This document shows, piece by piece, positions 1 to 64,000 of a stretch of DNA of 64,000 nt; the first letter of the stretch is position 1, and each line of letters starts with the position of its first letter. The stretch is from Bizionia sp. M204. GTDB lineage: Bacteria > Bacteroidota > Bacteroidia > Flavobacteriales > Flavobacteriaceae. The position numbers and the translations under genes are program-made. The notes beneath the pieces were generated by a model that was not told where the DNA came from, searched no databases, and saw only the letters and a program-made list of their open reading frames with translations. The DNA lies in the NCBI RefSeq assembly GCF_023205095.1, contig NZ_CP046242.1:1353001-1417000 (forward strand), in the 5' to 3' direction.

Positions 1-114
1 GGTAGAACTTACGGTGATCAGATAGAAGTGTTATCAGGTTTAAATGCCAACGAAGCCTACATTGTTTCAGCAGAAGGAAAGCTTTTTAATGGCGCCAAAA
101 TAAGTGTTCAGTAA
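1..114 (+). CDS. C-terminal end of an efflux RND periplasmic adaptor (partial)
   Basis: Only the last 37 codons lie in the window, reading in frame from base 1 to a TAA at 112-114. The visible tail (LSGLNANEAYIVSAEGKLF, then NGAKISVQ) has the look of the C-terminal domain of HlyD/MFP adaptor proteins, where a 'gain by position, gene product L..G..V' strand pattern is common. The next gene on the same strand is an RND permease, which is the normal partner of such an adaptor, so the assignment rests mostly on context. These adaptors sit in the periplasm and link the inner-membrane pump to an outer-membrane channel. Confidence 0.55.
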   Translation, partial: GRTYGDQIEVLSGLNANEAYIVSAEGKLFNGAKISVQ

Positions 115-223
115 TCTGGTTAAGTTTTCAATGTACTACGCGGTTTGTATGAAGCTTAATATGGTGCCTGAAACCTTGTAAGCATAATTGAGAACATTAA
201 AATAATAATTAAGAATTGTTTTC

Positions 224-305
224 GCGTTAGGGATAGAAGTGAAAATCCTTTTTTTGCTGCCATATATGGCAAAAAAAGATTGTAACGGATAGCCTGTTAA
301 AACGC
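224..305 (+). ncRNA. Possible structured RNA element (Flavo-1-like) between adaptor and pump genes
   Basis: The ends can pair (GCGTTAGGG at 224-232 with CCTGTTAAAACGC at 293-305, with an internal loop). The centre holds a long hairpin in which a T-run and an A-run flank the perfect palindrome TGCCATATATGGCA (257-270). The conserved-looking flanks GGGATAGAAGTG and GGATAGCCTGTT resemble, from memory, the Flavo-1 RNA motif of flavobacteria, whose function is unknown. It occupies most of the 208-bp gap before the RND gene and could act in cis on that gene or be a separate small RNA. A covariance-model search would decide; no such search was run. Confidence 0.45.
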
Positions 306-322
306 CCAAATACATATAAAAA

Positions 323-3300
323 ATGAAAGAAGGAATCGCAGGAAAAATTGCCAAAGTCTTTATGCAATCTAAATTAACCGTGTTGTTAATGATTGTATTT
401 ATGGTTGTTGGTGTGTACGCATCGTTTTTAATTCCGCGTGAGGAAGAACCGCAAATTGACGTGCCAATGGCAGACATTTTTGTGGGTTACCCTGGGGCAA
501 GTCCGACGGAAGTAGAATCGCGGGTCATTAAGCCATTAGAGCAATTAATTTCGAATATTAAAGGCGTGGAATATGTGTATTCTACGTCTATGAAAGAGCA
601 AGGCATGGTTATCGTACAGTTTTATGTTGGCGAAGACATTGAGCGTTCCTTTGTAAAGTTATACAACGAAATTAATAAGCACATGGATCAAATGCCAGCT
701 GGCGTTACCTTTCCATTGGTAAAAACGCGTGCTATTGATGATGTTCCCATGTTAGGATTAACCCTATGGAGTGAAAATTATGACGATTTCCAATTAAGCC
801 AAATGGCTCAAGAGTTGGAAGCCGAAATTAAAAAGGTAAACGACGTAGCTATTACGCATAAAATTGGTGGTCGTGATCGTCAATTACGTGTGGTTTTAGA
901 TAAAGATAAATTAGCGGCAAGCGGATTAGATTTTTTGTCTGTTTCTGAAATGATTACCGCAAATAATAGTCAATTAAGTGCTGGAAGTTTTGACAAAAAT
1001 GACACCGAATTCCTTATAAACACAGGTAAGTTTTTAGAAACGGTAACCGATGTTGAAAACTTGGTGGTTGGTGTGCAACAGAATCAGCCTATATATTTAA
1101 AACAAGTTGCTAAAATTATTGATGGACCAGAAGTACCACAAAACTATGTGAGTTTAGGTTTCGGAAAAGGAAGTGCAAAGTCTTCGGAATATAAATCAGA
1201 ATATCCAGCGGTTTCCATTTCTGTTGCCAAACGAAAAGGTGCTGATGCTATGAAAATTGCAGAAGTTATTATTGATAAGGTGGACCATTTACGCAGCACT
1301 TTAATTCCTGACGATGTTCATGTTGAAATAACAAGAAACTATGGAGAAACAGCATCGCATAAAGTATCTGAATTACTATTACACCTTATAGGTTCTATCA
1401 TAGCAGTTACCATTGTGGTTATGTTAGCCATGGGATGGCGAGGCGGATTGGTCGTATTTTTATCTGTTCCCATTACGTTTGCGTTAACCTTGTTGAGTTA
1501 TTATTTAATGGATTATACCTTAAACCGTATAACCTTATTCGCTTTAGTATTTGTAACGGGTATTGTGGTGGATGACTCCATTATTATTGCCGAAAATATG
1601 CATAGGCATTTTAAAATGAAACGCTTGCCGTTTAAGCAAGCAGCTTTATATGCTATTAATGAAGTGGGTAATCCAACCATTTTGGCAACCTTTACGGTAA
1701 TTGCATCCGTTTTACCAATGGCTTTTGTGTCAGGATTAATGGGTCCATATATGGCACCAATGCCTATAGGCGCTTCTATTGCCATGATTTTATCCTTATT
1801 TGTAGCCTTGACCATTACACCTTATTTAGGCTTAATTTTCTTGCGGGAGAAAGATAAACAGGGAGCCAAGCAGAAAGAAGAAAAACCATTAGAGGAAACT
1901 TTAATTTATAGAATCTACAACAAATTTGAAAGACCATTATTAGAAAGCAAAACTAAACGTTATATATTTTTGGGAGGCACATTTGCGGTATTGATGGGAA
2001 CTATGGCTTTGTTTTTCACGAATTCGGTAGCTGTAAAAATGTTACCATTTGATAACAAGAATGAGTTTCAAGTAGTAATTGACATGCCAGAAGGAACAAC
2101 ATTAGAACGTACTGGTGTTGTAGCACAAGAAATTTCACAATATTTATCTACACGTCCAGAAGTGGTTAATTATCAGAATTATATTGGCACCTCTGCTCCT
2201 ATTACGTTTAACGGTTTGGTGCGTCATTACGATTTACGTGGTGGCTCTAACATGGCAGATATCCAGGTTAATTTAATTGATAAAAGTGAACGTTCAGCGC
2301 AAAGTCACGATATAGCCAAATTATTGCGTCCGGATATTCAAAAAATTGCTGCCAAGTATCATGCCAATGTAAAGTTGGTTGAAGTTCCACCTGGACCTCC
2401 TGTATTGTCAACAATTGTTGCAGAAGTTTACGGTCCGGATTATAATGAACAAATTAAGATTGCCAATAGCATTCAAGGCATACTGAAAAATACAGATGAT
2501 GTGGTTGATATAGATTGGATGGTTGAAGACGACCAAATTGAATATCAATTTGTCATCAATAAGGAAAAAGCCATGCTATACGGTGTGGCCCCACAGCAAA
2601 TTGCTTACACCATGAATATGGCTTTATCAAACCGTGCGATAACCAGTTTATATGATGAAGATGCTGTAAGTCAAATAGGTTTAATATTAGCTTTAGATGA
2701 AAAAGAGAAATCTACAATAACTGATATTTCGCAACTGAAGGTAAAGTCTAAACAAGGTAATATGGTACCAATTGCAGATTTAGTAACGATATCAGAAACG
2801 ACCGCAGCCAAAAGCATTTACCGAAAAAACCAGAAACGTGTGGTCTACGTAATGGCTGATATGGCTGGAGAACTAGAAAGTCCTGCCTATGCTATTCTAG
2901 GAATGGAAGATAAGTTGAAAGAGATTCCGTTACCTCAAGGCTTCGAATTAAACGAACTGTATTTAGGTCAGCCAGATTTTGAAGATAATTATACGGTGAA
3001 ATGGGATGGCGAATGGCAAATTACATTAGAGGTATTTAGAGATCTAGGTATAGCCTTTTTAGGTGCCATTATATTGATTTATATCCTAATTGTAGGTTGG
3101 TTCCAAAACTTTAAAGCTCCAATTGTAATGATGGTTGCCATTCCGTTGTCCTTAATCGGGATTATTTTAGGACACTGGATTATGGGAGCTTTCTTTACAG
3201 CAACGTCATTTATAGGCATGATTGCTTTAGCAGGAATCATGGTTAGAAACTCCGTATTATTAATTGATTTTATCAATTTAAGAACAGCGGAAGGTGTCCC

Positions 3301-3517
3301 ATTGAAGCAAGCAGCAATTGAAGCAGGAGCCGTTAGGACCACACCTATTCTGTTAACCGCAGGAACGGTTGTTATAGGTGCCTTTGTTATTTTGTTTGAC
3401 CCCATTTTTCAAGGCTTAGCCATCTCCTTAATGGGAGGAACTATCGTTTCAACGGTACTAACATTGTTGGTTGTACCATTGGTTTATTATATGATAGAAA
3501 AGAAAAATTATAAATAA
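323..3517 (+). CDS. RND family efflux permease (AcrB/CusA superfamily)
   Basis: At 1064 residues this is the usual length for an inner-membrane RND pump subunit, which exports drugs, metals or other compounds from the cell using proton flow and works with a periplasmic adaptor and an outer-membrane channel. The N-terminal membrane helix (about residues 15-35) is followed by a large periplasmic loop. Next comes the helix block starting near 345, with the TM4 motif GIVVDDSIIIAEN at 413-425; Asp417-Asp418 match the proton-relay aspartate pair of AcrB. A second periplasmic domain and a second helix block (about 905-1060, with GIMVRNSVLLIDFIN) complete the duplication. The upstream partial gene is the likely adaptor. 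Two small genes follow in the same direction and may be co-transcribed. The substrate cannot be told from the sequence. Confidence 0.93.
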   Translation: MKEGIAGKIAKVFMQSKLTVLLMIVFMVVGVYASFLIPREEEPQIDVPMADIFVGYPGASPTEVESRVIKPLEQLISNIKGVEYVYSTSMKEQGMVIVQFYVGEDIERSFVKLYNEINKHMDQMPAGVTFPLVKTRAIDDVPMLGLTLWSENYDDFQLSQMAQELEAEIKKVNDVAITHKIGGRDRQLRVVLDKDKLAASGLDFLSVSEMITANNSQLSAGSFDKNDTEFLINTGKFLETVTDVENLVVGVQQNQPIYLKQVAKIIDGPEVPQNYVSLGFGKGSAKSSEYKSEYPAVSISVAKRKGADAMKIAEVIIDKVDHLRSTLIPDDVHVEITRNYGETASHKVSELLLHLIGSIIAVTIVVMLAMGWRGGLVVFLSVPITFALTLLSYYLMDYTLNRITLFALVFVTGIVVDDSIIIAENMHRHFKMKRLPFKQAALYAINEVGNPTILATFTVIASVLPMAFVSGLMGPYMAPMPIGASIAMILSLFVALTITPYLGLIFLREKDKQGAKQKEEKPLEETLIYRIYNKFERPLLESKTKRYIFLGGTFAVLMGTMALFFTNSVAVKMLPFDNKNEFQVVIDMPEGTTLERTGVVAQEISQYLSTRPEVVNYQNYIGTSAPITFNGLVRHYDLRGGSNMADIQVNLIDKSERSAQSHDIAKLLRPDIQKIAAKYHANVKLVEVPPGPPVLSTIVAEVYGPDYNEQIKIANSIQGILKNTDDVVDIDWMVEDDQIEYQFVINKEKAMLYGVAPQQIAYTMNMALSNRAITSLYDEDAVSQIGLILALDEKEKSTITDISQLKVKSKQGNMVPIADLVTISETTAAKSIYRKNQKRVVYVMADMAGELESPAYAILGMEDKLKEIPLPQGFELNELYLGQPDFEDNYTVKWDGEWQITLEVFRDLGIAFLGAIILIYILIVGWFQNFKAPIVMMVAIPLSLIGIILGHWIMGAFFTATSFIGMIALAGIMVRNSVLLIDFINLRTAEGVPLKQAAIEAGAVRTTPILLTAGTVVIGAFVILFDPIFQGLAISLMGGTIVSTVLTLLVVPLVYYMIEKKNYK

Positions 3518-3609
3518 TCCTTTTTCCACAAATTTGATTGGTTCAAGCAGAGCGTAAAAATACAATTTGCCTTAATCGTGAAGTTTTTGGAAAATATAAA
3601 ATAGAAATT

Positions 3610-3915
3610 ATGAAATTAGTTATAGTTACAGCAGTCGAAGAGTTTCAAACAGCTATTTTGAAACTCTTTAAAAATGCCAACATTCACAGCTTTAGTAGTT
3701 CAGATATTGATGGTTATAAAAATGGGGCATCCGTTTTAATGGCTTCTAGTTGGTTTCCTAGTCAAAAATTTGGGAATGAATCCCGTTTGTTTTTCTCGTT
3801 CACAGAAGATGAAAGTATTGATGTGCTTTTCAAATTAATACAGGAATTTAATTCAAATATAGAAACAAATAACGCTATAAGAGCCGTTGTCGTTCCTATT
3901 GAAAAATTTATATAA
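3610..3915 (+). CDS. PII-like / CutA-like small protein linked to RND pump
   Basis: The chosen start is ATG 3610 (MKLVIVTAVEEF), giving 101 residues. The frame is open further back to a TTG at 3538, but that extension has no protein-like character and the MKLVIVT strand is a natural beginning. The alternating beta-strand and helix pattern (MKLVIVTAV, a helix to residue 22, strands around 40-47 and 57-63, a helix, and the final strand AVVVPIEKFI) suggests a ferredoxin-like PII/CutA fold. From memory, small PII-like proteins are often encoded beside RND and cation pumps, possibly as regulators. No cofactor-binding motif could be assigned. It lies 92 bp after the pump gene and 31 bp before the DUF2892 gene, so one transcript is likely. 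Confidence 0.5.
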   Translation: MKLVIVTAVEEFQTAILKLFKNANIHSFSSSDIDGYKNGASVLMASSWFPSQKFGNESRLFFSFTEDESIDVLFKLIQEFNSNIETNNAIRAVVVPIEKFI

Positions 3916-3946
3916 AGTAAAAGTTTAATCTAAAAAATAAATTACA

Positions 3947-4174
3947 ATGTTAAATACATATTTTAGAATTATTGTTGGCACCATGGTATTATTAAGCGTT
4001 GTGCTTACCGTTTATGTAAACCCAAATTGGATGTGGTTTACGGTTTTTATTGGCGTTAATTTAATTCAATCTGCATTTACAAAATGGTGCTTGTTAGAAA
4101 CCATTTTGCAAAAATTAGGTCTTAAAAAAGAAGGTTCTGCAGGTTGTTCGGTTCCAAATACCAATAAAAAATAA
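3947..4174 (+). CDS. Small DUF2892 (YgaP-like) inner-membrane protein
   Basis: This 75-residue protein has two hydrophobic helices (about residues 8-26 and 29-45) with the pattern RIIVGTMVLLSV and MWFTVFIGVNLIQSAF, followed by a short cytoplasmic tail with CSVPN. This is the layout of the DUF2892 family, found alone or at the end of YgaP rhodanese proteins. The pair Cys48 and Cys67 could be redox active or metal binding, but the family function is not known. It is the last gene of the RND row and is followed by a strong terminator. Confidence 0.75.
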   Translation: MLNTYFRIIVGTMVLLSVVLTVYVNPNWMWFTVFIGVNLIQSAFTKWCLLETILQKLGLKKEGSAGCSVPNTNKK

Positions 4175-4194
4175 CCCGATCTATTCCTTTAAAC

Positions 4195-4240
4195 AAGAAA
4201 CCGCAACAATCTTAATTTTTAGATTGTTGCGGTTTCTTTT
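4195..4240. terminator. Two-way rho-independent terminator
   Basis: A perfect 18-bp stem (AAGAAACCGCAACAATCT at 4195-4212 and its complement at 4221-4238) surrounds an 8-base loop. T-runs follow on the plus strand and matching A-runs on the other side. It lies between the convergent RND row (+) and nhaA (-) and can end both. Confidence 0.9.
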
Positions 4241-4290
4241 ATTTACATAAACTTACGGAATGTATATTTTATAGAAACGTGAGCTCATTT

Positions 4291-5604
4291 TTATATTAGA
4301 TTATCATTTCCTTTACTTGGCGCAAATCGGAGAATAACATATCCTACAATAGCCGAAATTAAGGAGCCAACTAATATGCCAATTTTAGCCGAATCTATAT
4401 ATTCAGGATGTGAACTAAATGCCAAACTTGCAATAAAAATAGCCATGGTAAACCCAATACCTGCTAAAAATGCTACACCTATAATTTGATAAAAACTTAT
4501 GTTTGATGGGATTGTTACCAGCTTGGTTTTCTTTGCAAGAAACACCACTAATGGTATTCCAATAGCCTTACCAAGAACTAAAGCCAGAATAATATTAGTT
4601 GTTAATGCCATATCTAATTCCACATCGCTACTTAACATAACACCAGCATTAGCCAGTGCAAATACAGGTATTATAAAGTAGGCTACCCAGCCATGTAAAC
4701 TATGTTCTAAACGCTGTAAGGGCGATTGAAACTTACTCGTCCACTCTTCTAATTCATCAATATGACCAATTTGTTCGTTAGATAAAATTGGCTGTTTAAG
4801 GACACTAGACTTCTTAATTTTATTATAAATATCTTCCAAATTCTTTAAGAATGTTTGGGTATAAATCCCTTGTCTTACCGGAACTGAAAAAGCTACTAAT
4901 ATTCCAGCAACCGTTGGATGAACACCTGATTTTAAAAATAAAAACCAAACTACGACTCCAATTAAAAACAAAAAGAATTTGGAGTAATATCCCTTGTAAG
5001 ATGTAAAATATAGGACACCTAATAAGGCGCCAGCTATAAGTAAAAGTGTGGTATTTATAGTACCACTATAAAAGATTGCTATAACTAATACAGCGCCAAT
5101 ATCATCCACAATGGCAAAGGCTGTTAAAAATATTTTTAAACTCAAAGGCACACGCTTCCCCAATACATTTAACACAGCTAATGAAAAGGCTATATCCGTT
5201 GCCATAGGAACTCCCCAACCTTTTAAGGTGTCTGGATTTTGATTTAAAAGAATGAAAAAGGTTACCGGAACAATCATTCCTCCTAATGCCCCAAATAATG
5301 GAAAGGCTATTTTTTTCATGGTGTTTAGTTCACCAATCAATAATTCTCTTTTAATTTCAAGTCCAATTAAAAAGAAAAATATAGCCATCAGACCATCATT
5401 AATCCATAGAATTAATGGTTTCTTAAATTCAAAACTTTCGGTTACTATTCCTAAATCATATTGCCATAACTCTTGATAGGTTGCACCGAAAGGTGAATTA
5501 GCCCAAACCAAGGCGGTTATAGTAGCCAAAAGTAATAAAATACCACTAAAGCTTTCTATCTTAACAAATTTTTGAAATGGTGTAAGAAGTACCCGTTTTA
5601 TCAT
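4291..5604 (-). CDS. nhaA: Na+/H+ antiporter NhaA
   Basis: This 437-residue, helix-rich inner-membrane protein matches the NhaA family, which exports Na+ (or Li+) in exchange for protons and helps cells tolerate salt and alkaline pH. The motif FAIVDDIGAVLVIA places the aspartate pair at 167-168, equivalent to Asp163/Asp164 of E. coli NhaA that bind the ion. MATDIAFSLAV and the early motif GLEIKRELLIGEL are also typical. It is about 50 residues longer than the E. coli protein, mostly in a charged insert around residues 250-290 between the two helix bundles. It appears to be a single-gene unit with its own promoter and the terminator at 4195-4240. Confidence 0.96.
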   Translation of the reverse strand: MIKRVLLTPFQKFVKIESFSGILLLLATITALVWANSPFGATYQELWQYDLGIVTESFEFKKPLILWINDGLMAIFFFLIGLEIKRELLIGELNTMKKIAFPLFGALGGMIVPVTFFILLNQNPDTLKGWGVPMATDIAFSLAVLNVLGKRVPLSLKIFLTAFAIVDDIGAVLVIAIFYSGTINTTLLLIAGALLGVLYFTSYKGYYSKFFLFLIGVVVWFLFLKSGVHPTVAGILVAFSVPVRQGIYTQTFLKNLEDIYNKIKKSSVLKQPILSNEQIGHIDELEEWTSKFQSPLQRLEHSLHGWVAYFIIPVFALANAGVMLSSDVELDMALTTNIILALVLGKAIGIPLVVFLAKKTKLVTIPSNISFYQIIGVAFLAGIGFTMAIFIASLAFSSHPEYIDSAKIGILVGSLISAIVGYVILRFAPSKGNDNLI

Positions 5605-5962
5605 ATATAAAGAAATATTTGAATACCAAAGATAAGTGATTGTGATTTTTGTTTAAAGAAAAACCGCTTATTTTAATATAAATTTATAATACGCTATAAA
5701 AATCAGAATGCAAATTCTAATAACTTAACTGTATTTTCATGTTTTGGGAATGTAACCAAAATTTATGAGGAATGTAGAATATGCATCAATTATTCAATAA
5801 GAATAAACACTAAAAAATGATGACAATTGCAGCAGTCCAGTATCTAGTTTCCTAAATTTCGGCAAGTTTTAAAATCATTTTCAACAAAAAAACGCTACAA
5901 TTAACAACCCTTTTTATGTAATGTGATTCTGATTGGTGGTTACTGTCTATAAATTAAACTAA
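5605..5962. other. 358-bp gene-free stretch between nhaA and the universal stress protein gene
   Basis: No plausible coding frame, RNA or strong hairpin was found. The part next to nhaA holds a candidate minus-strand promoter (5627-5657). The remainder is AT-rich sequence downstream of the stress-protein gene with no clear terminator. Confidence 0.6.
5627..5657 (-). promoter_or_regulatory. Candidate Bacteroidota promoter of nhaA
   Basis: On the minus strand a -7 box TATCTTTG (5627-5634) fits TAnnTTTG. A weak -33 match, TTTA (5654-5657), lies 19 bp upstream. The box ends 23 bp before the nhaA start, giving a short leader. Confidence 0.45.
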
Positions 5963-6808
5963 TTAACTATCCTTAAAAGCTAACATTAAAAATGGTATTT
6001 GCATATTATATGCAATTTGCTCGGTTTTATGGTTTAAAAACAGATGCTCTAAAAAACTATGCTGTTTGCGCATCATGGCAAACAATTCAATATCGTTTTC
6101 TCTAATATAATCTAAAACTGTTCTTAAATAGGTTGTTTCGGATTTTAGTACAAATTGATGATTTATATTTCTAAAAAAACCTTGTAATTCTTGCTGTACA
6201 ACGTGTTGTTTTGAATCGATAGTTTTTGCTTCGGTTATATGCAAAATATCTAATTTGTAATCGTAGTGCTCGGCTAAATCTATTAAAATGTTTAAATCTT
6301 TTAATTTATAAGCTGAATGGTATTTGGTGGTAAACAAGACATTTTTAATTTGTTTTATGGGGCAATTTGCAGGAATTGCCAAAACAGATATCTGACAACG
6401 CTGAAAAACACGCAAGGTATTACTTCCAAAAATAATTTTCTCCAAATTGGTCGCACCTTTTGTTCCCATAATAATCAAATCTATATCGTGTAAGGTTACA
6501 GTTTGATTGATAGAACCAATTAAATTATCATAATCAACAACGGGTTCAAAAGTATGCAACAGGTTATTGTGCCTGTTTTTAAAAGTCTCAATAAGTGCTT
6601 CTAATTTTACTTTGGCATCTGAAATTAGTTCACTATACAAAGATTCAGTGGGCTTGCTCTGCATGAGATCATCTGAAATAAATGTTGACGATTTTACCAC
6701 ATATAAAACATGAAATTCACATTCGGCATAGGTAAATAATTCCAACGCATAATTTATAGCATGAATGGAGTTTTCAGAAAAATCAGTTGTTAATAATATA
6801 TGTCTCAT
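5963..6808 (-). CDS. Tandem universal stress protein (UspA family)
   Basis: The 281 residues form two Usp domains in a row, the common Bacteroidota arrangement. Domain 1 starts HILLTTDFSENS and carries the ATP-binding pattern G-x2-G-x9-G-S at residues 115-129 (GTKGATNLEKIIFGS). Domain 2 (from about 145, NVLFTTKYH) has lost that glycine pattern, so only the first domain is expected to bind nucleotide. Usp proteins are cytoplasmic and accumulate under starvation or other stress; their molecular role is uncertain. The gene lies 107 bp beyond the end of the sprF gene on the same strand and is probably transcribed separately. Confidence 0.88.
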   Translation of the reverse strand: MRHILLTTDFSENSIHAINYALELFTYAECEFHVLYVVKSSTFISDDLMQSKPTESLYSELISDAKVKLEALIETFKNRHNNLLHTFEPVVDYDNLIGSINQTVTLHDIDLIIMGTKGATNLEKIIFGSNTLRVFQRCQISVLAIPANCPIKQIKNVLFTTKYHSAYKLKDLNILIDLAEHYDYKLDILHITEAKTIDSKQHVVQQELQGFFRNINHQFVLKSETTYLRTVLDYIRENDIELFAMMRKQHSFLEHLFLNHKTEQIAYNMQIPFLMLAFKDS

Positions 6809-6915
6809 AATTTGTTATCAGTTTTATAACCTACAAGATACCATTTGAAACGCATATTTAAAATGACAAATATCATTTTCTCGTCAACCTAAATAACGAC
6901 ATAGAACGACACTTT

Positions 6916-7887
6916 CTAACGAAGCAATGATTGTGCACATGAGCAGTTACTAATTCCTTGGAAGAAGTCAAAACCTATGGTTATCATGTGGGTTCCGGAA
7001 TTATACCCAGCCAAATCATTTATTGTTATTTGATACGCATAAGCAAAGTAAAAACCAGATTTTTTAAGTCCTGCCATAGGACCTAAATTTAAAGGGTTAA
7101 AAAATTGGTCATTAAGAAATCGGTATGAAATGCCACCCCAATAATAATCATCTCGCTTATCTAACTTTCTAATTTTAATATTAAAATCTGTACTTGAACG
7201 ATCATCACTAGCAAAGTATTGAAAGAATGTTGAAGGTTCAATTTCAAGTGATTTATTATTTTTATTTTGAATAACCAATCCGGAATAAACCTGATAATTT
7301 AAAAGTAAATCTGGTTCAATACCTAAAAAATTATCGATATCTTTTGGTAAAATATTATTCACGTTTAAACTGAAATAAAATCCTTTATTTCTATATAAAA
7401 CACCAACATCAAAATTATTATTTGAAATAGCTCTATCGTCAGTTACGCGTGGATCAATTATGGGTGATTCCGAATTAGTTTCAAAATCTTCAATTCGAAT
7501 TCTAAAACTATTTAAGTTATACGTAAGACCAAAGGATAAAAACTGATCGGAATAATAATCTAAAATAAGATGATGCGCAAATGAGGCTTTTAATCCTTTC
7601 TGTTCCGTAAGTCCATTTCTATCGTTATACAAAGAAACTCCCACACCAGAACGGTTGGCAATTCTAAAATCGGCATACACAGACTGATTATCTGGCGCGC
7701 CTTTTATGCCAACCCATTGTGTTAATCCATTAGCTCTAATCCTTAAATTATCGCCAATTCCGGCATACGTAGGAGAAATCACAAAAGGGTTATCTGCCAA
7801 ATATTGCGTGAACACGGGTAAGTTTAATTCTTGACTATAACCTTGAGCTATGACTAAGAAAAGAGAATATATAATTAGTTTTTTCAT
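6916..7887 (-). CDS. sprF: SprF-like PorP/SprF family outer-membrane protein
   Basis: A signal peptide (MKKLIIYSLFLVIAQGYSQ) is followed by the pattern LPVFTQYLADNPFVISPTYAG, the hallmark of the type IX secretion PorP/SprF family, and then a beta-barrel-like series of strands to residue 323. SprF of Flavobacterium johnsoniae is needed to move the adhesin SprB to the cell surface, and type B sorting-domain proteins usually have such a partner next door. Here the gene starts 35 bp after the end of the giant sprB-like gene, in the same order as in F. johnsoniae. The extreme C-terminus is cysteine-rich (SNCSCAQ). Confidence 0.9.
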   Translation of the reverse strand: MKKLIIYSLFLVIAQGYSQELNLPVFTQYLADNPFVISPTYAGIGDNLRIRANGLTQWVGIKGAPDNQSVYADFRIANRSGVGVSLYNDRNGLTEQKGLKASFAHHLILDYYSDQFLSFGLTYNLNSFRIRIEDFETNSESPIIDPRVTDDRAISNNNFDVGVLYRNKGFYFSLNVNNILPKDIDNFLGIEPDLLLNYQVYSGLVIQNKNNKSLEIEPSTFFQYFASDDRSSTDFNIKIRKLDKRDDYYWGGISYRFLNDQFFNPLNLGPMAGLKKSGFYFAYAYQITINDLAGYNSGTHMITIGFDFFQGISNCSCAQSLLR

Positions 7888-7922
7888 TTTGATTTGTATT
7901 AAAATTTATAACCTCTTTTAGT

Positions 7923-10900
7923 TTATCGGTAAAGTGTAAAGTGTCCCACGAAGTCTCGATCATCATTCTCATCATTTAGCCTAACCACGTACCAATAATC
8001 TCCGGTAGGAAGTTCTTTACCATTGTATTTACCATCCCATTTTTGCCCTATTCTTAACGTGACAATTTTACGGCCATAGCGATCAAAAACATCAAAATCA
8101 AGATTTGGATAATGGATTGAACATCCAGGTCCCCATTCATCCATAGTACCATCACCATTTGGTGTAAAGTAATTAGGGATACAAACATCTACATACTCAA
8201 AATATCTAGTTGCAATAGCCACGCAACCACTACTATCGGTTACGGTTACGGTATATGTTCCAGATTCGGATATATAAAACACGTTCGTATTTCCATAGTC
8301 AACACCATTTAATGTATAAACATAATCTCCCGAACCTCCAGTTGCTGTTGCTATAATTTCATTAATAACACCATCAGTTAAAACAAGTGTTAACGGATCA
8401 AAGGCAGTTATATCAAAAGGATCCGTTGTTTGAATACAGCTATTAGTATGCTGTACATCTATAGTATGTCCAATTCCTGGTGGTACATCAATAAATACAT
8501 TACTAGCTTGAAATGGTCCTCCGTTTAATGAGAAGTCCACATCCGCTAAATCCGTAATACTTTCATCTACTATAACGGTAACAATATTGCCTGACGCATT
8601 ATTTACACATGCATATTCAATTTCAACCGTAGGATTTATTCGTGCAGATTCAGGGAAAGGTATCAACATTTCCGAATCGCAACCAGAACTATCCCGCACA
8701 TAAACTGTATGGTTTCCACCAGCGACACCTGTAAAATCAAATATTGTTTGACCACTAGTTCCTACGGTATAAGGACCATTATAATCATCAAGGCTTACTG
8801 AATAAGGCGGTGTTCCTCCTGAAATTTCAATACTAAACTCACCATCCAAATCACCTTCACAAATTTCTTCAATAATGGTTAATGAATCGAACGTTATAAA
8901 TACAGGAGCTGGTTCAACGATAGTGAAATTAAGAGTTAAGTAACATCCTAATTCATCTTGTACAATAACATCATACGTTCCTGGTTCTAAATCTTCAAAA
9001 ACACCACTATCGAAAAACTGATTTAATTGCGGTGAAATGGCGTATTTAATGATTCCTGTTCCGCCTGAAGCATTAATAACTACAGAGCCATCATTTGCAC
9101 CAAAACACGAAACATCTGTAACCGTAAAAGGTGCTATTAGAGGTGCAGCAGGTTCCGTTATATTTATAGGGTTTGAAGTTGTTAAACAGTCACCACTAAC
9201 CACTTGAACAATATAAGTACCTGCAAAAAGCTCCGTAAAAATACCTGGACTAGCTTGAGTAGCAGGTATCGGATTTCCTAATGTATCTAATAATGTATAT
9301 ACATAATTTCCTAATCCACCTTCAGCAGTTGCAACAATAACGCCTGTTCCATCTCCAGCACAATTAATAACGGCATTGGTTAATGATAAATTAAGTGTTA
9401 AATCCGGTAATGGATCAATTGTTATTTCATTAGAAACAATAGCAATACAACCATTAGCATCTTGTACATAGTATTCATAAACTCCAACTGGAACTGTAAA
9501 AGTTGTTGATGTTGCAAAAGATCCTAAAACTGGTGTAAACGAACTATTAGCACTATACGTATAAGGTCCTGTTCCACCAGAAGCACTTAACGTAAGTGTT
9601 GCTTCCGTTAAACAGGTTTGTGACGTGGTTTTCACCAAGCTAGCTTGAATTGGTGTTGGCTGCGTAATTGTAATATTAGGCGATGTAAAACTACAACCGT
9701 ATCCATCCGTTACTATAACTTGATACGTTCCAACGCCTAATCCTCCAAATACAGGAGAGGTTTGTGGTCCTGAAGAACTACTAGTAGGTGAAAGCATATT
9801 TAATGTGTACGAGTAATTGCTTCCTTGTCCACCTGTTGTTGTGGTTACTGTAATAGTAGCATTTGCATCATCAAAACATGATAATAAGGTTGTGCTAGGT
9901 ATAACCGTTGCATCAATTGGTGCAGGAATATTTAGCGTTACTGTATCTGAAGCAATACACCCTCCAGCATCCATTACATTTACGGTGTACGTTCCTGCTG
10001 ATAGATTCTCAAACGTATTGTTTGATGAATATGCAACGGTTGCCGCACCCGTTAACTCATATTGATAAGTTCCCCAACCACCTGTTGCTGTAGCGGTAAT
10101 GGTTCCTAAATCATTAGTACAGGTTACGTTAGACGTTTCTAAAGCAACAACTGTTAACGCTTCCGTTGGTGATGTAACCGTTACCACATTGGTAGTGGTT
10201 GAACAAAACGGACTTGCCGTTTCGGTAACTTCAACGGTATAATTACCCGCTAATAAACCGGTTATAGCTTGTGGGTTCGTTGTAGTATTAGAGGCAATTG
10301 GTCCAAGTACTGAAGTTCCTGTATTGTCAAAAACTTCATAATTATATGTTCCGGTGTAACCAGTTACATTAATTTCAATGGCACCATTATTATCTCCAAA
10401 ACAAGTTACGGCTGTGGTAGCTGTTGCAGTTGCATCAACCGTATCGAATGGTGAAACAGTATAAGCTGCTGTGGCTATAGTACATCCTGTATCTAAATCG
10501 GTTACAAGGAAATAATACTCACCAGGCAATGTAATATTGAAGATGTTTGAAGCTTGAGGCGTTCCATCTGGTAACATTTGATATTCAAAATTTCCGGAGC
10601 CTCCAGTTACCGTAATGACTATAGAACCTGTGTTATTACAATCTATTGGTGTTGCTTCAGCAACTGTTGCTGCTGTTAAAGTTGGCAATGGTAAAATAGT
10701 AACTGTATTTGTTGCAATACACCCGTTACCATCTTTTACATATAGTGTAATTGTTTGGGCACTTCCTGTATCTATAATATCGAACACATTAGAAGCAAAG
10801 TAATTTACACCATCAATACTATAGGTATAAGAAGGTGTTCCTCCTACTTCCGAAATTGTTAAAACGGAGGTGTTTACTGAACCATCAGCAGCACATGCAA

Positions 10901-13900
10901 AATCGGTTGCCGTTCCAGAAACCGTTAGTAAGGTTGGTTCATCAATAATAACATTGGCAGTTGCAGAACAACCTCTACCAGAATTTACTTGCACGGTGTA
11001 TGTTCCCGCCGGTAACCCTGTAAAAACATTTGAGCTTTGAGGCGCCACAACTATTGGTGCTATTATTTCATAGGTGTAAATAGGGTTATCGTTTCCTGCA
11101 TCTAAAAGAACCGTAATCACGCCTTCATTGCTACCATTACAAATTACATCTGTAACAGTGGTAGTAAAACTAACAGGTGTTGCAGCATCTAAAGTAATGC
11201 TCGCATCTTCTGTACAACCTGTGGTTGCGTCTGTAATGGTTACTATATACGTTCCTGATGGTACACCGGAGAATACATTTCCAGTTAAACTAATTGTTGC
11301 AGGATTTGGGCTAATACTATAAGAATAGGTTCCAGTTCCACCTTGCGCTGTTACGGTAATTTCGCCATCATCATCCGAACATGTTGTAATTCCGGTTACT
11401 GTTGGAGAAATTCCTAAAGGTGCTTCAATATTTACAGTCACTGTATTTCCACAACCATTAACATCTCGTACTTCAATAGTATGACTACCGGAGTTTAAAT
11501 TTTGGATTGTGAATGGTACAGTTTGCGATTGAAATGCACCTCCATTTACACTAAATGTATAAGGTGGCATTCCTACAGTTGATAATGCAACATCTATTTC
11601 AAAAGTCCCTTCAGCAGTATTACATTGGTTACTTACAGTTGCAGAAACTACTGGTGAAGGATCCATAGGTAATACTAAAACAGGTGTGGTTCTAATACAT
11701 CCATAAGCATCCATAGCATGTACATAATAACTATTAGCATCCATATTAAACGTGCTAGTTGAAGCCCAAGATGGGTCGGTTGCCAAAGGTGCAGTTGCCG
11801 TTGTAGTAATTTGATACATATATGGCGGTGTTCCATCCGTTGCAATAGCGCTTATAACTCCAGAATTAAGATTACAATTTGCATTCTGATCAACAGTTGC
11901 TGTTACACTTAATTCAAAAGCAGACTCCGTAATATTAAAAGGCACGGTAACCACACTACAACCTGTATTTGGCCCTGATGTTTCACTTATTAAAACAAAG
12001 TAATTTCCAAAAGGTAATGGTCCTAAATTAGCAACGGGTAAAGAACCATTTCCTGGCACTGTTCCTGTCCCACTAATTCCTGTTGTTACCAATGATAACG
12101 AATCGAAAATTTCATAAGTTACATTGGTAGCAGCACCATAGGTACTGTTAATTGTAAATGACACATTGCCGTCCGCACTACCTGTACAGGTAATGTTATT
12201 TGCCGTAACCGCCGTAGCCGTTAGCGTTGAATTTGTAGGAATTGGACTTGTAGCTGTTTCATAATAACTACAGCCAGTTGATGAGTCATAAACAATAAAG
12301 GTATATGTTACACCTGGTAATAAATTGTCAAACGTAGCAGAACCTGGTGTTAACTCTGGAACCCATGAACCACCTGGTGCTGTACCTGTTGCTGGGTAAA
12401 GACTAAAGTAGAAAGGTCCAGGACTAATTAAAGTCGTGCCAATGGTAACAACGGCTTCGCCTCCTAAAAGACAGTCGGCTGTTGCTGTTATATTAATATC
12501 TAAATCGTCTGGTGGTGACGCCACAAGCACATCTTGAACTAACACTGAACAACCATTAGCATCAACCACATTAATTTGATATAATCCAAAATCAACCACA
12601 TCAAAGCTTATGGAAGTTGTTCCCGCATTGTTAAATTCCGAATTATTGTAACCATTAGTTCCTGTTACAAAATAATTATATGGCGGTGTACCGCCACTTA
12701 CCCCGTCCACAATAACTGATCCTTGAGACACACCACTTGGGCTACACGTAATAGGAACTGCATAATGTACTACATTGATTGGTGATGGTTCAGCAATAAT
12801 TATGGTTTCCGTGTCTGTACAGGAATTGTTATCGGTTAAGGTAATGGTATATGATCCTGCAGCTAAACCTGAAGTTTGTGTGCCATAATCAAAACCAGTA
12901 GTTGTATTATACACATTAATTACAAATACAGGCTCGCCAACGGTTGTGTTAATTACAACATCAATAGCAGCGTTTTCATCACCATGACATAAAATAGGTT
13001 GTGTTTCTGTTACTGAAACAATTTCAGGTAACGTAAGTACATCAATGGTATTAACCGTTGAAAGTGCTGTACATCCTTGGGCATCCGTTATTTGAAATTG
13101 GTAGGTTCCATCATTTGCAGTAGCATACGTAAATGGAGAGCCTGTTGCGCCTAACGCTGTAAATGCACCTCCATTAACAGATACCTCATATGTAAATGGT
13201 GGATACCCGCCAGTTATTGTTCCTGTAATAAGAGCGTCTGGAGATGTTGTACAATCCAAATCTTTAGTTACTATTGTACTCACGGTTAATTGAGCTGCAA
13301 TAGTTTCAGCAGGCATTGTAAAAGTACAACCATAGGCATCTCTTACTATAATGGTATATGTTCCTGGAACTAAATTATTAAACGTATTATTTGAAGTAAA
13401 TGGAGCACCATTGATACTATATTCATAAGGTGGCTGACCACCAGATGCAATTACCTCTAAAGTTGCTGCATTAGTTGCATCAAAACAATAATCTGAAGTT
13501 ACATTAATAGTAGCTGTTGGACTTGTTGGAACCAGTAAATCGAAAGTCGTTGTTACTGTACAACCTTGTGTATCTATTACAGTTGCTGTATACGTTCCTG
13601 TTTGTAATAGATTTGTAAAGGTATTACTCGCTTGTGCTGGAAGGACAGTTCCATCTGGAAAGGTTAAACTATAGGAATTTCCGCCCCAACCTCCTGTTGC
13701 ATTTATGACTACTTGTCCATTTCCGTTACAGGTAATTGGGCTAACAGTTGTTGAAATATTTAGAGCAGTAGTTGGGCCATCTATAGTTAATGTTTCTGTA
13801 GCTTCACAATTAGTTGTCGTGTCGGTTACAACAATTGTATACGTATCCGCAGAAAGACCATTTAAAACTATTGGAGATGTTCCTGCTGTTGAAGCGCCTC

Positions 13901-16900
13901 CATTTATGGTATAGGTGAATGTTGTTGAACCCGATACTGTAAATTGAATAGAACCGTCTGAATCACCAAAACATGTCACATTACTGATGTTTTGACCTAT
14001 AACAGATAATGCTGGTAACGGGTTAATTGTATAGGATTCGGTATACGTACAATCATTTTCATCACTAACTTGGAACGTATAAGTTCCCGGCGCTAAATCA
14101 GCAAATACATTGGACGATTGATAAGGTGTTGCTTCTGTTGCTGGTGCAATAATTTGATATTCTAAATTTCCAACACCGCCAGTAGTTCCTGTAATGGTTA
14201 TTGTTGACGTATTTAATGGACAACTCAATGCCGTATTATCAAATGTTAAATCCGTTGGAGGATTTAACGGGTCAATAGTAATACTACCCACAATTACTGC
14301 ACACCCGCTACCATCTTGAACAGTAATTGTGTATGTGCCATTTGATAAACCAGAAAAGGTATTTCCTGCTTGGAATGTAACACCATCAATGCTATACGTA
14401 TAAGGCAATGTTCCACCTGAAACTCCTGTAACCGTAATTTCACCATTTGTAGTACAGGTGTATGGCGTCGTTAACGTAAGGGTTCCTGTAATTGGGTCGC
14501 TTTCTGTAATCGTTATCGTTTGCGGATCTGTAACACAAACATCTGGTCCAGTAGTATATTGAACAACCACATCATAATCTCCTGCAGGAAGTCCTGTAAA
14601 TACATTAGAACTCACGAAGGTAACGCCACCGTCAATACTATATAATAAGCTGTTTCCGTTTGGATTGGTAACATTTACAGTTATGGAACCATTTCCTGCT
14701 CCTTCACACGCAATATTAGTTTGATTTACCGTGAATTCTGGTGCTAAAGTAGCTTCCACGGTTATAGACGTAGTAGCTTCACAGTTATTAGAATCTATAA
14801 CGGTAATATTATAAACGCCTGGAGCTGTAACCACAACTTCAGGAACCGTTTGGAAAACCGTTCCACTATTTACAAAGTAAAAATAAGGTGGTGTGCCGCC
14901 ATTGGCATAAACGGTAATTTCTCCATCTGTACAAGTTAATGGACTTGTAAGCGCTGACGTTGCTGTTAATAAAGGTGGTTCAATGATTTCAACATCTTCG
15001 GTATGTGTACACCCATCATCAGTTTCAACAAGAGTTGTATAGATTCCTGGATTTAAGTTGGAAAATGTGTAATTATTCTCTGTTATTGGACCAACACTAT
15101 TTACCAATGTTCCACCGTCATAAATTGAAAAGAAATATTGTGGTCGTACATCATTGGCTGCCAGCGTAATACTACCTCTATCCCCATAGCAAAGTGGTTG
15201 TGCTACTGTTAAAGACACAGTGAAATCACGCGCTCTAATTTGAACATCTGGAACTGTAAAAACACATGGATTTGTTGAAGCGCCTATCTGTCGGATGAAA
15301 ATCGTATAAGTTCCCGCCACAGTAATAGGGAAAACATTACTTGCTTGGTATGTAACGCCATCAATGCTATATTCGTAACCATTTGGTACACCTCCAATGG
15401 TTATTTGTCCCGGCGTTGTACAGATAATATCATTACTCGTTACGGTTGGGTTTAAAACATTTTGATACACATTAAAATAAAACTGATTAAAACAACCACC
15501 TTCATAATTAATCGTTAATCGAAATTGCCCAGAAGTATTCGCATTAAAATTTGAACCAGTTCCTACTTGATTCCAAGTACAAGCCCCATCTTCATTTGCA
15601 CAATCTGCGTTGACAACTGGCGTACAGCTCCCCTCATCTAATTGTTCCCATATTATTGAAGATGCATCTGTAATTTGGGTTTCAATTAAAGTGAAATCAT
15701 TAGCGCCACACAAAAATATATTTGGTAATAATTTTCCGTCATTTGGACAGGTTACAACTTCATCGGCAAACGGAATAACTGGGTTTGTTAAAGTTGTACC
15801 TCCATAATTAGTAACCACAAACGTTTGGGTAATGGATTGACAGGGTGCTATAGCTGTATTATAAACGTAATAAGTACCTGTTGCAGCCACGGTTATGGAT
15901 TGCGTTGTTCCAATTACCGGTGTGCCTGTTGGACTGGTGGACCAAGAATAGGAATCATAGCCATTTCCAGCTGTTAGTTCAACTGTGTCTCCACATAAAA
16001 TGACATTTTCTATAAATTCACAGTCCAAATCTGCTAAAAAGTTCGTTGCTTGCGGTATAATTAAACAACCTGTATTAGTGTTTAAACTTGGATCGTCTGA
16101 AATAATAAAATTCGGATTTTCAATACCTCCGTAGGTAGCAAAGGCTTGATTGTTTATAATGTTCGAGCAGGCATCTGCTAAACTATCACAACTTTCTACT
16201 ACTTGTACATGGATTCTAATTTCAGTAACAGGATCTCCTTGCTCTACAATAGAATTATCAACGCTAAAAATAAGCTCTCTTGTTGCTGGATTATAACTTT
16301 GTACGGTAACGCCCGGTGGTAAAACACCTAGATCTGCCGGATAGTTAAAAATAACATTAACAGGAAGCACGTCTCTTATGGTTAAGTTGTCGGCATCATC
16401 ATTTCCTGTATTATTAAAACCAATTACATAATTTAATGAAGTTCCTAAACCCACTGTTTGACCACCAATATCGACTCCAAAATCATCTTCTACTATTTTG
16501 GTTAAAACGATTCTTGGTTCAATAATTTCGACAGCAAAAGCACAGAAGTAAGCAAAATACTGATCTTGATTACTTTCTAACCTAATAGTAGCAGTTGTAT
16601 CTCCATTACCAATGACGGTGTTTCCTGGGTTAGGAATTACCATAATACCTGTATCAAAACCTAAAGTATTTGCACTGTTAGGGACTCTGTTATTAACAGG
16701 TAAGGCACTCAATTGAGTTACAGTGGAATTAAAAAAGTTATTTGCTGGTCTATCTACCGCAGACATCGTAACACCATTAAGAATTAATCTGTCATTCTGA
16801 ATAGGGCTATCCCCTTCTAGCGCCGCAAAAGCAAAGTTTGCTCTTACAGGAACTGGTGCCGGAACGGTTCGGAATCCTGATACTGGAATATCCACATTAA

Positions 16901-17573
16901 CAGAACTATTAATTGAACTAAAACCATCAAAACTGGTGATAGATTTTCCTGGCAAGGTTGGATCTTCAAAAACGATAAATAGCGACCACCCTGCGGATAA
17001 ACCAGTTCCATTATAAGGATTAAAATTAGAGGTTTCTCCTTGTAATGTTGACACGTTCCCTACGGTATAAGTACCTAAATCGTTAGCCAAACCAGTAACG
17101 ATTGAAGTAACATCTGCATAACAGGAATATGGAAAACTATTTCCGGTTTCAACACCGTTGGCTTCATAAATAACCGTACCTACCACATCATTATAACCGC
17201 CAGTGGGTCCTTTAAACTTGACATTGGTTATTGGGTCGCTTCCATTAGTAACAGCTCCCCAATATAAACCTGCATGGACAATTCTATAGCAGTTTGGGTT
17301 TGGTATTTCTAAATCGGCACTCGTAGAGTTAAAAGTGGATGGATCTCCATCAATATCAATATAGCGCATATCAACATTATGGTTGTATACAGATGTATTG
17401 TTAAATGGATTATTGCTTGGCCCTAAGATATTATTTCCAATGAGACGAATATCGCCTTTTAAGTCACTGTTAAATCTTGGTGTGAAGGGCACGAAGTTTT
17501 GAGCAATTGATTGTAAACTCATAAAAAGTATGATTACAACAATGCTAATCTTAAAAAAAGTAGGTTTTTTCAT
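7923..17573 (-). CDS. sprB: Giant SprB-like gliding adhesin with type IX (type B) sorting domain
   Basis: Starting at ATG 17573 (MKKPTFFKISIVV, a clear signal peptide cut near residue 25) the protein has 3216 residues. The open frame reaches 9 codons further back to another ATG, but that spoils the signal peptide. An N-terminal globular region (VDMRYIDIDGDPSTF, AGLYWGAV) precedes a DUF11-like domain near 360-500. A cysteine-rich part follows, then roughly 30 SprB repeats of about 75-95 residues with the pattern C..G..GSI.V...GG.PPY.YS......SN.F..L.PGTYTV.V.D..GC. The last 85 residues (CIPNYFTPNGDGTMDEW, VFDRYGRKI) are a gliding-type C-terminal domain for type IX export. F. johnsoniae SprB, the mobile surface adhesin for gliding, is about twice as long. 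The position between sprD-like and sprF-like genes supports the name. Confidence 0.9.
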   Translation of the reverse strand: MKKPTFFKISIVVIILFMSLQSIAQNFVPFTPRFNSDLKGDIRLIGNNILGPSNNPFNNTSVYNHNVDMRYIDIDGDPSTFNSTSADLEIPNPNCYRIVHAGLYWGAVTNGSDPITNVKFKGPTGGYNDVVGTVIYEANGVETGNSFPYSCYADVTSIVTGLANDLGTYTVGNVSTLQGETSNFNPYNGTGLSAGWSLFIVFEDPTLPGKSITSFDGFSSINSSVNVDIPVSGFRTVPAPVPVRANFAFAALEGDSPIQNDRLILNGVTMSAVDRPANNFFNSTVTQLSALPVNNRVPNSANTLGFDTGIMVIPNPGNTVIGNGDTTATIRLESNQDQYFAYFCAFAVEIIEPRIVLTKIVEDDFGVDIGGQTVGLGTSLNYVIGFNNTGNDDADNLTIRDVLPVNVIFNYPADLGVLPPGVTVQSYNPATRELIFSVDNSIVEQGDPVTEIRIHVQVVESCDSLADACSNIINNQAFATYGGIENPNFIISDDPSLNTNTGCLIIPQATNFLADLDCEFIENVILCGDTVELTAGNGYDSYSWSTSPTGTPVIGTTQSITVAATGTYYVYNTAIAPCQSITQTFVVTNYGGTTLTNPVIPFADEVVTCPNDGKLLPNIFLCGANDFTLIETQITDASSIIWEQLDEGSCTPVVNADCANEDGACTWNQVGTGSNFNANTSGQFRLTINYEGGCFNQFYFNVYQNVLNPTVTSNDIICTTPGQITIGGVPNGYEYSIDGVTYQASNVFPITVAGTYTIFIRQIGASTNPCVFTVPDVQIRARDFTVSLTVAQPLCYGDRGSITLAANDVRPQYFFSIYDGGTLVNSVGPITENNYTFSNLNPGIYTTLVETDDGCTHTEDVEIIEPPLLTATSALTSPLTCTDGEITVYANGGTPPYFYFVNSGTVFQTVPEVVVTAPGVYNITVIDSNNCEATTSITVEATLAPEFTVNQTNIACEGAGNGSITVNVTNPNGNSLLYSIDGGVTFVSSNVFTGLPAGDYDVVVQYTTGPDVCVTDPQTITITESDPITGTLTLTTPYTCTTNGEITVTGVSGGTLPYTYSIDGVTFQAGNTFSGLSNGTYTITVQDGSGCAVIVGSITIDPLNPPTDLTFDNTALSCPLNTSTITITGTTGGVGNLEYQIIAPATEATPYQSSNVFADLAPGTYTFQVSDENDCTYTESYTINPLPALSVIGQNISNVTCFGDSDGSIQFTVSGSTTFTYTINGGASTAGTSPIVLNGLSADTYTIVVTDTTTNCEATETLTIDGPTTALNISTTVSPITCNGNGQVVINATGGWGGNSYSLTFPDGTVLPAQASNTFTNLLQTGTYTATVIDTQGCTVTTTFDLLVPTSPTATINVTSDYCFDATNAATLEVIASGGQPPYEYSINGAPFTSNNTFNNLVPGTYTIIVRDAYGCTFTMPAETIAAQLTVSTIVTKDLDCTTSPDALITGTITGGYPPFTYEVSVNGGAFTALGATGSPFTYATANDGTYQFQITDAQGCTALSTVNTIDVLTLPEIVSVTETQPILCHGDENAAIDVVINTTVGEPVFVINVYNTTTGFDYGTQTSGLAAGSYTITLTDNNSCTDTETIIIAEPSPINVVHYAVPITCSPSGVSQGSVIVDGVSGGTPPYNYFVTGTNGYNNSEFNNAGTTSISFDVVDFGLYQINVVDANGCSVLVQDVLVASPPDDLDINITATADCLLGGEAVVTIGTTLISPGPFYFSLYPATGTAPGGSWVPELTPGSATFDNLLPGVTYTFIVYDSSTGCSYYETATSPIPTNSTLTATAVTANNITCTGSADGNVSFTINSTYGAATNVTYEIFDSLSLVTTGISGTGTVPGNGSLPVANLGPLPFGNYFVLISETSGPNTGCSVVTVPFNITESAFELSVTATVDQNANCNLNSGVISAIATDGTPPYMYQITTTATAPLATDPSWASTSTFNMDANSYYVHAMDAYGCIRTTPVLVLPMDPSPVVSATVSNQCNTAEGTFEIDVALSTVGMPPYTFSVNGGAFQSQTVPFTIQNLNSGSHTIEVRDVNGCGNTVTVNIEAPLGISPTVTGITTCSDDDGEITVTAQGGTGTYSYSISPNPATISLTGNVFSGVPSGTYIVTITDATTGCTEDASITLDAATPVSFTTTVTDVICNGSNEGVITVLLDAGNDNPIYTYEIIAPIVVAPQSSNVFTGLPAGTYTVQVNSGRGCSATANVIIDEPTLLTVSGTATDFACAADGSVNTSVLTISEVGGTPSYTYSIDGVNYFASNVFDIIDTGSAQTITLYVKDGNGCIATNTVTILPLPTLTAATVAEATPIDCNNTGSIVITVTGGSGNFEYQMLPDGTPQASNIFNITLPGEYYFLVTDLDTGCTIATAAYTVSPFDTVDATATATTAVTCFGDNNGAIEINVTGYTGTYNYEVFDNTGTSVLGPIASNTTTNPQAITGLLAGNYTVEVTETASPFCSTTTNVVTVTSPTEALTVVALETSNVTCTNDLGTITATATGGWGTYQYELTGAATVAYSSNNTFENLSAGTYTVNVMDAGGCIASDTVTLNIPAPIDATVIPSTTLLSCFDDANATITVTTTTGGQGSNYSYTLNMLSPTSSSSGPQTSPVFGGLGVGTYQVIVTDGYGCSFTSPNITITQPTPIQASLVKTTSQTCLTEATLTLSASGGTGPYTYSANSSFTPVLGSFATSTTFTVPVGVYEYYVQDANGCIAIVSNEITIDPLPDLTLNLSLTNAVINCAGDGTGVIVATAEGGLGNYVYTLLDTLGNPIPATQASPGIFTELFAGTYIVQVVSGDCLTTSNPINITEPAAPLIAPFTVTDVSCFGANDGSVVINASGGTGIIKYAISPQLNQFFDSGVFEDLEPGTYDVIVQDELGCYLTLNFTIVEPAPVFITFDSLTIIEEICEGDLDGEFSIEISGGTPPYSVSLDDYNGPYTVGTSGQTIFDFTGVAGGNHTVYVRDSSGCDSEMLIPFPESARINPTVEIEYACVNNASGNIVTVIVDESITDLADVDFSLNGGPFQASNVFIDVPPGIGHTIDVQHTNSCIQTTDPFDITAFDPLTLVLTDGVINEIIATATGGSGDYVYTLNGVDYGNTNVFYISESGTYTVTVTDSSGCVAIATRYFEYVDVCIPNYFTPNGDGTMDEWGPGCSIHYPNLDFDVFDRYGRKIVTLRIGQKWDGKYNGKELPTGDYWYVVRLNDENDDRDFVGHFTLYR

Positions 17574-17644
17574 GATATCTTTGTTTATATAAACATTCAA
17601 TCTTTTTAAGGGGCATTAAAAAGAGCAAATGGGGCACTCTATTT

Positions 17645-20446
17645 TTAATCTTCTATCTTAACTACAGATATTTCTTGGTTATAGGGTTTATTTCCTTTAG
17701 TTTCTAGGGCTCTCATAGCCTCTTCTACATAATCAAATTTTTGATAGTAAATAAAGTACTTACTCGAATTTACATCAAAAAAGAAATTAATGTTTGATTG
17801 TCCGGCAGCGATAGCTTTTTCTAAAAAGGCATCTCGTTCACTAACATTTTTATGCACGGCAACTATCATATAGTAACCGTTATCAACATTCTGAACACCT
17901 TTTAAAATTTGCACATTACTGCTCTGCTTCTCACCAGAATCAAAATCTTCTGCCGTTAAAGGAACCGTACTTAATGGGGTGCTGTTTTTAATTCTTTCAA
18001 GCGTCGCCATATCTTTATTATACCTATCCTTTTCATTATCGTATAGCGCACGTTTAATTCGACGTTTTCTTTCAATTTCTGTTGCTAATTTTATGGATTT
18101 TAATGTTGACACTAAACTAGCTCTGGTTCGTTCAGCTTCTGCTTGATCCGCTTTTAAACCACGAATAGTTTCTAAATAATATTTAGTGGTTTCATCATTT
18201 TTATTTGAACCTTTTTGGATGCGTTGTATATATAGATTTTCTAAATTCTTAATATCTTCGTTACGCTTATTTATTATAATATCTAAATCCGATTTTATAG
18301 CTTCCATTGCTCTGTTTTCCGCTGAAATACTCTTAAATGGTTTAGGTTCCATATAAATTCCTTGTTCACTTAAATCATTTTCTTCTTTAAGATCTTTCAG
18401 ATCCTTATTTTTAGAAATAACAACTTCGTTTAATCGCACTAATAAAATTTCTTGTTCTTTTTCAGAGTCTTTTGTTGACTCGGTAATTGCGTACATGGAT
18501 TTAGCTAAATCATCTTTTTGAGTTATAGCAACATCCGTTTCTATGACCCGTGATTGCGCTGCTTGTGCTTGAGCGGTTGCTTCAGCTGCTAATCTTGCTT
18601 CCTCGGCTGCTTGTGCTTGAGCCTTTGCTTCGGCTGCTAATCTTGCTTCCTCGGCTGCTTGTGCTTGAGCCGCTGCTTCGGCTGCTAATTTTGCTTCCTC
18701 GGCTGCTTGTGCTTGAGCGGTTGCTTCGGCTGCTAATCTTGCTTCTTCTGCTGCTTGTGCTTGGGCTGCTGCTTCGGCTGTTAATCTTGCTTCCTCGGCT
18801 GCTTGTGCTTCGGCTGCTGCTTCGGCCGCTAATCTTGCTTCTTCTGCTGCTTGTGCTTGAGCCGTTGCTTCGGCTGCTAATCTTGCTTCTTCTGCTGCTT
18901 GTGCTTGGGCTGCGGCTTCGGCCGCTAATCTTGCTTCTTCTGCTGCTTGGGCTTGAGCCGTTGCTTCGGCTGCTAATCTTGCTTCTTCTGCTGCTTGCGC
19001 TTGAGCCGCTGCTTCGGCTGCTAATCTTACTTCTTCTGCTGCTTGCGCTTGAGCGGTTGCTTCAGCTGCTAATCTTGCTTCTTCTGCCGCTTGTTCTTGA
19101 GCCGTTGCTTCAGCTGCTAATCTTGCTTCTTCTGCTGCTTGCGCTTGAGCGGTTGCTTCAGCTGCTAATCTTGCTTCTTCAGCTGCTTGCGCTTGAGCGG
19201 TTGCTTCGGCCGCTAATCTTGCTTCCTCGGCCGCTTGTTCTTGAGCCGTTGCTTCGGCTGCTTGCGTTTGGTTTTCGTCTTCGACTTGAGATTCTGCCAA
19301 AGCCGCAGCTTTCGCTTCGCGTTCTATTCTAGCTTCTTCTTTTGCTTCTTCACGTGCAAGAGCTCTAGCTTCTATAGCTAATCTTTTTTCTTCTAATTCC
19401 AAAGCTTTTTGTTCTGCTAGTTCCGCTTTAGCATCAGCATCTAATTTGGATGTACTACTAGCCGAAGCAAGTGTACGTTTTTTCTGTTTTTTAATAAGGA
19501 GTGCTTGTTCTCTATCGTCACCACTATATTTAAATCGATTTCTCGTATTAAATTTATAAGCCAAGGTCAATTCATGGGATGAACCAAAGGTTGATAAATC
19601 GCCCATAGCCTTTTCGTAATTATATTCTATAGAAATTTGTTCCGTAATATTCATACCAACACCTCCCATTACGCCATAAACGGTATTATAGCCCAGCTGC
19701 GCCCATATCCCTTTTGGAACCATTAACATAGCAACACCTGAGAAAATAGTTTGATCTGTTTTGAATTCGGATTTAACTAAAGCTGAAAATTTACTTTCAT
19801 CAAAGAAACCGCGACTATACATATAACCTGTATACATAACATGCGCCTGAATGCTACGTTGTGGATCTTCTTTTAGTAATTCGGAAGATTTTAAATTATA
19901 TTGTACTAAGTTATTTACAGACACACCTAGATCAAAAAATACCAATCCGTAATTAATTCCGGGACTGACGGTAAAAATTGAATTTTTAGAAATATTATCT
20001 AATGAAGGGTCTGGTTCGTTTAAAACAACGCTTCCTTCATTTATACTACTGGTATAAAAACCAAGATTCAATCCAAAAGTTAAATTACTATCTGTTTGAA
20101 GCTGGGCATTATAGGCCAAGTTAACAATACCTCCAAAGGTTGTTAATACACCATGATTTTGTTGAAATAAACCAACACCTACTCCCATGTTTTCACTATA
20201 ACGTCCTGAATAATTTACTAAATACGTTACGGGTGCATCTTCAAATTGAATCCACTCTCTTTTATTGGTTATATTGATATACGTGTTTTGTTCTCTTACA
20301 AAACTAAAGGTTGGATTGGTTAAATATCTATTAAACTTTAAGGAACTTCTTACAGGAATAGCTAACGACACAACACCGTCCTCTTGAGAGAAAGAAAGTT
20401 GTGTTGAACACACGGTTAAAGCTATTATTAGTAAAAATGCTCTCAT
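17645..20446 (-). CDS. sprD: SprD-like protein: PorP/SprF domain, Ala/Glu coiled-coil repeat and SPOR-like tail
   Basis: After a signal peptide (to about residue 20) the first 310 residues resemble a PorP/SprF outer-membrane barrel (FNRYLTNPTFSFVRE, MGVGVGLFQQNHG). Residues 330-400 are charged helix. From 407 to 630 come 14 copies of a 16-residue unit, EEARLAAEATAQAQAA, a long predicted coiled coil. A further helical part reaches about 860, and the end (YYMIVAVHKNVSERDAF, FFFDVNSSKYFIYYQKF) looks like a SPOR-type domain, which in other proteins binds peptidoglycan. This suggests a tether from the outer membrane into the periplasm. Gene order matches sprD of F. johnsoniae, which supports SprB-dependent gliding. 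Its start codon directly follows the sprC stop. Confidence 0.78.
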   Translation of the reverse strand: MRAFLLIIALTVCSTQLSFSQEDGVVSLAIPVRSSLKFNRYLTNPTFSFVREQNTYINITNKREWIQFEDAPVTYLVNYSGRYSENMGVGVGLFQQNHGVLTTFGGIVNLAYNAQLQTDSNLTFGLNLGFYTSSINEGSVVLNEPDPSLDNISKNSIFTVSPGINYGLVFFDLGVSVNNLVQYNLKSSELLKEDPQRSIQAHVMYTGYMYSRGFFDESKFSALVKSEFKTDQTIFSGVAMLMVPKGIWAQLGYNTVYGVMGGVGMNITEQISIEYNYEKAMGDLSTFGSSHELTLAYKFNTRNRFKYSGDDREQALLIKKQKKRTLASASSTSKLDADAKAELAEQKALELEEKRLAIEARALAREEAKEEARIEREAKAAALAESQVEDENQTQAAEATAQEQAAEEARLAAEATAQAQAAEEARLAAEATAQAQAAEEARLAAEATAQEQAAEEARLAAEATAQAQAAEEVRLAAEAAAQAQAAEEARLAAEATAQAQAAEEARLAAEAAAQAQAAEEARLAAEATAQAQAAEEARLAAEAAAEAQAAEEARLTAEAAAQAQAAEEARLAAEATAQAQAAEEAKLAAEAAAQAQAAEEARLAAEAKAQAQAAEEARLAAEATAQAQAAQSRVIETDVAITQKDDLAKSMYAITESTKDSEKEQEILLVRLNEVVISKNKDLKDLKEENDLSEQGIYMEPKPFKSISAENRAMEAIKSDLDIIINKRNEDIKNLENLYIQRIQKGSNKNDETTKYYLETIRGLKADQAEAERTRASLVSTLKSIKLATEIERKRRIKRALYDNEKDRYNKDMATLERIKNSTPLSTVPLTAEDFDSGEKQSSNVQILKGVQNVDNGYYMIVAVHKNVSERDAFLEKAIAAGQSNINFFFDVNSSKYFIYYQKFDYVEEAMRALETKGNKPYNQEISVVKIED
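18557..19228 (-). repeat. 14 tandem 48-bp repeats inside the sprD-like gene
   Basis: Fourteen direct units of 48 bp, each coding for the 16-residue unit EEARLAAEATAQAQAA with few changes, run without interruption. A partial unit extends to about 19261. Variation is limited to T/A/K at position 10, Q/E at positions 12 or 13 and single A/V, R/K or A/T swaps, so the array keeps length and helix phase. Copy number is likely to vary between strains. Confidence 0.95.
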
Positions 20447-21907
20447 TTATTTTATAATGGTTATTGAACCTTTTTTTGTTTTATTATCTGTTGTGGTAAT
20501 CACGTAGTAATAAACAGGGTTTACACTATTAAAGTTAATTTCGTTTTCTGGCCAATTATTTTGATAATCGGTGGTTTTTAGAGAAACCTTTCCGTAGGAA
20601 TCCATTATGATTACTTCGGTATTTGTTCCACTTACATATTCGTTTGGAATAATCCATGTATCGTTGATGCCATCGCCGTTGGGACTTATAACATTTGGAA
20701 TTTTTTCAACACTAGGGAATGGATCTATAGGTGCTTCAATTACAAATGAAAATTCATTGGAAACTAGACAACCTGTTGTTTGGCTAATAACAACTTGGTA
20801 ATCACCATATTCTGATGCATCATAGGTGTTTCCATTGGCACCAGGAATAAGGGTATTATTTAAAAACCACTGATATTCTGGACTATTAGCAGAGCTTGTA
20901 ACTTCTACATATAATGTATCATTAGCATCCATCACGTTTATCTCGTCCACATTAATACTACTTGTAAAGCCGTCACTTTCTAAATCAATAAATGCAGTTG
21001 TTGTACAGCTCCCTAAATCAATACTTACAGAATACGTTCCAGACGATGTCGTTTCAAAAGTTTGATTAGTTGCTCCAGAAATAACTTCGCCATCTAAAAA
21101 CCACTGGTAACCATTCCCTTCAGTTGTAGTTAAAGTGGTTGGTCCGCCACTTGGGCAAAACGGATTTCCTAAACTGGAAATAACCGCCATTGTTGAGCCC
21201 GATGTAGATTCTGAAACTGTTACGCGATTAGAATAGGAATCTGAAGTACATGTCCCATAATTAGTTTCCACAAAATATGTTCCCGGTGAACTAACGGTTA
21301 AAGTTTCACCATCTGCCACAAAAACGGAAGTTGAAGGACCTGTTGTTCTGTACCATTTATAGGTTAGTGATGGATAATTTAATGGGGAATCGTTTATTCC
21401 AGTTCCAGGGTTATCTATTGTTAAAACATAACTTCCTCCAGCGCAATAAGTTGCTATTGGAATTAAATTATTGATTGAAAACGGTGTGTCTTGAATTTTG
21501 TAATAGGCGGCAAATGTTGATGATCCAGAGCTTGTAGCAGCCGGTGCAGTACTTTTAACGCGCAACCTATATGATTCACCTGATGTAATAGTTGGCAAAC
21601 CAAAGCTTAAAGTTGCGGGTGAAGTTGTAATGGCTCCTGCTGTTGAAGTAGCCACAGTTGTGGCACTAGCAAAACTACCAGTTGCATCAGATAGCTCAAT
21701 TATAAATTGATTAGACGGATTTAATCCTGCTTCTGGAGAAAAACTAAAGGTAACATTAAACGTATTAAAAGATTCATTTGCACAAGCTTGGGTAAATCCA
21801 ATATTTGGAACACCTATAGCTATCTGTGCCATTATGTTCTGACTTATGGTTAGAACAAAAAAACACATTACAAAAAAGGAATTTTTTACAAAAGTAGTTT
21901 TATCCAT
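20447..21907 (-). CDS. sprC: SprC-like secreted protein with Ig-like domains and type B sorting domain
   Basis: The 486-residue product begins with a signal peptide ending near QNIMAQ (about residue 28). The middle consists of Ig/PKD-like beta domains, with YKWYRTTGPSTSV, YQWFLDGEVISGATNQTF and YQWFLNNTLIPGANGNTY. It ends with a gliding-type C-terminal domain (NVISPNGDGINDTWIIPNEY, IMDSYGKV) that directs export through the type IX system. In F. johnsoniae sprC precedes sprD and sprB in one operon and its loss reduces spreading. The stop codon touches the ATG of the sprD-like gene, so translation is probably coupled. The exact function is not known. Confidence 0.8.
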   Translation of the reverse strand: MDKTTFVKNSFFVMCFFVLTISQNIMAQIAIGVPNIGFTQACANESFNTFNVTFSFSPEAGLNPSNQFIIELSDATGSFASATTVATSTAGAITTSPATLSFGLPTITSGESYRLRVKSTAPAATSSGSSTFAAYYKIQDTPFSINNLIPIATYCAGGSYVLTIDNPGTGINDSPLNYPSLTYKWYRTTGPSTSVFVADGETLTVSSPGTYFVETNYGTCTSDSYSNRVTVSESTSGSTMAVISSLGNPFCPSGGPTTLTTTEGNGYQWFLDGEVISGATNQTFETTSSGTYSVSIDLGSCTTTAFIDLESDGFTSSINVDEINVMDANDTLYVEVTSSANSPEYQWFLNNTLIPGANGNTYDASEYGDYQVVISQTTGCLVSNEFSFVIEAPIDPFPSVEKIPNVISPNGDGINDTWIIPNEYVSGTNTEVIIMDSYGKVSLKTTDYQNNWPENEINFNSVNPVYYYVITTTDNKTKKGSITIIK

Positions 21908-22005
21908 ACGCTTTATTTATTGGTAGTCGGTACAAAAACAATGATTTATATAACACTGTGTTTGCACGTTTAAGGGGCTTAAAATAATTTAGGATTAATA
22001 AAAAT

Positions 22006-22025
22006 GAACCTTCTAAAGAAGATTC
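22006..22025 (-). terminator. Weak hairpin between the beta-helix gene and sprC
   Basis: On the minus strand GAATCTTCT and AGAAGGTTC can form a 9-bp stem with one G-T pair, followed by ATTTTTATT. It may be a partial terminator or attenuator setting the ratio of the first gene to the rest of the spr locus. The loop is very small, so the call is weak. Confidence 0.3.
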
Positions 22026-22042
22026 ATAAATAAACTAAATTT

Positions 22043-23344
22043 CTAATCATCATTGGATGCTATAATTTTATTTATTCGCAGTCTAAAATCTGGCCTTCTA
22101 GAATTTTGTAAATCAATAAAGGTTTCAGAATCCAATCCTTTTGAATACACATTAAAGAAACTGCTATTTCCATACCAACTCTCTAAATCTTCATTATTAG
22201 ATTTATATTCCGTGAAAATATTTCCATTACAGTTATTGAAATACATTTCAGTAAATTTTATCCTGTCTAACGTTTCACTGTTAATTTTCATCTTATTTGC
22301 TAAAAGCACAGCTGGATTAAATCCAGAGATGACACTTTTATTCATATCTAGTTCGGCCAACTCATCAATAAAAATAGCTTCTTTAACCAGGCCTAATTCG
22401 ATTTCAGATTTCAAGTTACTACTAGCGTTGATAAATGTTAGGTTTGTTGCAAGTACTGAAGTTTGCTTTTTAGAAAAATCGATTTCTGATTTATCATCTT
22501 TAAAGGATGCCACGTTTAGGCATCTAGATCCATCTGGACTAGAAACGTAAGATGATCTAACAGCTAATGAATTGTATAAATTACTTTGAGCTCCATAATT
22601 AAAGTTATAATCTATTTTTTCAGATTTATAAGATACAGCTTCACTTATATTAACTTGCCCGCCATACACATCGAAGGAATTACCCGCTGAAAAACTAACC
22701 ATAATATTTTCTAAAATAGTTTGGCTTCCCACACCTGCCAACAACAAGGCATTAAAATTCTCACCGCTCTTTAACTTTTTACCAGCATATTCAATTCGTA
22801 CATAGCGCAAAATACCGGAATTGCTTTCAGTATTTTCTCCTCCATAGCTAACATGGTCATAAGAGGCTGATTTAAAATCGTAATTTACGGAAGATCCATT
22901 ACCAAATTTATTAATTGGTGCATCGCCTAGAATAATGATTCCTCCCCAATCGCCTGCTTTTTTCACACTTCTATTAGAAGTAAAAACAATAGGATCGGTT
23001 TCCAAACCATCAGCAATTATTGTAGCACCTTTAGTAATAATTAAAGCACCACTGGATTTAAAGTCTCCTATTATAACTGTTCCAGGCTCAATAAATAAAG
23101 TGGCGTTATTGGTAACAAAAACATTACCTAATAACATGTAGGTGTTTTTTTTGCTAAGCTTTGTATCAGCTGAAATGGTTCCGGTTAAAATCTCGGTGGC
23201 TTCACCATATTCATTTAAATCTGGTTTAAATTCTGTCCAAGAATTTAACCAGTTATCAGTGCCAATAATACCTTTCTCTTGTTGGGAGTAGGAATTGGAA
23301 AACACTAATAAAAAAATGCATAAGAGTTGGGGCAAATTTTTCAT
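22043..23344 (-). CDS. Secreted parallel beta-helix protein at the head of the spr locus
   Basis: The 433-residue protein has a signal peptide (MKNLPQLLCIFLLVFSNSYS) and then short repeating strands with the pattern YMLLGNVFVTNNATLFIEPG and GALIITKGATIIADG, typical of right-handed beta-helix proteins. Similar surface proteins in Bacteroidota carry this 'IEPGTVI.G' core and a GDWGGIIILGDAPIN motif, both seen here. No type IX sorting domain is recognisable at the C-terminus, so its export route is unclear. It is the first gene after the promoter at 23393-23424, and 135 bp and a weak hairpin separate it from sprC. Its role in gliding is not known; the assignment is by position. Confidence 0.6.
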   Translation of the reverse strand: MKNLPQLLCIFLLVFSNSYSQQEKGIIGTDNWLNSWTEFKPDLNEYGEATEILTGTISADTKLSKKNTYMLLGNVFVTNNATLFIEPGTVIIGDFKSSGALIITKGATIIADGLETDPIVFTSNRSVKKAGDWGGIIILGDAPINKFGNGSSVNYDFKSASYDHVSYGGENTESNSGILRYVRIEYAGKKLKSGENFNALLLAGVGSQTILENIMVSFSAGNSFDVYGGQVNISEAVSYKSEKIDYNFNYGAQSNLYNSLAVRSSYVSSPDGSRCLNVASFKDDKSEIDFSKKQTSVLATNLTFINASSNLKSEIELGLVKEAIFIDELAELDMNKSVISGFNPAVLLANKMKINSETLDRIKFTEMYFNNCNGNIFTEYKSNNEDLESWYGNSSFFNVYSKGLDSETFIDLQNSRRPDFRLRINKIIASNDD

Positions 23345-23392
23345 AGTTAAAATAGTTATTTATTAATCATAAATATTCTTTTTATTATATAC

Positions 23393-23424
23393 CAAACATA
23401 TAAATAAATTCCACTAAACACAAA
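23393..23424 (-). promoter_or_regulatory. Candidate promoter of the spr locus
   Basis: On the minus strand the -7 box TATGTTTG (23393-23400) fits TAnnTTTG exactly. A -33 box TTTG (23421-23424) lies 20 bp upstream, within the spacing reported for Flavobacterium. The leader to the first start codon would be about 40 nt. Confidence 0.6.
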
Positions 23425-23619
23425 TAATAACGACAAAATGCACAAATGAACATGTTTTTGAAGTTTTTTCCTACAAATATGATACTGTTTTAAAAACTAA
23501 CATTTAATTATAATATAGTTATTGTCTAACAGAAAATTTGTTTGAGAAAATATGCGCTTAATTAGCTTTGCTTTGATAATAGCAATCTAGATTATAATAC
23601 CGCTTTAAAATAGCCTGTA

Positions 23620-24072
23620 TTAAAATCTATTATTTTCGCTATATATATGTAAAGATTTTAAAGTTTCTTCATAAAACAAAATCGCCGCTATTAAATTAGA
23701 TCTGTCGGAATAGGGTAGAATTTTATTCTGAAAATCCATAGTACTTAAAAAGTAATCCCTAGTAGCGTCTATTTGAGTATCTAAAGCAGTTCTATTGTCT
23801 TTCGTATCTGGAATACCAAAGGTAGACATGGTAACGCCAGGCTTTGTTGCAAATGCTATATAAGGTAGAATTTTGATAATAATTTCAATTCGCTCATTAT
23901 ACAGTCCTAACAAAACACCTTTTTGCATCTGCTCCAGTTCCTTTCTGTCATGGTATTTAGAAATACCAACATCTTGACTGATAATACTTTTAGGTGCATC
24001 CTTATTCTGGCCAGATGCAATGCCTGTCATCAATAGACAGGTTAAACAAAACAAAGTAATTTTAGATTTCAT
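23620..24072 (-). CDS. Small secreted protein of unknown function
   Basis: Start taken at ATG 24072 (MKSKITLFCLTCLLMTGIASGQ), which gives a clean signal peptide and 150 residues; an upstream in-frame ATG at 24111 would bury it. The mature part is mainly helical (LEQMQKGVLLGLYNERIEIII, NLIAAILFYEETLKSL) and has no motif I recognise. It stands alone, divergent from the DUF3108 gene at 24330, with a 275-bp gap to the spr locus. It is probably periplasmic. Confidence 0.6.
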   Translation of the reverse strand: MKSKITLFCLTCLLMTGIASGQNKDAPKSIISQDVGISKYHDRKELEQMQKGVLLGLYNERIEIIIKILPYIAFATKPGVTMSTFGIPDTKDNRTALDTQIDATRDYFLSTMDFQNKILPYSDRSNLIAAILFYEETLKSLHIYSENNRF

Positions 24073-24329
24073 GTTATAGGTTTTGGGGTTTAATATCACA
24101 AATTTATGCAATTAAACGAAAAAAACAAGCGTTTTGTCGATTATTTCATGTTTATCCACAATTATTTTTCGGCAATATTGAAATCAAAACGCTAACATTC
24201 AGATAATAATGTAATTATGAAAACTTTAACAATTAGGTTCTACCAAATCTGATTATACTTTTTTTCTAACATTTTACTTTCGGCACAATAAATGTTATTA
24301 CCTTCGTTATACTAAAAACTAAAAATTAT

Positions 24330-25109
24330 ATGTTTAAATATTTTTTCATTTTAAGTCTTTTTGTTGCGTCTGTCGGCTATTCACAAAATACAGCCATTTC
24401 AATGAACGAAAGCTTAAAGTTTACTGCAGCTTACAACATGTCTGGCATTATGACCGATTTAGCTGAAGTAACCATGGAGACTAGCCTTGTAAAGACATCA
24501 AAAGTTACGCTATTGCGTTTAAAAACAACAGCAACCACTTATAGCAAATGGGATAATTTTTTTAAAATTCGTGATTTATACGAAAGCTACGTAAGTCCTA
24601 AAACCTTAACACCTTATTTACATAAGCGTGATATTAACGAAGGTGGTTATTACAAAGCAATGCAGTATAAATTTAAAAATAAAACAAATACAGTTGAAAG
24701 CATCAAGAAAAAACGACGTGGTGATGGGACTATTTGGGAAGAAAAGAAAAGCATAAATATAGGTAGCTCCACCAATGATATTGTAACCACTATATACAAA
24801 ATGCGTAATTTAAATTTAGAGCAAGCAACAACAGGCAAAAGCTTTCCTTTAACTGTAATTTTTGATAATAAAGAATTTAAAATTTCAGTGGTGTATTTAG
24901 GAACCGAAACGATTAATACCGCCATTGGTAAAAAAACGTGTTACAAACTAGGAATTTCTGTTAACAATAGTTCGGTTTTAAAAGGCTCTAATGATAATTT
25001 ATTGTGGTTAACCGCGGATGCTAATAAAGTACCTGTTTACGCTAAATTTAAAATAGCCGTTGGTAATGGTGAATTAAAAATAAAATCTGCTACGGGATTA
25101 AAAAATTAA
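24330..25109 (+). CDS. DUF3108-type periplasmic protein
   Basis: The 259-residue protein starts with a signal peptide (MFKYFFILSLFVASVGYSQ). The body has a barrel-like beta pattern: LKFTAAYNMSGIMTDLAEVT, the block YESYVSPKTLTPYLHKRDIN, and TWLG-like strands such as ISVVYLGTETINTAIGKKTC. This is the arrangement of DUF3108, an outer-membrane-associated family of unknown function in Bacteroidota. Six bases separate it from the next gene, so the two likely share a transcript. Confidence 0.7.
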   Translation: MFKYFFILSLFVASVGYSQNTAISMNESLKFTAAYNMSGIMTDLAEVTMETSLVKTSKVTLLRLKTTATTYSKWDNFFKIRDLYESYVSPKTLTPYLHKRDINEGGYYKAMQYKFKNKTNTVESIKKKRRGDGTIWEEKKSINIGSSTNDIVTTIYKMRNLNLEQATTGKSFPLTVIFDNKEFKISVVYLGTETINTAIGKKTCYKLGISVNNSSVLKGSNDNLLWLTADANKVPVYAKFKIAVGNGELKIKSATGLKN

Positions 25110-25115
25110 AATAAC

Positions 25116-25529
25116 ATGAGAATACTAATTATAATTTTAAGTTTAATTTCAGCGGCTTTTGCTGTTATTCTATCCGTTTTACCAGTTTCAAACTTGGCAT
25201 TTATTCCTGCTATACTTGCACTTGTTTTGGGTTTAATTGGCTTCTATTTGTCCAATAAAAAAAACAAACCCAAACACACCATAAAACTGGCCTTCCTCCT
25301 AACTATTGTTGCTTTATCCATTTCTATTTACAAGGCTATTTTTGATACATCGGAAGTTGGTAATACAGAACAATTAGAACTTACAGAACAACAATCTGAA
25401 GAAGAAGCTATAGAGGTTTTAGAGGATTTGGATATCGAGGACATGGAAGATATCGATTTGGAAGATATCGATTTGGAAGGTGTTGAATTTGAAGATGTGG
25501 ATGAAGAAGATATTGACATAGAAATATAA
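25116..25529 (+). CDS. Small membrane protein with very acidic tail
   Basis: Of 137 residues, the first 70 form three hydrophobic segments (about 1-22, 24-43 and 55-70). Residues 80-137 are almost entirely Glu, Asp and Ile in a loose repeat (EDMEDIDLEDIDLEGVEFED). The tail would carry a strong negative charge and could bind cations or basic partners; nothing else can be said of its function. It follows the DUF3108 gene by 6 bp and ends just before a terminator. Confidence 0.65.
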   Translation: MRILIIILSLISAAFAVILSVLPVSNLAFIPAILALVLGLIGFYLSNKKNKPKHTIKLAFLLTIVALSISIYKAIFDTSEVGNTEQLELTEQQSEEEAIEVLEDLDIEDMEDIDLEDIDLEGVEFEDVDEEDIDIEI

Positions 25530-25553
25530 TTATTATAATTTCCCACAGTTTAG

Positions 25554-25585
25554 AAAGATAATACTTCGGTATTATCTTTTTTTTT
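25554..25585 (+). terminator. Rho-independent terminator after the DUF3108 pair
   Basis: An 11-bp perfect stem (AAAGATAATAC at 25554-25564, complement at 25569-25579) has a TTCG loop, which is extra stable. A T-run follows to 25585. It ends the 24330-25529 transcript 28 bp before the next gene. Confidence 0.9.
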
Positions 25586-25613
25586 GTTTTATTTATAGGC
25601 TAAATAGCTATAA

Positions 25614-26651
25614 ATGAAAGGATTTGTTATTGCTTCGGCACTTACATTAGTTGGCTCTTGTGCCACAACTCGTTATTCAACTAAAATTGAAAACATAAAA
25701 AACAATATTCAACTTACGGATAGTGCTACAGTAATGCGCTTTGCCAATACAATAACCGCTAACGAATTAAAAACGCATCTTATAGCTTATGCTTCCAATG
25801 ATTTTCAAGGACGAAAAACAGGAGAACTTGGACAGAAAAAAGCAGCCAATTTTCTGAAAGAATACTACCAATCTCAAAACATTTATTCGCCAATAAAAGA
25901 TTCTTTATATTATCAAGAGATTTCAAAGGCTTTTTTACCGGACAACATCAAATCCACAGAAAATGTTTTGGCCTACATCAAAGGCTCCGAAAAGCCTGAT
26001 GAAGTTGTTATTATTTCTGCACATTTGGACCATTTAGGAATTGAAGATGATCAGATTTTTAATGGAGCTGATGATAATGGGTCTGGAACAACAGCTTTAA
26101 TGGAAATGGCCCAAGCTTTCCAATTAGCAGCACTGGAAGGTTTTATGCCAAAACGCAGCATTTTATTTTTACATCTAACTGGCGAAGAGCTAGGTTTATA
26201 TGGCTCAAGATACTATATAGAGAATCCTATTTTTGACTTAAACAAAACCATGGTCGATTTAAATATTGATATGATTGGTCGTATAGATAAAAAACATGAG
26301 GACAATCCCAACTATCTCTATGTAATTGGCGCAGACAGAATTAGTAAAGAGCTTCATTTTATTTCTGAAAAAATAAATGACACCTATTTCCATTTAGATT
26401 TAGACTATACCTACAATGATGAAGATGACCATAACCGTTATTATTATAGGTCTGACCATTATAAATTTGCTCAAGAAAATATTCCAGTCATATTTTATTT
26501 CAATGGTGAGCATGACGATTATCATCAAGCTACAGATACACCAGATAAAATTGAATATGATTTATTGGCTACACGCGCACGACTCATATTTAGTACGGCA
26601 TGGTATTTAGCTAATAAAGAACATAAATTAATTCATAACGAGGATATTTAA
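25614..26651 (+). CDS. M28 family metallopeptidase lipoprotein (short form)
   Basis: The 345-residue product has a lipoprotein signal with the lipobox LVGSC (Cys16), so it should be anchored in a membrane. The peptidase part shows the two-zinc M28 pattern: SAHLDHLG, the metal-bridging GADDNGSGT, TGEELGLYGSRYY with the catalytic glutamate pair, NIDMIGR and a final YRSDHYKFA histidine. These enzymes remove N-terminal amino acids from peptides. Compared with its neighbour at 26765 it lacks the inserted PA domain between the N-terminal helix region and the catalytic domain. The two genes are clear paralogues in tandem. Confidence 0.88.
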   Translation: MKGFVIASALTLVGSCATTRYSTKIENIKNNIQLTDSATVMRFANTITANELKTHLIAYASNDFQGRKTGELGQKKAANFLKEYYQSQNIYSPIKDSLYYQEISKAFLPDNIKSTENVLAYIKGSEKPDEVVIISAHLDHLGIEDDQIFNGADDNGSGTTALMEMAQAFQLAALEGFMPKRSILFLHLTGEELGLYGSRYYIENPIFDLNKTMVDLNIDMIGRIDKKHEDNPNYLYVIGADRISKELHFISEKINDTYFHLDLDYTYNDEDDHNRYYYRSDHYKFAQENIPVIFYFNGEHDDYHQATDTPDKIEYDLLATRARLIFSTAWYLANKEHKLIHNEDI

Positions 26652-26764
26652 TAGCTTGTTAAAGTTTGTTAAATGTAAATGCGCATTTCTTTGAAATGAA
26701 AGGTTATTTCGTAATATTGTCTTTAACACAAAAGTTATTTATTAACATCACTTACTTATAATTT

Positions 26765-28321
26765 ATGAGAAAATCAGTTTTTATTCTAAGTGCTACTCTT
26801 TTAGCATTTAGTTGTGGATCAACACAGGAAAAGCAAACAGCTACAAAAGCTACCGAGATTGCTAATCCTATGGAATATGCTAATACCATAACATCTGCCG
26901 AGCTAAAAGAAATGTTATACACCTATGCCTCTGATGAATTTGAAGGTAGACTTACAGGTGAAAAAGGACAAAAAATGGCGGTGGAATATTTAAAGCAACA
27001 ATACATTACTATGGATGTTCCTGCAGCAAAAGCGGACGGGAATTATTTTCAAGATGTACCGCTAGAAGTTATGGAAGCGCCTAAAGTTAACCTAACCGTT
27101 AATGGAAAATCTTATAAAATGATAGACGATTTCGTTTCTGCTTCAACATCTAAAAATGGAAGCCTTACCGTGACGGATATTGTTTTTGCTGATTATGGCA
27201 TTGATGATGAAAATTACAACAGCTACAATAATCTAGCTGTTAAAGGTAAAGTGGTTTTAATCCGATCTGGTGAACCTAAAAAAGCTGATGGCAACTATGT
27301 AATAAGCGGATCTGATGAAAGTTCAAAGTGGTCAAATTTTAGACAAGAATATGCGGCCAAACGTGATGCTGCTAAAGAGCGTGGCGCTGCCGCAGTTTTG
27401 TTTTATTATCCTGAAATTTATGACATGGCTGCGCAACGATTTGGTGGCTCTAGTGGAAGAATGTCTTTACGTGGTAATGCAGATGACATGTTCTATTTTT
27501 TAATAAATACAGATTTAGCGAAAGCTATCATGCCAACAATAGAAACAGCTACAAAAACAGAAACATTAACGGTTCCAATGAATCTAGAATATATAAATGC
27601 ATCCAATGAGTTTATATCTGAAAACGTTGCGGCATTTATTAAAGGTTCTGAAAAACCAGATGAAGTTATTGTACTTTCAGCACATTTAGACCACATGGGT
27701 ATTGAGGATGGAGAAATTTTTAATGGTGCCGATGATGATGGTTCAGGTACGGTTGCTATCATTGAAATTGCTGAAGCCTTTAAAACTGCTGTAAAAAATG
27801 GACATAGACCAAAACGCTCAATTTTATTTTTGCACGTTACAGCTGAAGAAAAAGGACTTTTAGGTTCCCGTTACTATACAGATACAGATCCTATTTTTCC
27901 GTTGGCAAATACTGTCGCAAATTTAAATATAGATATGATTGGTCGTACAGATCCGAAACGTACGGAAGGAGCAGACAACTATATTTACTTAATTGGTAGT
28001 GATAAATTAAGTCAAGAGTTACATGATATTTCTGAAGAAGTTAATAAAACCTATATGAACATTGAATTAGATTATAAATACAATGATGATAATGATCCAA
28101 ATAGATTTTATTACCGCTCTGATCATTATAACTTTGCTAAAAATAATATTCCTGTTATTTTCTATTTTAATGGAACACATGATGATTATCACCGACCAAG
28201 TGATACGCCAGACAAAATCCGTTATGATTTGTTAGAAAATAGAACACGTTTGGTATTTTATACGGCGTGGGAACTAGCAAACCGCGAAAACAGAATTATA
28301 GTTGATAAAATAAAAGAATAA
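26765..28321 (+). CDS. M28 family metallopeptidase lipoprotein with PA domain
   Basis: The 518-residue protein starts with a lipoprotein signal (lipobox LAFSC, Cys17). After a region shared with the upstream paralogue (TYASDEFEGRLTGEKGQK), a protease-associated domain spans about 110-270 (GKVVLIRSGEPKK, AKERGAAAVLFYY). The catalytic domain contains SAHLDHMG, GADDDGSGT, TAEEKGLLGSRYY, NIDMIGRTD and YRSDHYNFA, which supply the zinc ligands and catalytic glutamate. It should act as an aminopeptidase at the cell envelope. A strong terminator follows. The 113-bp gap before it may hold its own promoter, but none was clear. Confidence 0.9.
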   Translation: MRKSVFILSATLLAFSCGSTQEKQTATKATEIANPMEYANTITSAELKEMLYTYASDEFEGRLTGEKGQKMAVEYLKQQYITMDVPAAKADGNYFQDVPLEVMEAPKVNLTVNGKSYKMIDDFVSASTSKNGSLTVTDIVFADYGIDDENYNSYNNLAVKGKVVLIRSGEPKKADGNYVISGSDESSKWSNFRQEYAAKRDAAKERGAAAVLFYYPEIYDMAAQRFGGSSGRMSLRGNADDMFYFLINTDLAKAIMPTIETATKTETLTVPMNLEYINASNEFISENVAAFIKGSEKPDEVIVLSAHLDHMGIEDGEIFNGADDDGSGTVAIIEIAEAFKTAVKNGHRPKRSILFLHVTAEEKGLLGSRYYTDTDPIFPLANTVANLNIDMIGRTDPKRTEGADNYIYLIGSDKLSQELHDISEEVNKTYMNIELDYKYNDDNDPNRFYYRSDHYNFAKNNIPVIFYFNGTHDDYHRPSDTPDKIRYDLLENRTRLVFYTAWELANRENRIIVDKIKE

Positions 28322-28336
28322 CTTCTTGTCAATTAA

Positions 28337-28381
28337 ACATAAAAAAGCCTTTTAGACATAAACTAAAAGGCTTTTTTATGT
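28337..28381. terminator. Two-way terminator after the M28 pair
   Basis: A perfect 19-bp inverted repeat (ACATAAAAAAGCCTTTTAG at 28337-28355 and complement at 28363-28381) has a 7-base loop and T/A-runs on both sides. Confidence 0.88.
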
Positions 28382-28447
28382 TTAAACACCTCGTTAATTT
28401 ACTGTTAAACAATTAGTTGTACACTAAAAACAGCAAACCTTATATAC

Positions 28448-28480
28448 AAAAAAAGCCTTTCAGAAATTCTGAAAGGCTTT
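28448..28480 (-). terminator. Terminator of the tRNA-His gene
   Basis: A 14-bp perfect stem (28452-28465 with 28467-28480) is followed on the minus strand by a T-run. It lies 9 bp beyond the 3' end of the tRNA. The single-base centre implies a slightly shorter real stem. Confidence 0.85.
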
Positions 28481-28489
28481 ATAATTTTG

Positions 28490-28564
28490 GGTGGAAGACG
28501 GGATTCGAACCCGCGACCCTTGGTACCACAAACCAATGCTCTAACCAGCTGAGCTACAACCACC
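28490..28564 (-). tRNA. tRNA-His (GTG)
   Basis: The minus strand folds as a tRNA: D stem GCTC/GAGC, anticodon stem TTGGT/ACCAA around the loop TTGTGGT with anticodon GTG, and T stem GCGGG/CCCGT with loop TTCGAAT. An extra 5' G at 28564 faces C at 28490, the G-1:C73 pair specific to histidine tRNAs. No full CCA is encoded. The acceptor stem GTGGTTG/CTTCCAC has two T-T mismatches (positions 5-68 and 6-67). It appears to be a single-gene unit with its own terminator. Confidence 0.93.
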
Positions 28565-28624
28565 ATTTTAATAGGTCTGCAAAGATAATTTAATTCCTAT
28601 TTCCTGCAAAGTATTTTTGAAAAA

Positions 28625-29347
28625 TTATTTCAAATCAAACAAACTATTAATTGCTGGGTACCGTTCTACTGTAAAACCTTCAGCGTAATTAACACCCACA
28701 ATTCGTCCTAAATCGCGTGCCCTATAGTCCACACTATCAGTAAAGTTCTTGCTTGAAATAGGTGTTTCAGGCTCTTTACTTTTAGGGTCAAAAAACTGGG
28801 TTTTATAGGCGTAAACCGCTGCTAATTTTTTTTCCATGAATCCGGAAATATCCACTACAAAATCTGGTTCAAGGTATTTCCATTGGATATAATGATACAC
28901 CAGTTTTGGCCGCCAAGGCTTTTGTGGTGTATTGGTATCCGATAAGGTGGTTTCAATTTTAAGTAATCCGCTCAAAAAACAGGCATTGCTTACCACATCA
29001 CTCCCCTTCCCATGATCAATATGTCTATCATCAATAGCATTGCATAAAACCATTTCCGGTTGGTATTTCCGTATCATTTTTATTATTTCTAATTGATGGC
29101 TTTTATCGTTAACAAAAAATCCATCAGCAAAGCCTAAATTTTCACGAACAGTTATACCTAAAATTCGTCCAGCTTCAGCCGCTTCGGCATCGCGTGTTTC
29201 TGCGGTTCCTCGAGTTCCTAATTCACCACGTGTTAAATCAATTATTCCAACTTTTTTACCATTAGCTATTTCCTTTGCTATTGTGCCACCACAACCTAGC
29301 TCTACGTCGTCGGGATGGGCACCAAAGGCCAAAATATCTAGTTTCAT
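28625..29347 (-). CDS. bshB1: Bacillithiol biosynthesis deacetylase BshB1
   Basis: The 240-residue enzyme is of the PIG-L/LmbE zinc deacetylase family with the motif AHPDDVELGCGG (His11, Asp14) and HIDHGKGSD (Asp111, His112), which provide zinc and catalytic residues. The overall sequence, with DLTRGELGTRG at 38-48 and KTQFFDPKSKEPET near the C-terminus, is typical of BshB1. That enzyme removes the acetyl group from GlcNAc-malate in bacillithiol synthesis; bacillithiol is a cytoplasmic thiol used by many Bacteroidota. It follows the trans-sulfuration gene by 2 bp, and that gene could contribute to cysteine supply for the same thiol. Confidence 0.92.
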   Translation of the reverse strand: MKLDILAFGAHPDDVELGCGGTIAKEIANGKKVGIIDLTRGELGTRGTAETRDAEAAEAGRILGITVRENLGFADGFFVNDKSHQLEIIKMIRKYQPEMVLCNAIDDRHIDHGKGSDVVSNACFLSGLLKIETTLSDTNTPQKPWRPKLVYHYIQWKYLEPDFVVDISGFMEKKLAAVYAYKTQFFDPKSKEPETPISSKNFTDSVDYRARDLGRIVGVNYAEGFTVERYPAINSLFDLK

Positions 29348-29349
29348 AC

Positions 29350-30507
29350 CTATTTAGTTTTTGTTTTTTTTATAGCTTGATTAATATCAGCCACTAAATC
29401 CTTTTTTGATTCGATACCCACAGAAAACCGGATTAATTGATTGCTAATACCAATAGCATCGCGTTCCTCTTGTGTTAATAACCCATGTGATGTTAAATAG
29501 GGCGATAAAACCGTACTCTCAACACCCGCTAAACTCATGGAAGATTTAATAAGCTGAAGGTGTTTCTGAAATTGTAATGCCTCCAGACCGTCTTGTAACT
29601 CAAAAGACATCATAGCACCAAATCCATGCATTTGTGCTTTAGCCAATTTATATTGCGGATGGGATTTAAGTCCTGGATAGTAAACGGCCTTTACATCGGG
29701 ATGCTTCTCTAAATATTTGGCAATTTTGTTCGCATTTTTAGTTTGTGCCTTAACACGCAACGCCAATGTTTTCAAGCTACGTTCTAACATCCAAACGGTA
29801 TAATCGCTTAAATTTCCTCCAAAGTTTTTAGCTACATGCCAGATTTGACCTATCAATTCATCAGAAGCGGCTAAAGCACCCGCCAATATATCACTATGAC
29901 CGCCTAAATATTTCGTTGCGGAATGCATGATAATATCAATCCCAAAATCAATTGGGTTTTGGTTAATTGGACTTGCAAAAGTATTATCAATACTGGTTAG
30001 AATATTATGAGCCTTGCCTAATTTAGCAATAGCTTTAATATCGGTTATTGTAAGTAGCGGATTTGAAGGTGTTTCAATGTGAATTAATTTCGTATTAGGT
30101 TGAATAGCAGTTTCAAAATCTGCCACCTCATAACCGTCCGTAAACGTGAATTCAATTCCAAACTTAGGAAACTCTTCACGTATAAAATGGCTTGCGCCTC
30201 CATATAACGTGTTTTGAACCACTAAATGATCACCAGATTTTAAAAATGTTAAAAAAAGCGCACTTAAAGCTGCCATCCCTGAACCAAAAATTAAAGCCGA
30301 TTCCGTGTGCTCTAATGCCGCAATTTTTTTAGATAAATGTTCCTGATTGGGCGTATTAAAATACCTTGGGTAGCGTTTTACATCAACATCATCAAACGCA
30401 TAGGATGTAGAAACATAGATGGGTGAAACAGCTCCTTTAAACTGTTTATCTTCAATTTCTCCAACATGCGTGCAAATGGTATTAATACCGAATTTTGAAA
30501 GTTTCAT
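29350..30507 (-). CDS. PLP-dependent trans-sulfuration enzyme (cystathionine gamma-synthase/lyase type)
   Basis: The 385-residue protein has the Cys/Met metabolism PLP-enzyme signature: SATKYLGGHSD with the PLP-binding lysine at 199, IETPSNP near 144-150, and YPGLKSHPQ. These enzymes act on cystathionine, homoserine esters or methionine in the cytoplasm; sequence alone does not separate gamma-synthase from gamma-lyase or methionine gamma-lyase here. It is the first gene of a two-gene unit with bshB1. The link to a cysteine-containing thiol makes cystathionine gamma-lyase activity plausible, but this is inference. Confidence 0.85.
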   Translation of the reverse strand: MKLSKFGINTICTHVGEIEDKQFKGAVSPIYVSTSYAFDDVDVKRYPRYFNTPNQEHLSKKIAALEHTESALIFGSGMAALSALFLTFLKSGDHLVVQNTLYGGASHFIREEFPKFGIEFTFTDGYEVADFETAIQPNTKLIHIETPSNPLLTITDIKAIAKLGKAHNILTSIDNTFASPINQNPIDFGIDIIMHSATKYLGGHSDILAGALAASDELIGQIWHVAKNFGGNLSDYTVWMLERSLKTLALRVKAQTKNANKIAKYLEKHPDVKAVYYPGLKSHPQYKLAKAQMHGFGAMMSFELQDGLEALQFQKHLQLIKSSMSLAGVESTVLSPYLTSHGLLTQEERDAIGISNQLIRFSVGIESKKDLVADINQAIKKTKTK

Positions 30508-30683
30508 AACTTAAATTTTTGAACAACTAAATTACAAATAATCTACACGTAATAGGGTAAAATGAGCTAGGCATTTTTTGCGTTTCTTATTATAAATTCA
30601 AGTAAAAATAGAATACAAATAAAATATCATATTGATTATCAGGTTTTTAACATATTTTTAAAAATTTACATCAAAATTTTTAC

Positions 30684-30691
30684 TATATTTG
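30684..30691 (+). promoter_or_regulatory. Candidate -7 box directly before the gene at 30697
   Basis: TATATTTG fits TAnnTTTG and ends 5 bp before the ATG. Transcription from it would start at or within a few bases of the start codon, so the mRNA may be leaderless. No good -33 TTTG was found; TTTACA lies about 20 bp upstream. Confidence 0.4.
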
Positions 30692-30696
30692 GGATT

Positions 30697-31068
30697 ATGA
30701 CTTCAACAGAACTACAAGAAAGCACCGCGTTTTTAAAAGAATCTTTAACCTATTTAGAGAATTTAGGTTATGACAACATCAAAGCCGATATGGAAGGGTA
30801 TGAATCTCCAAAATCATATCATAAAAAAGGTTCAGATGTCACAATCACACCTAATATAGTTGCAGAAAAAGCAGGAAGAAAGCACTATTTTGAAATTAGC
30901 TTAAAATCTGAAGAACAAATTTTATTAAAATCAAAATGGCGTTTTTTAGATGTTTTAACGCGAATGAAAGATCATCGTTTTAGAATTATCACGCGTCGTG
31001 GTCATTACAAATTTACACAAGATATGTTGGACGATTTGAATATGGATAAGGATCTTATTAAATTATAA
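30697..31068 (+). CDS. Small conserved-looking protein of unknown function
   Basis: The 123-residue soluble protein is rich in charged residues. It has a beta-strand-rich centre with HYFEISLKSEEQILLKSKW, followed by a basic segment RFRIITRRGHYKF. The pattern D..ITPNIVAEKAGRKHYFEI.LK loosely recalls the PD-(D/E)xK nuclease core (acidic residue, then E-x-K), but a catalytic role is not established and the match is weak. It is transcribed alone and ends 10 bp before the convergent mscL gene. Confidence 0.6.
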   Translation: MTSTELQESTAFLKESLTYLENLGYDNIKADMEGYESPKSYHKKGSDVTITPNIVAEKAGRKHYFEISLKSEEQILLKSKWRFLDVLTRMKDHRFRIITRRGHYKFTQDMLDDLNMDKDLIKL

Positions 31069-31078
31069 GACCTACCTC

Positions 31079-31522
31079 CTATTTAGATTTTTTCATTAGT
31101 GTATTCTGTTCCTCCATTAAATCAGTCAATTTAGTGAGTAACTCAATATCTTTAGGCGTAGAAACGGTTTTGTTTTTCGGGTCTTGAGATTTATTACGCA
31201 ATCTATTCAGAAACTTTACGATTATAAAAATAGTGAAACCTACGATTAAGAAATCTAAAAAGGCTTCACTAAAGGCACCATATCCTATAGCTACTTCATC
31301 GGCAATAGTTTTACCAGCATCGTTTAAAACTTCATGACGCAAAATAATACGCTTATCAGACAGGTTAACACCTTCAACTAGCAAAGACAATGGTGGTAGA
31401 AATACTTGTTTCACTAAAACATCTACCAATTTATTAAAAGCGGCACCAATTATGATACCGATGGCCATGTCCATCATGTTGCCTTTTACGGCAAACTCTT
31501 TGAATTCTTTTAGCAACTTCAT
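31079..31522 (-). CDS. mscL: Large-conductance mechanosensitive channel MscL
   Basis: The 147-residue protein starts with the amphipathic helix MKLLKEFKEFAVKGN and the first pore helix MMDMAIGIIIGAAFNKLVD, the signature of MscL. A periplasmic loop, a second membrane helix (about 92-112) and a C-terminal helix bundle (ELLTKLTDLMEEQN) follow. It opens under membrane tension to release solutes during osmotic down-shock. It lies 13 bp after the cytochrome biogenesis gene on the same strand and could be co-transcribed. Confidence 0.96.
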   Translation of the reverse strand: MKLLKEFKEFAVKGNMMDMAIGIIIGAAFNKLVDVLVKQVFLPPLSLLVEGVNLSDKRIILRHEVLNDAGKTIADEVAIGYGAFSEAFLDFLIVGFTIFIIVKFLNRLRNKSQDPKNKTVSTPKDIELLTKLTDLMEEQNTLMKKSK

Positions 31523-31535
31523 AACCTAATTAAGA

Positions 31536-34500
31536 TTATTTTTTGTAAAATTTAACATGTTTTCTGTAGGCTAGTAATCCAATTACCGCAACAATACCAA
31601 ACGCTATTGCAATAAACTTCACACTTACAATCTGATCACCACTTGCGTAAGAATGTAAACCTGCTAGATAAAAATTCACACCAAAATAGGTCATCATAAT
31701 ACTGGAGAACGCAATAATAGACGCGAAATTAAATCCAAATCGACTACGTAATCCAGGAACTAAACGCATGTGAATAACAAAGGCGTATACCATAATACTA
31801 ATTAAAGCCCATGTTTCTTTTGGATCCCATCCCCAATAGCGACCCCAACTTTCGTTGGCCCACATACCACCTAAAAAGTTACCAATGGTTAATAACACTA
31901 GACCAACGGTGAGTGCCATTTCATTAATAATGGTTAATTCTTTAATATTGATTAGTAATTTATCTTTATTGTCTTTTGTGGTGAATATCATTAAAAATAA
32001 GACTACAATTCCTAATATTAAACCAAGTGCAAATGGCCCATAACTTGCCACAATGATGGACACGTGAATCATTAACCAATAACTATCTAAAACTGGCTGT
32101 AAGTTCGCGATAGCTGGATCCATCCAATTCCAATGTGCCACCATTAATATAATGGCCGTTACAAATGCTGTTGCTGCAATGGTTAAATCGCTTCGTTTTC
32201 CGAATGCTAATCCGAAAAACATGGTTGCCCAAGCAACATAAATCATGGATTCGTAAGAATCACTCCAAGGTGCATGGCCGGAAATATACCAACGTACTGC
32301 TAAACCTAATGTGTGTAATATAAAGAGTAAAAGAATGACAACCTTGAAAAGGGTTACTACTTTAGCAATGGTTCTATTATTATCTCTAAAAATCTGCACT
32401 ATTAAGATAATAAACATCAATGCTGACGCATACATATACCAGCTAAACAAATTCTTAAAAATATCATAATGATTGTAAAGAACCTCGGTCTTTACTTTTT
32501 CATCTGAAAGCATCACATCGCTTCCATACTTTTTCTGTGTTTTAGTAAAAGATTCTAAAATTTCATTAACTTTTGTATAATCGCCAGATTTTTTAGCCAA
32601 ATTCAATGTCATTAAATACGCGCTAAACCCATTGTTGATGAAATTTCCGTAAAGTGAATCTTTAATGTTTTCACGATGTCCATCACGTCTAAATTCCACA
32701 GACGATATCCATTTATTATTTTCATCATCAGGAATTGGGAAAATACGCAAGGCATAACCATCTATAGTGTTATATAGTAAATTAACACGTTGATCAGTTT
32801 CTTTAAATTCTTTTTGATGCCCATTAGGAATTTGAGCTTTGTAAGCTTCTTCCAGATAAGGCGCTAATTTGTAATTTCCTTCAGGGGTGAAGAAATCTAC
32901 AAGAGGAACATACTCTTGATCTTTTGGTACGCCTATTAGACTTCTAATAGAATCTGCTTTTTGACGCTTTAAATATATAATAGGTACATTATACCAAAGC
33001 AATGGACTTTCCTGAATAGATAAGAATACTTGATTGGCATCAAAATCTTCATAAGTATCGTGTTTACTTAACTTCCGAAGCATTTCTGACGCAAATGTAT
33101 TTACAGGCATCATTCGTCCACCAATATCTTGAATCACCAAATGGCCAAACTTATCAGCATGTTCTTTTGGTGTGATATTTGCAGCTAACACCGAATCAAT
33201 TTGTGCCTTGGTTGGTCTGCTATTATTATGACCATGACCATCATCAGGTGTGTGCACTTGCGCAAAACTAGTTAACGTGAATGCTAACATTAAAATACTG
33301 GCAACTTTGGTTTTTAATCTATTTCGCTTCTTATTTTTAATGGCTGTTAGTTTTCTTTCTAAATCGCCAAAACGCGTGTTTTTATCAAATAATATAGCCA
33401 TTAACCCTAAATATAATAACATGTAACCTATGTAGGTCACCCATGTACCTAACATATCATGATTTACTGATAATTTTGTTCCTAATTCATCTGGATCAAA
33501 TCCTGCTTGGAAAAAGCGATAACCGCGATGATCTAAAATATTATTCATAAAAATGCGATAATTAAAATCGCCTTTCTCTTTATCAATTATCGTTACTTCA
33601 CTTGCAAAAGCTGAATAACTCTTCTCGGTTCCAGGGTATTTATCAGCAATAAAGTCATTCAATTTAATACTAAATGGTAATTCCAATACTTTAGAACCAT
33701 ACTTTACAGCAATATCTAATCCGCCAATTTTTACCTGCTCAAAAGGTTTACTATAGCCTTGACCTCCTAATAATTTAACTCGTTTTGTTTCGCCTGCTGA
33801 AGTAACTTTTAAAACCACACCATTTTCATCGCCACGTAATAATTGAGATTTTTGTACTACATCAAAATCACCTCTAACAACAGGTTTTGGAAATACCATT
33901 TGCATATTGCCTATAACGTAACGCGATCTTAAAACTAGAGGCTGTATGCTATCTTTTACCAATAACCCCGTTTGTCCCGTGGCCATGGTCATATACTCAC
34001 CGTCAAAAGGGGATTGAATGCTTAATTCCCCATCTTTATAAGTAATATTTACAGCACCTTCTTGGTATTTATTCAAAGAAAAAAGTACGTTATGTAAACT
34101 TTGTGTTTCACCTACTTTTAAAAAGTGATTATGTGGTGCACCATTTCCTGCTTCCACTATTTTTAAATACTCATCACCTGTTTCATTTGGAACCACATCT
34201 AACTCGGCACCACCAATGTATTTTTCTAATTCAAATTTTACATCTTGACCATTATAATCCGTAGCGTAAGAAAAATCATTTTCCAATCTTGGTGAAAAAT
34301 CTACTTCTTCTTCAACAATTTTTCGCTGCGCCATACCGTCCACCATATAATCGCCATCTATATAAGCTGTGATGTAGGTTTTTTGGGTAAGAAACGAGTT
34401 TTCTGTTTCGCCTTCACGAATAGCCATCATACCTTCAAAACCAATATACCTGGTAATTCCAGCACCTAAAATGATTAAAATAAAGGACAAATGCAGCGTA

Positions 34501-34748
34501 AGCGTTGCCCACTGATTTAAACGCCACAAGCGGTATTTTTTAATATTTCCTATAAAATTAATTATGAACACTAACATTATACCTTCAAACCACCACGTAT
34601 TGTAAATCAGGTTTCGGCTATAAGGTGTTGGAGATGTTTCTTGCCCTGCATCCATAAAGGTGCCAATTGCCATAGCGGCGGCAAAAGCAATAAATAATAC
34701 AGACGTTAATCGGGTTGAAAATAGAAATTTAGCGAGTTTATTTAGCAT
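31536..34748 (-). CDS. Fused ResB-CcsA cytochrome c assembly protein
   Basis: Start taken at ATG 34748 (MLNKLAKFLFSTRLT), giving 1070 residues; the open frame extends 10 codons back to a TTG that falls in the promoter region. The N-terminal half is ResB-like, with membrane helices near 10-35, 50-70 and 85-105, a large periplasmic part, and a helix near 445. The C-terminal part is CcsA-like with the haem-handling WWD motif WGRYWGWDPKETW at about 965. Together these carry haem across the inner membrane and attach it to apocytochromes c (System II); fused forms are common in Bacteroidota. A candidate promoter lies just upstream. The middle has a second signal-like helix near 490 (LMLAFTLTSFAQ), suggesting ancestral fusion of two genes. 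Confidence 0.93.
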   Translation of the reverse strand: MLNKLAKFLFSTRLTSVLFIAFAAAMAIGTFMDAGQETSPTPYSRNLIYNTWWFEGIMLVFIINFIGNIKKYRLWRLNQWATLTLHLSFILIILGAGITRYIGFEGMMAIREGETENSFLTQKTYITAYIDGDYMVDGMAQRKIVEEEVDFSPRLENDFSYATDYNGQDVKFELEKYIGGAELDVVPNETGDEYLKIVEAGNGAPHNHFLKVGETQSLHNVLFSLNKYQEGAVNITYKDGELSIQSPFDGEYMTMATGQTGLLVKDSIQPLVLRSRYVIGNMQMVFPKPVVRGDFDVVQKSQLLRGDENGVVLKVTSAGETKRVKLLGGQGYSKPFEQVKIGGLDIAVKYGSKVLELPFSIKLNDFIADKYPGTEKSYSAFASEVTIIDKEKGDFNYRIFMNNILDHRGYRFFQAGFDPDELGTKLSVNHDMLGTWVTYIGYMLLYLGLMAILFDKNTRFGDLERKLTAIKNKKRNRLKTKVASILMLAFTLTSFAQVHTPDDGHGHNNSRPTKAQIDSVLAANITPKEHADKFGHLVIQDIGGRMMPVNTFASEMLRKLSKHDTYEDFDANQVFLSIQESPLLWYNVPIIYLKRQKADSIRSLIGVPKDQEYVPLVDFFTPEGNYKLAPYLEEAYKAQIPNGHQKEFKETDQRVNLLYNTIDGYALRIFPIPDDENNKWISSVEFRRDGHRENIKDSLYGNFINNGFSAYLMTLNLAKKSGDYTKVNEILESFTKTQKKYGSDVMLSDEKVKTEVLYNHYDIFKNLFSWYMYASALMFIILIVQIFRDNNRTIAKVVTLFKVVILLLFILHTLGLAVRWYISGHAPWSDSYESMIYVAWATMFFGLAFGKRSDLTIAATAFVTAIILMVAHWNWMDPAIANLQPVLDSYWLMIHVSIIVASYGPFALGLILGIVVLFLMIFTTKDNKDKLLINIKELTIINEMALTVGLVLLTIGNFLGGMWANESWGRYWGWDPKETWALISIMVYAFVIHMRLVPGLRSRFGFNFASIIAFSSIMMTYFGVNFYLAGLHSYASGDQIVSVKFIAIAFGIVAVIGLLAYRKHVKFYKK

Positions 34749-34775
34749 AACTTGAGACTCAAAAATTGAATTGTG

Positions 34776-34810
34776 CAAATTTAAGGTTTTGTTTTATAAA
34801 TAATAGCAAA
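34776..34810 (-). promoter_or_regulatory. Candidate promoter of the cytochrome c assembly gene
   Basis: On the minus strand the -7 box TAAATTTG (34776-34783) and a -33 box TTTG (34807-34810) are 23 bp apart, the long end of the known range. The leader would be about 20 nt, which supports the ATG at 34748. Confidence 0.5.
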
Positions 34811-34871
34811 TAAACCAAGACTTTTATAGATATGTTTTATCGGGATATAATTAACAAAGTGTAAAAAAAGC

Positions 34872-35276
34872 TTAAGTTGTTGATGGTCTAGCTTGGAAGA
34901 TATTTAAATACATAAAACTTCCCATTTTTCTAGCACGACGCTTAGCATTTTCAGCCACCTCGCCTTCAAAATGTTCATCTATGGTTTCAAACCATAAATT
35001 TAACCAAGCTCCAAAATGATGTTCGGTAATAGCATGGTTATTTTCCTTATCTACTTGAACATGAACTTCAAGCGGGTTTCCGTAGTATTTTTTTTCTAAT
35101 TTCCGAGTCATAAATAAACTCGTTTCCCAGAAAGTTGTCAATCGGTCAATATGTGCATCCCAATCCGTAATCACACGATTAAAAAAAGGCCCTAAAAATT
35201 CGTCAGCACGAACTTTATCGTAAAATGAAGAGACTAAAAGAAAGACATCGTCTCGGGTTTCTATGTTTTTTTTCAT
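34872..35276 (-). CDS. Group III truncated haemoglobin
   Basis: The 134-residue globin has the patterns VFLLVSSFYDKVRADEFLGP, FFNRVI and ITEHHFGAWLNLWFETIDEH, typical of group III (P-type) truncated haemoglobins, with the proximal histidine expected in the HHF segment. Such proteins bind O2 or NO in the cytoplasm; several are linked to nitrosative stress or microaerobic growth, but the role here is open. It lies 8 bp after a small membrane protein gene, in the same unit, and opposite a Crp/Fnr regulator that probably controls it. Confidence 0.9.
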   Translation of the reverse strand: MKKNIETRDDVFLLVSSFYDKVRADEFLGPFFNRVITDWDAHIDRLTTFWETSLFMTRKLEKKYYGNPLEVHVQVDKENNHAITEHHFGAWLNLWFETIDEHFEGEVAENAKRRARKMGSFMYLNIFQARPSTT

Positions 35277-35284
35277 GTGATGCG

Positions 35285-35581
35285 TTATGACAATTGATAA
35301 ACATTAATTATTATCAGCAGAATATTAATAGTGATACTTGCCAATAAAATAGGAAAAATAATTTTGGTTTTAAGCTGTGCAAAAATTACAGCATTATAAC
35401 CCATGGCTAAAACGACGCACAAAGTTAGTTCAAAAAACTTAAACGCTTCGTTAGGACTATTCATTAAAATATACATGGCTGCAATAGAACCAATACAACT
35501 TTGTAAAATAATAGTTAGTGGAATGTAGAGAATATAGTTTTCATTAAAGTCCTTAATGGCTTGTTGATATAAAGATTTCAT
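35285..35581 (-). CDS. Small membrane protein in the globin unit
   Basis: Start taken at ATG 35581 (MKSLYQQAIKDFNENY), giving 98 residues; the frame runs 8 codons further back to a less likely start. Three hydrophobic helices are visible (about 20-40, 50-68 and 76-95) and there is no motif I recognise. It is the first gene of a two-gene unit with the truncated haemoglobin, so a link to O2, NO or respiration is likely but not shown. Confidence 0.6.
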   Translation of the reverse strand: MKSLYQQAIKDFNENYILYIPLTIILQSCIGSIAAMYILMNSPNEAFKFFELTLCVVLAMGYNAVIFAQLKTKIIFPILLASITINILLIIINVYQLS

Positions 35582-35617
35582 AATAGTGTTTTTTTGTTGA
35601 AACAAAATTCTAAAACT

Positions 35618-35625
35618 TATCTTTG
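35618..35625 (+). promoter_or_regulatory. Candidate -7 box of the Crp/Fnr gene
   Basis: TATCTTTG fits TAnnTTTG. It lies 27 bp before the ATG at 35653 and just upstream of the palindrome at 35633-35646, so a protein on the palindrome would sit at the transcription start. Confidence 0.5.
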
Positions 35626-35632
35626 TTTATTT

Positions 35633-35646
35633 ATGATTCAAATCAT
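35633..35646. promoter_or_regulatory. Palindrome ATGAT-N4-ATCAT, candidate Crp/Fnr operator
   Basis: The inverted half-sites ATGAT and ATCAT are separated by 4 bp, the same layout as the FNR box TTGAT-N4-ATCAA. It lies in the 71-bp gap between the Crp/Fnr gene (+) and the globin unit (-). The regulator keeps the Glu and Arg of the FNR recognition helix, so self-binding is plausible. Confidence 0.55.
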
Positions 35647-35652
35647 ATCACC

Positions 35653-36240
35653 ATGATTCCAATAGCCATTTTAGAGAAATATCAAGCAACCCTCAAAACC
35701 TATTCTAAAGGTCAGGTAGTTTTTAGAGAAAACGAGGAGGCCCTTTTTTATTTTCAAATAAAACAAGGAAAACTAAAAATGTTTAATCATTCGGAAGATG
35801 GAAAAGCGTTTATTCAAGGTTTTTTTGAGTCTGGAAAATCATTTGGAGAACCACCATTGTTTCAAAACTCTAATTATCCAGCTTGCGCACAATGCATTAC
35901 AGATTGCAGTATCTATATGTTGCCTAAAGATCGGTTCTTTGAGTTATTAGAAAACCACCCAAAGGTGCATTTAAAACTCACCAAGATTTTATGTAAGCGC
36001 ATGATTTATAAGGCGAAAATTATTCAAGAACTTTCTATTCATCCTCCAGAACATCGGATTTTAACCTTATTAAACCATTTTAAAGAAACAGCAAATTCCA
36101 CCGAGCTTTATGAGGTAAAATTAACACGACAGCAAATTTCGGACTTAACAGGCTTACGCGTTGAAACCGTTATCAGAACCATAAAGCAATTAGAAAAGGA
36201 TGAAAAATTAATCCTAAAACGGCATAAAGTTTATTTATAA
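35653..36240 (+). CDS. Crp/Fnr family regulator with a cysteine cluster
   Basis: Start taken at ATG 35653, giving 195 residues; an upstream in-frame TTG at 35623 overlaps the promoter box. Residues 10-125 form a cyclic-nucleotide-type beta-roll (FQIKQGKLKMF, SFGEPPLF) and dimer helix. Residues 130-195 form a winged helix (LTRQQISDLTGLRVETVIRT). In the recognition helix Glu171 and Arg175 match Glu209 and Arg213 of FNR. Cys78, Cys81 and Cys85 (PACAQCITDC) plus Cys114 are unusual for a Crp-like roll and could bind iron-sulfur or sense redox state. No cAMP-binding signature is evident. It lies opposite a globin gene unit, which suggests control of O2 or NO responses. Confidence 0.85.
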   Translation: MIPIAILEKYQATLKTYSKGQVVFRENEEALFYFQIKQGKLKMFNHSEDGKAFIQGFFESGKSFGEPPLFQNSNYPACAQCITDCSIYMLPKDRFFELLENHPKVHLKLTKILCKRMIYKAKIIQELSIHPPEHRILTLLNHFKETANSTELYEVKLTRQQISDLTGLRVETVIRTIKQLEKDEKLILKRHKVYL

Positions 36241-36259
36241 TTATGTGTATTTTAGCCTT

Positions 36260-37051
36260 ATGATTTCAGTAAGTATTATTGGCGCAGGAAATGTGGCCAC
36301 CCATCTATATAAAGCGTTTATTAAGGCAGAAACTATTTCCGTAGTACAATGGTATAATAGGGATATTAGGAAATTAGCCATGTTTCAAAGTGACGTGGAG
36401 ACCATTGATGATTTATCGGAATTAAAGCCAGCCGATATATATATAATTGCTGTTAGTGATGATGCTATTTCGCATATTTCCGAACAACTCCCTTTCGAAA
36501 ACCGATTTGTGGTTCATACCTCGGGAAGTGTTAGTGTTTACGATATAGATAAGAAAAACCGACGTGGTGTTTTTTATCCATTGCAAACATTCTCTAAAAA
36601 CGTTCCTGTGGCCATGGAAACGGTTCCTATTTGTATTGAAACCATAGGCAAAAAGGATGTTCCTCTATTAAAGTTGCTAGGTAAAAGTATGGGCTGTAAA
36701 ACGCATAAGGTAAATAGTGATCAGCGTAGAACATTACATTTGGCCGCTGTTTTTGTTAATAATTTTACCAATCAATTATATCGGGTGGCTCATGAGATTA
36801 CAGAGTCGGAAGGTGTAGAATTTGATATTTTAAAACCGCTTATTTTGGAAACTGCAAATAAGGTCCAGAATATTTCACCGTATTTAGCACAAACAGGTCC
36901 TGCTAAACGCAACGACAAAAAAACAATTAAAAAGCATTTAAAACTGCTTGAAAATGAACAGCATCAAGCTATCTATAAATTACTTACAGCGTCTATTAAA
37001 AAAACCCAAGGTGTTAGTAATAAAAAAGTAGTTAAAAACAAAACAAAATAG
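36260..37051 (+). CDS. Rossmann-fold DUF2520 protein (NADP oxidoreductase-like)
   Basis: Start taken at ATG 36260 (MISVSIIGAGNVATHL); the frame also opens at a GTG five codons earlier. The 263-residue product has an N-terminal NAD(P)-binding Rossmann motif GAGNVA (8-13) and IIAVSDDAI near 65-75. A helical C-terminal domain (LHLAAVFVNNFTNQLYRVA) follows. This is the DUF2520 arrangement, related to pyrroline-5-carboxylate reductase and 6-phosphogluconate dehydrogenase folds; its substrate is unknown. It opens a row of housekeeping genes running to about 39226. Confidence 0.85.
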   Translation: MISVSIIGAGNVATHLYKAFIKAETISVVQWYNRDIRKLAMFQSDVETIDDLSELKPADIYIIAVSDDAISHISEQLPFENRFVVHTSGSVSVYDIDKKNRRGVFYPLQTFSKNVPVAMETVPICIETIGKKDVPLLKLLGKSMGCKTHKVNSDQRRTLHLAAVFVNNFTNQLYRVAHEITESEGVEFDILKPLILETANKVQNISPYLAQTGPAKRNDKKTIKKHLKLLENEQHQAIYKLLTASIKKTQGVSNKKVVKNKTK

Positions 37052-37129
37052 CTTGTTATGTATTTATTTATCAGCGTATTCAAGCTATAACGCATTTACT
37101 AATTAACCCAATAATTCACTAAATAAATT

Positions 37130-37660
37130 ATGGAAACTAAAAGTTACAAAGAATATCTAGAACATATTACCACCTTTATATTTGATGTAGATGGTGTTTT
37201 AACGGATGGAACCGTAACCATTTTAACAACTGGTGAAATGCTCCGAAAAATGAACATTAAAGATGGCTACGCTTTAAAAACAGCAGTAAATAAGGGGTAC
37301 AATATTTGTATAATTTCTGGCGGCACTAATGAAGGTGTTCGTATTAGGTTGGAAGGATTAGGTGTTACAGATGTATTTTTAGGCTCCCACGACAAAATCC
37401 AGCAGCTAAACGAATACCTGTCTCAAAACAACATCAAATTGGAAAATGTGTTATATATGGGTGACGATATCCCAGACTACCCCGTTATGAAACTTGTTGG
37501 TCTGCCTTGCTGTCCGCAAGATGCGGTTCCTGAGATTAAAGTAATTTCAAAATATATCTCGCATAAAAATGGTGGTTATGGTGCTGTTCGCGATGTAATT
37601 GAGCAAGTTTTAAAAGTTCAAGATAACTGGCAAGGTAATTTTGATGCCAAATATGACTAA
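37130..37660 (+). CDS. KdsC-like HAD phosphatase
   Basis: The 176-residue protein belongs to the small, cap-less C0 HAD group: FIFDVDGVLTDG holds the nucleophile Asp19 and acid/base Asp21, SGGTNEG gives motif II, and MGDDIPDYPVM gives the motif III/IV aspartates. Length and pattern match KdsC, which removes phosphate from 3-deoxy-D-manno-octulosonate 8-phosphate in lipopolysaccharide core synthesis and acts as a tetramer. The neighbours do not include other Kdo genes, so KdsC activity is probable rather than proven. Confidence 0.85.
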   Translation: METKSYKEYLEHITTFIFDVDGVLTDGTVTILTTGEMLRKMNIKDGYALKTAVNKGYNICIISGGTNEGVRIRLEGLGVTDVFLGSHDKIQQLNEYLSQNNIKLENVLYMGDDIPDYPVMKLVGLPCCPQDAVPEIKVISKYISHKNGGYGAVRDVIEQVLKVQDNWQGNFDAKYD

Positions 37661-37718
37661 TTCGCATTTAAAGAATTAAAAAATTAACGCTCCTTTAATC
37701 ACCTACTAACAAACAAGT

Positions 37719-38636
37719 ATGCAAAGTATTTTATCACTAATTCGTTGGAAAAATTTACTCATGATTGCCTTGGTGCAATTACTTATTAAATATGCTTTGC
37801 TGGAGTCCTTTGGTGTAACCATTACTTTGAACAGGTTTGGGTTTTCATTACTTATAATAGCAACACTATGTTTAGCGGCTGGTGGTAATATTATAAATGA
37901 TATTTTTGATCAAGATACAGATGCTGTTAACAAACCCAAAAAGGTAATTGTTGGTAAATCCATTTCTGAAAAAACGGCTTACAGTCTTTTTATTGGCTTT
38001 AATGTCGTTGGTGTGCTAATTGGTTTCTATTTATCCCATTTGGTTGGCCGCTCCGGATTCTTTGCCCTTTTTGTCATTGTTTCTGGATTACTATATATTT
38101 ATGCTTCCTATTTAAAGCAAATGATATTAGTTGGTAATATTGTTATTTCGGCATTAATTGCTTTAAGTATTATTATGGTAGGGTTATTTGAATTATTACC
38201 AGCCATTACACCTCAAAATCAAGAAACACAACTCACTTTTTTTAAAATTATATTAGATTATGCCCTGTTTGCTTTCTGCATTAATTTAATAAGAGAATTA
38301 GTAAAAGACATTGAAGATATTGATGGCGACTACAAAGTTGGTATGAACACACTACCTATTGCTATTGGTCGTGCTCGTGCAACACATGTTACGTTGGCAC
38401 TAACGTTTATTCCCTTGGCTGCCGTTATCTATTATGTCATAACATATCTATATCACAACTTATGGATTGTGGGTTATTTTTTAATTTTTATAATAGCGCC
38501 ATTAATTTATGTCATAATCCGTTTGTTTCAAGCTAAGCTAAAATCGGACTATAATTTTATTAGTAGTTTGCTTAAAATAATCATGCTCTTCGGAATGTTA
38601 TCGCTGCTCATTTATAAATATAAACTTCTTGGATAA
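37719..38636 (+). CDS. UbiA-type prenyltransferase (geranylgeranylglycerol-phosphate type)
   Basis: The 305-residue membrane protein has about eight helices and two aspartate motifs: NIINDIFDQDTDAVNKP (Asn60, Asp61, Asp64, Asp68) and KDIEDIDGDYKVG near 195-207. These bind the prenyl diphosphate with Mg2+ in UbiA-family enzymes. Homologues with this sequence in flavobacteria are named geranylgeranylglycerol-phosphate geranylgeranyltransferase, but the true acceptor in bacteria is uncertain. Its stop overlaps the start of the maf gene (TAATG), which indicates coupled translation. Confidence 0.85.
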   Translation: MQSILSLIRWKNLLMIALVQLLIKYALLESFGVTITLNRFGFSLLIIATLCLAAGGNIINDIFDQDTDAVNKPKKVIVGKSISEKTAYSLFIGFNVVGVLIGFYLSHLVGRSGFFALFVIVSGLLYIYASYLKQMILVGNIVISALIALSIIMVGLFELLPAITPQNQETQLTFFKIILDYALFAFCINLIRELVKDIEDIDGDYKVGMNTLPIAIGRARATHVTLALTFIPLAAVIYYVITYLYHNLWIVGYFLIFIIAPLIYVIIRLFQAKLKSDYNFISSLLKIIMLFGMLSLLIYKYKLLG

Positions 38637-39226
38637 TGCTCAACGAACAATTAAAAAACTTCAGACTTATTCTTGCTTCCGGCTCTCCGAGACGGCAGCA
38701 GTTTTTTAGGGAATTAGGCTTGGATTTTGAAATTATTCTAAAACCTATTAAAGAAGAATTCCCAGAACGTTTAAGCCATTTTGAAATCAGTGATTACTTG
38801 GCCCAGTTAAAATCCTTACCATTCAAAGCCGAATTAAATCCAAGCGAAGTTCTCATTACCAGTGACACCATAGTTTGGCACAATAATAAAGCGCTTGGAA
38901 AACCTAAAAATGCAGAAGATGCTTTTAATATGATTAAATCCATGAGCAATACAACGCATGAGGTAATTACTTCGGTTTGTTTTACTACCTCAAAAAAACA
39001 GAAAACTGTAAATGCTGTTACTAAAGTTACATTTAAAGCGTTAACAGAAGCGGAAATTAATTACTATATAAATACCTGTAAACCGTTTGATAAAGCGGGA
39101 GCTTACGGTATTCAAGAATGGATAGGGCAAATTGGTATTACCAAAATTGAAGGATCCTATTTTAATGTGGTTGGACTACCAACCCATGTTGTTTATCAAA
39201 CCCTTCAGCAATTTATTTCTTCTTAA
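38636..39226 (+). CDS. Maf-like nucleotide pyrophosphatase
   Basis: The 196-residue protein begins with the Maf motif ILASGSPRRQQFFRELGL (13-30) and has SDTIVWHNNKALGKP and TFKALTEAEINYYI, the usual order for Maf/YceF proteins. These cytoplasmic enzymes hydrolyse non-canonical or excess nucleoside triphosphates to monophosphates and PPi (dTTP/UTP or m7GTP groups). FDKAGAYGIQEW further along is also typical. It overlaps the upstream prenyltransferase gene by one base. Confidence 0.92.
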   Translation: MLNEQLKNFRLILASGSPRRQQFFRELGLDFEIILKPIKEEFPERLSHFEISDYLAQLKSLPFKAELNPSEVLITSDTIVWHNNKALGKPKNAEDAFNMIKSMSNTTHEVITSVCFTTSKKQKTVNAVTKVTFKALTEAEINYYINTCKPFDKAGAYGIQEWIGQIGITKIEGSYFNVVGLPTHVVYQTLQQFISS

Positions 39227-39296
39227 ATATACCATAAATCGCATCTGTTTGTATGGTTTCTATGCTATCTTTGTCCACTTAATGTGTTAATCAATT

Positions 39297-39854
39297 ATGT
39301 TATTATTTATACAGTTTTTTAAAAATTATGAATCGGAAATTTTAGGAAGTATTATCCTTCTTTTAGTTTTATTAATTATTCGGTATATAGCCCGAAAATT
39401 AATTAAAAAAATTGGCCATAAAGCTGGAATTAATGATGCAAGAATTCATCTAATTTCAAGGTATGCTACGGCCACGCTTATTTTAATTTGGCTCCTAATA
39501 GAAACTATTATTTTCGGTGCTCAATTTGAAGAAATTGCGGTTGTTTTTTCCTCCGTTTTTGCTGTCATAGGAATTGCGCTTTTTGCTATATGGTCTATTT
39601 TAAGCAATATTACATCCGGAATAATTATGTTTTTCAACTTTCCATATAAGGTTGGCGATAAAATCATGATTCACGATAAGGACTTCCCAATTGAGGCTAT
39701 CATTGAGGATATTGCTGCGTTTCAACTGCATTTACGTTTGGATAATGGCGACTTGGTAACCTATCCAAACAACTTAATTCTACAAAAACCTGTTACGCTT
39801 CTAAAAAAGGATGCTATTGTTTTACCACAAGACGATGGCACTGATGCTGTATAA
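39297..39854 (+). CDS. Small MscS-family mechanosensitive channel
   Basis: At 185 residues this is a minimal MscS-type protein. There are three membrane helices (about 10-30, 50-72 and 77-105, the last with FAIWSILSNITSGIIMF as pore-lining helix), then the beta domain FPYKVGDKIMIHDKDFPIEA and a short end. The large C-terminal cage of full MscS is missing. Such channels release ions under membrane tension; short forms can also have other roles. It is followed by corA after 33 bp. Confidence 0.85.
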   Translation: MLLFIQFFKNYESEILGSIILLLVLLIIRYIARKLIKKIGHKAGINDARIHLISRYATATLILIWLLIETIIFGAQFEEIAVVFSSVFAVIGIALFAIWSILSNITSGIIMFFNFPYKVGDKIMIHDKDFPIEAIIEDIAAFQLHLRLDNGDLVTYPNNLILQKPVTLLKKDAIVLPQDDGTDAV

Positions 39855-39887
39855 TTTTTTCAAATAATTGTTGTAAATTTCAACATT

Positions 39888-40955
39888 ATGGGTAAAAAAA
39901 GAACATCAAAGTATAAGAAACACGTTGGCAAATCGCCAGGAACTTTAATTTATACGGGAGATAAAACTGCACAAAAGCTTTTTATTGAGTCGTTTGATTA
40001 TAATCCTGAATTTATCAATGAATTAGAACTTGAATTCATTGAGGACGCCTTTAAATTTAAGTCTACAGATTCCATTACTTGGATTAATATTAATGGCTTA
40101 AATCATATTGATGAAATTGAAAAAATAGGTGCGCATTACAATTTGCATCCCCTTGTATTAGAAGACATTGTCAATACGTCACAGCGACCAAAAATTGATG
40201 AATATGAAAATTACATTTTTGTATCCTTAAAAATGCTATATTATGATGTTGATGAAAATATTACTATAGAACAAGTCAGTTTTGTACTTGGAAAAAACTA
40301 TGTACTAACTTTTCAGGAATCGGAAGGTGATGTTTTTGATACGGTTCGTGAACGATTGCGCGCCGGCAAAGGAAGAATCCGTACCATGGGTTCGGATTAT
40401 TTACTGTATGCTTTAATAGACGCCGTGGTGGACCATTACTACATTGTTAGTGAAACCATGGGCAACAAAGTGGAAGATTTAGAGGATGTATTGTTTAGTG
40501 GGAATATTAAAGAAGATTTAAGTCAACAGGTATTAAGTCTTAAAAAGGAATTATTAAAAGTCCGTCGGTCTATTTTTCCCTTACGTGAAATAATTAGTCG
40601 TATTCTAAAAAGTGATAATACACTTATTCATAAAAAAACCATTCAGTTTTATGATGATGTATATGACCATATTATTCAATTATCCGACAGTATAGATATT
40701 TATCGCGAAATGATTTGGAGTTTAATGGATATGTACATGACCACTATTAGTAATAAAATGAATGAGGTCATGAAAGTACTGACTATTATAGCGACTATTT
40801 TTATCCCATTAACCTTTATAGCAGGTATTTATGGTATGAATTTCGATAATATGCCAGAACTTCATTTTGAAAATAGTTACTTTATACTATTGGGTATTAT
40901 GTTCGTTATTTTTATTGGAATGGTTTACTACTTTAAACGCATGAAGTGGTTTTAA
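39888..40955 (+). CDS. corA: CorA family divalent cation channel
   Basis: The 355-residue protein has a large N-terminal cytoplasmic domain, a long stalk helix and two C-terminal membrane helices (about 292-312 and 327-348). The YGMN signature sits at 315-318 between them, the CorA selectivity filter. It forms a pentameric inner-membrane channel for Mg2+ (also Co2+ and Ni2+). The loop after GMN (FDNMPE) carries the acidic residues usual for the mouth. It is close to the MscS gene on the same strand and may share its transcript. Confidence 0.93.
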   Translation: MGKKRTSKYKKHVGKSPGTLIYTGDKTAQKLFIESFDYNPEFINELELEFIEDAFKFKSTDSITWININGLNHIDEIEKIGAHYNLHPLVLEDIVNTSQRPKIDEYENYIFVSLKMLYYDVDENITIEQVSFVLGKNYVLTFQESEGDVFDTVRERLRAGKGRIRTMGSDYLLYALIDAVVDHYYIVSETMGNKVEDLEDVLFSGNIKEDLSQQVLSLKKELLKVRRSIFPLREIISRILKSDNTLIHKKTIQFYDDVYDHIIQLSDSIDIYREMIWSLMDMYMTTISNKMNEVMKVLTIIATIFIPLTFIAGIYGMNFDNMPELHFENSYFILLGIMFVIFIGMVYYFKRMKWF

Positions 40956-40997
40956 TTTTCAACCATCCCTAAAATTTCTTGAAGAGTAATTCTGGTA

Positions 40998-41594
40998 TTA
41001 ATCTACTTTAAAACCTAAAGCAATATAAGGCTGACCATAATTTATAACAGGACCCCCTGATCCATAGAAATTAGAACTTTGAAAAACCACGTTTCCTTCC
41101 GTTATTGGGTATGGAACGGGAGAAAAATCGGTTTTTCTATATATCCGTCCTATAGTTTCATTTAAATTACCATAACCTGGCAAAATTGTTCTTCTTACGG
41201 TAATCTCATCACCAGACGAAACTATTACAGGTGTAATGGCTTGATAATCTAATGCTGTTTGAGAAAATGTATGGGTGCCAGAATAAGATGCACCAGAAGT
41301 ATTATTAATAACCTCCATAGTATAGCCACCCGCATAAGCCGTTGCATTTTGATACCCTACAGAACAAATTTCGCCATTTGCATTTATAATTATATCATAT
41401 TCATGCGTTTCTAAATCCATGGTTTCATATAAATCATAATCAATATTGGTCGCGAACACGGAATTAATCAAATTATCTACATAACTGTTTTCACATACAT
41501 TGTTAATTGGGTCGTTGTCATCATCACAAGATACCAGCGCTTAAAAGCAACATGTAAAAAGTAGTAAAAGTTTATTTGTTTTTAAATTTTTCAT
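40998..41594 (-). pseudogene. Lipoprotein gene interrupted by an in-frame stop in the signal peptide
   Basis: From ATG 41594 the frame reads MKNLKTNKLLLLFTCCF, then TAA at 41541-41543, then continues in the same frame as ALVSCDDDNDPINN and on for 165 more codons to the stop at 40998. The parts before and after the stop together form a perfect lipoprotein signal (hydrophobic core and lipobox ALVSC). The simplest reading is therefore one nonsense change in a gene that is otherwise intact. The mature part is beta-rich (YAGGYTMEVINN, SGDEITVRRT) with no known motif. Either the gene is dead, the base is an error, or expression uses another start. No good start codon lies close after the stop. Confidence 0.7.
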
Positions 41595-41755
41595 GATTAT
41601 TAGTTTTATTGTTACAACCTGATATCAATAAAACTTCAATTTTGTTACCCTCCTATTTATAGTTTTCGTTTTACGCATCTCAAAAAGTTAGTAGAATTCC
41701 CGTATATCATTGCGTTAAAAAAAACTTAAAGCCAAACATCTTATTAAGTCTTTAT

Positions 41756-41763
41756 TATATTTG
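41756..41763 (+). promoter_or_regulatory. Candidate -7 box of the PIG-L gene
   Basis: TATATTTG fits TAnnTTTG and lies 21 bp before the ATG at 41785. No clear -33 box was seen at the normal distance. Confidence 0.4.
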
Positions 41764-41784
41764 GTCTTTTAGCCAAAAGCCATT

Positions 41785-44283
41785 ATGATAAAACTAGTAC
41801 GTTTCCTATTTTTAATTCTAATAAGTACCACGCATTCCTACGCACAGCAACCCAAAAAACCTAATAGTTCGGAAATTTACGAGTCCATAAAAAAACTCAA
41901 TTTTTTAGGGTCGGTTTTATATGTTGCTGCACATCCCGATGATGAAAACACACGACTTATTTCCTATATGGCAAATAACGTCAAAGCAAGAACCGCCTAT
42001 TTATCCTTAACACGTGGTGATGGAGGCCAAAACCTCATTGGTCCAGAAATTCGGGAGCTTTTAGGTGTTATAAGAACGCAAGAACTCTTAACAGCTAGAG
42101 CGATTGATGGTGGTGAACAATTGTTTACTCGTGCTAACGATTTCGGGTATTCCAAACATCCCGATGAAACGTTGGCTATTTGGAATAAAGAAGCAGTTTT
42201 AAGTGATGTGGTATTGGCTATTCGTCAATTTCAACCAGATATTATCATAAATCGTTTTGACCACAGAAGTCCAGGAAGTACCCATGGTCATCATACTAGT
42301 TCGGCTATGTTGAGTTTGGAGGCTTTTGATTTAGCAAATGATGCTTCAATCTATCCGAATCAATTACAAACAACGGAAACTTGGCAAGTTCAACGTGCGT
42401 TTTTCAATACATCATGGTGGTTTTATGGCAGTCAAGAGAAGTTTGATAGAGCCGATAAGAGTAATTTAATTGGCTTGGATACCGGCATCTATTTTCCTTC
42501 AAGCGGTTTGAGTAACCCGGAAATTGCAGCCTTAAGCAGAAGTCAGCATAAATCGCAAGGTTTCGGAAATACTGGAACACGTGGTACCGAAATGGAATAT
42601 ATTGAATTGATAAAAGGTACCATGCCAACCACTCCAACCAATTTATTTGAAGGTATTGATACCAGTTGGAATCGTGTAAAAGGTGGTGCCAAGATTGGCA
42701 TTATTCTTAAAGAGGTGGAAGCCAATTACGATTTTAAAAACCCAGCTACTTCCCTTCCAAAGTTGGTTAAAGCCTATAATGCCATTCAAGCTTTAGAAAA
42801 TACGCATTGGAAAATTATTAAAACCAAAGAGATTAAAGCCATTATTGCGGCTTGCGCTGGTTTATTTGTAGAGGCTGTGGCGGAAACGAATCAAGCTACA
42901 TCCGGTGAAAGTATTCAACTAAATTTAGAAGCTATTAATAGAAGTCCAGCAAAAATGACGTTGGTGTCATTCACCAATCCAGATGGATTAGAAGTTCCGA
43001 AAGGCATTGAACTAAATGAAAATGAATCCATAAAAATTCAAGAAATTTTTCACATACCAAGTACCGATAATGCGCCTGTAACAACACCTTATTGGCTCAT
43101 TGAAAAAGGAAGTTTAGGCATGTATAAAGTTTCTGATAAATCTCTAATCGGCAAACCGGAATCACCAGATTATTTCAATGTCACCTTTCATATTAATATT
43201 GCTGGAACAAACATTCCATTCATGAAGCCCGTTGTTTATAAAACCAACGATCCTGTGAAAGGAGAAGTTTATAAGCCTTTTGAAATCATCCCAGAAGCGT
43301 CGGCTAGAATTGCCGAAAAAGTCATCATTTTTGAAACGGTTAACACAAAAGATATTCCTGTACATGTAAAAGCTGGACACGATAATTTGGAAGGAATGGT
43401 CCACTTATCAGTTCCTGACGGTTGGCGCGTTTCACCCGAAAATCACCAAGTAACTATTAGCAATAAAGGTGAAGAACAAACGGTTTTATTTTCCGTAACA
43501 CCTCCCAACATTCAAAGTGAAGGATTCATAAAACCAATTATTACAATTAAAGGGAACATCTATTCCAATGAACTAATTGAAATTGATTACGATCATATTC
43601 CTTACCAAACCGTTTTATTGCCAAGCGAAAGTAAAGTGGTTCGTTTAGATATAAAGAAAAAAGGCGAAAACATTGCCTATATTGCGGGTGCTGGCGATGT
43701 TGTTCCAGAAAGTTTACAACAAATTGGGTATAACGTGACTACTGTATCACCTGATGACATTACGCCTGATAATTTAAATGGTTTTGATGCTGTTGTTATC
43801 GGAATACGCGCATATAACACTGTTGAAACATTAAAATTTAAACAATATGTTTTATTCGATTTCGTAAAGAATGGTGGTAATATGGTGGTTCAATATAACA
43901 CGAGCCGCGGTTTGGTAACCGATGAGTTGGCGCCTTATACATTAGAATTATCTCGCGATCGTGTCACCGATGAGTTTGCTGAGGTTAAATTTTTAGCACC
44001 CAATCATCCTGTTTTAAATGTACCTAATAAAATAACCCAAACAGATTTTGAAAACTGGACGCAAGAGCGTGGACTATATTTCCCGGATAAATGGAGTACG
44101 GATTTTACACCAATTTTATCCATGCATGATAAAGGGGAGTCAGCCAAAAAAGGAAGTTTATTAGTGGCGCAATACGGAAAAGGCTACTACATCTATACAG
44201 GCTTGAGTTTCTTTAGGGAATTTCCTGCTGGAGTTTCCGGTGCGTATCGCTTATTTGCAAATATTTTATCTTTAGGAAAATAA
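41785..44283 (+). CDS. Large secreted PIG-L family deacetylase
   Basis: The 832-residue protein has a signal peptide (MIKLVRFLFLILISTTHSYA) and a PIG-L/LmbE zinc deacetylase domain with AAHPDDENTRLIS (His50, Asp52, Asp53), DGGQNLIGPE and RFDHRSPGSTHGHH near 155-168. A long C-terminal part carries beta domains with NPDGLEVPKG and VSVPDGWRVSPE patterns. A final glutamine-amidotransferase-like domain follows (GFDAVVIGIRAYNT, NGGNMVVQYNTSRG). PIG-L enzymes remove acetyl groups from N-acetylated sugars; the substrate here is unknown and is expected to be extracellular or periplasmic. A sodium:solute symporter follows, suggesting that a released product may be taken up. Confidence 0.85.
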   Translation: MIKLVRFLFLILISTTHSYAQQPKKPNSSEIYESIKKLNFLGSVLYVAAHPDDENTRLISYMANNVKARTAYLSLTRGDGGQNLIGPEIRELLGVIRTQELLTARAIDGGEQLFTRANDFGYSKHPDETLAIWNKEAVLSDVVLAIRQFQPDIIINRFDHRSPGSTHGHHTSSAMLSLEAFDLANDASIYPNQLQTTETWQVQRAFFNTSWWFYGSQEKFDRADKSNLIGLDTGIYFPSSGLSNPEIAALSRSQHKSQGFGNTGTRGTEMEYIELIKGTMPTTPTNLFEGIDTSWNRVKGGAKIGIILKEVEANYDFKNPATSLPKLVKAYNAIQALENTHWKIIKTKEIKAIIAACAGLFVEAVAETNQATSGESIQLNLEAINRSPAKMTLVSFTNPDGLEVPKGIELNENESIKIQEIFHIPSTDNAPVTTPYWLIEKGSLGMYKVSDKSLIGKPESPDYFNVTFHINIAGTNIPFMKPVVYKTNDPVKGEVYKPFEIIPEASARIAEKVIIFETVNTKDIPVHVKAGHDNLEGMVHLSVPDGWRVSPENHQVTISNKGEEQTVLFSVTPPNIQSEGFIKPIITIKGNIYSNELIEIDYDHIPYQTVLLPSESKVVRLDIKKKGENIAYIAGAGDVVPESLQQIGYNVTTVSPDDITPDNLNGFDAVVIGIRAYNTVETLKFKQYVLFDFVKNGGNMVVQYNTSRGLVTDELAPYTLELSRDRVTDEFAEVKFLAPNHPVLNVPNKITQTDFENWTQERGLYFPDKWSTDFTPILSMHDKGESAKKGSLLVAQYGKGYYIYTGLSFFREFPAGVSGAYRLFANILSLGK

Positions 44284-44302
44284 AACCGAAAAATTAAAAA
44301 CC

Positions 44303-44404
44303 ATGAAGCAAGAAAAATACAAATGGGAAAAAATGTATACAATTTTACTCGTTGCTAATGCACTTTATATTTTAGCGTTTTATTTCATCATGCAAGCCTT
44401 TTAA
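44303..44404 (+). CDS. 33-residue single-helix membrane protein
   Basis: A short frame starts at ATG 44303 (MKQEKYKWEKMYTILLVANA, then LYILAFYFIMQAF) and ends at TAA 44402-44404. It lies between the PIG-L stop (19 bp upstream) and the symporter start (2 bp downstream). It has a charged N-terminus and one membrane helix (about 12-31). Spacing and codon use suggest it is real and translated with the symporter, perhaps as a small subunit. Small helper proteins of this kind are known beside some solute:sodium symporters. No direct homology can be shown here. Confidence 0.55.
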   Translation: MKQEKYKWEKMYTILLVANALYILAFYFIMQAF

Positions 44405-44406
44405 CT

Positions 44407-46098
44407 ATGCAAACTCTCGACTGGATTGTATTATCCATTACTTTAATTACAATTGTTGCTTACGGAACCTATCAAACGCGTGGCAGTAAAAATGTTCAAG
44501 ATTTTTTAAAAGGTGGTAATAGCTCTAAATGGTGGACTATTGGTCTGTCGGTCATGGCAACCCAAGCCAGTGCAATTACGTTTTTATCCACTCCAGGTCA
44601 AGCTTTTAATGACGGAATGGGTTTTGTGCAATTCTATTTCGGACTGCCAATTGCCATGATTGTCATATGTATGGTATTTATTCCTTTGTATCACAGACTT
44701 AATGTATACACTGCTTATGAATTTCTTGAAAATCGTTTCGATTTAAAAACCAGAACATTAACAGCTATTTTATTTCTTATTCAGCGTGGTTTAGCTGCTG
44801 GTATTACCATTTTTGCGCCGGCCATTATTTTATCAGTTGTATTAGGTTGGAATTTGTTACTACTCAATATTATAATCGGAATTCTTGTTATTATTTATAC
44901 CGTTTCTGGTGGTACTAAAGCGGTCAATGTAACCCAGAAACACCAGATGGTTGTTATTTTTACAGGAATGATTATCGCTTTTATTCTTATTGTAAATAAA
45001 CTTCCAGAAAATATCACCTTTAGCAACGCTTTGGATATTGCTGGTGCAAGCGGTAAAATGGAGATTTTAGATTTCTCTTTCGACCTCAATAATCGCTATA
45101 CATTTTGGAGTGGTATTATTGGAGGTACGTTTTTGATGCTTTCCTACTTCGGCACAGACCAAAGTCAAGTACAACGCTATTTGTCTGGAAAATCTGTTCG
45201 TGAAATGCAATTGGGACTAATGTTCAACGGACTTTTTAAAATACCCATGCAGTTTTTTATACTGTTAGTGGGTGTTATGGTGTTTGTGTTTTATCAATTT
45301 AATAAAGCGCCAATTAATTTTAATCCTGTAGCAACGGAAGTGGTATTAAATACCCAGTATGCTGAAGAATACCAAGAGCTGCAAACGGAACAAGATGCCA
45401 TTTACGATACCAAACAAGTATTAATTGCCGATTTTATAGCCAATAAAAATGAAGCTTCCATTGCAGGCGTGGCTTCCGCAAACGCCAAAAATGATAGTAT
45501 TCGTGCGCGTGCGCGATATTTAATTGATAAAGCTGGCGAAACTAAAGGCGTAAAAGTGGAAAGTAATGATAAGGATTATGTGTTTATCAATTTTATTTTA
45601 AACAACCTACCGCGTGGTTTAATTGGGCTGTTATTAGCCGTTATATTAAGTGCAGCTATGTCTAGCACATCTAGTGAATTAAATGCATTGGCTTCCACAA
45701 CAACAATTGATTTATTTAAAAGAAACACCCGCGAAAGAACCGATACGGAAATGGTAAAAGTGTCACGTTGGTTTACATTAGGTTGGGGAATTATAGCTAT
45801 TCTCGTTGCTTGTGTCGCCAATCTTGCCGAAAACTTAATTCAGTTAGTTAATATTATTGGATCCATTTTCTACGGAAATGTTCTAGGTATTTTCCTGTTA
45901 GCCTTTTTTGTAAAAGCCGTTAAAGGTCGTGCTGTTTTTATTGCCGCTATTATAACTCAAATTTTGGTAATCTCTTTGTTTTTGCTAGATCTGTATGAAT
46001 ACATTAATTTACCATTCTTATGGTTGAATTTTGTTGGCTGTGCCATTGTAGTGGCTATTGCTATCATGATTCAGTTTACGAACAAAAATAGAATTTAA
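44407..46098 (+). CDS. Sodium:solute symporter (SSS family)
   Basis: The 563-residue protein has 13 or more hydrophobic helices and the SSS core: SSKWWTIGLSVMATQASAIT near 38-57, a Na+-site region, and AMSSTSSELNALASTTTIDL near 418-437. This is the typical fold of Na+-coupled importers for sugars, amino acids, sialic acid and similar. A hydrophilic insert at about 320-380 (VLIADFIANKNEAS) lies between helices. It follows a secreted deacetylase and a tiny membrane peptide, so its substrate may be a deacetylated sugar or derivative; this is a guess from context. Confidence 0.92.
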   Translation: MQTLDWIVLSITLITIVAYGTYQTRGSKNVQDFLKGGNSSKWWTIGLSVMATQASAITFLSTPGQAFNDGMGFVQFYFGLPIAMIVICMVFIPLYHRLNVYTAYEFLENRFDLKTRTLTAILFLIQRGLAAGITIFAPAIILSVVLGWNLLLLNIIIGILVIIYTVSGGTKAVNVTQKHQMVVIFTGMIIAFILIVNKLPENITFSNALDIAGASGKMEILDFSFDLNNRYTFWSGIIGGTFLMLSYFGTDQSQVQRYLSGKSVREMQLGLMFNGLFKIPMQFFILLVGVMVFVFYQFNKAPINFNPVATEVVLNTQYAEEYQELQTEQDAIYDTKQVLIADFIANKNEASIAGVASANAKNDSIRARARYLIDKAGETKGVKVESNDKDYVFINFILNNLPRGLIGLLLAVILSAAMSSTSSELNALASTTTIDLFKRNTRERTDTEMVKVSRWFTLGWGIIAILVACVANLAENLIQLVNIIGSIFYGNVLGIFLLAFFVKAVKGRAVFIAAIITQILVISLFLLDLYEYINLPFLWLNFVGCAIVVAIAIMIQFTNKNRI

Positions 46099-46164
46099 AG
46101 CATTAATAATCTATCTCCTTTTAGTATTCTAATTGTCTCGTTCTTACAACCTTTTGTCAAATAA

Positions 46165-46223
46165 AATTGTCAATATGTAAAGTTTATTTTGTATTTGAAT
46201 TGTCAATTTTAAATCGGACAATT
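46165..46223. promoter_or_regulatory. AATTGTC half-sites before the membrane/XRE gene pair
   Basis: AATTGTC occurs at 46165-46171 and 46198-46204, and its inverted form GACAATT at 46217-46223, directly before the ATG at 46224. The second and third copies form an inverted repeat with a 12-bp spacer. This could be an operator for the HTH protein encoded by the pair; the evidence is only the repeat. Confidence 0.35.
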
Positions 46224-46700
46224 ATGAAAACTAATTATTTATTGCCACACAAGTACAAGGTGTTTGGTTGGGTATTACTTGTTCTTGGACTAATTTCAGG
46301 CCTCTTTTTATATGCCACAGATATGGATCCTGATATAATAAAACTAAACGTTTTAAGCATTTATAATGATGATAGTCTATTTACAGGAACAGAAGAAGGT
46401 TGGTTTAAAATTATAAAGAATGGAATCGTTGATGAACTTTCAGCACTCGCTATCATTATTGGTGGCTTACTAATTGGTTTCACCAAAGAGAAAGTAGAAG
46501 ATGAATTTATTTACCAACTCCGAACCGAATCGCTAGTTTGGGCGATAATTGTAAATTATACCATTTTAGCGTTTGCTGTCATTTTTGTTTATGATATGCT
46601 ATTTTTTAACGTGATGATATTTAATATGTTTACACCGCTTTTCATTTTTATTATTCGTTTCAATTTTCTAAAATTAAAATCCACTACCCATGACGAATAG
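46224..46700 (+). CDS. Membrane protein paired with an XRE regulator
   Basis: Start taken at ATG 46224 (MKTNYLLPHKYKVFGW), giving 158 residues; the frame can be read 19 codons further back through the repeat region. It has four hydrophobic helices (about 13-35, 78-95, 110-128 and 131-150) and no known domain. Its end overlaps the start of the next gene by 11 bp, so the two are translated together. A membrane protein joined to a small XRE regulator is a recurring bacterial pair whose function is mostly unknown. Confidence 0.65.
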   Translation: MKTNYLLPHKYKVFGWVLLVLGLISGLFLYATDMDPDIIKLNVLSIYNDDSLFTGTEEGWFKIIKNGIVDELSALAIIIGGLLIGFTKEKVEDEFIYQLRTESLVWAIIVNYTILAFAVIFVYDMLFFNVMIFNMFTPLFIFIIRFNFLKLKSTTHDE

Positions 46701-46890
46701 CTTAAAAATAGAGCGTGCCAGGCATAACATGACCCAAGCAGATTTGGTTGTAGCTATTGGCGTTTCCAGACAATCCATAAATGCCATGGAAAAAAACAAG
46801 TATGTACCATCTACGGTTTTAGCTTTAAAGTTAGCCCGACTCTTTAAAAAACCTGTTGAGGAATTGTTTCAATTAGAAAGTACGGATTAA
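46690..46890 (+). CDS. Small XRE-family DNA-binding protein
   Basis: The 66 residues are essentially one helix-turn-helix domain: LKIERARHNMTQADLVVAIG, then VSRQSINAMEKNKYVPS, then LALKLARLFKKPVEELFQLE. This matches the YozG-like group of minimal XRE regulators found next to membrane proteins. It should bind DNA as a dimer, and its own promoter region with AATTGTC repeats is the nearest candidate site. A terminator follows immediately. Confidence 0.9.
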   Translation: MTNSLKIERARHNMTQADLVVAIGVSRQSINAMEKNKYVPSTVLALKLARLFKKPVEELFQLESTD

Positions 46891-46894
46891 GCAT

Positions 46895-46930
46895 AAAAAA
46901 AACGACTTGCTATTACCAAGTCGTTTTTTT
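46895..46930. terminator. Two-way terminator between the XRE gene and convergent genes
   Basis: AACGACTTG (46901-46909) and CAAGTCGTT (46917-46925) form a perfect stem with a 7-base loop, flanked by A- and T-runs that extend the pairing. It ends the XRE unit (+) and the DUF2911 unit (-). Confidence 0.88.
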
Positions 46931-46949
46931 GTTAAAGTAGGCATTTCAT

Positions 46950-47549
46950 TTAAATGCAGTTTTTATAATACTGTAATGCAGATAAAACATCCTCCTTTTT
47001 TTCAATAGGTTCGGAAGCCATGACCACCGAATTACAATTAGAAAAATAAGCATTCACATTTTTGCGAAAATAGTTTAAACCACGTGTAGCGCTTACTAAT
47101 TCAGAGGCTTGCTTTTCACCTTCGCGTTGTACATATATTTCATTAAAGCTTGATGAAAACCAAACACCAACAGTTGATGCATGATTAACCTGCATGCTAC
47201 GCGCATAAATAGTTAAATCACCAATAGTTTCAACTTCACGAAAAAGTGCTAGTTTTTTATCCACGATAATATTCACATACTTTACCGTACCATCTGTCCG
47301 AGAGGTCAAATAAACAAAAGCTATTTCGTGATCCTTAAACCGCGTTGTTTTGGCGTCTTTATTAGCTCTAAAAGCAACCTTATTAGCACCGATTCGTATC
47401 GATTTTGTTGGTTGCGGGATTTTAACTTGTCCCTTTTTTACGCTTCCATTTACCAAGTGTAACTCGCCCGATAACCATTCGGCTTCTTGAGAGTAGCTTT
47501 GTAAAGATAGTACCAATAGTGCAAATAGTGAGGTGAGTCGTAAAACCAT
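46950..47549 (-). CDS. Secreted protein of unknown function
   Basis: The 199-residue protein has a signal peptide (MVLRLTSLFALLVLSLQSYS) and then a beta-rich body with SGELHLVNGSVKKGQVKIPQ and TRFKDHEIAFVYLTSRTDG, a pattern seen in many Bacteroidota periplasmic proteins without assigned function. It ends with a helical segment. It lies 3 bp after the DUF2911 gene on the same strand and is probably co-transcribed. I do not recognise a family. Confidence 0.6.
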   Translation of the reverse strand: MVLRLTSLFALLVLSLQSYSQEAEWLSGELHLVNGSVKKGQVKIPQPTKSIRIGANKVAFRANKDAKTTRFKDHEIAFVYLTSRTDGTVKYVNIIVDKKLALFREVETIGDLTIYARSMQVNHASTVGVWFSSSFNEIYVQREGEKQASELVSATRGLNYFRKNVNAYFSNCNSVVMASEPIEKKEDVLSALQYYKNCI

Positions 47550-47552
47550 ATA

Positions 47553-48401
47553 TTAGTTAGCTCCCCATTCTTTTAATGATTCCTCATTAAATTTTACATA
47601 TTGCATGTTACCCGAAGCTTTAGAACCTTCTAAAGATTTTTTAGCTAATTCAATAGCACCTTTGGTATCACCCGCTTTGGCATATATTAAAGCTTGTTGT
47701 CTTACTTGGTAATACGCAGGGCTATCCATCATACTCATAGCTTTATCAATCCATTCTTTAGCTTGCTTAATATCTTTTCCTTCATTTAAGTAATAAACAG
47801 CAGAGGCATAATAATCAGTGGCTTTTGGCGTTCCGTTTAAAGCGTCATTTATAGAGGCTAACACTTTATCATCCGTAGGAACCGTGAAAGGTACACCGAT
47901 ATAAGTGTTCTCCCACATCATTTCTAATCTAGCACTTCCTGTTTTAATATCATTAATATCTATAGTAAATGTTTCAACCGTGAATGGAATTTTCTCCACT
48001 TTTACTTTTGCAATTGCAGCAACTAAACTTTCATCCCATTTTTCAGGTGTTCCCCAATTGTTAGTGTCTGAATAAAAATACACTTCCCACATAGATTCTC
48101 CAGGCTTTGTAAAAATAGCGTAAGAACCTGCTTTTAATTCGTAATCATTAATAGTTACAGGGTCACTAAATGTAATGATGGTGTTTTTGTTAGCACCAGT
48201 ACGCCACATTTTGTCATAAGCTTCAAGTCCTCCAAATATTTTTCGTCCTTTAACTCCTGGACGCGAATATTCAATCGTTACATCTGTTAATCCAACCTTC
48301 TGCTCCACTTTACTAAATGGACTAGATTCTGGTGTTGTTACTTGTGCTTGTATGCTAAATGTTAACACAAAAGCTGCTAAAATTAGTATTGCTTTTTTCA
48401 T
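47553..48401 (-). CDS. DUF2911 domain periplasmic protein
   Basis: The 282-residue protein has a signal peptide (MKKAILILAAFVLTFSIQAQ) and the DUF2911 core: VTIEYSRPGVKGRKIFGGLE, KMWRTGANKNTIITFSDPV, and ELKAGSYAIFTKPGESMWEV. TPR-like helices follow near the C-terminus (YYLNEGKDIKQAKEWIDKAM). Function of the family is unknown; it is common in Bacteroidota and predicted to be periplasmic. It is the upstream gene of a two-gene unit with the protein at 46950. Confidence 0.88.
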   Translation of the reverse strand: MKKAILILAAFVLTFSIQAQVTTPESSPFSKVEQKVGLTDVTIEYSRPGVKGRKIFGGLEAYDKMWRTGANKNTIITFSDPVTINDYELKAGSYAIFTKPGESMWEVYFYSDTNNWGTPEKWDESLVAAIAKVKVEKIPFTVETFTIDINDIKTGSARLEMMWENTYIGVPFTVPTDDKVLASINDALNGTPKATDYYASAVYYLNEGKDIKQAKEWIDKAMSMMDSPAYYQVRQQALIYAKAGDTKGAIELAKKSLEGSKASGNMQYVKFNEESLKEWGAN

Positions 48402-48492
48402 AGTAATTAAAATTAAATTGATTTATTTTTTATAGTCCACAAAAATACGATTAAACAGTCAAAAGCTTGTTAACTAAAGTATAAATTAATAA

Positions 48493-48918
48493 CTAGTCCT
48501 TAAAGTTCCATTTACTATAAACACTGCGCTGAATTTGTCCAAAGTTTTCTAAATGGTTTACATATTGATCGGTAGTTAAAATCCCTTTTAATTCCTCATT
48601 CATTTTACCAACCAATATATTAAACTGCTCATGTATTTCATCACGTGTATACGTTTTGTCCGAATCATTTAAGCGACTCATATCAAACACATATTTATTT
48701 ACAATACGATCGTAATCATCACGAAGCTCTGCTGATAATTTCATATCATTTACGCGATCATAAAACCAACGCTGCATATTTGCTCGCTCCTCTACCGAAT
48801 AAAGCGTATCTACTTTTACTTGCTGAAGTTCCGATTCTTTTACTGATTTGTTTTGAGCAAAACTCATGTTTGCTACTAATAAAAAAATACCTATGTAGAG
48901 TATTTGACTTGTTTTCAT
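48493..48918 (-). CDS. Small secreted helical protein of unknown function
   Basis: Start taken at ATG 48918 (MKTSQILYIGIFLLVANMSFAQ), which gives a clean signal peptide and 141 residues; the frame opens earlier but only through the divergent promoter region. The mature protein is helical and charged (LQQVKVDTLYSVEERANMQR, WFYDRVNDMKLSAELRDDYD), somewhat like Spy/CpxP-type periplasmic proteins in composition, without a firm match. It is transcribed away from the light cluster, with its -7 box about 50 bp from the shared operator. Confidence 0.6.
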   Translation of the reverse strand: MKTSQILYIGIFLLVANMSFAQNKSVKESELQQVKVDTLYSVEERANMQRWFYDRVNDMKLSAELRDDYDRIVNKYVFDMSRLNDSDKTYTRDEIHEQFNILVGKMNEELKGILTTDQYVNHLENFGQIQRSVYSKWNFKD

Positions 48919-48938
48919 AATTGTTAAGTTTTCTTTAA

Positions 48939-48946
48939 CAAATATA
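48939..48946 (-). promoter_or_regulatory. Candidate -7 box of the secreted helical protein gene
   Basis: On the minus strand TATATTTG fits TAnnTTTG and lies 20 bp upstream of the ATG at 48918, which supports that start. No -33 box was clear. Confidence 0.45.
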
Positions 48947-48994
48947 CTATTTTTTCGCTTTGCGGATACACTAAAATACGAATTCGAAAAAATA

Positions 48995-49038
48995 TTGTTT
49001 AACTTTCCTGTCAATTAGTTAAACGTTTTGTATCTTTA
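48995..49038 (+). promoter_or_regulatory. Light-cluster promoter/operator, copy 1
   Basis: The inverted repeat GTTTAAC (48997-49003) and GTTAAAC (49018-49024), with a 14-bp spacer, lies directly before TTTTG and a -7-like box TATCTTTA (49031-49038). The leader to the TetR-like start is about 12 nt. The same element with identical spacing occurs at 57540-57583. No normal -33 TTTG is present, so a regulator bound at the repeat probably controls access of RNA polymerase. Confidence 0.7.
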
Positions 49039-49056
49039 CACAAGAATTTAATTATT

Positions 49057-49710
49057 ATGGCAAAAAAGAAAAACATCACCCAAGACAAGCTTATTTCATT
49101 CTATATGGATTATGTTTTAATGCATAGCCATACACCAAAAACCGTGTATGCTTTTGCAAAAGACAACAATTTTGAAGAAGCTGATTTTTATAAAAAATTT
49201 GCTTCTTTTGAAGCTTTAGAAAAATCCATATTCAAGGCATTTTTTGAAAACACCTTACAAATGCTAGAAAAAAGCGAAGCATATCAACATTTTGATGCTA
49301 GAAATAAATTATTAAGCTTTTATTTCACCTTTTTTGAAAATTTAACGGCAAACCGAAGCTATGTCGTTTTTGCACTTGAAAATAAAGGGTTAAAATCATT
49401 AAGTACGCTTTCTGAATTACGTCATGCTTTCAAAAAATATATTGACACATTAAACATTGAAACCCTTGATATTAAAGAACCGCGCATTGTTAAACTTCAA
49501 GATTATTCCAAACAAGAATCTTTTTGGATTCAACTTATGATGATTATGAAATTTTGGTTAGACGACACCTCGCCTTCCTTTGAAAAAACAGACATTTTTA
49601 TTGAAAAGTCCGTTCATGCTGGTTTTGATTTAATAGATATCAAACCACTAAAAAGCGTTTTGGATTTAGGGAAATTTCTCTTTAAAGAAAAAATGCAACA
49701 AAGCCTATGA
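49057..49710 (+). CDS. TetR-like regulator at the head of the light cluster
   Basis: The 217-residue protein has the TetR layout: a short N-terminal helix-turn-helix region (ITQDKLISFYMDYVLMHSHT, then KTVYAFAKDNNFEEADFYKK) and a helical C-terminal ligand/dimer domain to residue 217. In flavobacteria this type is usually annotated as a TetR family regulator and is typically followed by an ABC1 kinase, as here. It could bind the shared GTTTAAC-N14-GTTAAAC element in its own promoter, but a regulator encoded elsewhere is equally possible. Its stop overlaps the next start (ATGA). Confidence 0.75.
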   Translation: MAKKKNITQDKLISFYMDYVLMHSHTPKTVYAFAKDNNFEEADFYKKFASFEALEKSIFKAFFENTLQMLEKSEAYQHFDARNKLLSFYFTFFENLTANRSYVVFALENKGLKSLSTLSELRHAFKKYIDTLNIETLDIKEPRIVKLQDYSKQESFWIQLMMIMKFWLDDTSPSFEKTDIFIEKSVHAGFDLIDIKPLKSVLDLGKFLFKEKMQQSL

Positions 49711-51017
49711 AAACAATTGATAGTATTCCGACAAGCAAAATACAACGTGCTAGCAAACTGGTAAAAACAGGAGCTAAAGTGGGTGTAAATTACTTAAAAT
49801 ATTATGGTGATAAACTCACCAAAACAGAACTAGAAGCTAAAGAGAAATTAAATCAAAATAACGCAGAAGATATTTATGATGGCTTAAAACAATTAAAAGG
49901 TAGCGCACTTAAAGTTGCCCAAATGTTAAGCATGGAAAAAAGCATCTTACCGCAAGCTTATGTGGAAAAATTCTCATTAGCCCAGTTCTCTGTTCCGCCA
50001 TTATCACCACCTTTAGTGGTAAAAACATTTAAAACCTATTTTGGAAAATCACCAGAGGAAATTTTTGACACCTTCAATTCCACTTCCGTCAATGCGGCCA
50101 GTATTGGACAGGTTCATTTAGCCGAAAAAAATGGTAAAAAATTAGCTGTAAAAATTCAATATCCAGGTGTTGCCGAAAGTATCCAATCAGATTTAGCCAT
50201 GGTAAAACCCATCGCTATTAAAATGTTTAATATTAAAGGTAAAGATTCTGATAAGTACTTCAAAGAGGTAGAAAATAAACTGGTTGAAGAAACCAATTAT
50301 ATCTTAGAGCTTGAACAAAGTCAAGAAATAGCAAAGGCATGTTCTCATATTCCCAATTTAAAATTCCCCGATTATTATCCGGAATTATCTTCCGAACGGA
50401 TTATTACTATGGATTACATGATGGGTAAACATTTGTCTGAATTCACAGCAAAAAACACCAATCAGGATATGGCCAATACCATTGGACAATCGCTTTGGGA
50501 TTTCTACATGTTTCAAATTCATAAGCTCAAAAAAGTACATGCCGATCCGCACCCGGGAAATTTTCTAATTTCAGATGACGGGCACTTAATTGCTTTGGAT
50601 TTTGGATGTATGAAAACCATTCCTGAAGATTTCTATGTTCCTTATTTTGAATTAGCTGAAAAGGAAAGCATTGAAAACCCGAAAATCTTTCGAGAAAAAA
50701 TGTTCAAATTAGAAATTTTAAAACCAGACGATTCGCCTGAAGAATTAGAATTTTTCTCAACTATGTTTCATGAAATGTTAAGCATTTTCACCCAACCATT
50801 TCATGCGGAAACTTTTGATTTTTCAGATCCATCATTCTTTGGACGCATTGCAGAATTGGGTGAAAAATATTCAAAAAATACGGAATTGCGTAAAATGAAT
50901 GGAAACCGAGGTTCTAAACATTTTATTTATATAAACCGAACATTTTTTGGACTGTATAATTTAATGTTCGACTTAAAAGCCAAAGATGTAAAAATCAATA
51001 ATTTTCACAACCTATAA
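49707..51017 (+). CDS. ABC1/UbiB (AarF) family atypical kinase
   Basis: The 436-residue protein has the ABC1 kinase-like core: an N-terminal KxGQ-type segment (LKGSALKVAQMLSMEKSILP), FNSTSVNAASIGQVHLAEKN with the alanine-rich nucleotide loop, LAVKIQYPG with the conserved lysine, HADPHPGNFLI and ALDFGCMK. These ATPases act in isoprenoid lipid (ubiquinone or menaquinone) metabolism and in photosynthetic organisms in stress and pigment balance; the substrate in flavobacteria is unknown. It overlaps the TetR-like gene by 4 bp and the flavin reductase gene by 1 bp (TAATG), so the three are translationally coupled. Confidence 0.9.
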   Translation: MKTIDSIPTSKIQRASKLVKTGAKVGVNYLKYYGDKLTKTELEAKEKLNQNNAEDIYDGLKQLKGSALKVAQMLSMEKSILPQAYVEKFSLAQFSVPPLSPPLVVKTFKTYFGKSPEEIFDTFNSTSVNAASIGQVHLAEKNGKKLAVKIQYPGVAESIQSDLAMVKPIAIKMFNIKGKDSDKYFKEVENKLVEETNYILELEQSQEIAKACSHIPNLKFPDYYPELSSERIITMDYMMGKHLSEFTAKNTNQDMANTIGQSLWDFYMFQIHKLKKVHADPHPGNFLISDDGHLIALDFGCMKTIPEDFYVPYFELAEKESIENPKIFREKMFKLEILKPDDSPEELEFFSTMFHEMLSIFTQPFHAETFDFSDPSFFGRIAELGEKYSKNTELRKMNGNRGSKHFIYINRTFFGLYNLMFDLKAKDVKINNFHNL

Positions 51018-51649
51018 TGAAACATTTCAGCCATGAAGAGATCTCTAAATTAGAACATCTTTATAAAATAAACCTTATAAACAGTTGTTCTGGTTTCAAA
51101 TCGGCCAATTTAATTGGGACTAAATCTGGAGATGGCATTGAAAACGTGGCTATTTTTAGTTCAGTTACGCATGTTGGTTCAGACCCACCTTTATTAGGTG
51201 TTTTTATGAGACCAACAACGGTAACCAGAAACACCTACGATAACATAAAAGAAACGGGGTTTTACACTTTAAATCACGTGCATGAATCTATAATTTCTGA
51301 AGCGCATCATACATCAGCAAAATATGATAAACAGATTTCTGAATTTGATGTTACCTCATTAAAAGCCGAATATAAATTGGGAATAAACGTGCCTTTTGTA
51401 GCAGCGGCACCTATACAGATGCTCATGGAATTTATTGAAGAATACCATATTAAATCCAATGGAACCATATTAGTCATAGGTAAAATAAAACATTTATTTA
51501 TTCAAAATCATTTATTAGAAACAGACGGGTTCGTTAATTTATCCAAGGCACAAGTTGTCACCATCAATGGATTAGATGGTTATGCCATTGCAGAATTAAA
51601 AGAGCGACATCCCTACCAACGGCCAAAAACTAATTTAAATACCCACTAA
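51017..51649 (+). CDS. Flavin reductase-like FMN-binding protein
   Basis: The 210-residue protein has the flavin-reductase-like split-barrel pattern: FKSANLIGTKSGDGIENVAI, then FSSVTHVGSDPPLLGVFMRP, and TRNTYDNIKETGFYTLNHV. Such proteins bind FMN and either supply reduced flavin to another enzyme or act as oxidoreductases. Within this cluster a role in keeping flavin reduced for the photolyase proteins is attractive but not shown. The TAATG overlap upstream and the 2-bp gap downstream place it firmly in the operon. Confidence 0.85.
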   Translation: MKHFSHEEISKLEHLYKINLINSCSGFKSANLIGTKSGDGIENVAIFSSVTHVGSDPPLLGVFMRPTTVTRNTYDNIKETGFYTLNHVHESIISEAHHTSAKYDKQISEFDVTSLKAEYKLGINVPFVAAAPIQMLMEFIEEYHIKSNGTILVIGKIKHLFIQNHLLETDGFVNLSKAQVVTINGLDGYAIAELKERHPYQRPKTNLNTH

Positions 51650-51651
51650 AT

Positions 51652-53073
51652 ATGAAAATTCTTGTTACAGGTGCAACAGGTTATATTGGCAAACGCTTAA
51701 TACCATTACTTGTTCAAGATGGTCATCATGTTATTTGTGTGGTTCGCGATATTTTAAGAGCGGATAAGCTTTATGTGGAAGATCCTCACATAGATTTTAT
51801 AGAAGGTGATTTTCTAAAACCGGAAACCTTAACTAATCTCCCAAAAGATATTGATGTGGCTTATTATTTAATCCACTCCATGTCTAATTCCTCCAAAGAT
51901 TTTGAAGATTTAGAAGCGCGTTGTGCCGAAAATTTTAAAACGGCCATAACAAAAACCAATGTTCAACAAGTTATCTATTTAAGCGGTATTACTAACGATA
52001 AAGAGTTATCTAAACATTTGCGCTCACGCAAACAGGTTGAAGAAATTCTAAAATCAGACAATTACGCGACCACTATTTTCAAGGCTGGAATTATTGTAGG
52101 TTCTGGAAGCTCCTCTTTTGAGATTATTCGTGATTTAGTGGAAAAATTACCTTTTATGATTGCACCAAAATGGCTTAATACCAAAACGCAACCTTTGGCT
52201 GTCCGTGACGTATTAAGTTATTTATCAAAAAGTGCTGGAGACGAACGGCTTTATAATCAGGCTTATGATATTTTCGGTCCTGAAGTACTCACATACAAAC
52301 AAATGTTATTGGAATTTGCCGAAGTCCGTAAACTCAAACGGTACATTTTAACGGTTCCTGTTATGACACCCAAATTATCATCATACTGGTTGTATTTCGT
52401 GACGTCCACATCCTACAAATTAGCTTCGTCTTTAGTAGATAGTATGGGTGTTCAAATAATTGGTAAGCCAAGCAATATAGAGGAACTTTTAGGCATAAAA
52501 CCATTGTCATATAAAGAAGCTGTTTCTTTAGCTTTTGAAAAAATAGAACAAAATAGTATTATTTCTAGTTGGAAAGATTCCATGGTGAGTAGCGGCCGAC
52601 TCAAAAATAATTTCCATAAATATGTGAATGTACCAAAATATGGTTGTTTTAAAGATTATAAGGAACGTCCTGTTACAGATCCAGAAGAAACCATTCGGAA
52701 AATTTGGGCTATTGGCGGCAATACCGGTTGGTATTATGGAACCCGTTTATGGCGATTGCGTGGTTATATGGACAAAATGGTGGGCGGCATTGGTTTACGA
52801 CGCGGACGTACAAGTCCAACGGAATTGCATGTAGGGGATTCACTTGATTTTTGGCGTGTCATTTTTGCGGATAAAGACAAACAAAAGCTGCTACTCTACG
52901 CCGAAATGAAATTACCTGGCGAAGCTTGGTTAGAATTTAAAATTGAAGATAATAAGCTGAAACAAACCGCTACGTTTAGACCACGCGGTTTGGCAGGACG
53001 ACTCTATTGGTATAGCGTTTTACCATTTCATGGTTTTATTTTTAGAGGTATGATTAACAAACTTGCCAGCTAA
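51652..53073 (+). CDS. NAD(P)-binding Rossmann protein with DUF2867 domain
   Basis: Residues 1-290 form an extended-SDR/NmrA-like Rossmann domain with the glycine motif TGATGYIGKRLI (6-17), DFIEGDFLKPETL and AYYLIHSMSN. Residues 310-473 form a DUF2867 domain (GWYYGTRLWRLRGYMDKMVG, then GGIGLRRGRTSPTELHVGDS and RGLAGRLYWYSVLPFH). This fusion is frequent in Bacteroidota and proteobacteria next to photolyase and carotenoid genes. Its substrate is unknown; a lipid or isoprenoid role is possible. It is directly followed by the DUF2256 gene, whose TTG start touches its stop codon. Confidence 0.85.
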   Translation: MKILVTGATGYIGKRLIPLLVQDGHHVICVVRDILRADKLYVEDPHIDFIEGDFLKPETLTNLPKDIDVAYYLIHSMSNSSKDFEDLEARCAENFKTAITKTNVQQVIYLSGITNDKELSKHLRSRKQVEEILKSDNYATTIFKAGIIVGSGSSSFEIIRDLVEKLPFMIAPKWLNTKTQPLAVRDVLSYLSKSAGDERLYNQAYDIFGPEVLTYKQMLLEFAEVRKLKRYILTVPVMTPKLSSYWLYFVTSTSYKLASSLVDSMGVQIIGKPSNIEELLGIKPLSYKEAVSLAFEKIEQNSIISSWKDSMVSSGRLKNNFHKYVNVPKYGCFKDYKERPVTDPEETIRKIWAIGGNTGWYYGTRLWRLRGYMDKMVGGIGLRRGRTSPTELHVGDSLDFWRVIFADKDKQKLLLYAEMKLPGEAWLEFKIEDNKLKQTATFRPRGLAGRLYWYSVLPFHGFIFRGMINKLAS

Positions 53074-53214
53074 TTGAAAAAATCAGATTTACCTAAAAAA
53101 ATATGTCCTGTTTGTCAATTACCATTTTCTTGGCGTAAAAAATGGCGAAATAATTGGGAGCACGTAATTTATTGTAGCGAACGATGCAAACGAAACAAAA
53201 CACATATACATTAG
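53074..53214 (+). CDS. DUF2256 small zinc-ribbon protein
   Basis: A 46-residue frame starts with TTG 53074 immediately after the previous stop and ends with TAG 53212-53214. The core [14 protein letters not shown], then [11 protein letters not shown] is the DUF2256 signature. Cysteines 11, 14, 34 and 38 should bind one zinc. DUF2256 genes are regularly found next to photolyase or cryptochrome genes, though the protein's function is unknown. It overlaps the start of the DASH gene by 31 bp in another frame, so coupled translation is likely. No ATG is available; TTG is the only sensible start. Confidence 0.88.
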
Positions 53215-54494
53215 TTTGGTTTACCACCAATTTACGGATTCAAGATAATACGGTTTTGGCCCATGCCTTAAAATTAAACCATCCTATAATTGGTATCTAT
53301 TGTTTTGATCCGCGACATTACAAAACGACCACATACGGTTTTAAAAAAACAGAAAAATATCGTGCCCGTTTTACGATTGAAAGTGTTCAGGATTTAAAAA
53401 ACCAGTTGGAGTCACTCAATATTCCGTTATTTACATTCTACGAGAAACCAGAAATAGCCATTCCAAAACTTTGTGAAACTTACAGTATATCAGATATCTG
53501 TTTGCAAAAAGAATTTACAAGTGAAGAAACTCAAACTATTCAAAACCTTAAAGTTAAAGTTTCTAAGCTCACAAGCTTTCATGAATGGTATGATCAGTTT
53601 TTATTTCATCCTGATGATGTTTTTATTCATTTAAATGAAATTCCAAAGGTATTTACAAATTTCAGAAAAGTATTAGAAAAAAACTGTTCTGTAAACAACA
53701 AGCTTAAAGCAACAAAACAAGTTGCTTTTCAAATCGAAAATAACACAACAATTCCAAATTTAAAAATTCTAGGTTTTTCGGAATTTACAACCCATACGCA
53801 TACGGCTTTTCCATTTTCGGGTGGTGAAACGGCTGCTCAAAACCGATTAAACACTTATGTGTTTGAAACCAAAAAAATAGGATTTTATAAGAAAACTAGA
53901 AACGGTTTATTAGGTACAGATTACAGCTCTAAATTTTCGGCGTGGTTGGCCAACGGCTGTATTAGTGCTAGGCAAATATATTGGGCCATTAAAGAGTTTG
54001 AGCGCACAGAATTCAAAAACGAATCGACTTATTGGCTTATTTTCGAATTAATCTGGCGCGATTTCTTCAAGTTTATTGCCTTGCAACATGGGAATGCTAT
54101 TTTTAAAATTGATGGTATTAATCAACAATCCTATAATTGGAAAACAAATCCAACTTTAATTAAAAAGTGGTGTTCTGGAGCAACACCTGAACGGTTTGTA
54201 AATGCTAATATGATGGAGCTCAATAAAACCGGCTGGATGAGTAATCGTGGGCGACAAAATGTGGCATCTTACTTTGCCAAAACATTAGAACTCGATTGGC
54301 GCGTTGGTGCGGCATATTTTGAATCCCTACTTATAGATTATGATGTGCATAGCAATTATGGTAACTGGTTGTACGTGGCAGGTGTTGGAAACGACCCTAG
54401 AAATAGGACTTTTAATGTGAAGCTCCAGGCCGACCGTTATGATGAACATGGTAAATTTCAGAAGCAATGGCTTCAAAATACGTTATTTGAATGA
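53184..54494 (+). CDS. Cryptochrome DASH family protein
   Basis: The 436-residue protein has an N-terminal photolyase antenna domain ([20 protein letters not shown]) and a C-terminal FAD domain. It has [20 protein letters not shown], then [40 protein letters not shown], and the DASH signature [18 protein letters not shown] proteins bind FAD and usually MTHF and repair CPDs in single-stranded DNA or act in light sensing. It ends 4 bp inside the next gene (ATGA-type overlap). One of four members of the superfamily in this cluster. Confidence 0.92.
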
Positions 54495-56023
54495 AAACAC
54501 TCCGACTCCTTTTAGGCGACCAGTTAAATATTAAGCATCCTTGGTTTAAATCCGTTGATGATGATATCGTTTACGCTATTTTTGAAATGCGCCAAGAAAC
54601 CGATTATGTCACCCATCATATTCAAAAAGTAATTGGGTTTTTCGCAGCCATGCGCGAATTTGCTTCCACGTTAGAATCTGCTGGACACCAGTTTATTTAT
54701 TATAAAATTACGGATAAAAATAATACGCAAAAACTGCCTGAAAATCTTCAAAAAATTATCCGTGAAAAAGACATTTCTTGCTTTGAATATCAACTGCCGG
54801 ATGAATATAGATTGGATAGGCAATTGCAAAAATTCGCTAAAACCCTTTCCATAGAATGTAATGTTGTTGATACGTCACATTTTTACACCAAACGTGAAGA
54901 TTTACAAACGTTCTATAAAGGCAAAAAGCAATTTGTCATGGAAAATTTTTATCGTGACATGCGTAAAAAGCATGACATTTTAATGGCTTATGGTAATCCG
55001 GAAGGTGGTAAATGGAATTACGATAAATCCAATCGGAAGAAATGGAAAAACGAACCTGAAATTCCAACGTACAAATATTTTAAGAATGAGGTATCTGCAG
55101 TCGTTTCCGATATAGAAAAATCCGGTATTAAAACCATGGGGAATTGGAACCTAAAAACCTTCAATTATCCTATAAACAGGAAGCAAGCTTTGGAGCAGCT
55201 TAAATATTTCTGTGAACAGTTATTAATTCATTTTGGCGATTATCAAGATGCTTTGCATACCGATGAAGTTTATTTATTTCATTCACGCTTATCATTTGCC
55301 ATGAATATCAAATTGATTTCCGCCCGAAATGTGGTTGATACAATTTTAAATTATTACCGAAAGCATGAAGATTCTATAGATATTTCGCAAGTAGAAGGAT
55401 TTATCCGTCAAGTTATTGGTTGGCGTGAGTATATGCGTGGCATGTATTGGGCATTAATGCCAGACTTCAAAGAGCAGAATTATTTAAACAATAGGAATAG
55501 TTTAGCCGATTTCTTTTGGACAGGAAACACCAAAATGGCTTGCTTAAAACATAGTATTTCCAATTCCTTGGATAACGCGTATGCGCATCACATTCAACGT
55601 TTGATGATTACGGGAAATTACGCACTCCTAACCCAAACCCATCCAGATGCTGTAGATGCATGGTATTTAGGAATTTATGCAGATGCTGTAGAATGGGTTC
55701 AATTACCCAACACGCGTGGCATGAGTCAATTTGCCGATGGTGGAAATATTGCTACCAAACCCTATGTGTCTTCGGGTTCCTATATTCAGAAAATGAGTAA
55801 TTATTGTGACGGTTGTCATTATAACTATAAGAAAAAAACAGAAGCCGATGCCTGCCCATTCAATAGCCTATATTGGAACTTTTTGGATGATAAGCGTGAA
55901 CAATTAGAATCCAATTTTAGAATGAAAATGATGTATTCCATCCTTAATAAAATGGATGCCGATAAGCTTTCAGCATTGAAAGAACGCGCGACACACATTA
56001 TACAAAATCAAGATGCATACTAA
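54491..56023 (+). CDS. Iron-sulfur photolyase/cryptochrome (FeS-BCP, PhrB type)
   Basis: The 510-residue protein starts [18 protein letters not shown], the typical beginning of the FeS-BCP group. Four cysteines at 351, 439, 442 and 455 match, with a shift of one, the 4Fe-4S ligands reported for Agrobacterium PhrB (350, 438, 441, 454); the context YCDGCHY and DACPFNSLYWNF is the same. PhrB-type enzymes repair (6-4) photoproducts and bind FAD and a lumazine antenna. The length is also nearly equal. It overlaps both neighbours (4 bp before, 11 bp after), so it belongs to the same translation unit. Confidence 0.95.
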   Translation: MKTLRLLLGDQLNIKHPWFKSVDDDIVYAIFEMRQETDYVTHHIQKVIGFFAAMREFASTLESAGHQFIYYKITDKNNTQKLPENLQKIIREKDISCFEYQLPDEYRLDRQLQKFAKTLSIECNVVDTSHFYTKREDLQTFYKGKKQFVMENFYRDMRKKHDILMAYGNPEGGKWNYDKSNRKKWKNEPEIPTYKYFKNEVSAVVSDIEKSGIKTMGNWNLKTFNYPINRKQALEQLKYFCEQLLIHFGDYQDALHTDEVYLFHSRLSFAMNIKLISARNVVDTILNYYRKHEDSIDISQVEGFIRQVIGWREYMRGMYWALMPDFKEQNYLNNRNSLADFFWTGNTKMACLKHSISNSLDNAYAHHIQRLMITGNYALLTQTHPDAVDAWYLGIYADAVEWVQLPNTRGMSQFADGGNIATKPYVSSGSYIQKMSNYCDGCHYNYKKKTEADACPFNSLYWNFLDDKREQLESNFRMKMMYSILNKMDADKLSALKERATHIIQNQDAY

Positions 56024-57509
56024 CCGAGAACCGATACATATTGTTTGGTTTAAACGCGATTTGCGTTTAGAAGATCATGAGCCGTTGAAAAAGGCTCTTG
56101 AACAGAATGAGCGTGTGCTTTGCTTGTTTGTTTTTGAACAATTACTTCTTGATGATCCGCATTATAGCGAACGGCATTGGGATTTTATAAAAGAATCTAT
56201 TCGCGATATGAATGCCTTTTTAAATCCCTATAATACGAAAGTACTGGCTATAAATTCTGATATCATTTCGGCCTGTAACATAATTTCTAATTCGTATCAA
56301 ATTAAAAACGTTTATTCACATCAAGAAACGGGAATTCAAGTAACTTTTGATCGGGACAAAGCGTTTAAACGCTACTGCAAAAATAATGTAATTTCATGGC
56401 AAGAAAGCATTCAAAATGGTGTGGTTCGTGGTTTAAAAACTCGTGAATTATGGTTTGAAAACTGGAATAAAATTATGGCTGAACCGCTTATTACCTTTAC
56501 AGCTCAAACTTCTAATTTTTTGCCTTTGGATGCTATTTACGAATTAGAAATGCAATGTCAATCAGCAAATCTAGAAACGGCAACAGATAAGCCTTTTCAA
56601 AAAGGCGGAACGAAAACAGGAAATAAATACCTACTATCCTTTTTAAACAATAGGCATAAGGATTATATGTTTCATATTTCTAAACCTGAAAAATCTCGAA
56701 AAAGTTGCAGTCGTTTGTCACCTTATATTGCTTGGGGCAATTTATCTGTTAGGCAAGTGTATCAAGCGTCTAAAACCGCTCAAGTATCGTCTAGCTATAA
56801 GAAGCAATTATCTGCTTTCCGTTCCCGATTACGTTGGCAAGCGCATTTTATTCAAAAGTTTGAGATGGAACATATTATGGAAAAGGTGAGCGTTAATAAG
56901 GGTTACCATAAACTTAAAAAATCTATTTCAGAACACTACCAAATGGCTTGGAAAACGGGACAAACCGGGTTTCCTTTGGTAGATGCTAGCATGCGCTGCT
57001 TAAACCAAACCGGCTATATTAATTTTAGAATGCGCGCCTTATTAGTATCGTTTTTTACGCATATTTTATGGCAACCATGGCAAGATGCCTCCAAACATTT
57101 ATCGCGGCAATTTTTAGATTTCGAACCTGGAATTCATTATCCACAATTGCAAATGCAAGCAGGTGAAACAGGTATAAATAATTTACGAATTTATAATCCC
57201 ATAAAAAACAGTTTAGAACATGATCCTGATGGGATATTTATTAAACATTGGGTTCCTGAACTACGTGATTTAGATTTACCATTCGTGCATGAACCCTATT
57301 TAATGACTACCTTAGACCAACAATTCAATAATTTCCAATTAGGTATAGACTACCCCTTCCCTATTGTCGATTTAAAATCGAAAAGAAAACGTGCTAGTGA
57401 AACACTCTGGAATATGAAGAAAAACCCCAAAGTTAAAAATGAAAGCATACGCATTCTTAAAAAACACACCATTGATAATCGCTCTAATTTATTGAAGAAC
57501 GACGATTAA
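56013..57509 (+). CDS. Third, divergent photolyase/cryptochrome family protein
   Basis: The 498-residue protein has the antenna domain start HIVWFKRDLRLEDHEPLKKA and a FAD-domain series (YIAWGNLSVRQVYQ, then QTGFPLVDASMRCLNQTGYI and FRMRALLVSFFTHILWQPWQ). Where class I enzymes have SN.GNWQW..G..D, this protein reads HYPQLQMQAGETGINNLRIY and continues NPIKNSLEHDPDGIFI. The asparagine-tryptophan segment near flavin N5 is therefore replaced. From memory this is a recognised bacterial subfamily of unclear substrate. It overlaps the FeS gene by 11 bp. It could be a repair enzyme with altered chemistry or a light sensor. Confidence 0.85.
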   Translation: MHTNREPIHIVWFKRDLRLEDHEPLKKALEQNERVLCLFVFEQLLLDDPHYSERHWDFIKESIRDMNAFLNPYNTKVLAINSDIISACNIISNSYQIKNVYSHQETGIQVTFDRDKAFKRYCKNNVISWQESIQNGVVRGLKTRELWFENWNKIMAEPLITFTAQTSNFLPLDAIYELEMQCQSANLETATDKPFQKGGTKTGNKYLLSFLNNRHKDYMFHISKPEKSRKSCSRLSPYIAWGNLSVRQVYQASKTAQVSSSYKKQLSAFRSRLRWQAHFIQKFEMEHIMEKVSVNKGYHKLKKSISEHYQMAWKTGQTGFPLVDASMRCLNQTGYINFRMRALLVSFFTHILWQPWQDASKHLSRQFLDFEPGIHYPQLQMQAGETGINNLRIYNPIKNSLEHDPDGIFIKHWVPELRDLDLPFVHEPYLMTTLDQQFNNFQLGIDYPFPIVDLKSKRKRASETLWNMKKNPKVKNESIRILKKHTIDNRSNLLKNDD

Positions 57510-57539
57510 TATATTAATTTCCAAAACAATTGTTAATTT

Positions 57540-57583
57540 TTGTTTAACTTCTATTAATAACCGTTAAACATTTTGTAACTTTG
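57540..57583 (+). promoter_or_regulatory. Light-cluster promoter/operator, copy 2
   Basis: GTTTAAC (57542-57548) and GTTAAAC (57563-57569) have the same 14-bp spacer as copy 1 and are followed by the same TTTTGTA step into a -7 box TAACTTTG (57576-57583). By hand, 31 of 44 positions agree with copy 1 even though most of the spacer differs. It divides the cluster into two transcripts that would answer to one regulator. Confidence 0.7.
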
Positions 57584-57601
57584 ATATTAAATAAACCTAA
57601 T

Positions 57602-58030
57602 TTGATATTAAACAGTACATATCACGACAAAGAGCACAAAGAAGTTATTTCGGACTTAATAGGTAAGCCTTATTCTTTTTTTGAAGCACTCAAGTTGAAA
57701 GGAATTGGCTCTAAACGCATGATTATAAATGAGGTTAGTCCGAATTTACAAGCCTATTTAAACCGCGTTTCAGATATTAATTACGCCAATATTGAAATGC
57801 GTTCTGGCGGAATCATTATATATATTAATAAAGGCCTAAAGAATTTTTCTTGGATTATTCCTTATTATCAATTGGTTTTATATAAAACTAATGGCGCTAG
57901 CATTCATGCTCAAGGTAAGTTTATCAACTTTGAAAATAATAACATGTTTAAAGAGAATAAAGCTTTTTTTAAACGCTTATTAGATGCAAAAGTGATTTAT
58001 GATCAACGTTTTAACTTTATGGACTCATGA
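57602..58030 (+). CDS. Unknown protein at the head of the second light-cluster transcript
   Basis: There is no ATG at the beginning. An upstream in-frame TTG (57581) lies inside the -7 box, so it cannot be in the mRNA made from that promoter. The TTG at 57602 is therefore the better choice and gives 142 residues, with a leader of roughly 12 nt. The two starts lie in a direct repeat of TTTGATATTAAA. The protein is soluble, of mixed helix and strand (KPYSFFEALKLKGIGSKRMI, then IEMRSGGIIIYINKGLKNFS), with no family I recognise. Its stop overlaps the TIGR03643 start (ATGA-type). Confidence 0.65.
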   Translation: MILNSTYHDKEHKEVISDLIGKPYSFFEALKLKGIGSKRMIINEVSPNLQAYLNRVSDINYANIEMRSGGIIIYINKGLKNFSWIIPYYQLVLYKTNGASIHAQGKFINFENNNMFKENKAFFKRLLDAKVIYDQRFNFMDS

Positions 58031-58302
58031 ATGGTTTTAAAACGCGCGAGATAGATAGAATTATTGAAATGGCTTGGGAAGACCGCACCACATTTGAGGC
58101 TATTAAATTTCAATTTGGTTTGGAAGAACAAGATGTTATAAGCTTGATGCGGCGCGAAATGAAACCTAGCAGTTTCAGAATGTGGCGCAAACGGGTTCAA
58201 GGTAGGAAAACCAAACATGAAAAATTACGCGCTTTTGAAAAAGGACGTTTTAAATGTAGTAGACAAAAACAAATTACACATAATAAAATAAGTAAACGCT
58301 AA
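58027..58302 (+). CDS. TIGR03643 family protein
   Basis: The 91-residue protein contains the family core REIDRIIEMAWEDRTTFEAI, then FQFGLEEQDVISLMRREM, then SSFRMWRKRVQGRKTKHEKL. It looks like a small helix-turn-helix fold followed by a basic tail (KGRFKCSRQKQ), so nucleic acid binding is possible. The family is repeatedly found with photolyase genes but has no known function. It is the second gene of the 57540 promoter unit. Confidence 0.88.
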   Translation: MNGFKTREIDRIIEMAWEDRTTFEAIKFQFGLEEQDVISLMRREMKPSSFRMWRKRVQGRKTKHEKLRAFEKGRFKCSRQKQITHNKISKR

Positions 58303-58351
58303 TGGTGCTTTGCCTCAATAAAATAAGGACAGCACGTAATAAAAAGAGAGT

Positions 58352-59050
58352 ATGAAAATAGAATCTACATTATCTAAAAATCAACAGAAAAACAGTTTAA
58401 ATGGTTTTTCTACGGACATGATTGGGGACGACCATTTATCAACAGGATTAGAAACACCCATGAAATCTGACGCGTTCAAACTTTCAGATTCCGAAAAAAA
58501 GCAACGTATTTCTGTGTTATTTGAAGAAATAATGGATGTTATGGGGTTAGATTTAACGGACGACTCGTTAAAAGGAACACCCGATCGTGTTGCTAAAATG
58601 TATATAGATGAAATATTTTCTGGTTTAAACCCTAAAAACAAGCCTAAAGTTGCCTTATTTGAAAATAAGTACCGTTATAACCAAATGGTTCTCGAAAAAA
58701 ATATTACCTTTTACTCCAATTGCGAACATCATTTTGTACCCATCATTGGTAAAGCACATCTGGCCTATATTTCTTCTGGAAAAGTAATAGGATTATCCAA
58801 GTTAAACAGAATTGTGCACTATTTCGCAAAAAGACCACAGGTGCAGGAACGTTTAACGAATCAAATTGCCAACGAACTCAAAACTATTTTAGATACAGAA
58901 GACATAGCCGTTATTATTGATGCCAAACATTTGTGTGTATCTTCACGAGGCGTTAAGGACGATACTTCTGCAACTGTAACGGCTTATTACGGTGGCGCAT
59001 TTAATTCACCAGAAAAAATAATCGAATTACAAAACTATTTAAATCATTAA
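58352..59050 (+). CDS. folE: GTP cyclohydrolase I (FolE)
   Basis: The 232-residue enzyme has zinc ligands Cys124, His127 and Cys195 (NCEHHFVP and HLCVSSRG), with the same 71-residue spacing as in E. coli. GTPDRVAKMY, then GLSKLNRIVHYFAKRPQVQE is also typical. It converts GTP to 7,8-dihydroneopterin triphosphate, the first step to folate and other pterins. The first 45 residues are a variable extension. In a photolyase cluster its likely use is to raise pterin or MTHF supply for antenna cofactors; a housekeeping copy may exist elsewhere. Confidence 0.95.
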   Translation: MKIESTLSKNQQKNSLNGFSTDMIGDDHLSTGLETPMKSDAFKLSDSEKKQRISVLFEEIMDVMGLDLTDDSLKGTPDRVAKMYIDEIFSGLNPKNKPKVALFENKYRYNQMVLEKNITFYSNCEHHFVPIIGKAHLAYISSGKVIGLSKLNRIVHYFAKRPQVQERLTNQIANELKTILDTEDIAVIIDAKHLCVSSRGVKDDTSATVTAYYGGAFNSPEKIIELQNYLNH

Positions 59051-59053
59051 ATT

Positions 59054-59278
59054 ATGGATACCATAGAACGTGCTCTAGAATTTGAGCAAACCAAACTAAA
59101 GTCATTATCCACTAGCGATAGAATAAAAATATCTAGAGAAGCTAAAGAACTAATCTTGGAATTAAACAAAATTTACAAGAAAAAGAAAGACGAAAGCATC
59201 ATGGATATTATGAAGCGTTTAACAGCCATTAAACAAAAAGTTGAAAAACGATTAAAAGGGAGACCCTTAACGGCTTAG
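59054..59278 (+). CDS. Small helical protein of unknown function
   Basis: The 74-residue protein is highly charged and predicted to be all helix (RALEFEQTKLKSLSTSDRIK, then AKELILELNKIYKKKKDESI). It lies 3 bp after folE and 12 bp before the SDR gene. Codon use and spacing suggest it is real. No motif is recognised; a coiled-coil helper or nucleic acid contact is possible because of its basic end (KKVEKRLKGRP-like). Confidence 0.6.
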   Translation: MDTIERALEFEQTKLKSLSTSDRIKISREAKELILELNKIYKKKKDESIMDIMKRLTAIKQKVEKRLKGRPLTA

Positions 59279-59290
59279 ATTAATTATAGA

Positions 59291-59974
59291 ATGAAAACTT
59301 ATATTATTGTTGGGGGCAGCAAAGGCATTGGCCGCGCAATTTCCATGAAATTATTAGAAAATCATAAGGTCATTAATTTAAGCAGGTCTAAACCTGATTT
59401 TAATCATGATAATTTAAAACATTATGCGGTTGATATTTTGAGTGATGACCTACCTTATTTAGATCAAGCTGATGGCTTAATATATTGTCCTGGCAGTATT
59501 AATTTAAAGCCCATTGGCCGTTTAAGTTTAGATGATTTTCGTTCGGATTTTGAAATTAATGTGATAGGTGCTGTTCAAGCAATTCAAAAATATCTTCCTA
59601 TAATAAAAAAAGGAGATAAACCGTCCATGTTATTTTTTAGTACAGTAGCTGCAAAATTAGGGATGCCGTTTCATGCTAGCGTGGCGGCTTCAAAAGCAGC
59701 TGTGGAAGGTTTGGTAAAATCTATTGGCGCTGAATTGGCACCAACAGTTCGTGTAAATGCCATTGCGCCCACAGTTACGAATACCGAATTAGCGTCTAAA
59801 TTACTGCGAAACGAGAAAATGATTAACAACATCACAGAGCGGCATCCCCTTAAAAAATTCTTAAACCCAACAGAAGTTGCCGAAATGGCTTCATTCCTCC
59901 TATCGGATCATGCAGCCGCTATTTCTGGTCAAATTTTCGAGATGGATTGCGGCATTGTATCCTTCAAAATATAA
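59291..59974 (+). CDS. Short-chain dehydrogenase-like protein lacking the catalytic tyrosine
   Basis: The 227-residue protein has the SDR cofactor motif GGSKGIGRAI (8-17), and the active-site region FFSTVAAKLGMPFHAS then VAASKAAVEGL. The catalytic lysine is Lys135 and serine is Ser117, but position 131, where the YxxxK tyrosine should be, is Val. Similar SDRs next to photolyase genes share the ASVAASK form, so it may be a subfamily with altered chemistry or a non-catalytic NAD(P)-binding protein. The C-terminal part (NAIAPTVTNTELASKLLRNE, GQIFEMDCG) is otherwise normal. Confidence 0.85.
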   Translation: MKTYIIVGGSKGIGRAISMKLLENHKVINLSRSKPDFNHDNLKHYAVDILSDDLPYLDQADGLIYCPGSINLKPIGRLSLDDFRSDFEINVIGAVQAIQKYLPIIKKGDKPSMLFFSTVAAKLGMPFHASVAASKAAVEGLVKSIGAELAPTVRVNAIAPTVTNTELASKLLRNEKMINNITERHPLKKFLNPTEVAEMASFLLSDHAAAISGQIFEMDCGIVSFKI

Positions 59975-59977
59975 CTC

Positions 59978-60523
59978 ATGAAATACGTATTTACACTTAT
60001 AATTATGTTTAGTTTATTTAATAAAAGTCAAGCACAAACCGAACCAACACAATCCATATATGATATTGCCATTAACGGTTTGGATGGTAAACCGTTAAAA
60101 TTATCAGATTTTAAAGGAAAACATATATTGTTTGTCAATGTGGCGTCCAAATGTGGTTTTACGGGTCAATATGAAGATTTGCAAAAACTTTACGATACGT
60201 ACAAGGATAACCTGATGGTTATAGGCGTTCCATGTAATCAATTTGGTGGTCAAGAACCTGGAACTGCCTCCGATATCCAAACGTTCTGCCAAGCCAATTA
60301 TGAGGTAACATTCCAAATGACGGAAAAAGTAGACGTTAAAGGTGATAATCAACATGCCCTTTATAAGTGGTTAACCAATCAGGAGTTAAACGGTAAGTCT
60401 AGTTCCAATGTTAAGTGGAATTTCCAAAAGTATTTAGTGGATGGAAACGGCCAATTAGTTGATTATTATTTTTCTGTAACCAATCCTATGAGTGGAAAAA
60501 TTACTAAAAATTTAACGCTGTAA
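59978..60523 (+). CDS. Secreted glutathione peroxidase-like protein
   Basis: The 181-residue protein has a signal peptide (MKYVFTLIIMFSLFNKSQAQ) and the GPx core: FVNVASKCGFTGQYEDLQKL with peroxidatic Cys59, then VIGVPCNQFGGQEPG, and SSNVKWNFQKYLVD with the Trp-Asn pair of the active site. It is a cysteine rather than selenocysteine form and probably uses thioredoxin-like reductants in the periplasm to remove peroxides. Its place between an SDR and a Lacal_2735-like gene in a light cluster fits defence against photo-oxidative damage. Confidence 0.92.
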   Translation: MKYVFTLIIMFSLFNKSQAQTEPTQSIYDIAINGLDGKPLKLSDFKGKHILFVNVASKCGFTGQYEDLQKLYDTYKDNLMVIGVPCNQFGGQEPGTASDIQTFCQANYEVTFQMTEKVDVKGDNQHALYKWLTNQELNGKSSSNVKWNFQKYLVDGNGQLVDYYFSVTNPMSGKITKNLTL

Positions 60524-60525
60524 TT

Positions 60526-60696
60526 ATGTTTGGACTCTTTAAATCAAAATCTGAAATTGAAAAACTTCAGAAACAATATGAAGTTATTATGAAAGACTGG
60601 CATCGCCTATCAACAACCGATAGAAAAGCTAGCGATTTAAAATATGCTGAAGCACAAAAAATTGCTGATAAAATAGAAATTTTACAAAATAAGTAA
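60526..60696 (+). CDS. Small Lacal_2735-like protein
   Basis: A 56-residue frame (ATG 60526 to TAA 60694-60696) encodes MFGLFKSKSEIEKLQKQYEV, a charged helical protein ending in IADKIEILQNK. The start MFGLFK..SEIEKLQ and the segment LSTTDRKASDLKYAEA match, from memory, the flavobacterial Lacal_2735 family of unknown function. It lies 2 bp after the GPx gene and 1 bp before tspO, so it is clearly part of the operon. Confidence 0.8.
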   Translation: MFGLFKSKSEIEKLQKQYEVIMKDWHRLSTTDRKASDLKYAEAQKIADKIEILQNK

Positions 60697-60697
60697 T

Positions 60698-61162
60698 ATG
60701 AAATTTGTCCCACTTTTAATTCTGTTTCTAATTATAAATTTTGGCAGTTTAGCAATTGGTAGCTGGTTAATGGGTGATGGCGCTACGTCACCTTGGTACA
60801 CCAATTTAAATAAAGCACCTTGGACACCTCCAGGCTGGGTTTTTGGTGCGGCATGGACATTTATCATGATTTGCTTTTCGGTGTATTTAACCTATCTGTT
60901 TAAAGATTACCAATCGCCATTAATAATAGGCGTATTTGCTCTTCAGGTGGTTTTAAATATTGCTTGGAATTTTTTATTTTTTAATCAGCACCTCGTACTA
61001 TTCGCTTTAATCACGATTGTTTTATTAACGCTCGTAATCTTTTATTTCTTTTTCACCTTTCGTATGGATGCCATGAATTCTTGGCGCTATTTATTAGTCC
61101 CTTATATGATATGGCTTTGCATTGCAACCTCTTTAAATCTTTACGTTTTACTCAATAACTAA
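60698..61162 (+). CDS. TspO/MBR family tryptophan-rich membrane protein
   Basis: The 154-residue protein has five membrane helices and the family pattern WYTNLNKAPWTPPGWVFGAA, then WTFIMICFSVYL, with many tryptophans. TspO proteins bind porphyrins and are linked to light and oxidative stress in bacteria such as Rhodobacter. In this cluster it fits a response to photosensitising tetrapyrroles. Its stop overlaps the start of the SRPBCC gene (TAATG). Confidence 0.93.
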   Translation: MKFVPLLILFLIINFGSLAIGSWLMGDGATSPWYTNLNKAPWTPPGWVFGAAWTFIMICFSVYLTYLFKDYQSPLIIGVFALQVVLNIAWNFLFFNQHLVLFALITIVLLTLVIFYFFFTFRMDAMNSWRYLLVPYMIWLCIATSLNLYVLLNN

Positions 61163-61623
61163 TGAAAATTTACACCTTACACGCGAAGCAAAATCTACCA
61201 ATTTCTGTAGATCAGGCATGGGAATTTTTATCGGACCCAAAAAATCTTAAAACTATTACACCAGATTACATGGGCTTTCATATTCTTTCAGGAGCGGACA
61301 GACCTATGTTTGCAGGTCAATTAATTCAATATATTGTAACACCTGTTTTGGGTATTAAAACGAAGTGGGTAACAGAAATTACACACGTTATTGACAAGGC
61401 ATATTTTGTGGATGAGCAACGCTTTGGTCCGTATGCGCTTTGGCATCATAAACATTTTATTAAAGCCATTGATGGTGGTGTAGAAATGGAAGATATTATA
61501 GATTACAAAGTTCCTATGGGTATACTAGGTCAACTGATACACCCATTAATTGTGAAGCCAAAATTAGATGAAATTTTTGCCTATCGTCAGAAAAAATTAG
61601 TAGAATTATTTGGAACTCTATAA
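61162..61623 (+). CDS. SRPBCC (START-like) family protein
   Basis: The 153-residue protein begins YTLHAKQNLPISVDQAWEFL, then FLSDPKNLKTITPDYMGFHI, the opening strand and helix of the SRPBCC/polyketide cyclase fold. It continues with WVTEITHVIDKAYFVDEQRF and ends with the long helix that closes the hydrophobic pocket. It should bind a hydrophobic ligand; genes of this type often accompany photolyase and carotenoid genes, but the ligand is unknown. It lies between tspO and the CPD photolyase with a 2-bp gap. Confidence 0.85.
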   Translation: MKIYTLHAKQNLPISVDQAWEFLSDPKNLKTITPDYMGFHILSGADRPMFAGQLIQYIVTPVLGIKTKWVTEITHVIDKAYFVDEQRFGPYALWHHKHFIKAIDGGVEMEDIIDYKVPMGILGQLIHPLIVKPKLDEIFAYRQKKLVELFGTL

Positions 61624-61625
61624 GT

Positions 61626-62930
61626 ATGAAACAACCCTTAAACATTTTTTGGTTCCGACGCGATTTACGTTTAGATGATAATCGTGGGTTTTATGAAGCT
61701 CTTAAAAGTGATCATCATGTGCTACCTATTTTTATTTTCGATTCGGAACTATTAGAATCCCTGCCTAAAGGTGATGCACGCGTAACGTTTATTTACCATA
61801 CGCTGCAAACCATGCGTAAAACACTTCAAAACGAACACAACAGCAGTATTGCTATATATCACGGAACACCTGAAAGCGTTTTTAAACATCTTGTCGATTC
61901 GTACGAAATTACTACCGTTTTTACCAATCACGATTACGAACCTTATGCCATTAAGCGGGATAACGATGTGGGTTCATTTTTAGAAGAAAATGGAATTGCA
62001 TTTAAAACTTATAAGGACCAAGTTATTTTTGAAAAAAATGAAGTCGTTAAAGATGATGGCGATCCCTATCGCGTGTATACACCTTTTATGAAAACATGGA
62101 AGGCCGCTTTTAAAACAATAGATTTAGAAATTTATTACACCAACAGCTATTTGGATAATTTGGTTAAAAACACCCGATTACCAAATTTGGAATTATCGGA
62201 TTTAGGTTTTAAAAAATCTAAACAAGACATAGCACCATATGACGTAACACCCACTTTAATTCAGGAATACGAAGCCAAGCGTAATTTTCCAGCAAAAGAT
62301 GCCACATCTCGTTTAGGACCACACTTACGATTTGGAACGGTGAGTATTAGGAAAATGGTAAAAAAAGCCATTGCAGAAAAAAATGAGATATTTTGGCAAG
62401 AGCTTATTTGGCGTGAATTCTTCATGCAAATACTTTGGCATTTTCCGCACACGGTAACCGAAAGTTTCAAGCCCAAATACGACAATATACAATGGCGTAA
62501 TAACGAAACGGAATTCCAAGCTTGGTGCCAAGGTAAAACAGGATATCCTTTAGTGGATGCTGGTATGCGGGAATTAAATGAAACCGGATTTATGCATAAT
62601 CGGGTGCGTATGTTGGTTGGTAGTTTTTTATGTAAACATTTGCTGATTGATTGGCGTTGGGGAGAAGCCTATTTTGCAGAAAAATTACATGATTATGAAA
62701 TGGCTAGTAACATTGGAAATTGGCAGTGGGTTGCGGGTTCTGGTGTGGATGCAGCACCTTATTTTAGAATTTTTAATCCAACCACCCAAATTGAAAAATT
62801 TGATAAAGATTTAAAATATATTAATAAATGGGTACCCGAATTTCAAGAACTCACCTACCCTTCAAAAATAGTGGATCATAAAGAGGCACGAGAGCGTTGT
62901 TTAAAAGTTTACAAGGAAGCTGTCAGTTAA
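61626..62930 (+). CDS. phr: Class I CPD photolyase
   Basis: The 434-residue enzyme has the antenna domain start NIFWFRRDLRLDDNRGFYEA and the complete FAD domain signature: TGYPLVDAGMRELNETGFMH, then NRVRMLVGSFLCKHLLIDWR, WGEAYFAEKLHDYEMASNIG and NWQWVAGSGVDAAPYFRIFN. This includes the NWQW segment near flavin that the protein at 56013 lacks. It repairs cyclobutane pyrimidine dimers in DNA with blue or near-UV light, with MTHF or a similar antenna. It is the last gene of the light cluster. Confidence 0.95.
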   Translation: MKQPLNIFWFRRDLRLDDNRGFYEALKSDHHVLPIFIFDSELLESLPKGDARVTFIYHTLQTMRKTLQNEHNSSIAIYHGTPESVFKHLVDSYEITTVFTNHDYEPYAIKRDNDVGSFLEENGIAFKTYKDQVIFEKNEVVKDDGDPYRVYTPFMKTWKAAFKTIDLEIYYTNSYLDNLVKNTRLPNLELSDLGFKKSKQDIAPYDVTPTLIQEYEAKRNFPAKDATSRLGPHLRFGTVSIRKMVKKAIAEKNEIFWQELIWREFFMQILWHFPHTVTESFKPKYDNIQWRNNETEFQAWCQGKTGYPLVDAGMRELNETGFMHNRVRMLVGSFLCKHLLIDWRWGEAYFAEKLHDYEMASNIGNWQWVAGSGVDAAPYFRIFNPTTQIEKFDKDLKYINKWVPEFQELTYPSKIVDHKEARERCLKVYKEAVS

Positions 62931-63073
62931 AATTATATTTAAAATACGCTGATTGCCACTTCAAAAAACTTCCAATTATACCTAAAATCGTTTTTTATAG
63001 ACACATAATCAGATATTTAACTTATTTATTCATGCTTTGTTTTATATTTATTTTATAAAATAGATTTAACATG

Positions 63074-64000
63074 ATGAAAAAATTACTTATCGCGCTGACA
63101 TTAATCCCTATGATTGGTGTTGCGCAAATTTCTTTTACTAGTGGAAACGGTAATTTGGTTAACGCCTCCTTAAAAAGTGGTGTTGCCATAGGTGTTTCTG
63201 ATATGAATGGTGATGGTTTGGACGATATTATTCGTTTAAATGGCGCCTCTTCTTTAGAGATAGAATACCAAAACACCAATGGTATTTTTACTCGATTAAA
63301 TTATGGAAGCACAAGTGGTTCCAAATGGGGAATGGCCATTGCGGATGTTGATAGAAACGGGTATAACGATATTTTAATGGGTGGAAGTTATAACGGTTTA
63401 AAAGTATATACAGCCAACAGTTCGGGCACTGATTATAGCTCTAACCTACTAACATACAACATATTTGTTCAAAACTTGAACTTTGCGGATATTGATAATA
63501 ATGGCACTATAGACATATTTGCCTGTCATGATAATGGTTTATCTAAAGCGTATAGTAATGATGGTACAGGCGCTATGACAGAAAATCTAGGATTAATTAA
63601 TACGGCTTCCACTATACCTTCCGATAATTCTGGAAATTATGGCAGTATCTGGATTGATTATGACAATGATGGTGATTTAGATTTATATATTTCTAAATGC
63701 CGTTTAGGCGTTTCCAATCCCAATGATGGCAGGCGTGTCAATTTACTTTTCGAAAATGATGGTAACAATAATTATTCTGAAGTTGCCGTTGCTCGTGGTT
63801 TAGTTCCTTATGGACAATCTTGGGCTGCTGCATTTGAAGATATTGACAATGATGGCGATTTAGATTGCGTGATTGTAAATCATGATATTACCAGTATGAT
63901 TCTTGAAAATGATGGAAATGGAAACTATACAGACATCACGGCTTCATCAGGAATTGCGACGTCATTGGATAATTTAGGTGATGGTGGTATTCAAGTCATC
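63074..64000 (+). CDS. Secreted FG-GAP/VCBS repeat protein (partial)
   Basis: From ATG 63074 (an ATG also sits one codon earlier at 63071) a signal peptide MKKLLIALTLIPMIGVAQ leads into repeating calcium-binding-type motifs such as MNGDGLDDIIRLNG, DVDRNGYNDILMGG, DIDNNGTIDIFACH, DYDNDGDLDLYISK and DIDNDGDLDCVIVN. This is the FG-GAP/VCBS beta-propeller series seen in secreted flavobacterial proteins. The frame is open to the end of the window (309 codons), so the C-terminus, where a type IX sorting domain would be expected, is not visible. Confidence 0.85.
   Translation, partial: MKKLLIALTLIPMIGVAQISFTSGNGNLVNASLKSGVAIGVSDMNGDGLDDIIRLNGASSLEIEYQNTNGIFTRLNYGSTSGSKWGMAIADVDRNGYNDILMGGSYNGLKVYTANSSGTDYSSNLLTYNIFVQNLNFADIDNNGTIDIFACHDNGLSKAYSNDGTGAMTENLGLINTASTIPSDNSGNYGSIWIDYDNDGDLDLYISKCRLGVSNPNDGRRVNLLFENDGNNNYSEVAVARGLVPYGQSWAAAFEDIDNDGDLDCVIVNHDITSMILENDGNGNYTDITASSGIATSLDNLGDGGIQVI

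Follow-up and report, generated by a model that had tools for sequence, protein, structure and literature searches.

What kind of regulator could govern two separate promoters of Bizionia sp. M204 that stand before photolyase operons, and where is it encoded? In the window, which is the whole stretch of 64,000 nucleotides analysed here, the original prediction pointed out two elements, at 48995-49038 and 57540-57583, said to have identical half-sites, 14-bp spacers, 31 agreeing positions out of 44 and the same step into the -7 box. All of this is found in the sequence: GTTTAAC-N14-GTTAAAC occurs exactly at 48997-49024 (copy 1) and at 57542-57569 (copy 2), a recount gives 31 of 44, and the distance from the site to the -7-like box is equal in both copies. 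Ten of the 13 differences lie in the spacer, one directly after the right half-site and two in the -7-like box, for which the Bacteroidota consensus is TAnnTTTG. The parts of the two elements are as follows.

48997-49003, plus strand: left half-site GTTTAAC of copy 1 (sequence and pattern scan)
49018-49024, plus strand: right half-site GTTAAAC of copy 1 (sequence and pattern scan), next base G
49031-49038, plus strand: -7-like box TATCTTTA of operon 1 (sequence; relatives have comparable boxes at comparable distances)
57542-57548, plus strand: left half-site GTTTAAC of copy 2 (sequence and pattern scan)
57563-57569, plus strand: right half-site GTTAAAC of copy 2 (sequence, pattern scan and alignment), next base the conserved A
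57576-57583, plus strand: -7-like box TAACTTTG of operon 2 (sequence)

When 36 gene-linked sites are aligned, the base after the right half-site is A in 35 of them, copy 1 having G, and the outer flank is conserved in 35 of 36 on each side, so that each half-site reads GTTAAACA. Two series of genes follow these elements, and operon 2 seems, from gene order and strand, to extend as far as the last gene listed.

49057-49710, plus strand: TetR-like protein, first gene of operon 1 (only TetR_C_23 in Pfam; genome comparison), a target
49707-51017, plus strand: ABC1/UbiB-like kinase (domain search)
51017-51649, plus strand: flavin reductase-like protein (domain search)
51652-53073, plus strand: NAD(P)-binding protein with DUF2867 (domain search)
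53184-54494, plus strand: DASH-type cryptochrome (NCBIfam TIGR02765, above cut-off)
54491-56023, plus strand: photolyase-related protein, DPRP (domain search)
56013-57509, plus strand: cryptochrome/photolyase family protein (domain searches)
57602-58030, plus strand: 142-aa protein without a known family, opening operon 2 (domain searches; a comparison with relatives points to a TTG start)
58027-58302, plus strand: DUF2805/TIGR03643 protein (domain searches)
58352-59050, plus strand: GTP cyclohydrolase I, folE (domain search)
59054-59278, plus strand: 74-aa protein of no known family (domain searches)
59291-59974, plus strand: short-chain dehydrogenase (domain search)
59978-60523, plus strand: glutathione peroxidase family protein (domain search)
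60698-61162, plus strand: TspO/MBR family protein (domain search)
61162-61623, plus strand: SRPBCC/polyketide-cyclase-like protein (Pfam match, under the family's cut-off)
61626-62930, plus strand: DNA photolyase (domain searches)

Is such a pattern rare enough to mean anything? The window holds two exact matches, none with one or two mismatches and two with three; at up to three mismatches, four are found where 9.0 are expected, and the pattern is thus not enriched at that level. The whole genome (3.36 Mb) has three exact sites, none with one mismatch and 29 with two, 32 in total, and the reversed pattern gives 70 matches at up to two mismatches but no exact one, which means that only exact copies stand out, and it is on exact matches that the case for the site rests. 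Under a second-order Markov model fitted to the sequence of the window, 0.08 exact copies would be expected in a genome. Far from being frequent at random places, all three exact sites directly precede photolyase-cluster or carotenoid genes, and the site is also found before the orthologous clusters of related genomes. The third copy lies between a gene for a CarH/LitR-type MerR-B12 protein (own genome G000, C1:457532-458428, minus strand; Pfam and PDB matches) and a crtI-like gene. As the original prediction said, no MerR/LitR/CarH-type gene is present in the window; a gene for such a regulator thus exists 0.94 Mb away.

The protein encoded there has an N-terminal MerR DNA-binding domain (Pfam MerR_1, E 3e-15) and a four-helix B12-binding_2 domain with W-x9-EH (E 8.2e-12), and in the PDB it matches 3whp (E 5.6e-13) and the Thermus CarH 5c8d (E 6.7e-13) best. 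A separate C-terminal Rossmann-type B12-binding domain is not listed for it by Pfam at E up to 0.001; a model of the relative from L109 aligns with CarH along about 300 columns, CarH being its best match (5c8e, E 1.6e-14). W142, E152-H153 and H192, the last being the cobalt-ligating His of the C-terminal domain, are the same in all 15 aligned CarHs. By its domains the protein is a probable member of the LitR/CarH photoreceptor family. The light signature of this family is given, in the part of PMC11796333 available, as GxxW, EH, GxxH and GxxxP; the own protein has GLLW, EH and GPSVP but departs at the GxxH position, which reads N-E-I-H, and the relatives L089 and L126 have GELH there. A cobalamin adenosyltransferase gene is present, which bears on AdoCbl binding only indirectly.

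If this protein reads the site, site and gene should be found together in relatives. Of 60 Flavobacteriaceae genomes, 46 have CarH, and 21 of these carry exact sites while the other 25 do not; none of the 14 without CarH has one (Fisher p 0.001), and in a sample of the phylum an extended form of the site occurs in 7 of 24 genomes with CarH and in 0 of 94 without it (p 7e-6), both tests treating genomes as independent, with relatedness, AT content and incomplete genomes uncorrected. The site is kept within two mismatches at 29 of 38 promoters of the tetR-like gene (reversed control 0 of 38) and in 18 of 30 stretches of 120 bp after carH (reversed control 0 of 30), the other 12 having no such site. 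In a spacing test N14 is the only enriched spacing and the inverted pair the best arrangement, and an alignment of sites across genera keeps half-sites and spacing while the spacer sequences differ. Exact matches turn up for the reversed pattern as well, at 11 places spread over 9 of these 60 genomes, compared with 32 places in 21 genomes for the true site, and some single sites are therefore chance. At least three exact sites fall within long reading frames (L021, L024 and L059) and are probably such chance matches. Near nine divergent carH genes (33-40% identity) the site, again within two mismatches, is found in only two cases. A symmetric variant, TGTCTAA-N16-TTAGACA, is present in 2 of 7 genomes with divergent CarH, before carH in G032 and before the tetR-like gene in G038, and in 2 of 53 others (G006 and G021), its reversed control having one match, in G032; this is only a hint that a variant operator has coevolved with divergent CarH.

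Could the two copies be simply chance, or DNA duplicated recently? The surroundings are rich in AT, the half-sites are of simple sequence and the pattern shows no enrichment at two or three mismatches. This explanation is nevertheless hardly conceivable, given three exact sites against 0.08 expected, all before light-cluster or carotenoid genes, reversed-pattern controls of zero at the tested promoters, and spacers of the copies that are unrelated, and it is refuted by the conservation of the site at orthologous promoters in relatives. Half-sites and spacing that are kept, spacers that have diverged and many different downstream genes agree with the earlier claim of a regulator site rather than copied DNA.

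It was also proposed that the TetR-like gene directly after copy 1 is the regulator, so that its product would be an autoregulator binding both copies in the window. TetR-family proteins bind inverted repeats, the gene heads operon 1 with the site kept at its promoter in most relatives, as given above, and exact sites are found more often where the gene is present (18 of 38 genomes vs 3 of 22, p 0.01). Among CarH-positive genomes, however, the gene has no significant effect (18 of 37 vs 3 of 9, p 0.48). Moreover, Pfam gives the protein only the C-terminal TetR_C_23 and no HTH domain (E up to 0.001), carH is the neighbour of the third copy in this genome, three of 21 site-bearing genomes (G019, G043 and the 82% complete G048) have no match to the gene, and G059, the only genome that has the gene but lacks CarH, shows no site at that promoter. 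An autoregulatory TetR-like protein is therefore improbable, and the gene, which is not likely to be the regulator, is better seen as a target of the site's regulator. Slightly more room, though still little, can be given to another unlinked light- or stress-responsive regulator that uses the site, with CarH only a neighbour or co-target. In some other Bacteroidota the site precedes a gene for an ECF sigma factor (all four tested ORFs, 168-178 aa), lying between carH and crtI in L020 and L089, so that the response involves more than a single regulator. But a symmetric site of 28 bp whose spacer is kept strictly at 14 bp suits a protein that binds as a dimer or tetramer rather than a sigma factor, its changing place with respect to the -7 box, which it precedes at the photolyase operons and straddles at crtI, fits repression, and the site tracks CarH across genomes in both samples.

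Thus, judged from sequence, the 28-bp inverted repeat is quite likely the operator at which a CarH/LitR-type coenzyme-B12 photoreceptor binds in the dark and from which light releases it. In the dark, B12-bound CarH would occupy both half-sites and block RNA polymerase, at the photolyase operons from a site directly upstream of the -7 box that would cover the -33 region, and at crtI from a site straddling a -7-like box. In the light, the B12-carbon bond would be broken and CarH would leave the DNA, so that photolyase, pterin and carotenoid genes, with rhodopsin genes in relatives, would be transcribed together. The original prediction of one shared light-linked regulator encoded elsewhere is supported by the presence of a CarH-type gene next to the third copy and by the co-occurrence, the light response itself being inferred; a response to damage, which it also allowed, is not needed but may exist as well.

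How far does this putative regulon reach? The site precedes rhodopsin genes in 11 of 22 cases (control 0 of 22); 7 of 17 rhodopsin promoters of CarH genomes have no site, and G079, 81% complete, has the site at its rhodopsin promoter with no CarH found. Fasciclin, DUF4397 and Porph_ging genes also adjoin exact sites, some of them perhaps by chance. The balance leans somewhat toward one B12-based green-light repressor with an undescribed 28-bp inverted operator running the Bacteroidota sunlight programme, that is, photolyases, pterin cofactor genes, carotenoids and proteorhodopsin together, and being the direct rhodopsin regulator in many flavobacteria. Regulator, operator and target list of the flavobacterial light response would then be named, and strains with the operator before rhodopsin genes are predicted to be light-inducible and strains without it not. 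A second geometry would also be added to the operators of CarH, which would help in understanding how this optogenetic protein recognises DNA.

Literature titles and abstract openings, among the matches listed and mostly without subscription papers, hold no description of the site or of a Bacteroidota CarH regulon. The accessible part of PMC5932025 ties photolyase genes to rhodopsin-bearing Flavobacteriia and does not mention a promoter or MerR. Light-raised proteorhodopsin expression is reported for the flavobacterium Dokdonia MED134, and constitutive expression for Dokdonia donghaensis PRO95, in the available portion of PMC3380642 (2012); the regulator named there is a different one, RpoS1 of Vibrio campbellii, those of other hosts being unknown as of 2012. 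CarHTt of Thermus thermophilus and CarHBm, as far as the excerpt of PMC9304148 goes, have in common with the protein here the MerR and B12 domains, the carotenoid-gene neighbourhood and the Trp, Glu-His and His residues at the B12 site. Each of their operators consists of 11-bp direct repeats, nnnnTnnACAn, three or four in tandem, whereas the site here is a single inverted pair of 7-bp half-sites with 14 bp between them, and photolyases and rhodopsins are among its predicted targets. TnnACA, which is four fixed bases only, can be read in each GTTAAACA half-site. A reading of the site as 11-bp direct repeats was rejected, since column counts of the 36 aligned sites show no such repeat and only N14 is enriched, and the operator is therefore called a variant of the classical CarH operator, not a member. 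The class II LitR proteins of Pseudomonas (PplR and PmlR2), likewise of the LitR/CarH family, repress, according to the portion of PMC9758184 at hand, the light-induced phrB, cryB, folE and related genes from two spaced symmetric half-sites. Their operator, T(G/A)TACA-N12-TGTA(C/T)A, is unlike GTTTAAC-N14-GTTAAAC, and they differ also in keeping only the four-helix B12 domain and, for PmlR2, in working with a LOV protein.

GTTTAAC-N14-GTTAAAC, the inverted repeat that the original prediction had read as a regulator site before two photolyase operons, is indeed found in exact form within both predicted elements. A whole-genome pattern scan of Bizionia sp. M204 (3,362,199 bases, with the window at C1:1353001-1417000) adds a third exact copy:

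48997-49024 of the window: copy 1, GTTTAAC-N14-GTTAAAC, with N-TTTTG and then a -7-like box downstream
57542-57569 of the window: copy 2, GTTTAAC-N14-GTTAAAC, with N-TTTTG and then a -7-like box downstream
C1:457490-457517: third copy, between a gene for a 298-aa MerR protein and a crtI-like gene

By chance, 0.08 exact sites per genome would be expected under a Markov model trained on the window. In the scan no place departs from the pattern at a single position and 29 depart from it at two; by coordinates, none of the 29 lies in the window or at carH. The pattern read backwards (reversed control) matched 70 times at up to two mismatches and never exactly. Thus, there is no enrichment of imperfect matches, and the exact ones alone stand out. 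It is to be noted that a 12-bp direct repeat, TTTGATATTAAA, at 57580-57591 and 57601-57612, overlaps, at operon 2, the end of the -7 box and the TTG codon inferred as start.

The 298-aa protein has MerR_1 and B12-binding_2 domains in Pfam; among PDB entries, 3whp and Thermus CarH (5c8d) match it best. Downstream of the crtI-like gene lie crtB-, crtZ- and crtY-like genes; the crt names come from reading the translations, and the Pfam search, which among these four covered the crtI-like protein, returned a flavin-containing amine oxidoreductase. An AlphaFold2 model of the relative from locus L109 (14 sequences; mean pLDDT 87.8, pTM 0.68) finds CarH chains as its best Foldseek matches, with TM about 0.5-0.6 against full-length chains and about 0.7-0.8 for the B12 domains alone, target-normalised, so that the domains are placed differently. 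In the alignment of CarH-type proteins, all 15 of 15 have Trp142, Glu152-His153 and His192. The published light signature consists of GxxW, EH, GxxH and GxxxP (PMC11796333); the Bizionia protein keeps three of the four motifs, and in GxxH the His is retained while Gly is replaced by Asn. The genome also carries a cobalamin adenosyltransferase gene.

How does the site travel with this photoreceptor family? Among 60 genomes inferred to be Flavobacteriaceae, the exact site occurs in 21 of the 46 with a CarH match and in none of the 14 without, four of which are less than 90% complete (p 0.001, uncorrected for kinship and AT content); it is absent from the other 25 CarH-bearing genomes. The site has 32 exact matches in these 21 genomes, the reversed control 11 in nine. 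Against the TetR-like gene, which heads operon 1, the counts are 18/38 with and 3/22 without. An extended site, TGTTTAAC-N14-GTTAAACA, which copy 1 does not match, is present in 7 of 118 genomes of the phylum at least 90% complete, all seven among the 24 with CarH (p 7e-6, again with kinship and AT content uncorrected), and its control in 1/118.

A scan of genome contigs gave at least 121 exact sites in at least 119 stretches; among the matches listed, 89 are classed as Bacteroidota and 32 lie elsewhere. A window-cluster or crt/carH-set gene starts within 250 bp downstream of 36 of these 121, all in loci classed as Bacteroidota: tetR-like 10, crtI 10, SRPBCC 5, orf142 (the head of operon 2) 3, carH 3, photolyase 2, and folE, SDR and SDR-DUF2867 one each. 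L095, assigned to a Kuenenia MAG, has the site and a folE 79% identical to that of the window; it is probably a mis-binned Bacteroidota contig. At least three exact sites fall within long reading frames (L021, L024, L059). From the other 53 Bacteroidota sites listed, 20 neighbour genes were picked for Pfam, giving four ECF sigma factors, four bacterial rhodopsins and one 6-pyruvoyl tetrahydropterin synthase:

L020:1856-2365: ECF sigma gene, site between carH and crtI
L089:5718-6221: ECF sigma gene, site between carH and crtI
L126:3894-4400, minus strand: ECF sigma gene, carH at the locus
L110:1288-1821, minus strand: ECF sigma gene, neither carH nor crtI in view
L033:5422, L055:5149, L132:3336 and L122:963 (minus strand): exact sites directly before rhodopsin genes

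Where the site precedes an ECF sigma gene, as at these four loci, light may act through a sigma factor. The remaining 11 have no evident light link: fasciclin 3 (L083, L094, L080), DUF4397 with a sorting tail 3 (L023, L048, L054), Porph_ging 2, and DUF2452, PRAI and HupE one each; the fasciclin and DUF4397 genes, all in Bacteroidota, are possibly further targets or chance neighbours.

A Bac_rhodopsin gene is found in 24/120 Flavobacteriaceae genomes, 19 of the 24 with CarH; the same search found none in Bizionia sp. M204. Of these, 22 promoters were read (within L208-L230), while L229 (upstream too short) and L231 (internal stop, no helix motif) were dropped. Eleven have the site at up to two mismatches (control 0/22), 37-54 bp from the chosen start in nine and 76 and 97 bp in two. 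Split by CarH, the site is at 10/17 promoters from genomes that have it and 1/5 from genomes that lack it (the one being G079, 81% complete); the gap is too narrow to serve as proof. At the same threshold, the site precedes the tetR-like gene in 16/20 loci and 13/18 others, 29/38 together (control 0/38); the sole genome with this gene and without CarH, G059, has no site at that promoter. Within 120 bp after carH, 18/30 loci have it (control 0), and so do the surroundings of 8 of 17 further carH genes (control 0). Since these are 6/8 at 47-52% identity to the Bizionia CarH and 2/9 at 33-40%, the site fades as the regulator diverges. Half-site GTTTAA(C/T) stands exactly 22 bp before carH in 17/28 readable loci (L157-L186), a sequence pattern by which carH possibly regulates itself through half an operator. 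When every spacer from 6 to 25 was tried, inverted N14 scored 16/20 (tetR-like), 18/30 (after carH) and 11/22 (rhodopsin), and other inverted spacings at most 3. As only a single base distinguishes the two half-sites, everted N14 gave 8, 9 and 0 and direct N14 7, 9 and 0; with any other spacer these readings reach at most 4.

We judge the predicted regulator site to be a real operator, and the CarH-type photoreceptor at C1:457532-458428 is its best-supported regulator; DNA binding, repression and release by light are inferred. Bacteroidota promoters follow the consensus TAnnTTTG with TTG at -33. The window sites end 6 bp before the -7-like box, while at crtI the spacer contains a TAnATTTG-like box, with the right half-site downstream of that box. 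Either position would suit a repressor blocking polymerase; an activator could hardly work from both. A symmetric change, GTCTAAC...GTTAGAC, in one relative (L175) and a close form in another (L202) are as expected if the two half-sites are equal. Symmetric TGTCTAA-N16-TTAGACA also stands before a tetR-like gene or carH in L278 (G038) and L276 (G032), both with divergent CarH, and the wider test of this variant is only suggestive of regulator-operator coevolution.

The regulator family is already known. Taken together with the conserved outer base, each half-site of the operator is GTTAAACA; this contains TnnACA, the element found in 11-bp direct repeats in known CarH operators (PMC9304148) and here in an inverted pair. 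Pseudomonas LitR, which controls photolyase, cryB and folE, likewise has a spaced pair, with N12 (PMC9758184). Within the part of the literature searched, the operator geometry and the link to rhodopsin look new.
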